DNA of 37,354 bases from a virus. The translations under genes and the position numbers were made by a program. This document shows, in pieces, positions 1 to 37,354 of this stretch (position 1 is its first letter; every line of letters starts with the position of its first letter). The stretch covers positions 1 to 37,354 of IMG/VR virus record IMGVR_UViG_3300025769_000336; one strand, 5' to 3'. Under the pieces are notes generated by a model that worked only from the letters and a program-made list of their open reading frames with translations, did not search any database and was not told where the DNA came from.

Positions 1-234
1 ACTAAAGTTTATGTAAACGAACTAAAGTTAGAAAATATTGTTTCTAGTGGTGGTACTTGTGACCTTAAAAAATTAGACATTGGTGAATTAGAAATTACGT
101 TTAATAGAATAGGTGGAGATAATTCTTTAGTATCTAAAGCATTAACAGTATCAAGTACAGTTACATCAGCAAATTGGGTAGTAGATGGCAACATTGAAGT
201 CCTGATGGGTGAAGTAGCAAGAAAGCCTAACTAA
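1..234 (+). CDS. C-terminal fragment of a late virion or membrane protein (5' end outside window)
   Basis: An open frame runs from the first base to a TAA at 232-234 with no start inside the window, so only the last 77 residues are present. It is almost identical to the C-terminus of the protein encoded at 34471-35586. 224 of 234 bases match; eight codons differ, of which only codon 73 (Ala here, Thr there) changes the residue. The fragment is beta-rich with short alternating hydrophobic strands (for example KLDIGELEITF). Its stop overlaps the next start (TAATG). I do not know the function. The near-silent divergence says both copies are, or recently were, functional proteins under selection. 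Confidence 0.9.
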   Translation, partial: TKVYVNELKLENIVSSGGTCDLKKLDIGELEITFNRIGGDNSLVSKALTVSSTVTSANWVVDGNIEVLMGEVARKPN

Positions 235-389
235 TGCCGCTATACGAATACATCTGTGATAACGATAAATGTGAGACTGAAACTTTTGATGTGCTTACAA
301 GTTTTGAAGATAGTGAAGAGATCTGTCCGAAGTGTAAAGAGAAGAGTAAAGAGAGAAAGAAGTTTTATCAATTTGATTTTAGGATGTAG
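234..389 (+). CDS. FmdB-type small zinc-ribbon protein
   Basis: A 51-residue protein starting MPLYEYIC, the typical opening of FmdB/putative regulatory zinc-ribbon proteins. Four cysteines can form one zinc site: C8 and C13 near the start, and a CPKC knuckle at 31-34. The C-terminus is basic and aromatic (RKKFYQFDFRM). The start overlaps the preceding stop (TAATG), so translation is probably coupled. A second version lies at 35649-35804 with the same length and an almost identical C-terminus but a divergent middle. FmdB-like genes are frequent in tailed phages; their role there is not established, and a regulatory role is only the family guess. Confidence 0.8.
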   Translation: MPLYEYICDNDKCETETFDVLTSFEDSEEICPKCKEKSKERKKFYQFDFRM

Positions 390-411
390 GGCCTAGTTAT
401 AGTCCAGGCCC
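389..411. terminator. Convergent-junction stem-loop
   Basis: A perfect 6-bp stem, GGGCCT (389-394) with AGGCCC (406-411), and an 11-nt loop. It overlaps the last base of the FmdB-like stop codon and ends 16 bp before the stop of the leftward ATPase gene. It lacks a long T-run, so it is a weak intrinsic terminator candidate. Its position between converging operons supports a bidirectional transcription stop. Confidence 0.5.
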
Positions 412-426
412 AAGACTACTTGTTAA

Positions 427-2028
427 CTAATCGTATTTGCCGTTAGGCTTCCACCTTGGAACGGGCTTGTAGGTTGCATAATTCCTTAGAACAACAGTTG
501 CATCCTGATCTTCCTTGGCGGTAAAAGTATTTATCTCTTTCATCCACCTATTTCTACCGCTACTCCACTTGCCAGTAAAACCTTTCCAAAGTGCCTTAGC
601 CATCTTGCTTTCAACGGCTAAATTGTACTGCCCTCGATGCTCAACATGACTTCCATGGTCAGCATGAGATAGTTCATGAATAATGATCCCAACAACCTCC
701 TCAGTAATATTGGCAAACCAATATTTACCTGGATGTAAGTGAGCAAGATTGAAGGTAAGATTATTATCTCCAAAACAAGCAGCAGCCTTGTACTTCCAGT
801 CTCTTGTAAAAGAAACCTTAACCTCATGATTATTAAGCTCAACGCTTAACCACCTTGCAAATTCTGCAATCTTAAGGTGGTCATTTACAAGATTGATTGT
901 AGATTTTTTACCATCCCCAAAACCAATCCCAAAACCTTCAGGCTGCGGTCTCTGAAACTTACTAGAAGTAGTTTCTAAACCATTTTCTTTCATCCTTTCC
1001 CTCTCCCGTTTAGACATTGATCTTCCATCAATCAAATCTTTGCCTTTAGCAAACGCTTCTTCGTTAGCATAAGCATTGAAAGGATCTTTAATCATTGCAT
1101 TTTCTCCAAACTTCTCATCCATGACTTTCTTCACAGTTTCATCTGTGGTTCGGTCATCCTCAACCGCAGTAGTAACCCAAGCATTACCAGCTTCAACTTC
1201 ATTCAGAATGTCCATGGTCACATTCAAAGTCTCTGCATAAACATCTTGCAGATAAGAATCTGAAACGACATCCCTGTTTGGAGGAAGCGGAACCTTTTGA
1301 TTGATGTCAACATCATAAGGCATTTCGGTATCTTGAATGTAGATACCCATTTCGTAGATGCCACCCTTCTTATCTTCATCACCATCATCAATCGGCCTGT
1401 AGACATCAATCCTAGTCTTTCTCTTGGTAGTTCTGACTGGGCTGTTTGAATCATCAGCAATAACTGTTTTTAGTATTGCTTCAACATCATCGACCTTTTC
1501 CCTTTTTACTAAGGGTTTTACATCCGCTGCATCACTTGTCACAATGTATTCAACACCTTGTGGTGGTATGAAAGTAACTAACATATCAACACACGCTTGA
1601 ATCTCATCTTGCCTACCACCTACTGTAGCCAAAATCTTTGTGCCTACAGTTCTATCGTTCTTCCTCTTGATCCTGCCACCTTCTTTAGGGAATTTTACTG
1701 TGTGGCCCACAGTTTCAATAGTTGCATATTTAGCAACTGAAAGTAATTCCTTCTCACCGATATTGAATCGACCTCTTACATCAGCCTTAGCTCTTTTAGC
1801 CGTTGGTTTCATAAGAGTCCAGGAATCGGTAATGTCCTGGAAGCCAGCACCATCATCTTCGACAGTTATCTGGATTAGCCCTCTACCTTCGTGACTGATG
1901 TCAACTTTGCAGAAGTTTATTTCCTCATCCCAGCAGTTTGCAATTAGCTCCTTCACTAATTGCCACAAAGGCCTACCTTCGTGTAAGGCTCTCATTCCTT
2001 GAGTGGAAACTTCAAACCTGTTTTTCAT
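427..2028 (-). CDS. GHKL-fold ATPase with C-terminal HExxH metallopeptidase-like motif
   Basis: A 533-residue protein. The N-terminal third has the Bergerat (GHKL) ATP site: N-box KELIANCWDE (26-35, with E27, N31, D34), G1 box DDGAGF (58-63) and a G2-like lid GRFNIGEKEL (86-95). This is the fold of Hsp90, MutL and the phage rIIA N-terminus. The C-terminal part carries HELSHADHGSHVEH (451-464), an HExxH zinc-protease signature with further histidines. The middle (about 130-400) is not recognised. The start has a strong GGAGGT six bases upstream and a good promoter before it. An ATPase joined to a putative protease could remodel or cleave a host target; that is inference. Phage rIIA-like is an alternative label for the N-terminus only. 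Confidence 0.75.
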   Translation of the reverse strand: MKNRFEVSTQGMRALHEGRPLWQLVKELIANCWDEEINFCKVDISHEGRGLIQITVEDDGAGFQDITDSWTLMKPTAKRAKADVRGRFNIGEKELLSVAKYATIETVGHTVKFPKEGGRIKRKNDRTVGTKILATVGGRQDEIQACVDMLVTFIPPQGVEYIVTSDAADVKPLVKREKVDDVEAILKTVIADDSNSPVRTTKRKTRIDVYRPIDDGDEDKKGGIYEMGIYIQDTEMPYDVDINQKVPLPPNRDVVSDSYLQDVYAETLNVTMDILNEVEAGNAWVTTAVEDDRTTDETVKKVMDEKFGENAMIKDPFNAYANEEAFAKGKDLIDGRSMSKRERERMKENGLETTSSKFQRPQPEGFGIGFGDGKKSTINLVNDHLKIAEFARWLSVELNNHEVKVSFTRDWKYKAAACFGDNNLTFNLAHLHPGKYWFANITEEVVGIIIHELSHADHGSHVEHRGQYNLAVESKMAKALWKGFTGKWSSGRNRWMKEINTFTAKEDQDATVVLRNYATYKPVPRWKPNGKYD

Positions 2029-2032
2029 TTCT

Positions 2033-2111
2033 ACCTCCGTAGATTGTTTGTTTTGAGATTAAAAATTAAAATCTCTACAATCAATTCTATACTAATACAG
2101 GCCATTGTCAA
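2033..2111 (-). promoter_or_regulatory. Promoter and stem-loop leader of the ATPase gene
   Basis: On the minus strand there is TTGACA (2111-2106), a 16-bp spacer and TAGAAT (2089-2084). The predicted transcript would begin near 2077, immediately before a stem-loop with 6-bp arms GAGATT/AATCTC (2075-2055). Then follow the box ACAAACAATC (2051-2042) and the ribosome site GGAGGT (2038-2033). The same order (hairpin, ACAAACAAT, GGAGG) recurs before other leftward genes. The rest of the 2029-2244 gap shows nothing I recognise. Confidence 0.6.
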
Positions 2112-2244
2112 TCCATAACACCCCAAAATAAAGGGTAAAAACATGGACTATTGATACAACATCTGTTCTTTTTTTCACAGGTCAGAGGTGTTTTAGGTTT
2201 GAGTAATTTTTGTACAAGTAAAAAAACAATCGTAACAAAAATAT

Positions 2245-3108
2245 TTATTTGTTATAAATGTTTGGGTTTTCTAATCTGTATTCTTGTTTTAAACCTTTGT
2301 TGTATTCATCTTTAAGTATTGCAACACCTTCACTTGAAAACTGTGCTGATTGCGTAATCATGCCTACCCAGGTCGTTGAATCGTATTTCTTTAAAATGTC
2401 TATTAACTTTTGTTCTTTATATAATTTATCTTTTTCAAAAAAAACTAAAAATTTATTTACAGACCTTAACATTCCTGAAGTTGTAGCCTTTTTATTAACT
2501 GATTTTGGAGAACCATCAAAAGATTTTCTTAAAATGTTAATAACTTTTTCAAGGTTGCCAACATTATGTAAATCATTTAGGTCTCGTATTGATGTAATGT
2601 TTGGATAACTTTTAGTTGTGCCGCTAAAACCTATAATTTGTGTTCCAGTTTTATCACATATATTAACTATTTCATGGGTTTTTTTATCTTCCATTACCCA
2701 GTCAGCTCTAAAGAGATCAACAGGTTTCATAGGTTGTACATTTTTATTTCTTATTTTGTATTCTTCGGCCCTTTGTTTTTCTGATAAACCTTCTGGCAGT
2801 AAAGATGCTTTGAAATGAAAGTCATTTCCATATTTTTTTTGCATGGCTTGATGCCTGTGATTGCCATCACATATTTCATATAGCTTCCCGTTTTCATTTG
2901 GTATTCTTGAAACTGTAATTTCACCAACTTTTTTAAAATCAAATATTGCTGCCAACCTATTTACATGATTTTGTACAACTGGTCTTCCGTAATTTTTTGG
3001 CACATAACAATCACTTACTTTAATAACAACCTTTTCTAGCTCTTTAAGTGTGTGGCTACCTTTTACTATTTCTGTATTTTCATCATAGTTTTTTATTTTT
3101 GCAAACAT
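2245..3108 (-). CDS. ParB/sulfiredoxin-fold protein
   Basis: A 287-residue protein. The motif ICDGNHRHQAM (about residues 79-89) is the GxxR/H core of ParB N-terminal-like domains, preceded by a beta-strand-rich stretch that mentions a guiding strand pair (VGEITVSRI). Such domains can bind CTP or ATP, act as nucleases, or serve as DNA-binding regulators. The region after about residue 130 is helical and unassigned. I chose the ATG at 3108 because TGGAGG lies just upstream; an upstream TTG in frame (3138) has no ribosome site. It stands apart from its neighbours, with a terminator upstream and a 216-bp gap downstream, so it is probably its own transcription unit. Exact function is unknown. Confidence 0.65.
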   Translation of the reverse strand: MFAKIKNYDENTEIVKGSHTLKELEKVVIKVSDCYVPKNYGRPVVQNHVNRLAAIFDFKKVGEITVSRIPNENGKLYEICDGNHRHQAMQKKYGNDFHFKASLLPEGLSEKQRAEEYKIRNKNVQPMKPVDLFRADWVMEDKKTHEIVNICDKTGTQIIGFSGTTKSYPNITSIRDLNDLHNVGNLEKVINILRKSFDGSPKSVNKKATTSGMLRSVNKFLVFFEKDKLYKEQKLIDILKKYDSTTWVGMITQSAQFSSEGVAILKDEYNKGLKQEYRLENPNIYNK

Positions 3109-3165
3109 ATTCCTCCATTTATATTTATTTGAAAACAAAATATATCATACTTTTATCACATAAGT

Positions 3166-3220
3166 ACAAATTTGTTATTCTAAACTTAAATATCTACTTA
3201 CAGACTTTGATATAACAAAT
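3166..3220. repeat. ATAACAAAT inverted repeat upstream of the ParB-like gene
   Basis: ATTTGTTAT (3170-3178) and its exact reverse complement ATAACAAAT (3212-3220) face each other 33 bp apart. The first arm overlaps the 10-bp palindrome ACAAATTTGT (3166-3175). They sit 60-110 bp upstream of the ParB-like start. A third ATAACAAAT lies at the 3' end of the same gene (2255-2247, minus strand). A binding site for autoregulation is possible but unproven; the stretch is very AT-rich, which raises the chance of coincidence. Confidence 0.4.
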
Positions 3221-3253
3221 AAAAAAAAGACTCCTGACTTTTACACCAGGAGC
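3220..3253 (-). terminator. Rho-independent terminator of the leftward replication operon
   Basis: Read on the minus strand, CTCCTG (3252-3247) pairs with CAGGAG (3236-3231) around a 10-nt loop and is followed directly by an uninterrupted T-run (complement of 3221-3228). It lies about 140 bp beyond the stop of the last gene of the resolvase operon. Confidence 0.85.
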
Positions 3254-3286
3254 CTATACAAACAATCCACTAACTTGGAGGTTAAC
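3229..3286 (+). promoter_or_regulatory. Orphan copy of the early-gene leader, in opposite orientation
   Basis: On the plus strand this has a stem-loop (3231-3252), the box ACAAACAATC (3258-3267) and TGGAGGTTAAC (3276-3286). This is the same order as the leaders of the leftward early genes, yet no convincing plus-strand gene follows: the best ORF, 3304-3399, starts 22 bases after GGAGG. Read on the minus strand, the same bases form the 3' part of the transcript that ends at the terminator, and they are complementary to the early-gene leaders. It is either a remnant leader of a lost gene or an antisense RNA. The remaining bases up to 3395 hold nothing else I recognise. Confidence 0.45.
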
Positions 3287-3395
3287 TCAAGTAGTGTGGA
3301 TAAATGATTCTATATCAGAATGTAATTCATGTAAACAAAACTGTCCAAGAACTAAAAGGACACTTTCGTAAAATTTCCCAGAATAGAATGTCATT

Positions 3396-3653
3396 TTAGA
3401 ATGTCTCCAGAAATATGGGTGTATACTCACCAACCCAAGCACCAGTTACATTATATTCAAAATACTCTACTGCTTCTTCGTCAGACATTCCATCTCTTTC
3501 CATAAGTATCTCAATACATTTCTGCCTATCATAGACTGCCAGAGCTTTGTTAAACTGCTGCCCTACCCCAATCAAAGCATCTTCAAAGCCGTCAGCAAGT
3601 AATGCTTCAGGGTTGTGCTGACTTATAAATTCTTTTTTCTCTTCGTCTTTCAT
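3396..3653 (-). CDS. Conserved small phage protein paired with the resolvase
   Basis: An 85-residue acidic, mostly helical protein. A conserved-looking C-terminal signature (DEEAVEYFEYNVTGAWVGEY, about 57-76) also occurs in the homologue at 35999-36316. The start overlaps the stop of the upstream PD-(D/E)xK gene (ATGA), and both copies in the window keep this exact coupling, which suggests a shared job. I recognise it only as a type of hypothetical protein often seen in marine phages. No catalytic motif is visible. Confidence 0.8.
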   Translation of the reverse strand: MKDEEKKEFISQHNPEALLADGFEDALIGVGQQFNKALAVYDRQKCIEILMERDGMSDEEAVEYFEYNVTGAWVGEYTPIFLETF

Positions 3654-4033
3654 ATTCCTAAATCTAAAGTTGATTCAAGACTTTTCTTTATTTTTTTCTC
3701 TTCTAATCTAATATGTTCTGTAAGTTTTAAAAATGTAGCAAGATCTAGTGTGACTAGATGAACTGCTTTCTTTTCGTTTACCTTATGTGTTTGACATACT
3801 ATTGGTATTTTATTTGTTGCTCTACCAGCTTTCATAGCTTGATCTACAGCTTTCAATGTCCTGGCACTTACAACCTTACCTGCTTTAACTTCAGCAGCAA
3901 ACTTAATTGTTTCTACATCAGGAACATCTCCTGATTGTCTACCTGTTACAGGGATTCTTTTTGCGTTTACTGCATCTCCGCCAAGAAACTCTGCCCACTT
4001 CCTCTCCCAATTTTTCCATGTTGATCTATCCAT
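3650..4033 (-). CDS. PD-(D/E)xK endonuclease, probable Holliday junction resolvase
   Basis: A 127-residue protein. After an N-terminal helix (WERKWAEFLGG) come RIPVTGRQSGDVPDV and AAEVKAGK, giving the acidic-helix, PD and ExK layout of Hjc-like and VRR-NUC-like resolvases. A C-terminal helix is lysine-rich. It probably trims or resolves branched replication DNA before packaging. The start at 4033 has GGAGG eight bases upstream; the frame is open further upstream, but that part overlaps a separate small gene. It overlaps its downstream partner by 4 bases. The homologue at 36313-36684 keeps the GRxGxDxPD and EVK motifs, supporting the active-site assignment. Confidence 0.78.
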   Translation of the reverse strand: MDRSTWKNWERKWAEFLGGDAVNAKRIPVTGRQSGDVPDVETIKFAAEVKAGKVVSARTLKAVDQAMKAGRATNKIPIVCQTHKVNEKKAVHLVTLDLATFLKLTEHIRLEEKKIKKSLESTLDLGI

Positions 4034-4184
4034 TTTTTTTCCTCCATACACTACCGAACCTACCATCCATGCTATTGAATCCCTCTTTCTCCTCGCCGCA
4101 CTTACACTTTCCAGTAGACACAGGGCCATTCGGTGGTGGAAATATAAATTTATGTATATGTTTATTTTTATCTTCTGACATCAT
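4026..4184 (-). CDS. Small CxC/histidine zinc-binding-like protein
   Basis: A 52-residue protein nested between the loader and the resolvase, overlapping both ends (17 bp with the loader, 8 bp with the resolvase). It contains HIHKFIFPPPNGPVSTGKCK followed by CGEEKE. The pattern H, PPNGP, then cysteines and GEE recurs in small phage and prokaryotic proteins with a half zinc-finger. The start at 4184 follows a modest GGAAAG. The stop (TAG) lies just inside the resolvase start, a coupled arrangement. Role unknown; DNA or protein binding is a guess. Confidence 0.7.
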   Translation of the reverse strand: MMSEDKNKHIHKFIFPPPNGPVSTGKCKCGEEKEGFNSMDGRFGSVWRKKNG

Positions 4185-4971
4185 ATGCTTTCCACATAGA
4201 TACCAACTTACCTTCTGCTTTCTCACCTTGTTTAGACAATACCCTACTCATTACCCTTTGCCCTACTATGTTTGATAGTGCGGCTTCTGGGTTCTTTGCT
4301 TGGTTATCTTTGATGTTTCCTGCTACGAGTGTTGGCATGAATCTGTCTGATCTGTGTACTATGACCTCTTGAAGAGTTGTTCTAAGGTAATCGTTATTAT
4401 CCCAAGAAACATACATTTCATCAAGGATTAACATTTCTTTGGTTAGCAAAGAGTCTTTAAATTTGTGTACATTTTCCATATCTCTCATTCTGTGACCAAA
4501 GATTGTGCCAGTCACATACCAAACATCCATACCCGCATTGATAAGTTCGTTGGCTGCCGATTCGCACAAGTGAGTTTTACCTGTTCCTGTTGGACCTGTA
4601 AGCATAATCAGGTATGGAGTCTTCTTCTGAATCCATCTACCAACAATGTTCTTTGCGTTCCTACATTGTGTCCTGGCTTCAACAGATGTCTGTTTATCAG
4701 GGTTGTAGTCTGAAAACGTGTATAAAGCCCTGTTAAGGCCATCAAAACCTGCAAGGTCATACTTTATCTTTGCTAAATCCTGTGGTTGTTCTTCTTTGCA
4801 ATCAGGACATGGGATGTATTTCACGTTCTGTTTGTCTACTTCTCTTGGCCTAAGCCACTTCATATCGTCACAAGTTCTGCATGAGATTAGTTGTGTACGA
4901 TCATAGCTTGTCGAATATGTCTTCCCCTGTGGGCTTTCCCGCTTCAAGTGATCGAAGTTTAGTTTTTCCAT
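4168..4971 (-). CDS. dnaC-like: DnaC/IstB-like AAA+ helicase loader
   Basis: A 267-residue protein. A zinc-knuckle pair, CRTC (31-34) and CPDC (55-58), precedes an AAA+ domain with Walker A GPTGTGKTH (126-134), Walker B MLILDE (180-185), and sensor-region sequences (VAGNI and an arginine-rich end). This matches phage and primosomal DnaC-like loaders that place the host replicative helicase at the origin. It follows and overlaps the initiator gene by 71 bp, the same initiator-then-loader order as lambda O and P. The start is supported by AGAGG upstream. With no phage polymerase or helicase in the window, it most likely hijacks host DnaB. Confidence 0.88.
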   Translation of the reverse strand: MEKLNFDHLKRESPQGKTYSTSYDRTQLISCRTCDDMKWLRPREVDKQNVKYIPCPDCKEEQPQDLAKIKYDLAGFDGLNRALYTFSDYNPDKQTSVEARTQCRNAKNIVGRWIQKKTPYLIMLTGPTGTGKTHLCESAANELINAGMDVWYVTGTIFGHRMRDMENVHKFKDSLLTKEMLILDEMYVSWDNNDYLRTTLQEVIVHRSDRFMPTLVAGNIKDNQAKNPEAALSNIVGQRVMSRVLSKQGEKAEGKLVSMWKAYDVRR

Positions 4972-5665
4972 TTCTTTGTTCCTCTTTCTTGCACCAATTT
5001 ATGAATGCACTTAGTGGTTGTTTGTATTTGTATTTCTTCTCAATCTCAACTCCAGTAAAGAATGCTAAAGCTGAATTATGGAGAATGTTATCAGAAAATC
5101 TTTTTTCTTGCATAGCAATCCAATCTTCGTTAAGTTTGAGTCCATCCATCTTTCGCAAGGTTTCTACCCAATCTTTTTCTTTCTTTATACTTTCTTTCTT
5201 TTTATTAAGATTTATTATTCTTTTCTTTTCTTTTGTATTACTTTTCTTTTCTTTTCTTAATCCATCGGACATAGATGTCCTCTGGTTTTTATCGTTGTCA
5301 TGTCCATCGGACACGGATGTCCTATGGTTTAGGTTAGAGTCATCAGAAAAATGTCCTACGAATTGTATGCAATTTTCATCGTGTTCTCTTGTGTTATCAC
5401 CAGTAATTATCCGATAGACATTACCAACATATTTACCTTTTGTTTGAGCCTTAGATATTTGGATTAGTTTTAAATCCTGGAGTTGTAGTAGCAACCTTCG
5501 TATTTGTCTTTCAACAAGCCCTGTCTTCTGACTTAGAATCTTCTGACTGGGCCAAGCACAAAGACAACCATTTCTAGCGTAATCTAATAATACTAACAAC
5601 AGTAGTCTTTGCCCTGACTTTAATCCGTCTAATCTAAATGCCCATCCATGATGAGCAAACGACAT
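4901..5665 (-). CDS. Lambda-O-like replication initiator with N-terminal winged helix
   Basis: A 254-residue protein. Residues about 8-75 form a winged helix (GLKSGQRLLLLVLLDYA, then WPSQKILSQKTGLVERQIRR), as in phage replication proteins. The middle (about 95-165) is low complexity and lysine-rich, with a repeated element (HRTSVSDG, QRTSMSDG). The C-terminus is a compact helical domain, probably the contact with the loader. The DNA encoding the middle carries repeats and a long AT/purine tract that look like an origin. The start overlaps the preceding stop (TAATG). A DnaD-like label would also fit. Confidence 0.78.
   Translation of the reverse strand: MSFAHHGWAFRLDGLKSGQRLLLLVLLDYARNGCLCAWPSQKILSQKTGLVERQIRRLLLQLQDLKLIQISKAQTKGKYVGNVYRIITGDNTREHDENCIQFVGHFSDDSNLNHRTSVSDGHDNDKNQRTSMSDGLRKEKKSNTKEKKRIINLNKKKESIKKEKDWVETLRKMDGLKLNEDWIAMQEKRFSDNILHNSALAFFTGVEIEKKYKYKQPLSAFINWCKKEEQRNGKTKLRSLEAGKPTGEDIFDKL
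5174..5360. other. Putative replication origin inside the initiator gene
   Basis: Two direct repeats, 5261-5288 and 5303-5330, match at 25 of 28 positions with a 42-bp period. Each contains a dyad: GGACATAGATGTCC (5267-5280) and GGACACGGATGTCC (5309-5322). A degenerate third ATGTCC element is at 5351-5356. Next to them, 5174-5260 is almost purely pyrimidine on the plus strand and very AT-rich, a candidate unwinding element. Iterons plus an AT-rich tract inside the initiator gene is the layout of the lambda origin. Confidence 0.55.
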
Positions 5666-6438
5666 TAGAGTTTACCATTCTGTGCGTTTGTAATAGCTTC
5701 TCTACATTTAGTTTCTAATTTCATATTTTTTAGACACCAATTTGCCCAACCACCATCATTCTTTACTACATCTATCAGTTCTTTGCCCTTGTATTCTGAC
5801 CAAGGAGTTCCAGGTTTACCTCCAATTGTAACTCTCCAAACTCCATTCTCGTCTTCTTGACAAGGTGTAAATGGTGCATCAGGATCAAAGGAAGTATTTG
5901 ACTCACTAATTCCAATAGTAGTTTGATCGTTTCGTTGGTAAGCTGGGCCTTGAGTATTTTGGAATACATCAGCAACTTCTCCCGCCGCACTTCTTTTAAC
6001 AATGTCCTCGTCTTGGGAGAACAAACCAAAAGCATTACAAGCGTATCTAATTCCAAGCACGAAAGCCCTTTTATAACTGATAGCCATTCCTCTTTGACGA
6101 TCAGGTAGCCCTCGTTCAGTTGTATCCCAGGTTCCAACACCTGATCCAATCTGCTTTCCATCTCCATCCATGATGTCAAGAGTTGTAGTTATCTTAAGGT
6201 TACCTTCCCCAAGCGGTTCTTCTTTAAGATCTTTTAATACCGCATAGTATCCAAAGTCATCAGCAAGTTTTGCCGCACCACTAATAAGCAAGAAAGTTCC
6301 TGTAACTCCCTTTATTTGCCCATAATCTCCACCTTTAATGTCCTCAACCATTGTTTCTTTTACTTTCATGGATCTTTGCAATTTAGTTTCAATTACAAAT
6401 TCTCCTAAATCTTCTGGATGTATATCTTTACTTGCCAT
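5665..6438 (-). CDS. Putative recombination (single-strand annealing-type) protein with ExoX-C-like tail
   Basis: A 257-residue protein. Residues about 20-155 resemble a family of phage recombination-associated proteins: GVTGTFLLISGAAKLADDFG, then a beta strand pair and MAISYKRAFVLGIRYACNAF ending in FSQDEDI. The lysine/arginine helix followed by a QD-rich loop recalls Rad52/Erf-type annealing proteins. A linker follows, then GKPGTPWSEYKGKELIDVV (from about 207), resembling the small ExoX C-terminal domain. The start has GGAGGT six bases upstream. Its place in the replication operon suits recombination-dependent replication. Assignment is by pattern only. Confidence 0.5.
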   Translation of the reverse strand: MASKDIHPEDLGEFVIETKLQRSMKVKETMVEDIKGGDYGQIKGVTGTFLLISGAAKLADDFGYYAVLKDLKEEPLGEGNLKITTTLDIMDGDGKQIGSGVGTWDTTERGLPDRQRGMAISYKRAFVLGIRYACNAFGLFSQDEDIVKRSAAGEVADVFQNTQGPAYQRNDQTTIGISESNTSFDPDAPFTPCQEDENGVWRVTIGGKPGTPWSEYKGKELIDVVKNDGGWANWCLKNMKLETKCREAITNAQNGKL

Positions 6439-6580
6439 TGTTTACCTCCGTTAGTTTGCTTTTTACTCCTGCAATTACAAATTGCCTGACTAATTGTGAT
6501 GGTTTATTGCCTGTTAGTTTTTCTAAAGCCAATAATTTCTCCCATAATTCCTCTGGGAATAGTATGTGTCTTCCAATCAT
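6428..6580 (-). CDS. Ribbon-helix-helix (CopG/Arc-like) regulator
   Basis: A 50-residue protein. The N-terminus RHILFPEELWEKLLAL fits a beta strand followed by helix 1, and GNKPSQLVRQFVIAGVKSKL fits the turn and helix 2 of a ribbon-helix-helix dimer. AGGAGG precedes the ATG. The gene overlaps the upstream stop by ATGA and the downstream start by 11 bp, so it is made together with the recombination protein. Such proteins usually repress their own or nearby promoters; the early-promoter dyads at 7278 or 8744 are possible targets. Confidence 0.65.
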   Translation of the reverse strand: MIGRHILFPEELWEKLLALEKLTGNKPSQLVRQFVIAGVKSKLTEVNNGK

Positions 6581-6987
6581 AGTTCCTCCTGATTGTCTGT
6601 TTTTTTAATTTCTAGTCTATAATTTATTGCAGACCTAGATTCATCTATCGCAGCCTGAATTTTACCTTTGTATTTTCTACCTAAAGCATAAATCTTAGTG
6701 CCATTCCAAGACTTACTCTCTGGCACAACCTTAGTTAAGCTATCCCATTCTTTAGGTGTAATTAGTTCTTTAAGTTTGCCCGTCATGGAGTCATCGTTGT
6801 ATACCCACTTCGTTATCTTCTTTTGGATATTGAAGCCATCACAAGCTAACGCTTCATCATCTCCCATCCGTCTTTCAAGTTCTTCTTTTAGCAAATCCTG
6901 TTTGTTTCTAAGTGCTAGGATCTCATTGTTTATCTGTTCATAAACATTAGCAATCTGTTCATTAGTCTTATCATCTAACTTAGTCAT
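6577..6987 (-). CDS. Coiled-coil early protein of unknown function
   Basis: A 136-residue charged protein. Residues about 5-42 form a heptad-like coiled coil (EQINNEILALRNKQDLLKEE). The rest has aromatic positions (KITKWVYNDD, ESKSWNGTKIYALGRKYKG) and a lysine-rich end. Start and stop overlap neighbours (TAATG and ATGA), so it belongs to the replication operon. Long N-terminal coiled coils occur in phage nuclease inhibitors such as Gam, but I see nothing specific to that family. Confidence 0.65.
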   Translation of the reverse strand: MTKLDDKTNEQIANVYEQINNEILALRNKQDLLKEELERRMGDDEALACDGFNIQKKITKWVYNDDSMTGKLKELITPKEWDSLTKVVPESKSWNGTKIYALGRKYKGKIQAAIDESRSAINYRLEIKKTDNQEEL

Positions 6988-7199
6988 TATGCCCTCCTGT
7001 TCTCGTAGTTGTTTAGTTGAATTGAATCTATGTCAGGAGTATCAGGTTTCTCTTGTACTCTTAACTTAACATCACATTCATTTAGTAACCTTACAGCTTG
7101 TAACAGTTGTGGAATCATGATGTCATTGTCTGATGAATCTTGTAGTGAAACCATAGATTGATTCAAAACATTTAGTATGTATTCTTTTGGTGTTTGCAT
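6987..7199 (-). CDS. Small early protein, first gene of the replication operon
   Basis: A 70-residue, mainly helical protein with no recognised motif. The start follows AGAGGT nine bases upstream, and the stop overlaps the next start (TAATG). It is the first substantial gene after the promoter at 7313-7284. A six-codon reading frame lies between the two, so its expression may depend on leader translation. Confidence 0.65.
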   Translation of the reverse strand: MQTPKEYILNVLNQSMVSLQDSSDNDIMIPQLLQAVRLLNECDVKLRVQEKPDTPDIDSIQLNNYENRRA

Positions 7200-7231
7200 T
7201 ATGTTTACCTCTATTAGTTGATTGATTGTAT

Positions 7232-7313
7232 TTACTTGTGTTGATGGTCCATTACCTCCTAGTTCTAAATTGCTTGTATGGGTAGTCTACACCCATGTTA
7301 TGGATCGTGTCAA
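7232..7313 (-). promoter_or_regulatory. Promoter, operator-like dyad and mini-ORF leader of the replication operon
   Basis: On the minus strand there is TTGACA (7313-7308), an 18-bp spacer and TAGACT (7289-7284). An inverted repeat ATGGGT/ACCCAT (7278-7283 and 7291-7296) is centred exactly on the -10. A related box ACAAGCAAT follows, then AGGAGGT and a six-codon ORF (7252-7232, MDHQHK). A regulator binding the dyad would block the -10. The mini-ORF could be a leader peptide or chance. Confidence 0.55.
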
Positions 7314-7315
7314 TA

Positions 7316-7474
7316 TTATTCTTGCTCCTTTCTAAATCTTTTTTCTATACATCCATCACATAAAAAATCATCGTCAGTGAATGGATTAATTTTGTTATAA
7401 TCAATATCATCAAGCCCACCCCTAAGACAATCTATATCCATATCTGTCTTACAATCTGTACAAGTGCTAATCAT
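7316..7474 (-). CDS. Small acidic four-cysteine protein
   Basis: A 52-residue protein with CTDC (5-8), C16 and CDGC (39-42), enough for one zinc site. It is rich in aspartate in the middle (LDDIDYNK, FTDDDFLCDGC) and ends in a basic helix. Its start overlaps the preceding stop (ATGA) after GGAGC. It ends just upstream of the promoter at 7313, so it is the last gene of the first early cluster. It looks like a small zinc-ribbon adaptor; function unknown. Confidence 0.65.
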   Translation of the reverse strand: MISTCTDCKTDMDIDCLRGGLDDIDYNKINPFTDDDFLCDGCIEKRFRKEQE

Positions 7475-7638
7475 TTTTGCTCCTTTATAATTTTAGTTAC
7501 ATATTCATTGAACCAATCGCCTTCGGTTAGCATATGTAATTCAAGTTGTATATGTTCCCTGATTAATCCTCGCTCTTTTTTAATTTCTTCCTCAATTATT
7601 TCTTTTACAATTTCTTTTATTTTTTTTGTGTCTATCAT
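7471..7638 (-). CDS. Small helical early protein
   Basis: A 55-residue protein. The first half is a strongly charged amphipathic helix (KKIKEIVKEIIEEEIKKERG); the second half contains LTEGDWFNEYVTKII. GGAGGA stands seven bases before the ATG, and the stop overlaps the next start. No family recognised. Confidence 0.65.
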   Translation of the reverse strand: MIDTKKIKEIVKEIIEEEIKKERGLIREHIQLELHMLTEGDWFNEYVTKIIKEQK

Positions 7639-7640
7639 TC

Positions 7641-7859
7641 TTAATCCTCCAATTTTTGCATATAAGTAAGAATAACTCCCTCTATGCGATCATTTATTTG
7701 ATTGAAAACATCTTGAGCCACATCTGTGTAAGAAGTGTTTCCATCTTCATCTTCTTGATCTATATTACCCTTAAAAGATAACCTTAGAATTTCATCTGAT
7801 ATATCACAATTTAATGCAATTAAATCAGGTATTGTTATTTGACTTTTTTGTTCACTCAT
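7641..7859 (-). CDS. Small acidic early protein
   Basis: A 72-residue protein with a strong excess of Asp and Glu, including GNIDQEDEDGNTSYTDV. Start and stop are packed against neighbours (ATGA overlap upstream; three bases from the stop to the next ATG). Short acidic phage early proteins often inhibit host enzymes, but nothing here proves that. Confidence 0.65.
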   Translation of the reverse strand: MSEQKSQITIPDLIALNCDISDEILRLSFKGNIDQEDEDGNTSYTDVAQDVFNQINDRIEGVILTYMQKLED

Positions 7860-8161
7860 TCTTGCTCCAATACAAAGAACTCTCCACCTGACTCTATTTG
7901 TGAGTCATCTCCATAGTAAGTTCCTGTAAATGTTCCTGTAACTTTTAAACCTTTAAAGTCTTGATGGTTTACATCAAAGCCTTCTTCTTCTAAAAAATGT
8001 AAGGTATCTTTTGTGATATCTCTTACTTCATTTACTTTAAAAGATATTTCTCTGTAAACACTTTCCACAATATCTTGTGGTAGTTTTTTGTTAGAGTCAA
8101 TCTCAAAATTTCTTGTATCCTGAGATGTTTCATCTATATTGTATGTATAATTTTTACTCAT
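7856..8161 (-). CDS. Acidic early protein with GDDSQ motif
   Basis: A 101-residue acidic protein. The C-terminal beta-rich part reads GLKVTGTFTGTYYGDDSQ followed by GGEFFV. The incomplete gene at the far right of the window (37198-37354) encodes the same block, so this family is shared by both early regions. It overlaps both neighbours by ATGA. No biochemical assignment. Confidence 0.7.
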   Translation of the reverse strand: MSKNYTYNIDETSQDTRNFEIDSNKKLPQDIVESVYREISFKVNEVRDITKDTLHFLEEEGFDVNHQDFKGLKVTGTFTGTYYGDDSQIESGGEFFVLEQE

Positions 8162-8412
8162 TCTTGCTCCTTATATGGATTGTTTTTATCTGTTACTATT
8201 TCTAGATCAACTGCTGACGCACAATTCAAAATTAAATTTTTTTCGTTTTCCGTATCAGCTGTCCATGTGCCATTTTCATTCTTTGTGCATCTATAAATAG
8301 TTGCTTGAATGTTGTTATTTAAGTCAGCGTACAAGTTTAAATCATATTGTACCCCGTCAACCTCAAAGCCGTGCCATTCGTCAACGCTAAGAGCTATATC
8401 AATTCTTTTCAT
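8158..8412 (-). CDS. Small early protein of unknown function
   Basis: An 84-residue protein. I place the start at 8412, not at the in-frame ATG at 8424, because GGAGGTTAAC lies between them with proper spacing. The leader there belongs to a repeated type. The sequence is beta-rich and acidic (SVDEWHGFEVDGVQYDLNLY). The stop overlaps the next start (ATGA). It heads a chain of five overlapping or adjacent genes down to 7316. Confidence 0.65.
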   Translation of the reverse strand: MKRIDIALSVDEWHGFEVDGVQYDLNLYADLNNNIQATIYRCTKNENGTWTADTENEKNLILNCASAVDLEIVTDKNNPYKEQE

Positions 8413-8461
8413 GTTAACCTCCATGATTGTTTGTGTAAGACTCCCCGAATCGTCAGGGAGT
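8413..8461 (-). promoter_or_regulatory. Stem-loop leader of the 8412-7316 gene cluster
   Basis: A 6-bp inverted repeat ACTCCC/GGGAGT (8440-8445 and 8456-8461), then ACAAACAATC (8434-8425), then TGGAGGTTAAC (8423-8413) and the ATG. The last two boxes are exact copies of those at 3258-3267 and 3276-3286 on the other strand. The stem-loop could also stop transcripts from the upstream gene. I see no clear promoter between 8461 and 8489. Confidence 0.55.
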
Positions 8462-8488
8462 TTCTAGCATTAGCCGTCATCAGTTACA

Positions 8489-8710
8489 CTATTTTTGATA
8501 TAAAGTAACAACCTTGTAATTGTATTCTTTTGCAACATAATTAATATGTTTTGAAGTTGTAGAAGAGAACCAAGTATCAACTAAAATTTCTCTGTTTTCG
8601 TGGTCTATGACTGCTACCTTTGTCAAGTAACTAAAAATGTAATCATCAGATACTAAAAGGTTTTCTTTGTATTTTGGCAGTTTGTTAAGTGTTGTTATGT
8701 CTATGTTCAT
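8489..8710 (-). CDS. Small early protein of unknown function
   Basis: A 73-residue protein with alternating strands and helices (YIFSYLTKVAVIDHENREIL). GGAGGTTAA precedes the start with a nine-base gap. It has its own promoter upstream (8777-8748) and 28 bp separate its stop from the next stem-loop, so it may be a single-gene unit. No family recognised. Confidence 0.6.
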   Translation of the reverse strand: MNIDITTLNKLPKYKENLLVSDDYIFSYLTKVAVIDHENREILVDTWFSSTTSKHINYVAKEYNYKVVTLYQK

Positions 8711-8716
8711 GATGTT

Positions 8717-8777
8717 TTAACCTCCATCAAATTGTTTGTATTTATGGATTATACCAATCCATTTAATTATTTGTAAA
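8717..8777 (-). promoter_or_regulatory. Promoter with dyad over the -10 and leader of the 8710 gene
   Basis: On the minus strand there is TTTACA (8777-8772), 18 bp, then a perfect TATAAT (8753-8748). A 7-bp inverted repeat ATGGATT/AATCCAT (8744-8750 and 8756-8762) covers the -10, as at 7278-7296. Downstream are ACAAACAAT (8739-8731) and GGAGGTTAA (8725-8717). This suits repressor control of an early gene. Confidence 0.6.
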
Positions 8778-8841
8778 GTATTTCATTAATTAGGTCCGAT
8801 TCAGTCGGGCTAGTAATGATTTTTATTATTTCGTTATCCAT
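8767..8841 (-). CDS. Possible 24-residue micro-protein
   Basis: An ATG at 8841 overlaps the stop of the preceding gene (ATGGATAA) after AGGGGTTAAAA. It opens a 24-codon frame that ends inside the -35 region of the next promoter. The peptide is amphipathic (SPTESDLINEILYK). The ribosome site and coupling favour it; its length and its overlap with a promoter weaken the case. Confidence 0.35.
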   Translation of the reverse strand: MDNEIIKIITSPTESDLINEILYK

Positions 8842-9031
8842 TTTTAACCCCTATTAATTCAACTTGTTTATTAAATTGAAGCATTGCAACCCGTAAATTA
8901 TTAAAGTTGTAATCTAATATTATTTTTTTTGAAAAGTAATTTACAACGATTGTAAACCCTTGTTTATTGTATGATGAATTATCATATAAATTTATGCTGA
9001 TATCTTCATCTAAATATCTTTTTATTCTCAT
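8834..9031 (-). CDS. Small early protein of unknown function
   Basis: A 65-residue protein. The start at 9031 is preferred over the upstream in-frame ATG (9046) because GGAGGTTAAAAAC lies between them. The leader also has ACAAACAAAC. The sequence is beta-rich with aromatic and Asn/Lys positions (SSYNKQGFTIVVNYFSKKII). No family recognised. It lies 34 bp after the first early gene and probably shares its transcript. Confidence 0.6.
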   Translation of the reverse strand: MRIKRYLDEDISINLYDNSSYNKQGFTIVVNYFSKKIILDYNFNNLRVAMLQFNKQVELIGVKNG

Positions 9032-9065
9032 GTTTTTAACCTCCATTTTTTAGTTTGTTTGTTCC

Positions 9066-9398
9066 TTAAAAGTTCATTATTAAGTAATGTTTTTTATGTG
9101 AGTATTTTGGACCTCCCCAGACATCAAATTCAATTACAGTTGTATTTTCTTTGATTTCATCAACCCCACCTTTTATGCTCATATCATAGTCATTGATTAA
9201 TTGATATTCACTTTCGTATTCTGTCCAATCACAAGCCATCGCAATTACATCCAATTCAATTTGTTCGCCTGTTGAATCTTCGTAATCTGTATAATATTTA
9301 TATAATTCTTGTAACCCCTCACGGCTGAAGTTTTCGTCTAAGCCCGTAAATGTTTTAAATGCTTGGATAAAGTCATTTTCATTTATTGTTGTAATCAT
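9066..9398 (-). CDS. Conserved acidic phage protein, first early gene
   Basis: A 110-residue protein with many Asp, Glu and Tyr. The segment FSREGLQELYKYYTDYEDST, then IELDVIAMACDWTEYES, resembles a widespread group of small hypothetical proteins in phages (sequence close to a YxxLEEYEEDTGEEIELDxIA pattern). It is the first gene leftward from the divergent control region, with its own promoter. Position, small size and acidity would suit an anti-host or DNA-mimic protein, but that is inference only. Confidence 0.7.
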   Translation of the reverse strand: MITTINENDFIQAFKTFTGLDENFSREGLQELYKYYTDYEDSTGEQIELDVIAMACDWTEYESEYQLINDYDMSIKGGVDEIKENTTVIEFDVWGGPKYSHKKHYLIMNF

Positions 9399-9443
9399 TT
9401 TTTAACCTCTTTTTAATGTATTGTTTATGTGTTGTTAGAATCC

Positions 9444-9473
9444 ATAGTATCACCATAAATAAATTAATTGCAA
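9444..9473 (-). promoter_or_regulatory. Leftward early promoter
   Basis: On the minus strand there is TTGCAA (9473-9468), 18 bp and TACTAT (9449-9444). The leader then has AAACAAT (9426-9420) and GAGGTTAA before the ATG at 9398. It is the outermost leftward promoter and probably starts the early programme. Confidence 0.5.
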
Positions 9474-9632
9474 CTTTATTTTTTAAAATTATGTTTTTAG
9501 GTTTGGAAGAGTAGGGCAGTTGTTTAAATTTTGGTTGCTAACTATTTCTTTACATGGTGAATATTATTAACTATTTATTGGCTATTTTTAGGGCATAGAA
9601 CGGGCTTTTATTTTATGAGTAGGGGATTGGTC

Positions 9633-9658
9633 GGGGAGTGGTTTTAAAGGGTCTCCCC
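9633..9658 (+). terminator. Possible stem-loop terminator in the control region
   Basis: GGGGAG (9633-9638) pairs with CTCCCC (9653-9658) over a 14-nt loop, and long T-tracts begin about 20 bp later (9680-9707). Spacing to the T-tract is larger than usual. It could insulate the control region from stray rightward transcription. Confidence 0.35.
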
Positions 9659-9821
9659 TGCTGTTATTTATAAAGAAGGATTTTTTTATTTTTTTTGATT
9701 TTTTCTTGTTACTTACTCCAACTGTTACAAGAGTTCGAAGAAAGAAGGGGAAATTTTAAGGGAAAATTAATAGGTGTTGTAGTTGTTAAGGTGTTGGTAT
9801 TTATTGTCTTGTTACGATTGT

Positions 9822-9876
9822 TTAAACCTAAGTTATACCTATTATTTATATTATTATTATTATTATTTAGGTTTAA
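9822..9876. repeat. 10-bp perfect inverted repeat with ATT-repeat loop
   Basis: TTAAACCTAA (9822-9831) and TTAGGTTTAA (9867-9876) are perfect reverse complements, separated by 35 bp dominated by repeated TTA units. The left arm overlaps the palindrome GTTTAAAC (9820-9827). It could extrude a cruciform or bind a protein dimer. Confidence 0.6.
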
Positions 9877-9970
9877 GCTGTGATTTTTGGAACAATCAAA
9901 ACTACCGCCGATAGACCATTTGACTCTATCTGTATATATATGAGGTAGTAAGAGCGTTGAAATAAACTAT

Positions 9971-10008
9971 TTTTAGATATAGGCCGCCCCTTATATATAT
10001 ACCTAAAA
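9971..10008. repeat. 11-bp inverted repeat with one mismatch
   Basis: TTTTAGATATA (9971-9981) faces TATACCTAAAA (9998-10008), 10 of 11 pairs matching, with a 16-nt loop containing CCGCCCCTT. The loop holds one of the two CCCCTTATATA copies. Confidence 0.5.
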
Positions 10009-10099
10009 TCGCTAACTTTTCAGATTAATATAAGCATTGGTATTCCCGACCCTGTACCCCTTATATAATCCTGGCAGCGGAGCTATCCCCACCAGTGAA

Positions 10100-10156
10100 A
10101 GTAACCATGTAGGTCTTGGTCTTTTTCAAGTGACCTGACTCACCTACTCCGTTACT
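10100..10156. other. Nested three-part hairpin just before the late promoter
   Basis: Three nested perfect stems: AGTAAC (10100-10105) with GTTACT (10151-10156), GTAGGT (10109-10114) with ACCTAC (10142-10147), and CTTG (10115-10118) with CAAG (10127-10130). The outer and middle stems are separated by three bases on each side. GTAACC (10101-10106) could instead pair with GGTTAC (10161-10166), which overlaps the late -35. It could be a structured RNA, a protein-binding cruciform or part of the packaging site upstream of the terminase genes. Confidence 0.5.
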
Positions 10157-10162
10157 GTGCGG

Positions 10163-10190
10163 TTACATTAGATGTAAAAAATAGTATACT
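10163..10190 (+). promoter_or_regulatory. Putative late promoter upstream of the terminase genes
   Basis: TTACAT (10163-10168), 16 bp, then TATACT (10185-10190), 54 bp before the small terminase ATG. A downstream imperfect dyad (AATGG 10202-10206, CCATT 10216-10220) lies in the predicted leader. Confidence 0.45.
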
Positions 10191-10244
10191 GATGATTAAT
10201 AAATGGTCAAGTGGGCCATTATGTCTTAGCCCTATGGAGGATAT

Positions 10245-10811
10245 ATGGCTATTCAAAATATGCTTGCAAAAAGTAGTTCAGGAGTCTCTGAAATAGAGAG
10301 ACGAGTATTGAAAGCTATACCCGAATGGAAGAAATGGACTAGGCAGCTTAAACAGGTGTATGTACTTCTACCCGTCTTTGGATCTAGTGATGAAGGTATA
10401 GAAGAGATGTGCGAGGAGTTTGGATGGGATAAAAAGAAACTAATGTCAAAGATAGAAGAAGACCAAACCTTTAGATTAAAACTTGCTCAATACAGAGATA
10501 CGGACTCCTACCCTATCTTTCCTGGATCTAAAAAAACATATATAAAAAAGTCACACTTAGATACTGTGTATGCTCACGAATCAGCCGTTCTTAGTTTTAT
10601 GCACTTAGAGAGAGCAAAGGCTCAAGGTAGTGCTGGTGTAAACTTTGCACTAAAGATGATGGCTAACGGATATTTAGAACACATGGAGCCTGTCTCTTCA
10701 AGGCCAGAAATAAAATACTTTATGGAAGACGAAAGACAACCTGGCATAGTACAAGACAATGGTCATGTACCAGAAGTTGATTACTCAGGAGATGGGCTTC
10801 CTGAATTATGA
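10245..10811 (+). CDS. Probable terminase small subunit
   Basis: A 188-residue protein, the first gene of the rightward module and two genes before the large terminase (only a micro-gene intervenes). It is mainly helical. Residues about 25-75 (EWKKWTRQLKQVYVLLPVFG to GIEEMCEEFGWDKKKLMSKI) fit a helix-turn-helix-like DNA-recognition domain, and a middle helical part could form the oligomer core. The acidic C-terminus could contact the large subunit. GGAGG precedes the ATG. Family-level recognition is weak, so the call leans on position and fold type. It would recognise the packaging site and start packaging. Confidence 0.6.
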   Translation: MAIQNMLAKSSSGVSEIERRVLKAIPEWKKWTRQLKQVYVLLPVFGSSDEGIEEMCEEFGWDKKKLMSKIEEDQTFRLKLAQYRDTDSYPIFPGSKKTYIKKSHLDTVYAHESAVLSFMHLERAKAQGSAGVNFALKMMANGYLEHMEPVSSRPEIKYFMEDERQPGIVQDNGHVPEVDYSGDGLPEL

Positions 10812-10933
10812 AGTGTCAACATAGATACAAGAAAATAATTACTATACATTGCAGCAACGATATATTTGCAAACGGATTATGTAAGAAACACCACTACTAC
10901 AATGTAAAAAAAAATGGAGTAATATATGCCTAA
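10808..10933 (+). CDS. Micro-protein with GLCKxH zinc motif between the terminase genes
   Basis: A 41-residue protein starting at an ATGA overlap with the small terminase stop and ending eight bases inside the large terminase start. It contains CQH (3-5), C15 and GLCKKHH (24-30), the treble-clef-type pattern seen in small phage zinc proteins and at the ends of HNH enzymes. It is basic. Tight coupling on both sides makes a chance ORF unlikely. It could help the terminase bind DNA, but no direct evidence is visible. Confidence 0.6.
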   Translation: MKCQHRYKKIITIHCSNDIFANGLCKKHHYYNVKKNGVIYA

Positions 10934-12437
10934 CCTATATGAAGCGTATCCTTGGCAAAAAGAGATGCACGAATCCAAAGCTAAGATTAAATTTGTACAG
11001 GCTGGAAGACGAGCAGGTAAAACTAGATCTGCTCTACAGGAAGCATTACGACAAATCAGAGAAGCATCAATAAACCCTGTACAGTTTCCAGGCAAAAAAG
11101 AAAGGTTAACGGCAGAACAAGCAGGACTGGTGCCCCCTATTCATATTTGGACTGTTGCACCTACAAGAGCCCAGATGATGCAGGTATGGAACGAGATGCA
11201 GGCATTTATTCCAAAACACATAGTTCGTAAAACAAGAACCAAAGCACAAGCTGGTGGTAGAGGTGGTGGATTTAAACAAGATGATTTACACGTATGGTTA
11301 GATTTAAAAGATGAAAAAGGCAACTGGTTACCCAACAGATGGAGACAATCTGTATTTTGGGAACTTAAGTCTGCTGACAACCCTGAAGGATTACAGACTG
11401 TAGGTCTTGACTTCTTACACATGGCAGAATCCCAAGACATCAAAGAAGCTGCGTGGAACAAGGTAAGGCCTACTCTTAACTCACCTGGAAGACTGGGTAG
11501 GGCTATTGTTGAGGGTGTTCCTCCAGAAAGTTCTCAGCATTGGTTTGCAAGGAACTTTAAGATTGCAAAGGAAAATCCCTCTGTTAGAAGGGAAGCGTTC
11601 CATGCTTCCACCTTTGACAACCCCTACCTGACAGAAGATGACAGGCTTGAAATTGAAGAGGAGAAAGGATCTCTTACTGAAGGTATATGGGAAAGGTTCT
11701 ATATGGCAAAGCAACCTGAAGGTGCTGGTAACTTCTTTAGAAATATTACTGCTGCATATTCAAGTGATGCCTACGAAATGATGAAACCAGACGAACAAGA
11801 GAACTATGTTGCAGGACTTGACCTTGGAAGAACTAACGATGCAACTGTAATGATAATTAAAAACAGGGTTACAAGAACATCTGTATTTGCTGTAGAGCTT
11901 ATGAAGACTGACTGGTCTCTGCAACTAGAGACAATCAAGAGAGAAGCCATCAGATGGAACCTGCAAGAAATATATATGGACTCTACAGGACTTGGTGGTA
12001 AATTAGGAGAAGACGTACTTTATCGTGAACTTCTTGAACATTCAATTCCAATCGTAGGATATAACTTTACACCAAGTAAAAAGTATCAGTTATTTTTAGA
12101 TTACGCATTATCACTTGAGAAAGAGACTGTTGCATTTCCACAAAGTTTCGGTAAACTTATTAGTCAGTTAGAAGATATTGCTCATAGGGAAACGGCAAAT
12201 AGAGGGCATCAGTTCTATTCGGTGTCGGGAGGTAGAGATGACTGGGTTGATGCGGAATGTTTAGCTTTAATGGCTTGCGATCCTGCATCCGATGTTATTG
12301 AACTCTTGGCAACTCCAAGATCAAAAAGGGGTATAAAACCCTTAAATAACAATTATAGGAACAAAGGTTCTAGGTTGTTGGAGTGGAGGAGATTGAGGAA
12401 AGAACTATTGGAACAAGAAGGAATTGAGACCTTATGA
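10926..12437 (+). CDS. terL: Terminase large subunit
   Basis: A 503-residue protein. The ATPase domain has Walker A AGRRAGKT (26-33) and a Walker B region LDFLHMAES that is unusual in reading MAE instead of the common DE. The nuclease half has a first acidic strand VAGLDLGRTNDATVMII, a second region IYMDSTGLGGKLGEDV and a third GGRDDWVDAECLAL, matching the RNase H-fold active site of large terminases. GGAGTAATAT precedes the ATG. It packages DNA into proheads and cuts concatemers. The stop overlaps the portal start (ATGA). Confidence 0.93.
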   Translation: MPNLYEAYPWQKEMHESKAKIKFVQAGRRAGKTRSALQEALRQIREASINPVQFPGKKERLTAEQAGLVPPIHIWTVAPTRAQMMQVWNEMQAFIPKHIVRKTRTKAQAGGRGGGFKQDDLHVWLDLKDEKGNWLPNRWRQSVFWELKSADNPEGLQTVGLDFLHMAESQDIKEAAWNKVRPTLNSPGRLGRAIVEGVPPESSQHWFARNFKIAKENPSVRREAFHASTFDNPYLTEDDRLEIEEEKGSLTEGIWERFYMAKQPEGAGNFFRNITAAYSSDAYEMMKPDEQENYVAGLDLGRTNDATVMIIKNRVTRTSVFAVELMKTDWSLQLETIKREAIRWNLQEIYMDSTGLGGKLGEDVLYRELLEHSIPIVGYNFTPSKKYQLFLDYALSLEKETVAFPQSFGKLISQLEDIAHRETANRGHQFYSVSGGRDDWVDAECLALMACDPASDVIELLATPRSKRGIKPLNNNYRNKGSRLLEWRRLRKELLEQEGIETL

Positions 12438-14362
12438 CAATGAACTATGGTGGTGGAAGCTCAAGTAGCGTTGATCCACAGGAAGAAATAAACAGAGAGA
12501 GTGCAAACCCATTAGAAGAACCTCTGTTATCTATTGACTGGGTTCAATCAACTCTTGATTCTGGAAGAAAAGAATTTGACAGTTTTTACGACAACTGTGA
12601 AGAAGCTGAAGAATTTTATTTATCAAACTTTGATTTTTCAGTTCCAGAGACAGGTTCACAGATAAGACTTGGAACTGCACACTCTACAATCAACACACTT
12701 GTTGCTCACGTCACACCACAATTTTTAGATATATCAGTACCTCCGCCTGGTCCGAAAGGTCAAGCGAGGGCAGAACTGCTTGAGAAGTTTCTCAGGGGTG
12801 CGAATCATATGCTTGAGCAGTTCTCACCAACTAGAAGAGAAACAGCAAAACACATGGCACTTTATGGTGTAGCTTTTGAAAAGACAGAGTTTGCAGCCAA
12901 CAGATGGGAAGAGTTCCCTGAACCACCAGAAGGTGATGATGTTGGTGATTATCAAGAACAACTCCAAGATGTTTTAAACAGAAGAAACATTAATTGGCCT
13001 ATAACTTCAACGTGTATAAATCCCAAAATGATGGTGTGGGATACCAATAATATTCAAAATCCAAGATGGGTAATGCACTTTTATGAGATAGATGCTTCGT
13101 GGGTGAGAGCTCACTTTCCCTCTTGGGATGGACCTGTAGAAGGAACAGTAGAATTTGTGGAAACCTGGACTCACAGTCAAGTATGTTACATGGCTGATGG
13201 CAAATTTGCATTAGAGCCGAAGCGACACGGCTACAAGACTTTGCCTTTTACAATGTACTGGCCACATACAGGTCTAATGACAGATGGTAATGATGCTTCG
13301 CATCTTTATCGTGGAATACTTCATGGTAACTTTGATATGCTTAGAGCAGAATCAAGATTGGCATCACAGTATCTTGACATTGTAGGTAACTCAGCTTGGC
13401 CTACCAGAGACTTTAGAGGTCCTCCTGGAATTACCGAACAAGTCATGGAACAGTACGAGGAGACACCTGGAGCCAAAAACTTCTTGCCACAGAACGTAAA
13501 CGTGGAAAGAGCAATAACTCCTGATCCTCCAAGTTCAATCGTAGTTGCACAACAAATGATGCAACAAGCAATAGAATCAAATACTGCACCTGCCGTATCA
13601 AGAGGTCAAAGACCAACTGGTGCAGCAAGTGGTTATCATACGGCTGTATTAGCAGGTATAGCAGCACTTAACTTTGGTGCTTATGTTGAAGCAGCTCAAA
13701 GAGGACTTCAAGATAGAAACGCAATCATATTGCACATTATTGAAAACGTAATTCAAGACAAGGTAACTGTATTTGGTAAAACAGAAACAGGGCCTATGGA
13801 TGCAATCGTTAGACCTAAAGATATTAAAGGTCACTATGTAAATATGGTTCAACTCTCCCCTACTTCACCTGAAGAACAAGAAAGAAAACTTAACTTGTAC
13901 AACAGTCTTTGGAGAACAGGGTTTATTGACCAAGATACTGCACTTAGAAAAGCAGGAGTGTCAAACGCACTTGAAGTTAGATCTAAGTTACTTGCAGAAG
14001 GGTTCTTGAAGAGTGAGCAAGTGCAACAAGTTTTACAAGGTGAAGCTGCTAGAAGAGTTCCAATCTTGCAACAATTAGTTGAAGCAAGTGGAGCAGCAAC
14101 TGGACAAGAAGCTGAAGAGATAGCACAAAACATACTTAACACTCAAGGTGATACGCAACTACCAAATGCGGGTAACTTTAGTGCTGGAAACCAACCTCAA
14201 AGATCTCCTGCGACAGAAAGGGCAAGAGTAGAGACAAATACAAGACCTGTAGTTCCAGGCAGTTTAAGAGAACAAGAATTAGTCGGTAGGCAGATAGCTT
14301 CACCTCGTACTGGTAACAGAAGAGTTCAAGGAGCAGATCTACCTCCAGGGTTAGGACAATAA
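12434..14362 (+). CDS. Portal protein
   Basis: A 642-residue protein directly after the large terminase. It has the portal pattern of an acidic helical N-terminus (FYDNCEEAEEFYLSNF) and an early helix with GVAFEKTEF. A central part contains a GLMTDGNDASHLYRGILHGN segment and a conserved-looking long helix (EQERKLNLYNSLWRTGFIDQ) in the clip/wing region. The C-terminus is polar, with Gln-, Pro- and Arg-rich stretches. A 12-subunit ring at the prohead vertex is the known role of the family. The size is in the range of podovirus portals. It overlaps both neighbours (ATGA and TAATG). Confidence 0.85.
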   Translation: MTMNYGGGSSSSVDPQEEINRESANPLEEPLLSIDWVQSTLDSGRKEFDSFYDNCEEAEEFYLSNFDFSVPETGSQIRLGTAHSTINTLVAHVTPQFLDISVPPPGPKGQARAELLEKFLRGANHMLEQFSPTRRETAKHMALYGVAFEKTEFAANRWEEFPEPPEGDDVGDYQEQLQDVLNRRNINWPITSTCINPKMMVWDTNNIQNPRWVMHFYEIDASWVRAHFPSWDGPVEGTVEFVETWTHSQVCYMADGKFALEPKRHGYKTLPFTMYWPHTGLMTDGNDASHLYRGILHGNFDMLRAESRLASQYLDIVGNSAWPTRDFRGPPGITEQVMEQYEETPGAKNFLPQNVNVERAITPDPPSSIVVAQQMMQQAIESNTAPAVSRGQRPTGAASGYHTAVLAGIAALNFGAYVEAAQRGLQDRNAIILHIIENVIQDKVTVFGKTETGPMDAIVRPKDIKGHYVNMVQLSPTSPEEQERKLNLYNSLWRTGFIDQDTALRKAGVSNALEVRSKLLAEGFLKSEQVQQVLQGEAARRVPILQQLVEASGAATGQEAEEIAQNILNTQGDTQLPNAGNFSAGNQPQRSPATERARVETNTRPVVPGSLREQELVGRQIASPRTGNRRVQGADLPPGLGQ

Positions 14363-14547
14363 TGGCAGCAAAGAAAAATACATCAATAGACATAGCTTTT
14401 GGAGAGTTTGACACAATGGTTGGCAAATTCTTAGAACAAGCAGATATTTCATTCAAGGATGTTGTTAAACCTGAAATGCCAAAACAAAAAAAACAAAAAT
14501 CAACAACTAATCCCTTGAATAAGATTAGCAACCCATTTAGGATATAA
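14362..14547 (+). CDS. Small protein after the portal
   Basis: A 61-residue protein, acidic in the first half (DIAFGEFDTMVGKFLEQADI) and basic at the end (KQKKQKSTTNPL). It starts at a TAATG overlap with the portal stop. Not recognised; a small head-assembly partner is possible from position only. Confidence 0.6.
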   Translation: MAAKKNTSIDIAFGEFDTMVGKFLEQADISFKDVVKPEMPKQKKQKSTTNPLNKISNPFRI

Positions 14548-14549
14548 AC

Positions 14550-17372
14550 ATGGCACAATATACAGTTACATATAGAGATGAAGACGGAAGTCTTAAAAGA
14601 ACAGTCGTAGAAGGCACATCACCAATTTCTGCAAGAAATGCAGCACTTGATAAAATTGATGGTCTTAGTTCAACAGACATATCATTTGTTGCACAAGGAA
14701 GCGTTGCACAACCTACATTAACTCAAGGCGAAGTTCCAGGGCAAGGATCAAATATTTACACATTAAGACAAGAAGATGCACAAGGTAATTTGCAAGATAT
14801 TGACGTAAGGGGTGATAACGAAGATGATGCTAGAAGGCAAGCTATTTCTTTAGGTTTAGCTGAAAGTGGAAGCAATATTGTCTCTAGTGATGAAGTTGCT
14901 GATACTGCACAATCATCTGTTGCAGATGCACAAAAACGAGCTCTTGAAGAACAAAAAAGACTTGACGATTTAGCAAAAAAAGAAGAAGAAGATAGACAAA
15001 AAGAGCTTGCATCAAGGGAAGCTAGTGAAGTTTTAAAAGATACAATGCGGCATACAATTAATATTGCTGGCACAAATGTTGAAACTGAAAGAACTTTAAT
15101 TGATCAAAAACCAGGAGATGGTGGTGCAATATATAGAGAGTATCTTTACAAAGTTCCAGCATATACTATTGGCAAAACATTTATACCAGCAGACACAATT
15201 AGGCAATATTTTATAGTTAATGCAGATGAAGCTAGTAATACAACTGATCCTTACAATCACGAGGTTTCTGTAACTAGAGATGCTTATGTTCTTGGAAAGT
15301 CTTTTGCAAATTTACAAGCATCTGATATTTCATTATTAAACGCTGGTGGACTTTTTGGAAGAGATAGAGATGCTAGTGGTTTGTCTATGGAAGAACCAGA
15401 CATCCCTAATTGGTTAATTACTACAATGAGACTTAATAATAACTCTATTGCAAAAAATCCAAATCGTTCTGGACAATCAGGTGATTATACAACAGTTAGA
15501 AATGATGCTGTATCTGAAGCAACAATAGAAGGTCAAATACCAGAAATAGACACAAGCCTTTCAACAGATGTATCTTTACAAGGCCCTCTTGCACCTGGAG
15601 AATTTATTGACAGAACTCCATTAACTACTACAGAAGTAGAAAGAGTTGAAAATTTATCTGGTGAGGAACTTACAAGTTTTGGTGGAGTAAATCCTGTAGC
15701 AAAAATGTTTGAGTTAAAAGGTTTAGAAATACCTTTAAATCAAGATGGAACTCCAAAAAATCTTGATGGCATAACAGCACTTCCAGGCTTTCCTACAGAA
15801 TTGTTAGATCCTGGTAATTTATTTGTAAAAGTTACAGAATCGCAAACTCTTGATGATGGAACAAAGCAACTATTTACAAGATACGAAGTCAATCCAGCTA
15901 TTGATGCAGCTTTAGAAATATATGGTAATCAAGTTTCTTCTGCTACAGGCATACAAGCATCATCTGATGATATTTTACAAGCACAGGTAAGTGCTACAGG
16001 CGGACTGCTTGGTGGTCCAGCAGGTTCTTTAAATATCCAACAGCTTGAAGATATTGAAAGAAGTTCAAGAACTATTGCTGCTACAGGCGGATTGATGACA
16101 TCAGTTGCAACAGGTACTGAATCTGCTGAAGGTGTTAGAGATTTTGTAGATAGACTTACACCGCTTGGTAGACAAGAACTTACTCAAGAAGCATTAAGTG
16201 CATCTGGTGGATTAATTGGTGGATTTTACAGACCAGTTGAAACAACTGATCCTACAACAGGAGAAGTGACTGTTTCTGAAGAATTTGTACAAGGCTTTGA
16301 TCCACAATCTTTACTTGCATCACAGCAAGCACAAGAGTTAAGAAGGATACAAGCTCAAAATATTCCATCTGTTTTACAAGCACAACTTGAAGCACAGCAA
16401 CTTGGTCAACAACAATCACAAGCAGAAGCACAAAGACGAGCAGGTTTATTAGGTCAACTAGCAGAAATATATTCAAATCCTGCACAATTAGCAGCTATTG
16501 TGAGATCAGGAGGTAACCCTCTTACTCAACTACAAAATGAACTAAATAGAGCTTTGCCTGCTGGAGGAGCAACAAGTCCATTTAATGTTCCACAAAATTT
16601 ATTAAATATGCCAACTGCACCATCTGGTACACCAATTACAACTGGAGTTCCAACTGCACAAACACAAACAACACCTGTAACGGCTATGCAACAACCTGCA
16701 CCATCTGATACTACTTCAGCAGACTTGGCGGCAGCACAAAGAGAAATAGCAGCAACAATTAATGTAAACGATCCATCGACTGGTGAAAGATTAAAGATGA
16801 AAGCATCTTCTTCTCCTGGGCAGCCTGAATATGAACTTGATCCAACTGATCCTGAAGGCAGAAGAGTAAGGCCAGTTCCTGGTGCATTTTACACAATAGA
16901 AAAACTAGACGGAACTACCGAAGAAAGATTTATAAGAAACAATCAACTTGGATCTTATGGATTAAATGATCCGCTTGTATTTAACACTTTAGCATCAAGC
17001 TCAAACTATCAAGGACCACCTAAAGAATTTTTTGGATTTACAGATGAACAAATTAATAATTCTTTGGTAGAAGCAGGAAGAATACCTTCACCAGCTCCTA
17101 TTGCAGATCAAGGCACAACAGTTACACCTCCAACAACTCAAATAAGGTTTGATACACCAGAGGTACCATTTTACAATCCAAATATGACAGAAGCAGATAT
17201 ACCTCTTACAAACTTTGGGCAACAAGGTGTGTTTGGAGCTGCTGCTGCTGGAGGATATGCACCTGATGAAGTTGCACTAAGAGCAGCACAATTTACTCCA
17301 GGAGATCAAGGTACTCCATTTACAGGTTATCAGGGAGGAAATCCATTAGGTGAAAGGCTAGGAATATTATAA
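14550..17372 (+). CDS. Large virion protein (940 aa), possible internal or ejection protein
   Basis: No family recognised with certainty. The N-terminus holds two similar small units of about 45-60 residues (YTVTYRDEDGSLKRTVVEG and YTLRQEDAQGNLQDIDVRG), followed by a charged coiled coil (EEQKRLDDLAKKEEEDRQKE). Around residues 480-560 come repeated elements SATGGLLGG, AATGGLMTS and SASGGLIGG. A Gln-rich coiled coil (QAQLEAQQLGQQQSQAEAQR) and a Pro/Thr/Gln-rich C-terminal third follow. It lies between portal and scaffold and overlaps the next giant gene (TAATG). An internal virion role is inference from size, coiled coils and neighbour. Confidence 0.6.
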   Translation: MAQYTVTYRDEDGSLKRTVVEGTSPISARNAALDKIDGLSSTDISFVAQGSVAQPTLTQGEVPGQGSNIYTLRQEDAQGNLQDIDVRGDNEDDARRQAISLGLAESGSNIVSSDEVADTAQSSVADAQKRALEEQKRLDDLAKKEEEDRQKELASREASEVLKDTMRHTINIAGTNVETERTLIDQKPGDGGAIYREYLYKVPAYTIGKTFIPADTIRQYFIVNADEASNTTDPYNHEVSVTRDAYVLGKSFANLQASDISLLNAGGLFGRDRDASGLSMEEPDIPNWLITTMRLNNNSIAKNPNRSGQSGDYTTVRNDAVSEATIEGQIPEIDTSLSTDVSLQGPLAPGEFIDRTPLTTTEVERVENLSGEELTSFGGVNPVAKMFELKGLEIPLNQDGTPKNLDGITALPGFPTELLDPGNLFVKVTESQTLDDGTKQLFTRYEVNPAIDAALEIYGNQVSSATGIQASSDDILQAQVSATGGLLGGPAGSLNIQQLEDIERSSRTIAATGGLMTSVATGTESAEGVRDFVDRLTPLGRQELTQEALSASGGLIGGFYRPVETTDPTTGEVTVSEEFVQGFDPQSLLASQQAQELRRIQAQNIPSVLQAQLEAQQLGQQQSQAEAQRRAGLLGQLAEIYSNPAQLAAIVRSGGNPLTQLQNELNRALPAGGATSPFNVPQNLLNMPTAPSGTPITTGVPTAQTQTTPVTAMQQPAPSDTTSADLAAAQREIAATINVNDPSTGERLKMKASSSPGQPEYELDPTDPEGRRVRPVPGAFYTIEKLDGTTEERFIRNNQLGSYGLNDPLVFNTLASSSNYQGPPKEFFGFTDEQINNSLVEAGRIPSPAPIADQGTTVTPPTTQIRFDTPEVPFYNPNMTEADIPLTNFGQQGVFGAAAAGGYAPDEVALRAAQFTPGDQGTPFTGYQGGNPLGERLGIL

Positions 17373-20300
17373 TGGTCTCCCCACTCGGATCTCCTAATGC
17401 AAGAAACAATCAACGTAACCTAGAAAGATTAGTAAAAGCTAGGAGAATTGGTAAGTTAGCTGAAGAAGCACAAAGATTAGGGCAAGAACCTATGCCTACA
17501 GTTGAACCTCAAAATGATTTAGCTATTGAAGCTGCAAAAAGTTTAGCATCAAAACAAAATCCTACACCACTTGATAATCCTGGATTTTGGGGAAGGCTTG
17601 GTTCTAGTGCAATGACAGTATTAGAAACAGCCGCAATTCCAGGTGAAGTTGGTGCATCTGTTGTAAGAGGTATATTTGATCCTAATCAAAGGGCAAGAGC
17701 AAAAGAAATAAGAGATGCTTCACCAGAAACAGGTGTGATTGATTTTTTAAAAGCATCAAGAGAATCTTATAAAGAAAAAGACCTTCCGTTGTGGCAAACA
17801 CTACCAATGGAAATAGCCTTAGATCCCTTAAGTTACCTTCCTATAGGAGCTGCTGTTAAAGGAATTAAAGGGCTTACAACTGCGACAAAAGCGGGCACTA
17901 AAACAACAAAAAAATTAGGAAAATTTAAAGTATTAGCTGACGATACTGTTTCTGATGGAGAAATAAGTAAACAAGCTGCACAAATATCTAGCGGTAAGTT
18001 TAATAACCTGTTAGATAAAATACCAATGCCAGGGCCTTTAACAGAAACATTGAAAAAAACTTTGGGCAAAATTAGAGGTCAATCAACTGTAATAGATGTA
18101 GCAAAAGATGAAGGTGACAGAATTTTTGCTGAAGGCATGATAAGAAGTGCAAGAACAGAAAATTTTATTTCAGCAGCAATAGCAAAGATGGCTCCTCCAC
18201 TATCAAGATTAAAACCAGGTAGCCAAAAAAAAGGCCTTGATGCTTTGTTTGAAATTGGAGATAAAGCACAAATAAGAAATATTGAAGCATCTGACATAGG
18301 TAAAAATTTTGGCGTAAAAGATGGAGACACGTTTGTAGGTAATTTTTTTGAAAAAGCATTTGTTGGAATTAAACAAAACGAAAAACTAGACAATGTTGCA
18401 AAAAGATTAGGCAAAGAAGAATGGATGCAACTTGATGCAAACGATTTAAGAAAAATATCTTCTTACAAAAATCTTAGTGACGAACAACTTTTATCTTTGA
18501 GAAATGTATGGGGTGTAACAGATGACGTTGCAGATTTATTAAAAGCCAACAATATAGATGTAAAACTTTTAAAAGAAGGTATAAGGGAAGTTAAAGGTAA
18601 ACAAGTAGCAAGGAGAGGATATTTTCCAAGAAAAATGTTATTTGATTCTTTAACAGAAGGGCAACAAAAAGCTGTTCTTAAGAAAACTGGTGATGCAAGT
18701 TTTATTAAAAAAAGAAAATTGACTGGAGAATTTGATGAAGCAATAGACGAATTGCTTATTGATGGAAAACTTACAGCAGCTAATTCTATTGAGGGTGTTA
18801 TGGAAGCATATCTTAGAGGTGCTTATAATCTTGTAAATAAACAAAAAACAGCTTCTAAATTAAAAGCAGCAAGCCTTAAGGGTACAACTGGTATTGCTTG
18901 GGCTATGGGCAAAACTGATAGAAGGTTGATATACGATAATGTTAAAACAAAACTTATTGCTGGAAAATCTGTTGATCCAGCTAGTATACAAAAATTAAGA
19001 AAACAAGGTTATGGAGAACTTGCAGATATTCTTGAGCCTGATCCAGCAAAAACCAAAGAACTAAGAAGAAGACTTAAAAATGCAAAAACAAGTCAAGAAA
19101 AAACAAAAGTTAGAAAAGAATTTAACGAAGAATACCAAAGAAACAAAGAAGTGTTTTTACAATCTATTGATAACTTTAATGTAATTGACAAGATAAAAGG
19201 TAGAACAAAAAGCAAAGATGCCAGTAGAATTTTTGATAGACAGGTTCCTGGACAACCATTACCAAAATTGTTTGACAATTTGCATTTTGAAGGAGAAAGA
19301 GGAGAGCAGCTTAGAAAAAGGTTTACTGCTTTATTAGGAACAGAAGAAAGCACAACATTTAGCAAACTAGCAGAAACTGCTGGCAAGGGTGGTGATGTAA
19401 TTAGGGTAGGTAAAACTGGGTTTGACTTTGGTTTTTCTTTACTTCAAGGTTTACCAATACTTGGTTCTGCAACTGCCGCACTTGCAACTGGTAATGTTGT
19501 TAAAGCTGGAAGCCTGTACAAAGTTTGGGGTGATTCAACGATTGAAGGGTTTAAAGCATTTTTTAATCCTAACTCTATGCAAAAATTTATGAATGAAATG
19601 GCAGACGAAATAGTTGATGTTGTAGATGATGCAGGAAACATAATAGGGCAAAGAAGTTTATTAGATGAATACGTTGAAAAAGGTGGGCAGCTTGGCAGAA
19701 AAGCAACTGATATGTTTCAAGGTAATCAGGTTTTGCTAGGATCAAGCAAGATGTCAAAAGCCAGGCCGCTTATTGAGCAAACATTAGGTAGGTTTGAAAA
19801 TAACTTTACACACGCATCTGACGTTTTAAGAATTAAAGGCTACAAAGCATTAAGAAGCACGTTTTCAAAAAATGGTGATGATGGTTTAAGGCAACTTACA
19901 TCTTTTTTAAATAAAGCTACAGGATCATTAAATTCAACTGAATATGGTATAGGACCAACACAACAAGCCATAGAAAGATCATTTTTATTTTTTTCTCCAA
20001 GATACACAAGAGCATCAATGTCTTTAATTGCTGATGTAACCAGAGGTGGAATGTCTGGTGCACAATCCAGGGAAGCACTTGTCGGTATGGCAGGATTTGG
20101 CCTTGGAACTTATATAACTATGGCATCAGCACTAGGTCAAGAGCCTGAGCTAGATCCTAGAAGTTCTAAATTTTTAACAGTTGAACTTGGTGGCGACAGG
20201 CTTGGGTTTGGATCTTTTTGGACAAGCTTTGCACGAGCAGCAACAACTATGACAGATAATGCTTTTACAGAAGAAGACATAATGGAACAGCAAAGAGGAA

Positions 20301-21532
20301 ACCCAATTTTTAATTACTTAAGAGGTAGGACTTCACCTGTAACAGGTTTAGCTATTGATTTGTACAACCAAGAAACATTTATGGGCGAAGAACTTGAAGG
20401 CCCTATTGATATGGGTAAACACGTTGCACGAGCAGCAATGCCATTTTGGCTTGAAAGTTCATTAATAGCGGATCCATATAGAACAGGATTATCAGGTACT
20501 CTTGGTGAGATTGCTGGTTTAAGAACTAGGCCTATGAATGTTTGGGAAAGAAAAGGCAATCGTCAAGATGAGCTTTCATTAGAAAAATTTGGTCAAAGGT
20601 ACAAAGATTTAAATGATGTTCAAAAAAGAGAAGCAGTTGCTGGAGATGAAGAATTTGAAGAATATAGAACTTTGGCAAGAGAAATATCAAACAGAGGTGG
20701 TGGCGAACTTTATGAACAATTAGAAAATTATTACGAAGCCAAAGAATCTATTGATGAAGAGCATAAACAGTCAGTAAGAGAAGGTATAGAGCTCATGAAT
20801 CAAAATGAGTTTTTTACTCCTGCTGAGTTTAGGCAGTTAATATTAGCACCTGCAAACAGAAGAAGAAGAGAAGAGTATAAAGCATTAAATGAAAGGCAGG
20901 CAGAAGGTGGTGATCTTTCTCAAACTAAAGAATATTTTGACACATTAGCAAAAAAATATGACGAAGATATGCAGCCAGAAGACAGAGCAGCTAAAGTTTT
21001 TCTAAACGACATTATTAACAACCCTTCATGGGATAGACCTGAAGGTTATAATTTTATAGAAAGAGATAAAGCAGTAAGAGATTTCATAGATGAGTACGGA
21101 ACTGATGTTTATGACTATGTGCAAAAATATATTCAGTCTGGAAAAGATATGACTAAACTAGAAGCTGAATTTATTAACGCAAGACAAAAGTATGAATTTT
21201 TTTGGGAGTCATCATCAAAAGCTGTTATTGAAAGAGAAGAGTATTCTGAATATGCACAAAAACTTTACGAAGAATATTTGCAAGCTACTGATACAGGAAG
21301 AGATACACTCTTAGCTAACCCTGAATACGGACAGTATCTTAAAGACATAAGGCAAAAGATATCTGACACTAAATCAGCATTGAGAAGATTGAATCCAGGA
21401 TTAGATGCGTTTTTATACAGATGGGGATATTACGACAAGCTTGCACATGAAAGAAACCAAGGTGAAGAAAACTTTTGGAGACAAGCGAACCATATTGATT
21501 TAGGTGTCTACGATGACAATCTTAGTGTTTAG
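17372..21532 (+). CDS. Giant virion protein (1386 aa), probable DNA-ejection protein
   Basis: The largest gene. The protein is mostly helical with many Lys and Arg. A hydrophobic N-terminal part (IALDPLSYLPIGAAVKGIKG) may insert in membranes. Near residue 870 it has FLFFSPRYTRASMSLIADV, then GMAGFGLGTYITMASALG. This block resembles large structural proteins of marine phages and polyvalent-protein (LPD38-like) ejection segments. The C-terminal third is charged coiled coil (YEQLENYYEAKESIDEEHKQ). Known relatives are virion components delivered with the DNA; I see no lysozyme or protease motif. A tape-measure role is less likely given the podovirus-like tail genes. Confidence 0.6.
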   Translation: MVSPLGSPNARNNQRNLERLVKARRIGKLAEEAQRLGQEPMPTVEPQNDLAIEAAKSLASKQNPTPLDNPGFWGRLGSSAMTVLETAAIPGEVGASVVRGIFDPNQRARAKEIRDASPETGVIDFLKASRESYKEKDLPLWQTLPMEIALDPLSYLPIGAAVKGIKGLTTATKAGTKTTKKLGKFKVLADDTVSDGEISKQAAQISSGKFNNLLDKIPMPGPLTETLKKTLGKIRGQSTVIDVAKDEGDRIFAEGMIRSARTENFISAAIAKMAPPLSRLKPGSQKKGLDALFEIGDKAQIRNIEASDIGKNFGVKDGDTFVGNFFEKAFVGIKQNEKLDNVAKRLGKEEWMQLDANDLRKISSYKNLSDEQLLSLRNVWGVTDDVADLLKANNIDVKLLKEGIREVKGKQVARRGYFPRKMLFDSLTEGQQKAVLKKTGDASFIKKRKLTGEFDEAIDELLIDGKLTAANSIEGVMEAYLRGAYNLVNKQKTASKLKAASLKGTTGIAWAMGKTDRRLIYDNVKTKLIAGKSVDPASIQKLRKQGYGELADILEPDPAKTKELRRRLKNAKTSQEKTKVRKEFNEEYQRNKEVFLQSIDNFNVIDKIKGRTKSKDASRIFDRQVPGQPLPKLFDNLHFEGERGEQLRKRFTALLGTEESTTFSKLAETAGKGGDVIRVGKTGFDFGFSLLQGLPILGSATAALATGNVVKAGSLYKVWGDSTIEGFKAFFNPNSMQKFMNEMADEIVDVVDDAGNIIGQRSLLDEYVEKGGQLGRKATDMFQGNQVLLGSSKMSKARPLIEQTLGRFENNFTHASDVLRIKGYKALRSTFSKNGDDGLRQLTSFLNKATGSLNSTEYGIGPTQQAIERSFLFFSPRYTRASMSLIADVTRGGMSGAQSREALVGMAGFGLGTYITMASALGQEPELDPRSSKFLTVELGGDRLGFGSFWTSFARAATTMTDNAFTEEDIMEQQRGNPIFNYLRGRTSPVTGLAIDLYNQETFMGEELEGPIDMGKHVARAAMPFWLESSLIADPYRTGLSGTLGEIAGLRTRPMNVWERKGNRQDELSLEKFGQRYKDLNDVQKREAVAGDEEFEEYRTLAREISNRGGGELYEQLENYYEAKESIDEEHKQSVREGIELMNQNEFFTPAEFRQLILAPANRRRREEYKALNERQAEGGDLSQTKEYFDTLAKKYDEDMQPEDRAAKVFLNDIINNPSWDRPEGYNFIERDKAVRDFIDEYGTDVYDYVQKYIQSGKDMTKLEAEFINARQKYEFFWESSSKAVIEREEYSEYAQKLYEEYLQATDTGRDTLLANPEYGQYLKDIRQKISDTKSALRRLNPGLDAFLYRWGYYDKLAHERNQGEENFWRQANHIDLGVYDDNLSV

Positions 21533-21534
21533 TG

Positions 21535-21600
21535 TTGACTTAACTTAATAAATAATGTTATTTTTAAATAAAATGTCCTACGGACAAAAAGTCCGATAGT
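21535..21600 (+). promoter_or_regulatory. Capsid-module promoter and ATGTCCTACGGAC element
   Basis: TTGACT (21535-21540), 18 bp, then TATTTT (21559-21564). Downstream lie two mutually exclusive hairpins: GTCC-TAC-GGAC (21576-21586) and CGGAC-AAAAA-GTCCG (21581-21595). The 13-mer AAAATGTCCTACG (21570-21582) also occurs in the origin-like region at 5348-5360, same strand. The element lies 18-48 bp before the scaffold ATG. Confidence 0.45.
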
Positions 21601-21617
21601 AGAAGGGGTTACGGCTC

Positions 21618-22424
21618 ATGGCAGACGAAAAAGAAGTCAAGGCTTCACAAGAAGAAACTGTTACGGCAGAAGAACAGCAAATAGCTGAACAAGTAAATAA
21701 TGATGCTGCAAAGACACCAGTGGAAGCTCAAGGGCAACCAGAGGAAGAAACGCCATCAACAACTCTTACACCAGAGAAGATAGCTGAAATGACAGCAAAG
21801 GCAGCAGCCGATGCAAGTAAAGAAGCTTTAAATTCTTTTCAAGGTAGATTTGCCAATCATACGGCAAGTCAACAAAAAGAGTTGCAGGATATGATCGATA
21901 AAAGATTGGAACCTGTTTTAAAATTTACTGAGAGTGTTGAAAGAGCTCAAGTTGAACAGCTTGATCCTGAACAACAGGTTGAATATTACAAGAATAAGTT
22001 AGAAGAGAAACAACAGGATCCTGCACCACAAGTGCAAGAACAACCTAAGATGTCTCCACAACAAGAAGTTCTTGCGGACACAACCAGACAAATGATTCAA
22101 GAGTCAGGACTTAACATCCTGGAGACTGATGAAAAAGTCTGGAAAGGTTGGAATCAGAATATGTCTACTGCACAGTTGATAAGACTGGCACAGAAAAACA
22201 TTGATGAATTATCCACACCTAAACAACCTGAACAGGCAGCTACACAAGAGCCTGCTCCTCAAACTCAGACTCCGCCAAGTACGAGCTCTGCTCCAAAAGC
22301 GGGGAGTAACAGGGTAACAACTATATCTGATTTATCTCAAATGATGGCTAGTGGTCAAATTGATGCTACACAGTATCGTGCAGCTAGAAATGAATTAAAA
22401 AATAAAGGCTACGCAAGCCTTTAA
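21618..22424 (+). CDS. Capsid scaffolding protein
   Basis: A 268-residue, very acidic and Gln-rich protein placed directly before the capsid gene. It has an unstructured acidic N-terminus, a central coiled coil (MIDKRLEPVLKFTESVERAQ and YYKNKLEEKQQ), a Pro/Gln linker, and a short basic C-terminal helix pair (TQYRAARNELKNKGY) of the type that docks on capsid subunits. This composition and order are typical of phage scaffolds that guide prohead assembly and leave before packaging. Confidence 0.8.
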   Translation: MADEKEVKASQEETVTAEEQQIAEQVNNDAAKTPVEAQGQPEEETPSTTLTPEKIAEMTAKAAADASKEALNSFQGRFANHTASQQKELQDMIDKRLEPVLKFTESVERAQVEQLDPEQQVEYYKNKLEEKQQDPAPQVQEQPKMSPQQEVLADTTRQMIQESGLNILETDEKVWKGWNQNMSTAQLIRLAQKNIDELSTPKQPEQAATQEPAPQTQTPPSTSSAPKAGSNRVTTISDLSQMMASGQIDATQYRAARNELKNKGYASL

Positions 22425-22446
22425 TTAGTTAAAAAGGATTAATAAC

Positions 22447-23346
22447 ATGGCAAGTGGATTATCACTATCGTCAAGTTCAAGTCTTTCAGATATGTCTAAT
22501 ATTGTTATTGCTTCTGCAATTTCAAACATAGAACCTGCTGGCCCTACAAACCAGTTGGTAGCAAGGTATGACATCCCTCAGGGTGCAAAGCAAGTTAACA
22601 TTCCATTATGGGGTAGAAACGATGCTGTAGCAGTTACTGAAGGTATTGACATATCAGCTCCGCAACAGCTTTCTGTTACTGTAACAAGCGTAACAGCTTC
22701 TGAACACGGAATCATGACTTTCGTATCTGATAGATTAGCAAGACAAAACAACGATGACATACTTGCACACGTTGGAGAAGTACAAGGTGGTGCTTTAGGA
22801 AGATTACTAGAAAGTGATCTTACTACTCTGTTCGATGGGTTTTCAAACTCAATCGGTGCAGCAGGAAGCTACCTTACTTACTACCACGTTGCAGGTGCAG
22901 TCTCATACTTAAAAACAGACAACAACGCTTCTTTTGGAATGGCTCCAGGTCAAGCTAGTGGTGTATTCCACCCAGAGCAGATCAGAGCTTTCGTACAAGA
23001 AGTAACAGGTATCCAAGGTGGAGGTACTACTGGTATGGCGGCACAGCCTATTCCAGAAGGTATTACTGCTGAAGTGGTACAAAACTACTTTAGAGGAAAC
23101 GAAAGAGCTTTCGGTGTTCCAATTTACCAATCAGGTGTATTGACACGAGATGGTTCTGGTGACTCTAAGGGTGCAGTATTCGTTCCACAAGCATTAGCAT
23201 TAGCTATGGCTCATGAAATGGAAGCTGAAGAAGAAAGAGATGCTTCATTAAGAGGTACTGAGATGGTAATGGTTGGTGAATGGGGAGAAGCTGAAGTAGC
23301 TGATCCTTGGGGTGTTGAAATGCTCGGTGCATCAGACGCACTATAG
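22447..23346 (+). CDS. Major capsid protein, HK97 fold likely
   Basis: A 299-residue protein after the scaffold. An N-terminal helical arm is followed by an extended E-loop-like region (QGAKQVNIPLWGRNDAVAVT), a helical P-domain with the spine-like SDLTTLFDGFS region, a Gly-rich loop (TGIQGGGTTGMAA) and a C-terminal beta part with GVLTRDGSGDSKGAVFVP. The codon choice uses more C-ending codons (AAC, TAC, TTC, CAC) than neighbouring genes, as expected for the most abundant protein. Length fits a small HK97-type capsid without a fused protease; no maturation protease is seen. Confidence 0.85.
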   Translation: MASGLSLSSSSSLSDMSNIVIASAISNIEPAGPTNQLVARYDIPQGAKQVNIPLWGRNDAVAVTEGIDISAPQQLSVTVTSVTASEHGIMTFVSDRLARQNNDDILAHVGEVQGGALGRLLESDLTTLFDGFSNSIGAAGSYLTYYHVAGAVSYLKTDNNASFGMAPGQASGVFHPEQIRAFVQEVTGIQGGGTTGMAAQPIPEGITAEVVQNYFRGNERAFGVPIYQSGVLTRDGSGDSKGAVFVPQALALAMAHEMEAEEERDASLRGTEMVMVGEWGEAEVADPWGVEMLGASDAL

Positions 23347-23354
23347 GAGATTAG

Positions 23355-23678
23355 ATGACTACCCAACAACAGGATTACTATACTAAAATGATCGACAGCA
23401 ATGAAGATCACTTGTATACAACTATCTTTGATGCAGTTAGTGGAGATGCTTTTCGTGTTAAAACGGAGAGGGTTGGACATTACTTATCAAAGGTAAAAAG
23501 GCAGTCTGTGTTGAAGGGTGAACAATTAGTTTTCTCTGGCGAGTACATACCAGCATTCGTCAAAACCAAACAAGAAATTATTGGTTCTCCGTCTTCCAGC
23601 AAGGCCGATAGGGTTGCTCCTATTAGTCAAGTTAAAGCTGGGAAACGAAGAAGAGGTAGGAGAGGTAGAAAGAAATGA
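23355..23678 (+). CDS. Small head protein with arginine-rich tail
   Basis: A 107-residue protein eight bases after the capsid stop, with GGAG before its ATG. The body (KMIDSNEDHLYTTIFDAVSG) is unassigned; the C-terminus is strongly basic (KAGKRRRGRRGRKK). It overlaps the next start by ATGA. A basic tail next to the capsid gene suggests DNA or capsid binding; head completion or decoration is inference. Confidence 0.65.
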   Translation: MTTQQQDYYTKMIDSNEDHLYTTIFDAVSGDAFRVKTERVGHYLSKVKRQSVLKGEQLVFSGEYIPAFVKTKQEIIGSPSSSKADRVAPISQVKAGKRRRGRRGRKK

Positions 23679-24055
23679 CTACTCAATCAACAGACAGATG
23701 GGAAACCATCATAAAAGAACTTAAGTTTGAGAATAAATGGAATATTACTCTTGAGAAACATCTTGAGGATAATAAACTAACTGAACTTCCTGAACCTGAG
23801 TGGTCTGATGATCCTACTATGGCTTACATATACCTGCCTGCAAAATCGCTGAATGGTGAGCTTGTTAGGATGGACAAAACCAAAGCACGAATGTTTCCAG
23901 AAAGCATCGTTGGGTATCTTGAGAAAGGCGGACTGATGAAGCTCCCTGCAAAGGTTGAAGCATCTCAGAGATCGCAAAAAGATGAGCAGCTCCCCAAGAT
24001 GGAAACGGAGAAACCAAAACCTCAAAAAATAAAATTACCTAAAATAGGAGAATAA
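23675..24055 (+). CDS. Head-region protein of unknown function
   Basis: A 126-residue, charged protein with Trp-rich start (DRWETIIKELKFENKWNI), a middle beta part (MAYIYLPAKSLNGELVRM) and a lysine/proline-rich end. It is coupled to the preceding gene by ATGA and immediately followed by the next gene. Not recognised. Confidence 0.6.
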   Translation: MTTQSTDRWETIIKELKFENKWNITLEKHLEDNKLTELPEPEWSDDPTMAYIYLPAKSLNGELVRMDKTKARMFPESIVGYLEKGGLMKLPAKVEASQRSQKDEQLPKMETEKPKPQKIKLPKIGE

Positions 24056-24388
24056 ATGAGTGTAGGAACTTTACAATACAGTTCAGTTAATACGCAAGAT
24101 ATTGCAGCAGGTGACTTTACAATCACAGCAGCTACTGACAAATACCAAAACTGGGACCCCGCAGGTTCTGGCAGAACAGTTGATCTACTATATGTAGACA
24201 CTTCTGAAACTGGCGTAACTACTTCGCTTGGTGACATTTGGATTAGGAACACAGCTGATGCAGCAGAAGCTATCACACTTAGAGATGGTAACAACTCTGA
24301 TGCAGCAATTTGCGTTATTGAACAAAACTTACAAGCACACGTTAGATGGAACGGATCAAACTGGACATCTACTACAGGTGCTACATAA
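24056..24388 (+). CDS. Small beta-rich head protein, possible decoration protein
   Basis: A 110-residue protein of Ser/Thr/Ala/Asp-rich beta strands (DFTITAATDKYQNWDP, TVDLLYVDT) without long helices. GGAG precedes the start. Size, composition and position in the capsid cluster suit a capsid decoration or head-fibre subunit; this is inference. A strong stem-loop follows. Confidence 0.5.
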   Translation: MSVGTLQYSSVNTQDIAAGDFTITAATDKYQNWDPAGSGRTVDLLYVDTSETGVTTSLGDIWIRNTADAAEAITLRDGNNSDAAICVIEQNLQAHVRWNGSNWTSTTGAT

Positions 24389-24405
24389 AGATAATTAATA
24401 GTAGG

Positions 24406-24438
24406 GAGAGGGTTCTCTGGCATATAAAGTACCCTCTC
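24406..24438 (+). terminator. Stem-loop between head genes
   Basis: Perfect 8-bp arms GAGAGGGT (24406-24413) and ACCCTCTC (24431-24438), loop 17 nt, followed only by TTTG. It could be a partial terminator that lowers expression after the abundant capsid transcripts, or an RNA processing or stability element. Confidence 0.55.
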
Positions 24439-24457
24439 TTTGCTTGAAGGAGAGAAG

Positions 24458-24763
24458 ATGGCATTTGGACATCAGAAATTAACAGTCGATGCAACAGTAA
24501 GATCACTTACAGTACCTTCTGACGTTAACTTTGCACAAGTAAAAGTTGAAACAGCAGCAATTAGGTACAGACTAGATGGTACAGATCCAGCAACTGCTGA
24601 GGGTGTATTAGTTAGTGCAGGTGATGCTTTTACTATATATGGCAACGATACGCTTAAGAATATTAAAATGGTTGAAGCTACAAGCACAGATGCAGTTATA
24701 AACGTATCTTATGGAACTGCAAACACAGGTATTCACGGCGTTGTTATAAATACGGCTGCGTAG
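24458..24763 (+). CDS. Small beta-rich virion protein
   Basis: A 101-residue protein. The ATG at 24458 with GGAGAGAAG before it is preferred over an in-frame TTG at 24440 inside the stem-loop end. It consists of short strands (LTVDATVRSLTVPSDVNFAQ) and ends in a Gly/Asn-rich segment. A segment YRLDGTDPATAEGVLVSAGD resembles small phage surface or lattice proteins with a carbohydrate-binding look. Decoration protein is a guess. Confidence 0.5.
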   Translation: MAFGHQKLTVDATVRSLTVPSDVNFAQVKVETAAIRYRLDGTDPATAEGVLVSAGDAFTIYGNDTLKNIKMVEATSTDAVINVSYGTANTGIHGVVINTAA

Positions 24764-24764
24764 T

Positions 24765-25232
24765 ATGGGTAAATACAACAAGTCGAATAAAAATAATATA
24801 TTTAAAGAAGAACCTGAGATATCAGTTTCAGAACATTCTGTCCTTAAAAACGGCAAGAAGATGAAAATGGTAATACCTGAAGGTAAGATTGGTTATGGTG
24901 ATACAGAATCTCATGCCCAAATGGCAGCAGATTTAGCCACTAAACATTCTGAAGACACTAAAGCTGGTGAAAAAGTTTATGAAGAAGTCAGAAAACATCG
25001 TGAATCTCCTAATAGAGGTACAACCATTGAACAAAACAGGATTAACATGGCCAAGCAAAAGATGGCTGGAAGGATGCCTGTAATCCAAAGTTTTAACATC
25101 CAGGATCCTGTAACAGGACAAGTTATAGCTCAAGAGTTTTTATTTATGAAAACAGATAGGTCTGGTTTGACTAGACCTCTTAAGATTAGAGTAGACGTAC
25201 AATCAGGTAAAACAACGGAGGTTCCAATATAA
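24765..25232 (+). CDS. Virion-associated protein of unknown function
   Basis: A 155-residue basic protein with lysine/asparagine-rich start (KYNKSNKNNIFKEE), a helical middle and a beta C-terminus (VIQSFNIQDPVTGQVIAQEF). The stop overlaps the next start (TAATG). Not recognised; a head-completion or connector role would suit its position. Confidence 0.55.
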   Translation: MGKYNKSNKNNIFKEEPEISVSEHSVLKNGKKMKMVIPEGKIGYGDTESHAQMAADLATKHSEDTKAGEKVYEEVRKHRESPNRGTTIEQNRINMAKQKMAGRMPVIQSFNIQDPVTGQVIAQEFLFMKTDRSGLTRPLKIRVDVQSGKTTEVPI

Positions 25233-26575
25233 TGGCAACTACAACTCTTGACAATCTATTACCTCAGTTTGGAAGAGCTATTGGAGCTTTTATAGGTTCA
25301 TTTACTACTACAACTGCTATTGCAGCAAACACATCAGTTGTTTCTACAGAGCTTACAGACTCTGGTTTTAATAATGACGATGCACTTAATGACAGCTTTA
25401 TTAAAATAACAAGTGCCAATAATGATGATACTGTAAGGCGTGTAACGGACTATACAGCGAGTTCTGGCACAATTACTGTATCAGGTACTAGTTTGACATC
25501 AGATAGCAGTACACAGGCTACTTTTGAGATTTATAGATATGATCCTAATCAACTTAGAGACTCAATTAATGATGCAAGGTTTAATGTTTTTCCAAGATTG
25601 TACAAGGAAGTTAACGACAGAACTTTAGCTTTAGCAGACAGTCAGTTTAAATACGCAAGACCTACAAGTATTGCACAAGGATATGTAAGGCAAGTATATG
25701 AAGAGACAAGAATAGATGTGAACAGCTACGGAAACAACATTGTTGGAACCCTTAACTGTGACTTTGAAACATGGACAGACTCAACTACACCTGCTGACTG
25801 GGTAAACGATAGTTTTACAAGCATTACACAAGAAGCAGAGACTACATCACCAGACAACTACATGGTGTTTGCTGGTTCAAACTCAGCACAATTTCAAGTT
25901 GCAGCAAGTTCTGTCAACACAGCTTTGCTTACAGTTCCAAGCGGAACCAACTATAAAGGTGAAGAAATAAACGTAGGTGTGTGGGTATATTCAAAGACTG
26001 CATCAAGAGTATCAGCTTGCATACAAATAGATTCTGATTCCATATCAACAGGAACTACACATTCTGGAGGTGGATGGGAAAGATTAACTCACACCTTAGA
26101 TGCAAAAGATTTAGCAACAAGCATTAAAGTTGGATTACACGTTACAAGTGCATCCGATGCTTTCGTATTTTATGCAGATGAACTTATTGCTACTTCAGGT
26201 CAAAGCGAAATACCAAGTCACGTTGGAGCTCCTTTACTAGACTGGAGAGAAGAAGGTGACAATATTTTAGTAAGAAGTTCTATATCAGGTACAGACAGAA
26301 GTCTGCACGTCAGGGGAATGGGTGTGCTTTCGGCCCTATCTTCTGGCTCTGACACTATGGAAATAGACCAACAACAAGCTAGGTTGTTAATTAATCAAGC
26401 AGCAGCGTTGTGGTTCCAGCAAGATATAGACCAATTAGACATAGCTGACTTAAATGCAGCACAACGAAGGCAAACTCATTTTCAGAATCTTGTAAATCAA
26501 GGTCATGGATCAATGGCACCACTAGCTCTAATGAAAGGTGTTGTTAATGCTATAGGTGGTGGAGGTAATTATTAA
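25232..26575 (+). CDS. Connector-like protein with jelly-roll insert
   Basis: A 447-residue protein. The N-terminal part ends in a helical segment YDPNQLRDSINDARFNVFPR typical of podovirus head-tail adaptors. Residues about 170-325 form a separate beta domain beginning CDFETWTDSTTPADWV and containing ALLTVPSGTNYKGEEINV and GWERLTHTLDAKDLATSI, close to the carbohydrate-binding jelly-roll pattern. The C-terminal helix bundle resumes (QQARLLINQAAALWFQQDID). A sugar-binding insert in a connector would be exposed on the neck. Stop and start overlaps (TAATG) bind it to both neighbours. Confidence 0.55.
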   Translation: MATTTLDNLLPQFGRAIGAFIGSFTTTTAIAANTSVVSTELTDSGFNNDDALNDSFIKITSANNDDTVRRVTDYTASSGTITVSGTSLTSDSSTQATFEIYRYDPNQLRDSINDARFNVFPRLYKEVNDRTLALADSQFKYARPTSIAQGYVRQVYEETRIDVNSYGNNIVGTLNCDFETWTDSTTPADWVNDSFTSITQEAETTSPDNYMVFAGSNSAQFQVAASSVNTALLTVPSGTNYKGEEINVGVWVYSKTASRVSACIQIDSDSISTGTTHSGGGWERLTHTLDAKDLATSIKVGLHVTSASDAFVFYADELIATSGQSEIPSHVGAPLLDWREEGDNILVRSSISGTDRSLHVRGMGVLSALSSGSDTMEIDQQQARLLINQAAALWFQQDIDQLDIADLNAAQRRQTHFQNLVNQGHGSMAPLALMKGVVNAIGGGGNY

Positions 26576-29073
26576 TGTCTAACTCTCCCTACAGTTCGGA
26601 TATTGTATTAAGTAAAACTGATGGTTCTACAAACAAGATAGGCCTAAAGTTATTTAGAGATGCACCGAATGTGCCTGGAGGATGGAAGATAGACCATGTG
26701 TCACCAGCTCCTCCAAGACAAGTTAGTGATTCGGCAAACTACCAGCAACAATCACCTGACATAGGTTTAGTTCTTGACCAAGACTCTTGGCATCGTGGAT
26801 TTGGTGCATCAACTATATCTAGGTTCGGTACTGCTACTGAAGCTAACAGAGCTAGAGCAAGATATGGTTATTCTGATGGAGTTCTTGCAATGTTTAGAGG
26901 TGAACTTACTTTAGGTTACCTTACAGACGAATCAGATATTTTAATTAAAAATGGTAGATTTGAAAATTTAGATAGCACAAGTGCCTATGACATGAGTGAC
27001 TATACGACATCAAATATTACTCTTGCATCAACCTCTACTTATGTTAAAAATGGCGATAGAGGTGCTACACTAACTGCAACAGCAGATGGTGGTTACATAG
27101 AACAGACTATTAACTCACCTACTTTATTTCAAAGCAAAAAACTTTTTGCACATTGTTATCTTAGAAGAATATCTGGTTCAGGGAACGCAACTCTACAGAT
27201 TATAGATTCAGCAGGAACTACGTCAGCAACAGCAATTACAGAAACTTCAGCGTTTACAGGAGCAGTTACATCAAGAACTATTGATGGTAGTGCAAGTTCT
27301 ATAAAGGTTAGAATACTTTTATCTAAGAGTGGTGATGTATTTGCATTAGATGATCTTGCTGTTTTTCCTGAAGGTGGTGCAACTTGGACTGAACCACAAG
27401 AATTTGGTGGCAACATATATGCAGGTTGTGGAAGAACAATCTTTAAATGGGATGATACTAACGAAATATTTAATGCAGTTTACTACGATGCAGCTTACGC
27501 AATTACAGACCTTATTAGTTTTGATGGAGCATTGTATGCAGGTAGAGGTACAAGTGCAGTATATTTAAGAAGTACAGACGGCACTACTTGGGCCGCACCT
27601 GCCACTAATACTGGCAACGCTAGGTTTGCAGAATTTTTTGCAAGAGCTCGTAATGCAAGTGGAGACTTGGCTTTATTTAAAAACAGAACTAATCAAATCT
27701 CTGTATCTACAGATCCAAGTGACACAGCAAACTGGGGAAGCGAAATAAAATGCGGTGACTCAGACAGAAACATAACTAATTTATTTTCAGCAAACGATAG
27801 GTTGTATGTAGGAAGAGAAGATGGACTTTTCCAATACTCAAGAACAGCAAACAAATTTCTTGATTTGCAACCTGAAGCAAACTTATTTCCAGACGATTCA
27901 AACTTTAAAGCAGCCCAAGGTAGATCAGGTGCAATTTTTGCAGGTGGTGGAGACCAATCATTTTTTAGAATAGATGTTGGTAACTTTGATGGCTCATACG
28001 TTTGGACAGATTTATCTTACATATTTAAAGCTCCTGCATTTAGAGGATTTGGTGGAAGAGTTACAGCTCTAACACAGGATAGAAATAACCTCTTTGTCGC
28101 ACTAGCAGATGATTTAGCATCTGAGAGTTCAGGTTTCCCATACACTTTCCCGTTTTCTTTTGCAGGAGCAAACTTATCAAGAACAGTAAAACTTTTATCA
28201 GTTAGAACTCAACAGGAAGAACCTGGTGCAGCAACAGAAGATGTGCCACACACAGTTGCAAGTTTTGACGTATCTACTATTAACGCTATGGGTAAGTTTA
28301 AAGGTAGCGACAGAATGAGTTTATTTGTTCTTGGCAATTTACTTAACGATGATAGTGCTGATTCTAATAACCAATTAGAACCTAGAGCATTTAGAATAAG
28401 AATGCCGATTAGGAACGAAAACCCTGCACTTAACTCAGTTGCAGAACACAAGTTATCAGGTCAATTTTATACACCATTTATTAACTTTAACTACCCTGAT
28501 ATAAACAAATCTGCAATCAAATTAACTTTGACAGGTACAAATTTAAGTTCAAATAAGACTGTTACAGTATTTTATAAAACAGACGATGATACAGACAACG
28601 ACAATATTGGTTGGAATACATGGGGATCAGACGGAATATTTAGTAGTACAGGCCAAACTGTAGCTGGTACATTTAGTTCAGCTTTAGTAAATTTTGATCG
28701 TATTAGATTTAAATTGGTTTTTGCTACAGATGAAATGTCTGTGTCACCAAGAATAAACTCACTTGTTTTCCATGCTGCTTGGAATCCGATTGATTACAGG
28801 AGGTGGACAGCAGTAATTAAATTAACAGACAAAAGGTCAATGCAACTAAGAAGAGTAAGGACAAGCACAGTATTGTCAACAGATGTATCTAGTTTAGAGA
28901 CACTTAGGAAAGAACCTTTTGTACAACTACAAGATCCAGACGGATCAACACATTTTGTTAACCTTAAATACCAAGATGCAATGACATCTTCCAGGGTTTA
29001 TGCAACTCGTGGGGTTGCACCTGACCAAACAAGATTGTTAACATTAGAAATGACGGAGGTAAAAACTACATAA
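26575..29073 (+). CDS. Beta-propeller-like tail nozzle candidate
   Basis: An 832-residue protein. Residues about 120-265 repeat the jelly-roll pattern of the preceding protein (starting NGRFENLDSTSAYDMSDYTT). Then come several blade-like repeats with YAG, GR and a DG turn (NIYAGCGRTIFKW, ALYAGRGTSAVYLRSTDGTT, RLYVGREDGLFQYS, AIFAGGGDQSFF). T7-type gp12 nozzle proteins are beta-propellers, which with the neighbour order supports a tail-tube role. The C-terminal 120 residues (VIKLTDKRSMQLRRVRTS) look like a beta attachment domain. Assignment is by repeat pattern. Confidence 0.55.
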   Translation: MSNSPYSSDIVLSKTDGSTNKIGLKLFRDAPNVPGGWKIDHVSPAPPRQVSDSANYQQQSPDIGLVLDQDSWHRGFGASTISRFGTATEANRARARYGYSDGVLAMFRGELTLGYLTDESDILIKNGRFENLDSTSAYDMSDYTTSNITLASTSTYVKNGDRGATLTATADGGYIEQTINSPTLFQSKKLFAHCYLRRISGSGNATLQIIDSAGTTSATAITETSAFTGAVTSRTIDGSASSIKVRILLSKSGDVFALDDLAVFPEGGATWTEPQEFGGNIYAGCGRTIFKWDDTNEIFNAVYYDAAYAITDLISFDGALYAGRGTSAVYLRSTDGTTWAAPATNTGNARFAEFFARARNASGDLALFKNRTNQISVSTDPSDTANWGSEIKCGDSDRNITNLFSANDRLYVGREDGLFQYSRTANKFLDLQPEANLFPDDSNFKAAQGRSGAIFAGGGDQSFFRIDVGNFDGSYVWTDLSYIFKAPAFRGFGGRVTALTQDRNNLFVALADDLASESSGFPYTFPFSFAGANLSRTVKLLSVRTQQEEPGAATEDVPHTVASFDVSTINAMGKFKGSDRMSLFVLGNLLNDDSADSNNQLEPRAFRIRMPIRNENPALNSVAEHKLSGQFYTPFINFNYPDINKSAIKLTLTGTNLSSNKTVTVFYKTDDDTDNDNIGWNTWGSDGIFSSTGQTVAGTFSSALVNFDRIRFKLVFATDEMSVSPRINSLVFHAAWNPIDYRRWTAVIKLTDKRSMQLRRVRTSTVLSTDVSSLETLRKEPFVQLQDPDGSTHFVNLKYQDAMTSSRVYATRGVAPDQTRLLTLEMTEVKTT

Positions 29074-31310
29074 TGGCAAATGAATTTCAACATAAGTCGG
29101 TAGGTTCTCAGATTACTCAAACTGAGTACGAACATACTGACGGAACAGGACATATATTTGATAGCCAAGCGGCAGGAGATTTAGCCTATGCTTCCTCAAC
29201 CACAGTTTTATCAAGACTTGGAATTGGCACAGCAGGTAAACTTTTGCAGGTAAACTCTGGTGCTACGGCTCCTGAATGGACAGCAGCAATTACAGGTGCT
29301 ACATCAATATTAAACACAGCATTAGTAGTTGGTAGAGATGCAGACAATGACATTGACTTTGCAACTGACAACACAATTTTATTTAGAGCTGAAGGTGCAG
29401 ACCAAATTAAACTTGTAAATGGTGCATTATTACCTGTAGCAGATGATGACATTGATTTAGGTTCATCTTCTTTGCAATTTAAAGATGGACACTTTGACGG
29501 CACAGTAGAAGCTGATGCAATTACAGTTGGGGGAACAGCAGTATTAACTGGTGGTGCAGAAACAGCAATTACCTCTATATTAAACACAAGTTTAGTTCTT
29601 GGTAGGGATGCTGATAACGATATAGATTTTGGCACAGATAACAATATTATTTTTAGAGCAGGTGCAGCAGACCAAATTAAGTTAATAGACGGAGTATTGC
29701 AACCAGTAACCGATTCTGACGTAGATTTAGGTACTACTGGAGTAAGATTTAAAGATGCGTTTATAGATACAGTAACAACTACAGGCGATGTAACTGTTGG
29801 TGGTGACTTGACTATAACAGGAGATGACCTAGTTATGGGAACTAACACATCAGGTATGTTGTTAATTGCAGATGGCACTAACTTTAACCCAACAGCAGTA
29901 ACAAGTTTATCTGCTATATCAAGCATTGATAATGCTGATACATTTTTAGCAATAGATAATACTGATGGAGCATTAAAAAAGGTTGCTAGAAGCGTAGTTG
30001 TATCAGGTCTTGCAACATCAAGTGCATTGTCAAATGTTGTTGAAGATACTGCACCACATCTTGGTGGTGATTTAGATGTACAAACTAACTCAATTATTAC
30101 TGATGCAAGTAATAGAAATATAAAATTAGCACCACATGGTACGGGTATAGTTGAAGTAAGGGGTAACACTAATTCTGGAAGTATTATATTAAATTGTGAA
30201 GATAACTCACATGGACAGACTATTAAAGCACAAGCTCATAGTGCATCTGTAACAAACACTCTTACATTGCCAGCAGGTGCAAGCTCAACTTTAGTATCTT
30301 TAGTATCAACAGATACCCTTACTAACAAAACATTAACTACACCAAAGATAGCAGAAATTGATTCACTTAGTTCAGGCAACATTGTTCTTGATGCTGAAGC
30401 AAACATAGAACTAAACGCAGATGGTGGAACAATTACATTTAAAGATGCAAGTGCATCACTAGGTACAATTACATCATCTGGATACTCTGGTACAGCAGCA
30501 GTAGCGACTACAGTTACAATTACAGATAACGAATCTACAGATGAAGATAATGCAATTATATTTACAGCAGGTGGTGATGTTGATGGTGGTAACATAGGCT
30601 TAGAATCAGATGGCACTTTAACATACAACCCAAGTACGGGTAAGGTAACTGCTACAGGTTTCGTAGGAACATTAACTGGTAACGTAACTGGTAACGCAAG
30701 TGGTACAGCAGCTACAGTAACTGGAGCAGCACAAAGCAACATTACTTCACTTGGAACACTTACTACTCTTACAGTAGATAATGTAATTACAAATGGCACA
30801 ACTATTGGTCACACTGACGATACAGACTTACTTACATTAGCAGATGGTTCTTTAACTCTTGCAGGTGATTTAACACTTGGTGATGATAAATCAATAACAC
30901 TTGGTGATGAAGGTCAAGTAATATTTAGTGATGTAGCACCATCAACTGACCATAGTGGAACAGGAATAGTTATCAAAGGCACACTTGCATCGGGTGTAAC
31001 GGCAGGAATGGTTGTTTATTTAAAGGCAGATGGAGAGTATGACCATGCTGATAAAGATGCAGAAAGCACAATGCCAGCAGTTGGAGTGGCTTTAGAAGCC
31101 GCAGGTAGTGATAAAAAAATATTAATATATGGTGTGTATGTTGATGCAAGTTTAAGCTTAACACGAGGTGAAGAACTATATGTAAGTGATGACGGAGCAG
31201 TAACTCATACAGTGCCTGGATCAGGAGATTTTTTACAACGAGTAGGTGTAGCATTAACAAGTACAAGCGTACTGTTTATGCCAAGCCTTGATGTTATAGA
31301 ACACGCATAA
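29073..31310 (+). CDS. Tail fibre or spike protein with internal repeats
   Basis: A 745-residue, Gly/Thr/Asp-rich, lysine-poor protein. A 90-residue unit occurs twice (residues 77-166 and 167-256), each with SILN, VGRDADNDIDF or LGRDADNDIDF, ADQIKL and IDLGSSSLQFKD-like turns. The middle has strand ladders with TLTNKTLTTPKI and GTLTGNVTGNASGT, common in marine phage fibres. The last 120 residues (HSGTGIVIKGTLASGVTAGM) form another beta domain. It starts MANEFQH, and the next gene starts MANEVTK. It probably trimerises and contacts the host surface. Confidence 0.7.
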   Translation: MANEFQHKSVGSQITQTEYEHTDGTGHIFDSQAAGDLAYASSTTVLSRLGIGTAGKLLQVNSGATAPEWTAAITGATSILNTALVVGRDADNDIDFATDNTILFRAEGADQIKLVNGALLPVADDDIDLGSSSLQFKDGHFDGTVEADAITVGGTAVLTGGAETAITSILNTSLVLGRDADNDIDFGTDNNIIFRAGAADQIKLIDGVLQPVTDSDVDLGTTGVRFKDAFIDTVTTTGDVTVGGDLTITGDDLVMGTNTSGMLLIADGTNFNPTAVTSLSAISSIDNADTFLAIDNTDGALKKVARSVVVSGLATSSALSNVVEDTAPHLGGDLDVQTNSIITDASNRNIKLAPHGTGIVEVRGNTNSGSIILNCEDNSHGQTIKAQAHSASVTNTLTLPAGASSTLVSLVSTDTLTNKTLTTPKIAEIDSLSSGNIVLDAEANIELNADGGTITFKDASASLGTITSSGYSGTAAVATTVTITDNESTDEDNAIIFTAGGDVDGGNIGLESDGTLTYNPSTGKVTATGFVGTLTGNVTGNASGTAATVTGAAQSNITSLGTLTTLTVDNVITNGTTIGHTDDTDLLTLADGSLTLAGDLTLGDDKSITLGDEGQVIFSDVAPSTDHSGTGIVIKGTLASGVTAGMVVYLKADGEYDHADKDAESTMPAVGVALEAAGSDKKILIYGVYVDASLSLTRGEELYVSDDGAVTHTVPGSGDFLQRVGVALTSTSVLFMPSLDVIEHA
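29301..29840 (+). repeat. Tandem duplication in the fibre gene
   Basis: Two in-frame copies of 270 bp (29301-29570 and 29571-29840). The encoded segments stay similar (SILNTALVVGRDADND against SILNTSLVLGRDADND) while many third bases differ, so the duplication is not recent. Confidence 0.75.
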
Positions 31311-32737
31311 TGGCTAACGAAGTAACAAAATTAAATGGAATAGCAATCGCAAGCATTACTGATTTAAATGGTATTACTGATGCAAACTTAGCAAAGATAA
31401 ATGGACAAGAGTTTACTGGTTCAACAGATGCTCAACTTGTAACATTTGCTACGCAAGATACAGGTGGAACTGCAATAGATGGTGGTACTGGATTTAATAC
31501 TGCTAGGTCTGAAGGTACATCACTTGCTTTTGACCCTGATACAAACCAAGTTATTATTGCTTTTAGTGATGGTGGTAGCTCTACTGTGCCAACAATTAGA
31601 ATTGGAACTGTATCAGGAACAACAATTACATTTGGTGACAAAATTGTAGTTTCAAGTGATACAAACGGAACAACATCTACAGGGTGTCATTATGATACTA
31701 ATACTAATAGGTTGATTGTAACTTATAGAAGTCCATATTCAGCTTACTGGACCAACGCAGGTGTTTTTGCTAAAGCATTTGAATTAAACTCAAGCAGAGG
31801 TGTTGATACAGCAGGTAGTGTAGCAACAGTTTTTAATTCTTCTGGTAATAATGAAGTATCAAGGAATAATCTTTCAGAAATACAAGACCATGATGGAGTT
31901 GTAGACATACTATATGAAGACTATAGCAATGGTAAAGACTATGTTAATACAGTAAAAATAAATGATGCTTCTGCTTGCAGTTTAACAGTAGGTAGTGCTG
32001 CTGAATTTAATGATGATTCTGATAATTTCTTTGGTATTGCTTATAGTCCAGATGCAGATGTAAATGTTATTATGTATACCAAAGGAAACGCTTTAAGAGC
32101 AAGAACTATTACGCATTTTTCTGGTGACCCATCTTTAGGTTCTTATGCCAATTATGGTTTAGCAAATTGCGAATTAGATGCTACTGACCCTCATGGTGGA
32201 AGCTGTATGATTTATGACACAGAGCATAACAAATTTCATTTCTTATTTAGATATGGTGGCAGCAGTAGTAGCAATGCTGTAAACGATAACCTTTATATTG
32301 GTAATCTTTCAGTTTCAGGAACTTCTGTAACATTTGCAAGTACTGGTAATCCGACAACAACCATGAATAATACTGTTGAAATAGACGATTTAAAATATGG
32401 TAGACATTTCGGAAGCAACCAACCTGGTGCTGGTTTGATATATAGCCATCAAAGGCAAAGAATTATAATGCATGGTAATGATGCAAATTCAGAAGCAGGT
32501 GGTACTAAAAATTTCCATATAATAGATTTCAATGGCTCTGCTTATACAAAAACAAGTAGTTATACTGCTATAAATACACTAAATGGTGCTCCATGGGATA
32601 CTGGAGCTATTAGAACAGATAATGCTTCAGGTACATTTGGAAATGTAAACTTATTTTCATACTTTATATATAGTGGAAGCAATGACGGAAAAACATTTAT
32701 ACAAGGTATAGATGCAGGAGATTCAACAATAAGTTAA
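31310..32737 (+). CDS. Second fibre or receptor-binding protein
   Basis: A 475-residue protein. The start MANEVTKLNGIAIASITDLN followed by GITDANLAKINGQEF is a module frequently found at the N-terminus of marine phage tail proteins. The rest reads as beta-propeller-like repeats with FDPDTNQVIIAFSDGG, YDTNTNRLIVTYR, YSPDADVNVIMY and YDTEHNKFHFLFR. Each blade has a D-x-(T/D)-x-N turn. It overlaps the preceding stop (TAATG). Variable surface binding is the likely role. Confidence 0.6.
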   Translation: MANEVTKLNGIAIASITDLNGITDANLAKINGQEFTGSTDAQLVTFATQDTGGTAIDGGTGFNTARSEGTSLAFDPDTNQVIIAFSDGGSSTVPTIRIGTVSGTTITFGDKIVVSSDTNGTTSTGCHYDTNTNRLIVTYRSPYSAYWTNAGVFAKAFELNSSRGVDTAGSVATVFNSSGNNEVSRNNLSEIQDHDGVVDILYEDYSNGKDYVNTVKINDASACSLTVGSAAEFNDDSDNFFGIAYSPDADVNVIMYTKGNALRARTITHFSGDPSLGSYANYGLANCELDATDPHGGSCMIYDTEHNKFHFLFRYGGSSSSNAVNDNLYIGNLSVSGTSVTFASTGNPTTTMNNTVEIDDLKYGRHFGSNQPGAGLIYSHQRQRIIMHGNDANSEAGGTKNFHIIDFNGSAYTKTSSYTAINTLNGAPWDTGAIRTDNASGTFGNVNLFSYFIYSGSNDGKTFIQGIDAGDSTIS

Positions 32738-33030
32738 TGGCTACAATAATAAGACGAAAATCAAATAATACAATTACATTTTGTGGACAGTCAGCTGACT
32801 TTGATGCTGGCTATTTAATATTTATTGGCACAGATGGGATTAGAACTCATGTTATGGATATAACAGCTGACACTCATGAAATTATAAATGATGTTACTTT
32901 GCCAAAAAAATATTTTAAAGATTGCATAACTTATATTGACGGAACATATGCAATACTTACAGATGTAGTAGATGGTATAAACGAAGTTTTTGAAGCCGAT
33001 AATCAACCTTTAATAGAAGTAGAAATATAG
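32737..33030 (+). CDS. Small protein after the fibre, possible fibre partner
   Basis: A 97-residue beta-rich protein (TIIRRKSNNTITFCGQSADF, DCITYIDGTYAILTDVVDG) starting at a TAATG overlap with the fibre stop. Small genes in this place often assist fibre assembly, but nothing in the sequence identifies it. Confidence 0.55.
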   Translation: MATIIRRKSNNTITFCGQSADFDAGYLIFIGTDGIRTHVMDITADTHEIINDVTLPKKYFKDCITYIDGTYAILTDVVDGINEVFEADNQPLIEVEI

Positions 33031-33038
33031 GAGAGCAA

Positions 33039-33212
33039 ATGACATCAGAGGAACAGACTAAAGCAGATTTATTAACTTTGGTACAAGGTCGCAATCAAAG
33101 AATAGCTGAACTAGAACTTTTAGTTTTAGATTTAAACAGAAAGTTACAGGAGGTAACTAATGCCGGGAATGAAGAAAAGACCGATGAAGAAGGGAATAAA
33201 GAAGACAGTTAA
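33039..33212 (+). CDS. Coiled-coil small protein
   Basis: A 57-residue protein starting after AGGAG. It is one amphipathic helix (LLTLVQGRNQRIAELELLVL, DLNRKLQEV) followed by an acidic tail. The 3' part overlaps the next gene in another frame by 53 bp. Not recognised. Confidence 0.6.
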   Translation: MTSEEQTKADLLTLVQGRNQRIAELELLVLDLNRKLQEVTNAGNEEKTDEEGNKEDS

Positions 33213-33258
33213 AAAGAAAAAAATGAAAAAGCCAACTAGGAGAGGGTATGGCTACTAA
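33160..33258 (+). CDS. Lysine-rich micro-protein
   Basis: A 32-residue protein with AGGAGGT upstream of its ATG, starting inside the preceding gene. About half of the residues are Lys or Arg. It ends in GYGY, overlapping the next start by 11 bp. It belongs to a run of five basic micro-proteins, consistent with DNA-condensing or virion-internal roles. Confidence 0.55.
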   Translation: MPGMKKRPMKKGIKKTVKKKKMKKPTRRGYGY

Positions 33259-33442
33259 ACCAAAAACAATTAAAGTAAAAGGTGTAAGCATGAGTGGATT
33301 GTCTACAAGACAACAACAAGCTATGAAAAAACACGGCAAACACCACACAGTAAAGCATCTAAAAGACATGAAGAAACGTATGTCTAAGGGTGCTTCTTTT
33401 ACTAAAGCACATAAACAATCACAGAAAGCAGTAGGAAGATAA
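33248..33442 (+). CDS. Basic small protein
   Basis: A 64-residue Lys/His-rich protein (VKGVSMSGLSTRQQQAMKKH, then GKHHTVKHLKDMKKRMSKG). GGAG precedes the ATG, and the stop overlaps the next start (TAATG). Similar lysine-rich proteins occur in the late region of marine phages. Likely a nucleic-acid or virion-associated protein; no enzyme motif. Confidence 0.65.
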   Translation: MATKPKTIKVKGVSMSGLSTRQQQAMKKHGKHHTVKHLKDMKKRMSKGASFTKAHKQSQKAVGR

Positions 33443-33663
33443 TGAAAATATTTACATCACTAATGCCTTTGATACCACAACCATACAAGAATATTGTAAA
33501 GTTTTTTTTAGCATCACTTAAAAATGTAGATGATAAAGAAGAACTTAAAAGAATAGGAAATCTATTTGCTGATATACTTGAAGATGGAAAGGTTACTCCT
33601 CAAGAGTGGCTTTCATTAGGTGGTAAAAAAGGATTAAACATACTTAAGGGAAACGGAAAATAA
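33442..33663 (+). CDS. Small helical protein of unknown function
   Basis: A 73-residue protein with a hydrophobic first half (IFTSLMPLIPQPYKNIVKFF) and FADILEDGKVTPQEWLSLGG, which looks like a short EF-hand-type loop with helix. It may associate with membranes. Overlaps both neighbours (TAATG). Confidence 0.55.
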   Translation: MKIFTSLMPLIPQPYKNIVKFFLASLKNVDDKEELKRIGNLFADILEDGKVTPQEWLSLGGKKGLNILKGNGK

Positions 33664-33824
33664 TGGCTCCTAAAAAAAAGAAAAAAGGTTTGTATGCAAA
33701 CATACACGCTAAAAGAAAAAGAATTAAAGCAGGTTCTGGTGAAAAAATGAGAAAGCCGGGAAGCAAAGGTGCACCAACAGCTAAAGATTTTAGAAAATCT
33801 AAAAAAACAGCTAAGAAAAGATAA
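33663..33824 (+). CDS. Basic micro-protein of a marine phage type
   Basis: A 53-residue protein, MAPKKKKKGL at the start and GSGEKMRKPGSKGAPTAKDF in the middle. This pattern is known to me from many marine phage hypothetical proteins. About 40% Lys/Arg. TAATG overlaps on both sides. Function unknown; virion or DNA association is the reasonable guess. Confidence 0.7.
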   Translation: MAPKKKKKGLYANIHAKRKRIKAGSGEKMRKPGSKGAPTAKDFRKSKKTAKKR

Positions 33825-34096
33825 TGGTTAAAAAAGCATTTCAAAATCCTAAAGGTGGTCTTAACGCTAAAGGTCGTGCTCATTTTAAACGAACTGAAGG
33901 TTCTAATCTTAAAAGACCATTAAAAACAGGCACTTCTGGTAGACGTGTTAGTTTTGCTGCTAGATTTGGTGGCATGGCTGGTTCAATGAAAAAGAAAAAC
34001 GGAGAACCAACTCGTCTTGCTCTTGCTTTAAAAGCATGGGGATTTAGCAGCAAAGAAGCTGCTAGAAATTTTGCAAGAAGAAATAAAAAAAGTTAA
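33824..34096 (+). CDS. Basic small protein resembling DUF6321
   Basis: A 90-residue protein. GGLNAKGRAHFKRTEGSNLK, RRVSFAARFGGMAGSM and PTRLALALKAWGFSS follow the order of DUF6321-type proteins (KGR, NLK, SFxARxxGM, ALxxW), which lack a known function and are common in marine phages. High Lys/Arg content. It starts at a TAATG overlap. Confidence 0.7.
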   Translation: MVKKAFQNPKGGLNAKGRAHFKRTEGSNLKRPLKTGTSGRRVSFAARFGGMAGSMKKKNGEPTRLALALKAWGFSSKEAARNFARRNKKS

Positions 34097-34105
34097 TGAG
34101 GAATT

Positions 34106-34231
34106 ATGCCAAAACCAAAAGGTAAAAAGAAATATAGTAAAGCACAGATGAAGATAGCTAGAGTGGCTAAACCTAGAAACAAAATTACTGGTGCTGATTT
34201 TAAAAAACTAAAAAGAAAGAAAAAGAAATAA
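34106..34231 (+). CDS. Basic micro-protein with AKPRNKIT motif
   Basis: A 41-residue protein (KAQMKIARVAKPRNKITGAD, then FKKLKRKKKK). GAGGAATT stands before the ATG. Similar sequences (IAxVAxPRNKIT.ADFKKL) accompany the preceding family in marine phages. The stop overlaps the next start (TAATG). Confidence 0.65.
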   Translation: MPKPKGKKKYSKAQMKIARVAKPRNKITGADFKKLKRKKKK

Positions 34232-34380
34232 TGGGTAAACTTAGACCACAAATATTTTTAGCTATAGTAGTGCTAGGTATACTAGCAGCTATTGGTGCAT
34301 TAAAAGGAGTCCCTGAACTAGCAACAGCTACAATAGGTGGCATTATAGCATTAGGAATGAAGGTACTTGAAAACGAATAA
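34231..34380 (+). CDS. Two-segment membrane protein, holin candidate
   Basis: A 49-residue protein with a hydrophobic segment at about 7-24 (IFLAIVVLGILAAIGAL) and a second at about 32-43 (ATIGGIIALGM). The start is positively charged and the end is acidic. Size and layout fit a small holin, but no endolysin lies nearby, so other membrane roles remain open. Confidence 0.55.
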   Translation: MGKLRPQIFLAIVVLGILAAIGALKGVPELATATIGGIIALGMKVLENE

Positions 34381-34474
34381 AAAACAAATAAAAAAGAAAG
34401 TAGTAACTTCTACTGCTTTGCTTGCCTTGTGTTTAGGAAGTATAATTGTTATTGGAGAACTATATTCAAGATGA
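34367..34474 (+). CDS. Possible small signal-anchor protein (TTG start)
   Basis: A TTG at 34367 after GAAGG opens a 35-codon frame: a lysine-rich head (KTNKKQIKKKVV) and one membrane segment (TALLALCLGSIIVIG). It overlaps the preceding gene and ends in an ATGA overlap with the next gene, which supports reality. A spanin-like or anchor role is only suggested by shape. Confidence 0.45.
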   Translation: MKTNKKQIKKKVVTSTALLALCLGSIIVIGELYSR

Positions 34475-35586
34475 AAAGAATAATAAAAATAATTAAATCA
34501 ATAATTAAATTACCTGTAAATATTGTTAAAGGTATTGGCAAACTTATATTAGGAATGGCTAATTTTATTTATGACATTGCAAGAGCTTTTGTTAGGATGA
34601 TTGTTTTTATTATTAAATCACCATTGTTGTTAGCTATACAGTCTTACAAGAAAGGCATAATTATAAGAGATTATGTTATGGCTAAAGTAGATTATTTAGA
34701 TAACGAAAGTAAAAAGTGGCATAGGTTTTTTCAAACTTTGGCATTACCATATAATGCTTTATTAAAACTAGGATTTAGTCCACAGATGGCTATGAGTTTT
34801 CTAGCAGTAGGTTCAACAGTTGGTACTGGTGTAGTAGTAAACGAAACTATATTAGCAGAAAGGTCTTTTAGTAATCGTGATGCAGGTGTATATCTTGCAC
34901 CATCAGATATGCCTAACTCTGAATGGGAAGAACAACTACAAGAAGAAGTAACAACTAACACGCTTAGAGTTTTACTTAATGACACTCCAGTAGAAACTAT
35001 TGATATATCAAATGTAAACGTAGGAACATCTTACGCATCTAATGGGCAACCATCAGCTTTGCCTTCGGGTAAAACAGAGGCAATACTAATTGATGGTAAC
35101 AACACACGGATTGAAATAGGTAAACTTACGTTTAGTCGTAACAGTTGTAAAACATTAAACCTTGAAAATATAAATGCAAATAAAGTAACACTTACTAATA
35201 ACCAAGCTGATGGACTATCTGTATACCAAACAGCTTCATCTACAATACCTAACTTACGAGTATCAGGTGGTTACTATATGGCAGACCTATTACAGACAGA
35301 AGGTGGGTTATATGACCGAATACACATTTCACCATTAGATAGCATTAGTGCTACTAAAGTTTATGTAAACGAATTAAAGTTAGAAAATATTGTTTCTAGT
35401 GGTGGTACTTGTGACCTTAAAAAATTAGACATAGGTGAATTAGAAATTACGTTTAATAGAATAGGTGGAGATAATTCTTTAGTATCTAAAGCATTAACAG
35501 TATCAAGTACAGTTACAAGTGCAAATTGGGTAGTAGATGGCAACATTGAAGTTTTGATGGGTGAAGTAACAAGAAAACCTAATTAA
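34471..35586 (+). CDS. Membrane-interacting protein with beta-rich C-terminus
   Basis: A 371-residue protein. The start at 34471 (ATGA overlap with the upstream frame) is preferred over the upstream in-frame start at 34429. Residues 1-70 form repeated basic and hydrophobic helices (MKRIIKIIKSIIKLPVNIVK, then RMIVFIIKSPLLLAI). A further hydrophobic stretch lies near 105-125 (AMSFLAVGSTVGTGVVV). The C-terminal half is a ladder of short strands (IDISNVNV, IEIGKLTF, LNLENINANKVTL) like a beta-helix or stacked sheet. The final 77 residues are nearly identical to the fragment at 1-234. Function unknown; membrane attack, pore or fibre roles are possible. Confidence 0.6.
   Translation: MKRIIKIIKSIIKLPVNIVKGIGKLILGMANFIYDIARAFVRMIVFIIKSPLLLAIQSYKKGIIIRDYVMAKVDYLDNESKKWHRFFQTLALPYNALLKLGFSPQMAMSFLAVGSTVGTGVVVNETILAERSFSNRDAGVYLAPSDMPNSEWEEQLQEEVTTNTLRVLLNDTPVETIDISNVNVGTSYASNGQPSALPSGKTEAILIDGNNTRIEIGKLTFSRNSCKTLNLENINANKVTLTNNQADGLSVYQTASSTIPNLRVSGGYYMADLLQTEGGLYDRIHISPLDSISATKVYVNELKLENIVSSGGTCDLKKLDIGELEITFNRIGGDNSLVSKALTVSSTVTSANWVVDGNIEVLMGEVTRKPN
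35353..35586 (+). repeat. Second copy of the window's first 234 bases
   Basis: This stretch aligns without gaps to 1-234 (offset 35352) with 10 mismatches. They are denser in the last third. Past the stop codon the two regions diverge quickly, although both continue into an FmdB-like gene. Confidence 0.95.
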
Positions 35587-35588
35587 AT

Positions 35589-35644
35589 TTGCAATATTAT
35601 CTAAACGAGAATTAAATAAAAAAAATATTAGTGGAAGTGTACAC
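35589..35644 (+). promoter_or_regulatory. Promoter with GTGTACAC site before the second FmdB-like gene
   Basis: TTGCAA (35589-35594), 17 bp, then TTAAAT (35612-35617). An 8-bp palindrome GTGTACAC (35637-35644) lies about 20 bp after the -10, just upstream of the ATG. The left-hand copy of this gene has no such spacer; it overlaps the preceding stop. Confidence 0.4.
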
Positions 35645-35648
35645 ATAC

Positions 35649-35804
35649 ATGCCTTTGTACGAATACATATGCAACAATGAAAACTGTGATAAAGAAACTT
35701 TTGAGGTTCTGACGAGCTTTGATGAGTCCCCAGAGGTATGTCCAGATTGCAAAGAAAGAAGCGAAGATAGAAAGAAGTTCTATCAGTTTGATTTCAGGAT
35801 GTAA
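35649..35804 (+). CDS. FmdB-type small zinc-ribbon protein (second version)
   Basis: A 51-residue protein starting MPLYEYIC with C8, C13 and the knuckle CPDC (31-34). The C-terminal DRKKFYQFDFRM is almost the same as in the version at 234-389. The middle differs. Unlike that copy, it is separated from the upstream gene by 62 bp and has its own candidate promoter and palindrome. Confidence 0.8.
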   Translation: MPLYEYICNNENCDKETFEVLTSFDESPEVCPDCKERSEDRKKFYQFDFRM

Positions 35805-35807
35805 TTA

Positions 35808-35888
35808 ATGAAATGGTACGATATAGCCATTCTAGTGTATATTTTCTTGCTTCTTTTGGCAGTCCTTGTAGGTGAGATTACTAATTAG
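35808..35888 (+). CDS. Single-pass membrane micro-protein
   Basis: A 26-residue frame starting four bases after the FmdB-like stop: KWYDIAILVYIFLLLLAVLV, then GEITN. It is almost entirely one membrane segment. It has no counterpart after the left-hand FmdB-like gene. Phage micro-proteins of this shape are easily missed; expression is unproven. Confidence 0.5.
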   Translation: MKWYDIAILVYIFLLLLAVLVGEITN

Positions 35889-35935
35889 TCTTTTAAAAAA
35901 AAAGAGTGGTGGTGTACACTACCCCTTTATAGGTA

Positions 35936-35972
35936 AAACCTAATCTCTTTTTGCCGAAGAATGATTAGGTTT
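35936..35972. terminator. Convergent-junction stem-loop
   Basis: AAACCTAATC (35936-35945) and GATTAGGTTT (35963-35972) form a perfect 10-bp stem with a 17-nt loop between the rightward late genes and the leftward gene ending at 35999. It mirrors the hairpin at 389-411 in position but not in sequence. Confidence 0.6.
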
Positions 35973-35998
35973 GTCATTTAGCCGAAAGGAGTTGGCTA

Positions 35999-36316
35999 TC
36001 ATAGAAGTATATCATTAACTGAATCTAAGAACAATGGTGTTCCCTCTCCAGAATAATTACCTTTTATATTATATTCAAAATAATCTCTAGCTTCATCTTC
36101 TGTCATGTCGTCATTGACCATCAAGCATGAAATAACTTTTACTGAATCATATATTGCTAAAGACTTGTTGAACTCGTGAGCAACTCCGACAAGAGCCGAA
36201 GAAAACTTATCTGGAAGCAACATTGCTTTCTCATTACAATCTTCCAAATACCTTTTAAATACTATTGAATACACTCTTTCTCCTTCTTTCGCTTCACTTA
36301 GTTTACCCCATTTCAT
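35999..36316 (-). CDS. Conserved small phage protein paired with a resolvase (second version)
   Basis: A 105-residue homologue of the protein at 3396-3653, with ALVGVAHEFNKSLAIYD and DEARDYFEYNIKGNYSGEGT. It has an extra N-terminal part (MKWGKLSEAKEGERVYSIVF). It overlaps the upstream resolvase stop by ATGA as in the left copy. Function unknown. Confidence 0.8.
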   Translation of the reverse strand: MKWGKLSEAKEGERVYSIVFKRYLEDCNEKAMLLPDKFSSALVGVAHEFNKSLAIYDSVKVISCLMVNDDMTEDEARDYFEYNIKGNYSGEGTPLFLDSVNDILL

Positions 36317-36684
36317 ATTGATAAGTCTTTTCTACTTTTTAATAATTTATTATGATTTTCATTTTTCAAAACTAAATGTTTTGCAATATTTAAAAAATCA
36401 TCAAGGTAAAGAGTAACAACATGCTGTACATCCCTTTTACCTTTTTCTTTATGTGCCTGAAAAAGAATAGGATATTTGTGAGTGTACTTACCCACTTCCT
36501 TTATTCCTTCCAATGCCTTTAATGTTTTCTTGGAACAGACATCACCTTTCTTGACTTCACCAACAATGGTGTGGGAAGTTATGTCAGGTATGTCTGACCC
36601 ACTACGCCCTGTCACAGGGATTCTTGTCCCATGTATTTTCTTAGCGTATTCTCTTTCTTGTGATTTCCATGTATTTCTGTGCAT
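36313..36684 (-). CDS. PD-(D/E)xK resolvase (second version)
   Basis: A 123-residue homologue of the protein at 3650-4033. RIPVTGRSGSDIPDI is followed by GEVKKGD, giving the same catalytic layout. Middle and C-terminal parts differ strongly. GGAG stands before the ATG, and the palindrome GTGTACAC (36685-36692) touches the start codon. The stop overlaps the partner gene (ATGA). Confidence 0.75.
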   Translation of the reverse strand: MHRNTWKSQEREYAKKIHGTRIPVTGRSGSDIPDITSHTIVGEVKKGDVCSKKTLKALEGIKEVGKYTHKYPILFQAHKEKGKRDVQHVVTLYLDDFLNIAKHLVLKNENHNKLLKSRKDLSI

Positions 36685-36697
36685 GTGTACACTCCTA

Positions 36698-37012
36698 CTA
36701 GAATCTTCTTGCGAACAATTCTTCTGTTTTTGGAGATGGTATCAGTCTATAAAGAAATAATCCATGTCCTTCATTGTGTCTTTCAAGTATGCTTGAACCA
36801 TGTTTTTCGTTTCTAAAACTTCTTAGGTCTGCACTTATACTGGCTTCCGGAAAACGATTTGGATATCTTCTTGAAAGTTCTGAACATATCTCACTTAAAG
36901 TTCTTCCTTTGCCATCTCTCATCAAATGATAAACTCTTTGAAGCTGTGTTATTAGTCGGTCTTTATCAAACCTTTCATCGTATCCTTCTCCATAAAATGT
37001 GAATTGACTCAT
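36698..37012 (-). CDS. Winged-helix-type phage protein
   Basis: A 104-residue protein. QRVYHLMRDGKGRTLSEICS, then PEASISADLRSFRNEKHGS, fits a helix-turn-helix followed by a wing with LFLYRL. This pattern is known from many phage hypothetical proteins with the arrangement MxDGxWRTLxEI, PEASISARLRDFRK and GLxEYRL. It may bind DNA. The gene is absent at the corresponding left-hand position and overlaps the upstream stop (ATGA). Confidence 0.7.
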   Translation of the reverse strand: MSQFTFYGEGYDERFDKDRLITQLQRVYHLMRDGKGRTLSEICSELSRRYPNRFPEASISADLRSFRNEKHGSSILERHNEGHGLFLYRLIPSPKTEELFARRF

Positions 37013-37188
37013 ATTCTATCTCCATAATCCGGAACATCTTGCTCCTCTTCTAGCATCATATTCTCCAAATCTATTTCGTATTTTTCTTCTATGTATTGCA
37101 AGAATTTTATTTCGTCTAATTCTTTTAGTTTATCTCTCATTTCAGAAATTATTAAATCTTGCTCTGTACCTGTCATGTAATTTTTCAT
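37009..37188 (-). CDS. Small acidic helical protein
   Basis: A 59-residue protein (EMRDKLKELDEIKFLQYIEE, then IDLENMMLEEEQDV) with a strong negative charge. GAGGAAAT precedes the ATG at 37188, and an in-frame ATG at 37176 is an alternative start. The stop overlaps the next start (ATGA). No family recognised. Confidence 0.6.
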   Translation of the reverse strand: MKNYMTGTEQDLIISEMRDKLKELDEIKFLQYIEEKYEIDLENMMLEEEQDVPDYGDRI

Positions 37189-37197
37189 TCCATTTCC

Positions 37198-37354
37198 TCA
37201 ATCTTTTCTTACTGCAAATTCACCACTACAAGTCTGGCTGTCATCCCCATACTCTGTGCCTGTAAATTTAACAGTTACTTTTAAATCCTTTGGGATTGTT
37301 TCGTAGCCTCTATCTTCCATCTGCTCTACCACTTCTTCTGTGATGTCTTCACCT
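37198..37354 (-). CDS. Partial acidic early protein with GDDSQ motif
   Basis: Only the last 51 residues are inside the window; the 5' end lies beyond the right edge. LKVTVKFTGTEYGDDSQ followed by SGEFAV matches the C-terminus of the protein at 7856-8161. In the left region several replication genes separate this family from the resolvase pair; here only two genes do. Confidence 0.75.
   Translation of the reverse strand, partial: GEDITEEVVEQMEDRGYETIPKDLKVTVKFTGTEYGDDSQTCSGEFAVRKD

What the first reader, a model, noticed from the sequence alone, without database searches (positions are those of the whole stretch)
427..2028. GHKL ATPase joined to an HExxH protease-like domain in a phage early module
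All GHKL boxes are visible (E27, N31, DDGAGF, GRFNIGEKEL) together with HELSHADHGSHVEH at 451-464. I know no well-described phage protein with both. An ATP-gated protease acting on a host defence, replication or membrane target would be a new type of takeover factor. It has its own good promoter.
Basis: partly seen in the sequence, partly recalled or inferred. Interest (0 to 1): 0.65.

Follow-up and report, generated by a model that had tools for sequence, protein, structure and literature searches.

The report
Phage ATPase fused to metal protease
A phage gene encodes a protein that joins an Hsp90/MutL-type ATP switch to a zinc-protease domain, and more than a hundred distant relatives in viruses, plasmids, bacteria and archaea keep the key residues of both halves, so it looks like an undescribed family of ATP-controlled proteases used in conflicts between mobile DNA and host cells.

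Summary
Both halves are real. The N-terminal half is a GHKL ATPase followed by an S5/Hsp90-like middle region. The C-terminal ~130 residues are a minigluzincin/SprT/WLM-like zincin with HExxHx5H (H451, E452, H455, H461). The protein is not an oddity of one phage: 154 viral contigs and 34 cellular contigs carry relatives. In a 108-sequence alignment at 23-46% identity to the window, E27, N31, D58, G62, R85, G86, G91, K93, Q244, R252, H451, E452, H455 and H461 are invariant. AlphaFold (pLDDT 88.5) places HELSH on a helix, and the isolated C-domain's best solved matches are jannalysin, selecase and abylysin. Best reading: ATP binding closes a GHKL clamp on a target and licenses a single-polypeptide metalloprotease, used by phages and plasmids against a host or rival. 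It resembles GHKL-nuclease effectors such as VcSduA, with a protease in place of the nuclease. The target, ATP dependence and actual proteolysis are inferred. I found no description of this fusion in the paper library, and 50,697 deposited phage records contain one relative.

The parts
427..2028 (-). 533-aa GHKL-zincin protein, whole gene including stop
1600..2028 (-). GHKL ATP-binding domain, about residues 1-143: motif I E27/N31/D34, motif II D58-G62, lid RGRFNIGEK 85-93, motif IV G129
   Evidence: Pfam HATPase_c_3 3.4e-7; invariant residues in 108 sequences; TopoVI-B, MutL, sacsin, MORC3 by profile; hhalign to an HtpG alignment E 1e-6
958..1599 (-). transducer/middle region, about residues 144-357, S5-like then helices and a small alpha/beta part, with invariant E226, G228, Q244 and R252 (candidate catalytic basic residue R252 or K245)
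   Evidence: AlphaFold secondary structure; Foldseek to Hsp90/TRAP1 N+M, MutL, GyrB, TopoVI-B; not confirmed by sequence profile
502..915 (-). C-terminal zincin domain, residues 372-509
   Evidence: profile to myroilysin, proabylysin, Wss1p; own model and Foldseek to jannalysin, selecase, abylysin, SPRTN
646..678 (-). HELSHADHGSH, residues 451-461: HExxHx5H zinc site (H451, E452 catalytic, H455, H461)
   Evidence: invariant in the 108-row alignment; helix 443-456 in the model
2084..2111 (-). promoter-like site TTGACA-16-TAGAAT, 11/12
   Evidence: consensus match only
2245..3138 (-). upstream neighbour, ParB/DUF6551-like protein; shares the presence/absence pattern at the contig ends
   Evidence: weak DUF6551 1e-4 and ParB-like 0.0056; junction comparison

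Best explanation
It is an ATP-gated metalloprotease. SHOWN by sequence and model: a GHKL ATPase with complete motifs, an S5/Hsp90-like middle region and a C-terminal minigluzincin/SprT/WLM-like zincin whose HExxH plus a third histidine are invariant. INFERRED: ATP binding dimerises and closes the GHKL-middle clamp around a protein target, as in Hsp90, MutL and MORC; closing brings the target to, or unlocks, the zincin, which cuts it; hydrolysis reopens the clamp. INFERRED: in this phage it is made from its own promoter at the end of the leftward replication cluster and acts early on a host protein, most likely a defence or nucleic-acid-bound protein. It is carried as accessory cargo that moves between phages, plasmids and cells.
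For: 108-row alignment at 23-46% identity to the window: invariant G11 E27 N31 D34 D58 G62 R85 G86 G91 K93 G129 E226 G228 Q244 R252 H451 E452 H455 H461. HExxH is intact in 111 of 113 distinct homologues; of the two others one is a frameshift with the site present in another frame and one is truncated. All 111 have a further histidine 2-8 residues on, 78 of them exactly x5. Each half is recovered separately by profile: TopoVI-B, MutL, sacsin, MORC3 and Wss1p, myroilysin, proabylysin. AlphaFold pLDDT 88.5, HExxH on helix 443-456; Foldseek Hsp90/TRAP1 3e-13 for the whole chain, jannalysin, selecase, abylysin, SPRTN for the C-domain. Joint retention of both sites across this diversity argues that the ATPase and protease act together. 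Mobile-element distribution: 154 viral contigs, 11 of the best 80 on contigs of 200 kb or more, a terminase on 21 of 50 other virus records tested, but 1 of 398 further Pseudomonadota genomes and 2 of 291 further cyanobacterial genomes. Virus and cell sequences are interleaved in the tree, at least 11 forced switches. A GHKL domain paired with a C-terminal effector is known in VcSduA (PMC12137116).
Against: No substrate, no biochemistry, no conserved partner gene. Dimerisation was not modelled. The Hsp90-like reading of the middle region rests on fold search only. Cellular homologues beside TIR, CHAT and SIR2-HerA genes would fit a defence effector as well.
Confidence: 0.6

Rival explanations
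1. Defence or superinfection-exclusion effector: the element uses it against other phages or plasmids; the GHKL domain senses the invader (DNA end, structure or protein) and unleashes the protease, possibly by abortive infection.
For: PADLOC TmtA models (Tiamat, name from memory) match 43 of 77 members, best 4.8e-8; VcSduA has GHKL plus nuclease and defends; the Rhodovastum copy lies near SIR2-HerA and a helicase; cyanobacterial copies near TIR, TPR, CHAT and DAC genes.
Against: Most relatives found are in virus records, including very large ones, with diverse neighbours; matches to TmtA are probably to the shared GHKL fold only.
Confidence: 0.3
2. DNA-protein crosslink or roadblock protease: like Wss1/SPRTN it removes proteins stuck on replicating DNA, with the GHKL clamp as the DNA-loading device.
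For: C-domain profile and fold resemble Wss1p and SPRTN; lies next to the replication cluster; GHKL relatives TopoVI-B, MutL and MORC act on DNA (established knowledge).
Against: No known DNA-binding domain was detected; minigluzincins without a DNA role match as well or better; patchy distribution is unlike a core replication function.
Confidence: 0.2
3. Chaperone-type protein (Hsp90/RIIA-like) in which the zincin fold is a structural or self-processing module, for example for virion assembly.
For: Full-length fold hits are Hsp90/TRAP1 and many phage RIIA models.
Against: Catalytic E452 and all zinc ligands are invariant; the gene sits with replication, not structural, genes; T4 RIIA has no HExxH and aligns only in the GHKL part.
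Confidence: 0.1

Closest known systems
VcSduA (GHKL-type Shedu defence protein, PMC12137116)
   Same: Single polypeptide with N-terminal GHKL ATPase, clamp-like middle and C-terminal effector enzyme
   Different: Effector is a PD-(D/E)xK nuclease; here it is a zinc protease. VcSduA is a bacterial defence gene
Phage RIIA (T4 rIIA and relatives)
   Same: GHKL domain with variable C-terminal part in phages, host-conflict role (PMC7824862)
   Different: Aligns only over the GHKL part (hhalign probability 46); 725 aa, no HExxH in T4 RIIA
Hsp90/HtpG/TRAP1
   Same: GHKL plus S5-like middle region by fold; GHKL by profile
   Different: Hsp90 C-terminal dimerisation domain absent, a zincin in its place; middle not supported by sequence
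Wss1/WLM, SprT/SPRTN, YgjP-like and minigluzincin metallopeptidases
   Same: C-domain profile and fold, HExxH plus histidine
   Different: Not fused to a GHKL ATPase in the described members known to me; only 5 + 3 + 1 of 77 members match the Pfam models individually
Tiamat (TmtA)
   Same: HMM similarity to many relatives, probably in the ATPase
   Different: No evidence here that TmtA has the zincin; the window protein itself has no match
Polyvalent-protein zincin MPTases and phage SprT-like peptidases
   Same: Zincins used by phages and plasmids in conflicts (PMC5512222, PMC7824862)
   Different: Not coupled to GHKL in the passages read; polyvalent MPTases there use a glutamate third ligand

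Membership tests
GHKL ATPase superfamily | Motif I E..N, motif II DxGxG, lid G-rich motif, motif IV G | tested here: met
   All invariant in 108 sequences; HATPase_c_3 above cut-off; note motif II is D-D-x-P-x-G in most members
GHKL ATPase superfamily | ATP hydrolysis and ATP-dependent dimer closure | not testable with these tools
   needs biochemistry
Zincin (HExxH) metallopeptidase | HExxH on a helix with a third ligand downstream and zincin topology (helix, strands, active-site helix, second helix) | tested here: met
Zincin (HExxH) metallopeptidase | Zinc bound and peptide bonds cut | not testable with these tools
   no coordinates for geometry, no assay
WLM / SprT-like / YgjP-like Pfam families | Score above Pfam cut-off | tested here: inconclusive
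   window WLM 15.8 bits against cut-off 26; only a few of 77 members reach E<0.01
Hsp90 family | N, M and C-terminal dimerisation domains | tested here: not met
   no Hsp90 C domain; M similarity by fold only
Phage RIIA | Homology over the whole protein | tested here: not met
   GHKL part only
Shedu (VcSduA type) | DUF4263 nuclease domain | tested here: not met
   no such Pfam match
Tiamat | TmtA HMM match | tested here: not met
   no match for the window; relatives match in part, region not resolved in the output

The most novel reading that the evidence does not exclude
A previously undescribed, widespread family of GHKL-clamp metalloproteases in which phages and plasmids use ATP-driven closure, without an AAA+ ring, to select and cut one specific host or rival protein early in infection.
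Probability: 0.3. Interest if true: 0.8.

Novelty: new variant of a known kind. Interest (0 to 1): 0.6.

Why it matters
The energy-dependent proteases I know in bacteria and phages use AAA+ rings (general knowledge). A single-chain protease gated by a GHKL switch would be a different design, and it would extend the GHKL-effector theme (RIIA, prokaryotic MORC, VcSduA) from nucleases to proteases. The family is present on plasmids of culturable bacteria, including Picosynechococcus PCC 7002 and Methylibium PM1, so it can be tested now although almost all phage copies are uncultured.

Tried and rejected
A single-sequence scan of viral contigs found nothing; the profile scan then found 154. Single-sequence PDB search gave only chance hits. 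Artefact or one-off fusion: rejected by >110 full-length homologues with the same architecture. Loss of the protease site in relatives: only a frameshift (L009) and a truncation (L041). A universal partner gene: none found; the commonest clusters are recombinase (12 loci), DUF932 (11 loci) and SNF2 helicase (6 loci) at varied distances. An adjacent second GHKL-like protein in four related phages as a distant paralogue: hhalign probability 4, not supported. Hsp90-type middle domain by sequence: not supported. A membrane target: no evidence. Literature searches for this fusion gave no description; the library holds open-licence papers only.

Full report
What is there. The gene is on the minus strand, 427-2028, 533 aa, ATG start with a GGAGG ribosome-binding site and an 11/12 sigma-70-like promoter match 55 bases upstream. 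It is the last gene of a leftward cluster with a replication initiator, a DnaC-like loader and a resolvase; structural genes, including a terminase (phrog_2, 1e-29), run rightward. The window is a 37-kb virus record.

The two halves. Residues 1-143 are a GHKL domain (HATPase_c_3 3.4e-7). A profile of the family hits TopoVI-B, MutL, sacsin and MORC3 with its N-terminal part and Wss1p, myroilysin and proabylysin with its C-terminal part. The AlphaFold model has mean pLDDT 88.5 and pTM 0.78; HELSH lies on helix 443-456. The whole model matches Hsp90/TRAP1, MutL, GyrB, TopoVI-B and MORC3 and, in the viral library, one 30%-identical protein of 399 aa followed by many RIIA proteins. The C-domain alone (residues 372-509) was modelled at pLDDT 82; its best solved matches are jannalysin, selecase and abylysin, then SPRTN (6mdx) and AQ_1354. 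This is the minigluzincin/SprT/WLM group; Wss1 has been placed there by others (PMC4559962).

Conservation. In 108 sequences at 23-46% identity to the window, the invariant residues are G11 E27 N31 D34 D58 G62 R85 G86 G91 K93 G129 E226 G228 Q244 R252 H451 E452 H455 H461. In 113 distinct homologues HExxH is present in 111; L009 is a frameshift with the site in another frame, L041 is truncated. The spacing to the next histidine is 5 in 78 of 111 and 2-8 overall. The S5 domain of this superfamily usually gives a basic catalytic residue (PMC2292703); R252 or K245 is the candidate here, an inference.

Distribution. Profile scans found 154 viral contigs (80 kept) and 34 loci in one-per-species genomes, from Chloroflexota, Planctomycetota, Pseudomonadota, Cyanobacteriota, Acidobacteriota, Patescibacteria and archaeal MAGs (Pacearchaeota, Nanohalarchaeota). 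Six plasmid records and one deposited phage record (485 kb, uncultured) carry it. It is rare in cellular genomes: 1 of 398 further Pseudomonadota and 2 of 291 further cyanobacterial genomes. Of 50 other virus records tested 21 also carry a recognisable terminase. In the tree virus and genome sequences are interleaved (at least 11 forced switches); the window groups with L043, L044, L042, L102 and a Chloroflexi MAG contig, L025, at 99% SH-aLRT, a weak hint of a Chloroflexota host.

Context. No partner is conserved family-wide. Cyanobacterial copies lie near TIR, DUF4145, CHAT or DAC genes, and the Rhodovastum copy near SIR2-HerA and a helicase. At the contig ends, window 1-234 and 35353-35586 are 96% identical and the next 155 bases 74% identical; after that the left end has this gene and a ParB-like gene before a phrog_13182-resolvase pair, while the right end goes straight to a diverged copy of that pair. 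This looks like two haplotypes of one junction joined by assembly, one without the gene; it would make the gene accessory cargo, but a real duplication is not excluded.

Interpretation. Joint, near-absolute conservation of the ATP site and the zinc site argues for coupled activities. The nearest working analogue is VcSduA, a GHKL domain with a clamp-like middle and a C-terminal nuclease, in which the authors hypothesise that the GHKL domain controls the nuclease (PMC12137116). Here the effector is a protease. Whether the target is a host defence protein, a rival element's protein or a DNA-bound roadblock is not settled.

Not shown: zinc binding, ATP hydrolysis, dimerisation, proteolysis, substrate, time of expression, host.

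Noticed in passing
window 1-388 and 35353-35803: The contig ends hold two versions of the same junction (96% over 234 bases, then 74% over 155); only the left one carries the GHKL-zincin and ParB-like genes. Suggests strain variants joined by assembly, or a duplication.
   Followed up: partly
window 3396-4129 and 35999-36684: A two-gene unit (phrog_13182 protein plus resolvase-like protein) is present twice, 48% and 41% identical at the protein level.
   Followed up: partly
L054:7241-8677, L055:10324-11760, L062:10322-11746, L074:9768-11210: Four related phages carry, 0.3-0.9 kb downstream of the GHKL-zincin gene, a second protein with a GHKL-like glycine box (GQFGSGNK) and a degenerate EECxHW stretch near its C-terminus; homology to the family is not supported by hhalign.
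   Followed up: partly
L007:7394-9545 and L006: In Picosynechococcus plasmids the GHKL-zincin gene directly follows a DAC (diadenylate cyclase-like) gene and lies near CHAT-domain proteins.
   Followed up: partly
window 34429-35586; L042:1600-2520, L044:3821-4741, L102:5607-6527: An unannotated protein family shared by the window and three of its nearest viral relatives lies within 2 kb of the GHKL-zincin gene in the relatives (and its 3' end lies at window 1-234).
   Followed up: no
G006 (genome of L011): A 1.1-Mb Patescibacteria MAG holds two different copies of the family on separate contigs.
   Followed up: no
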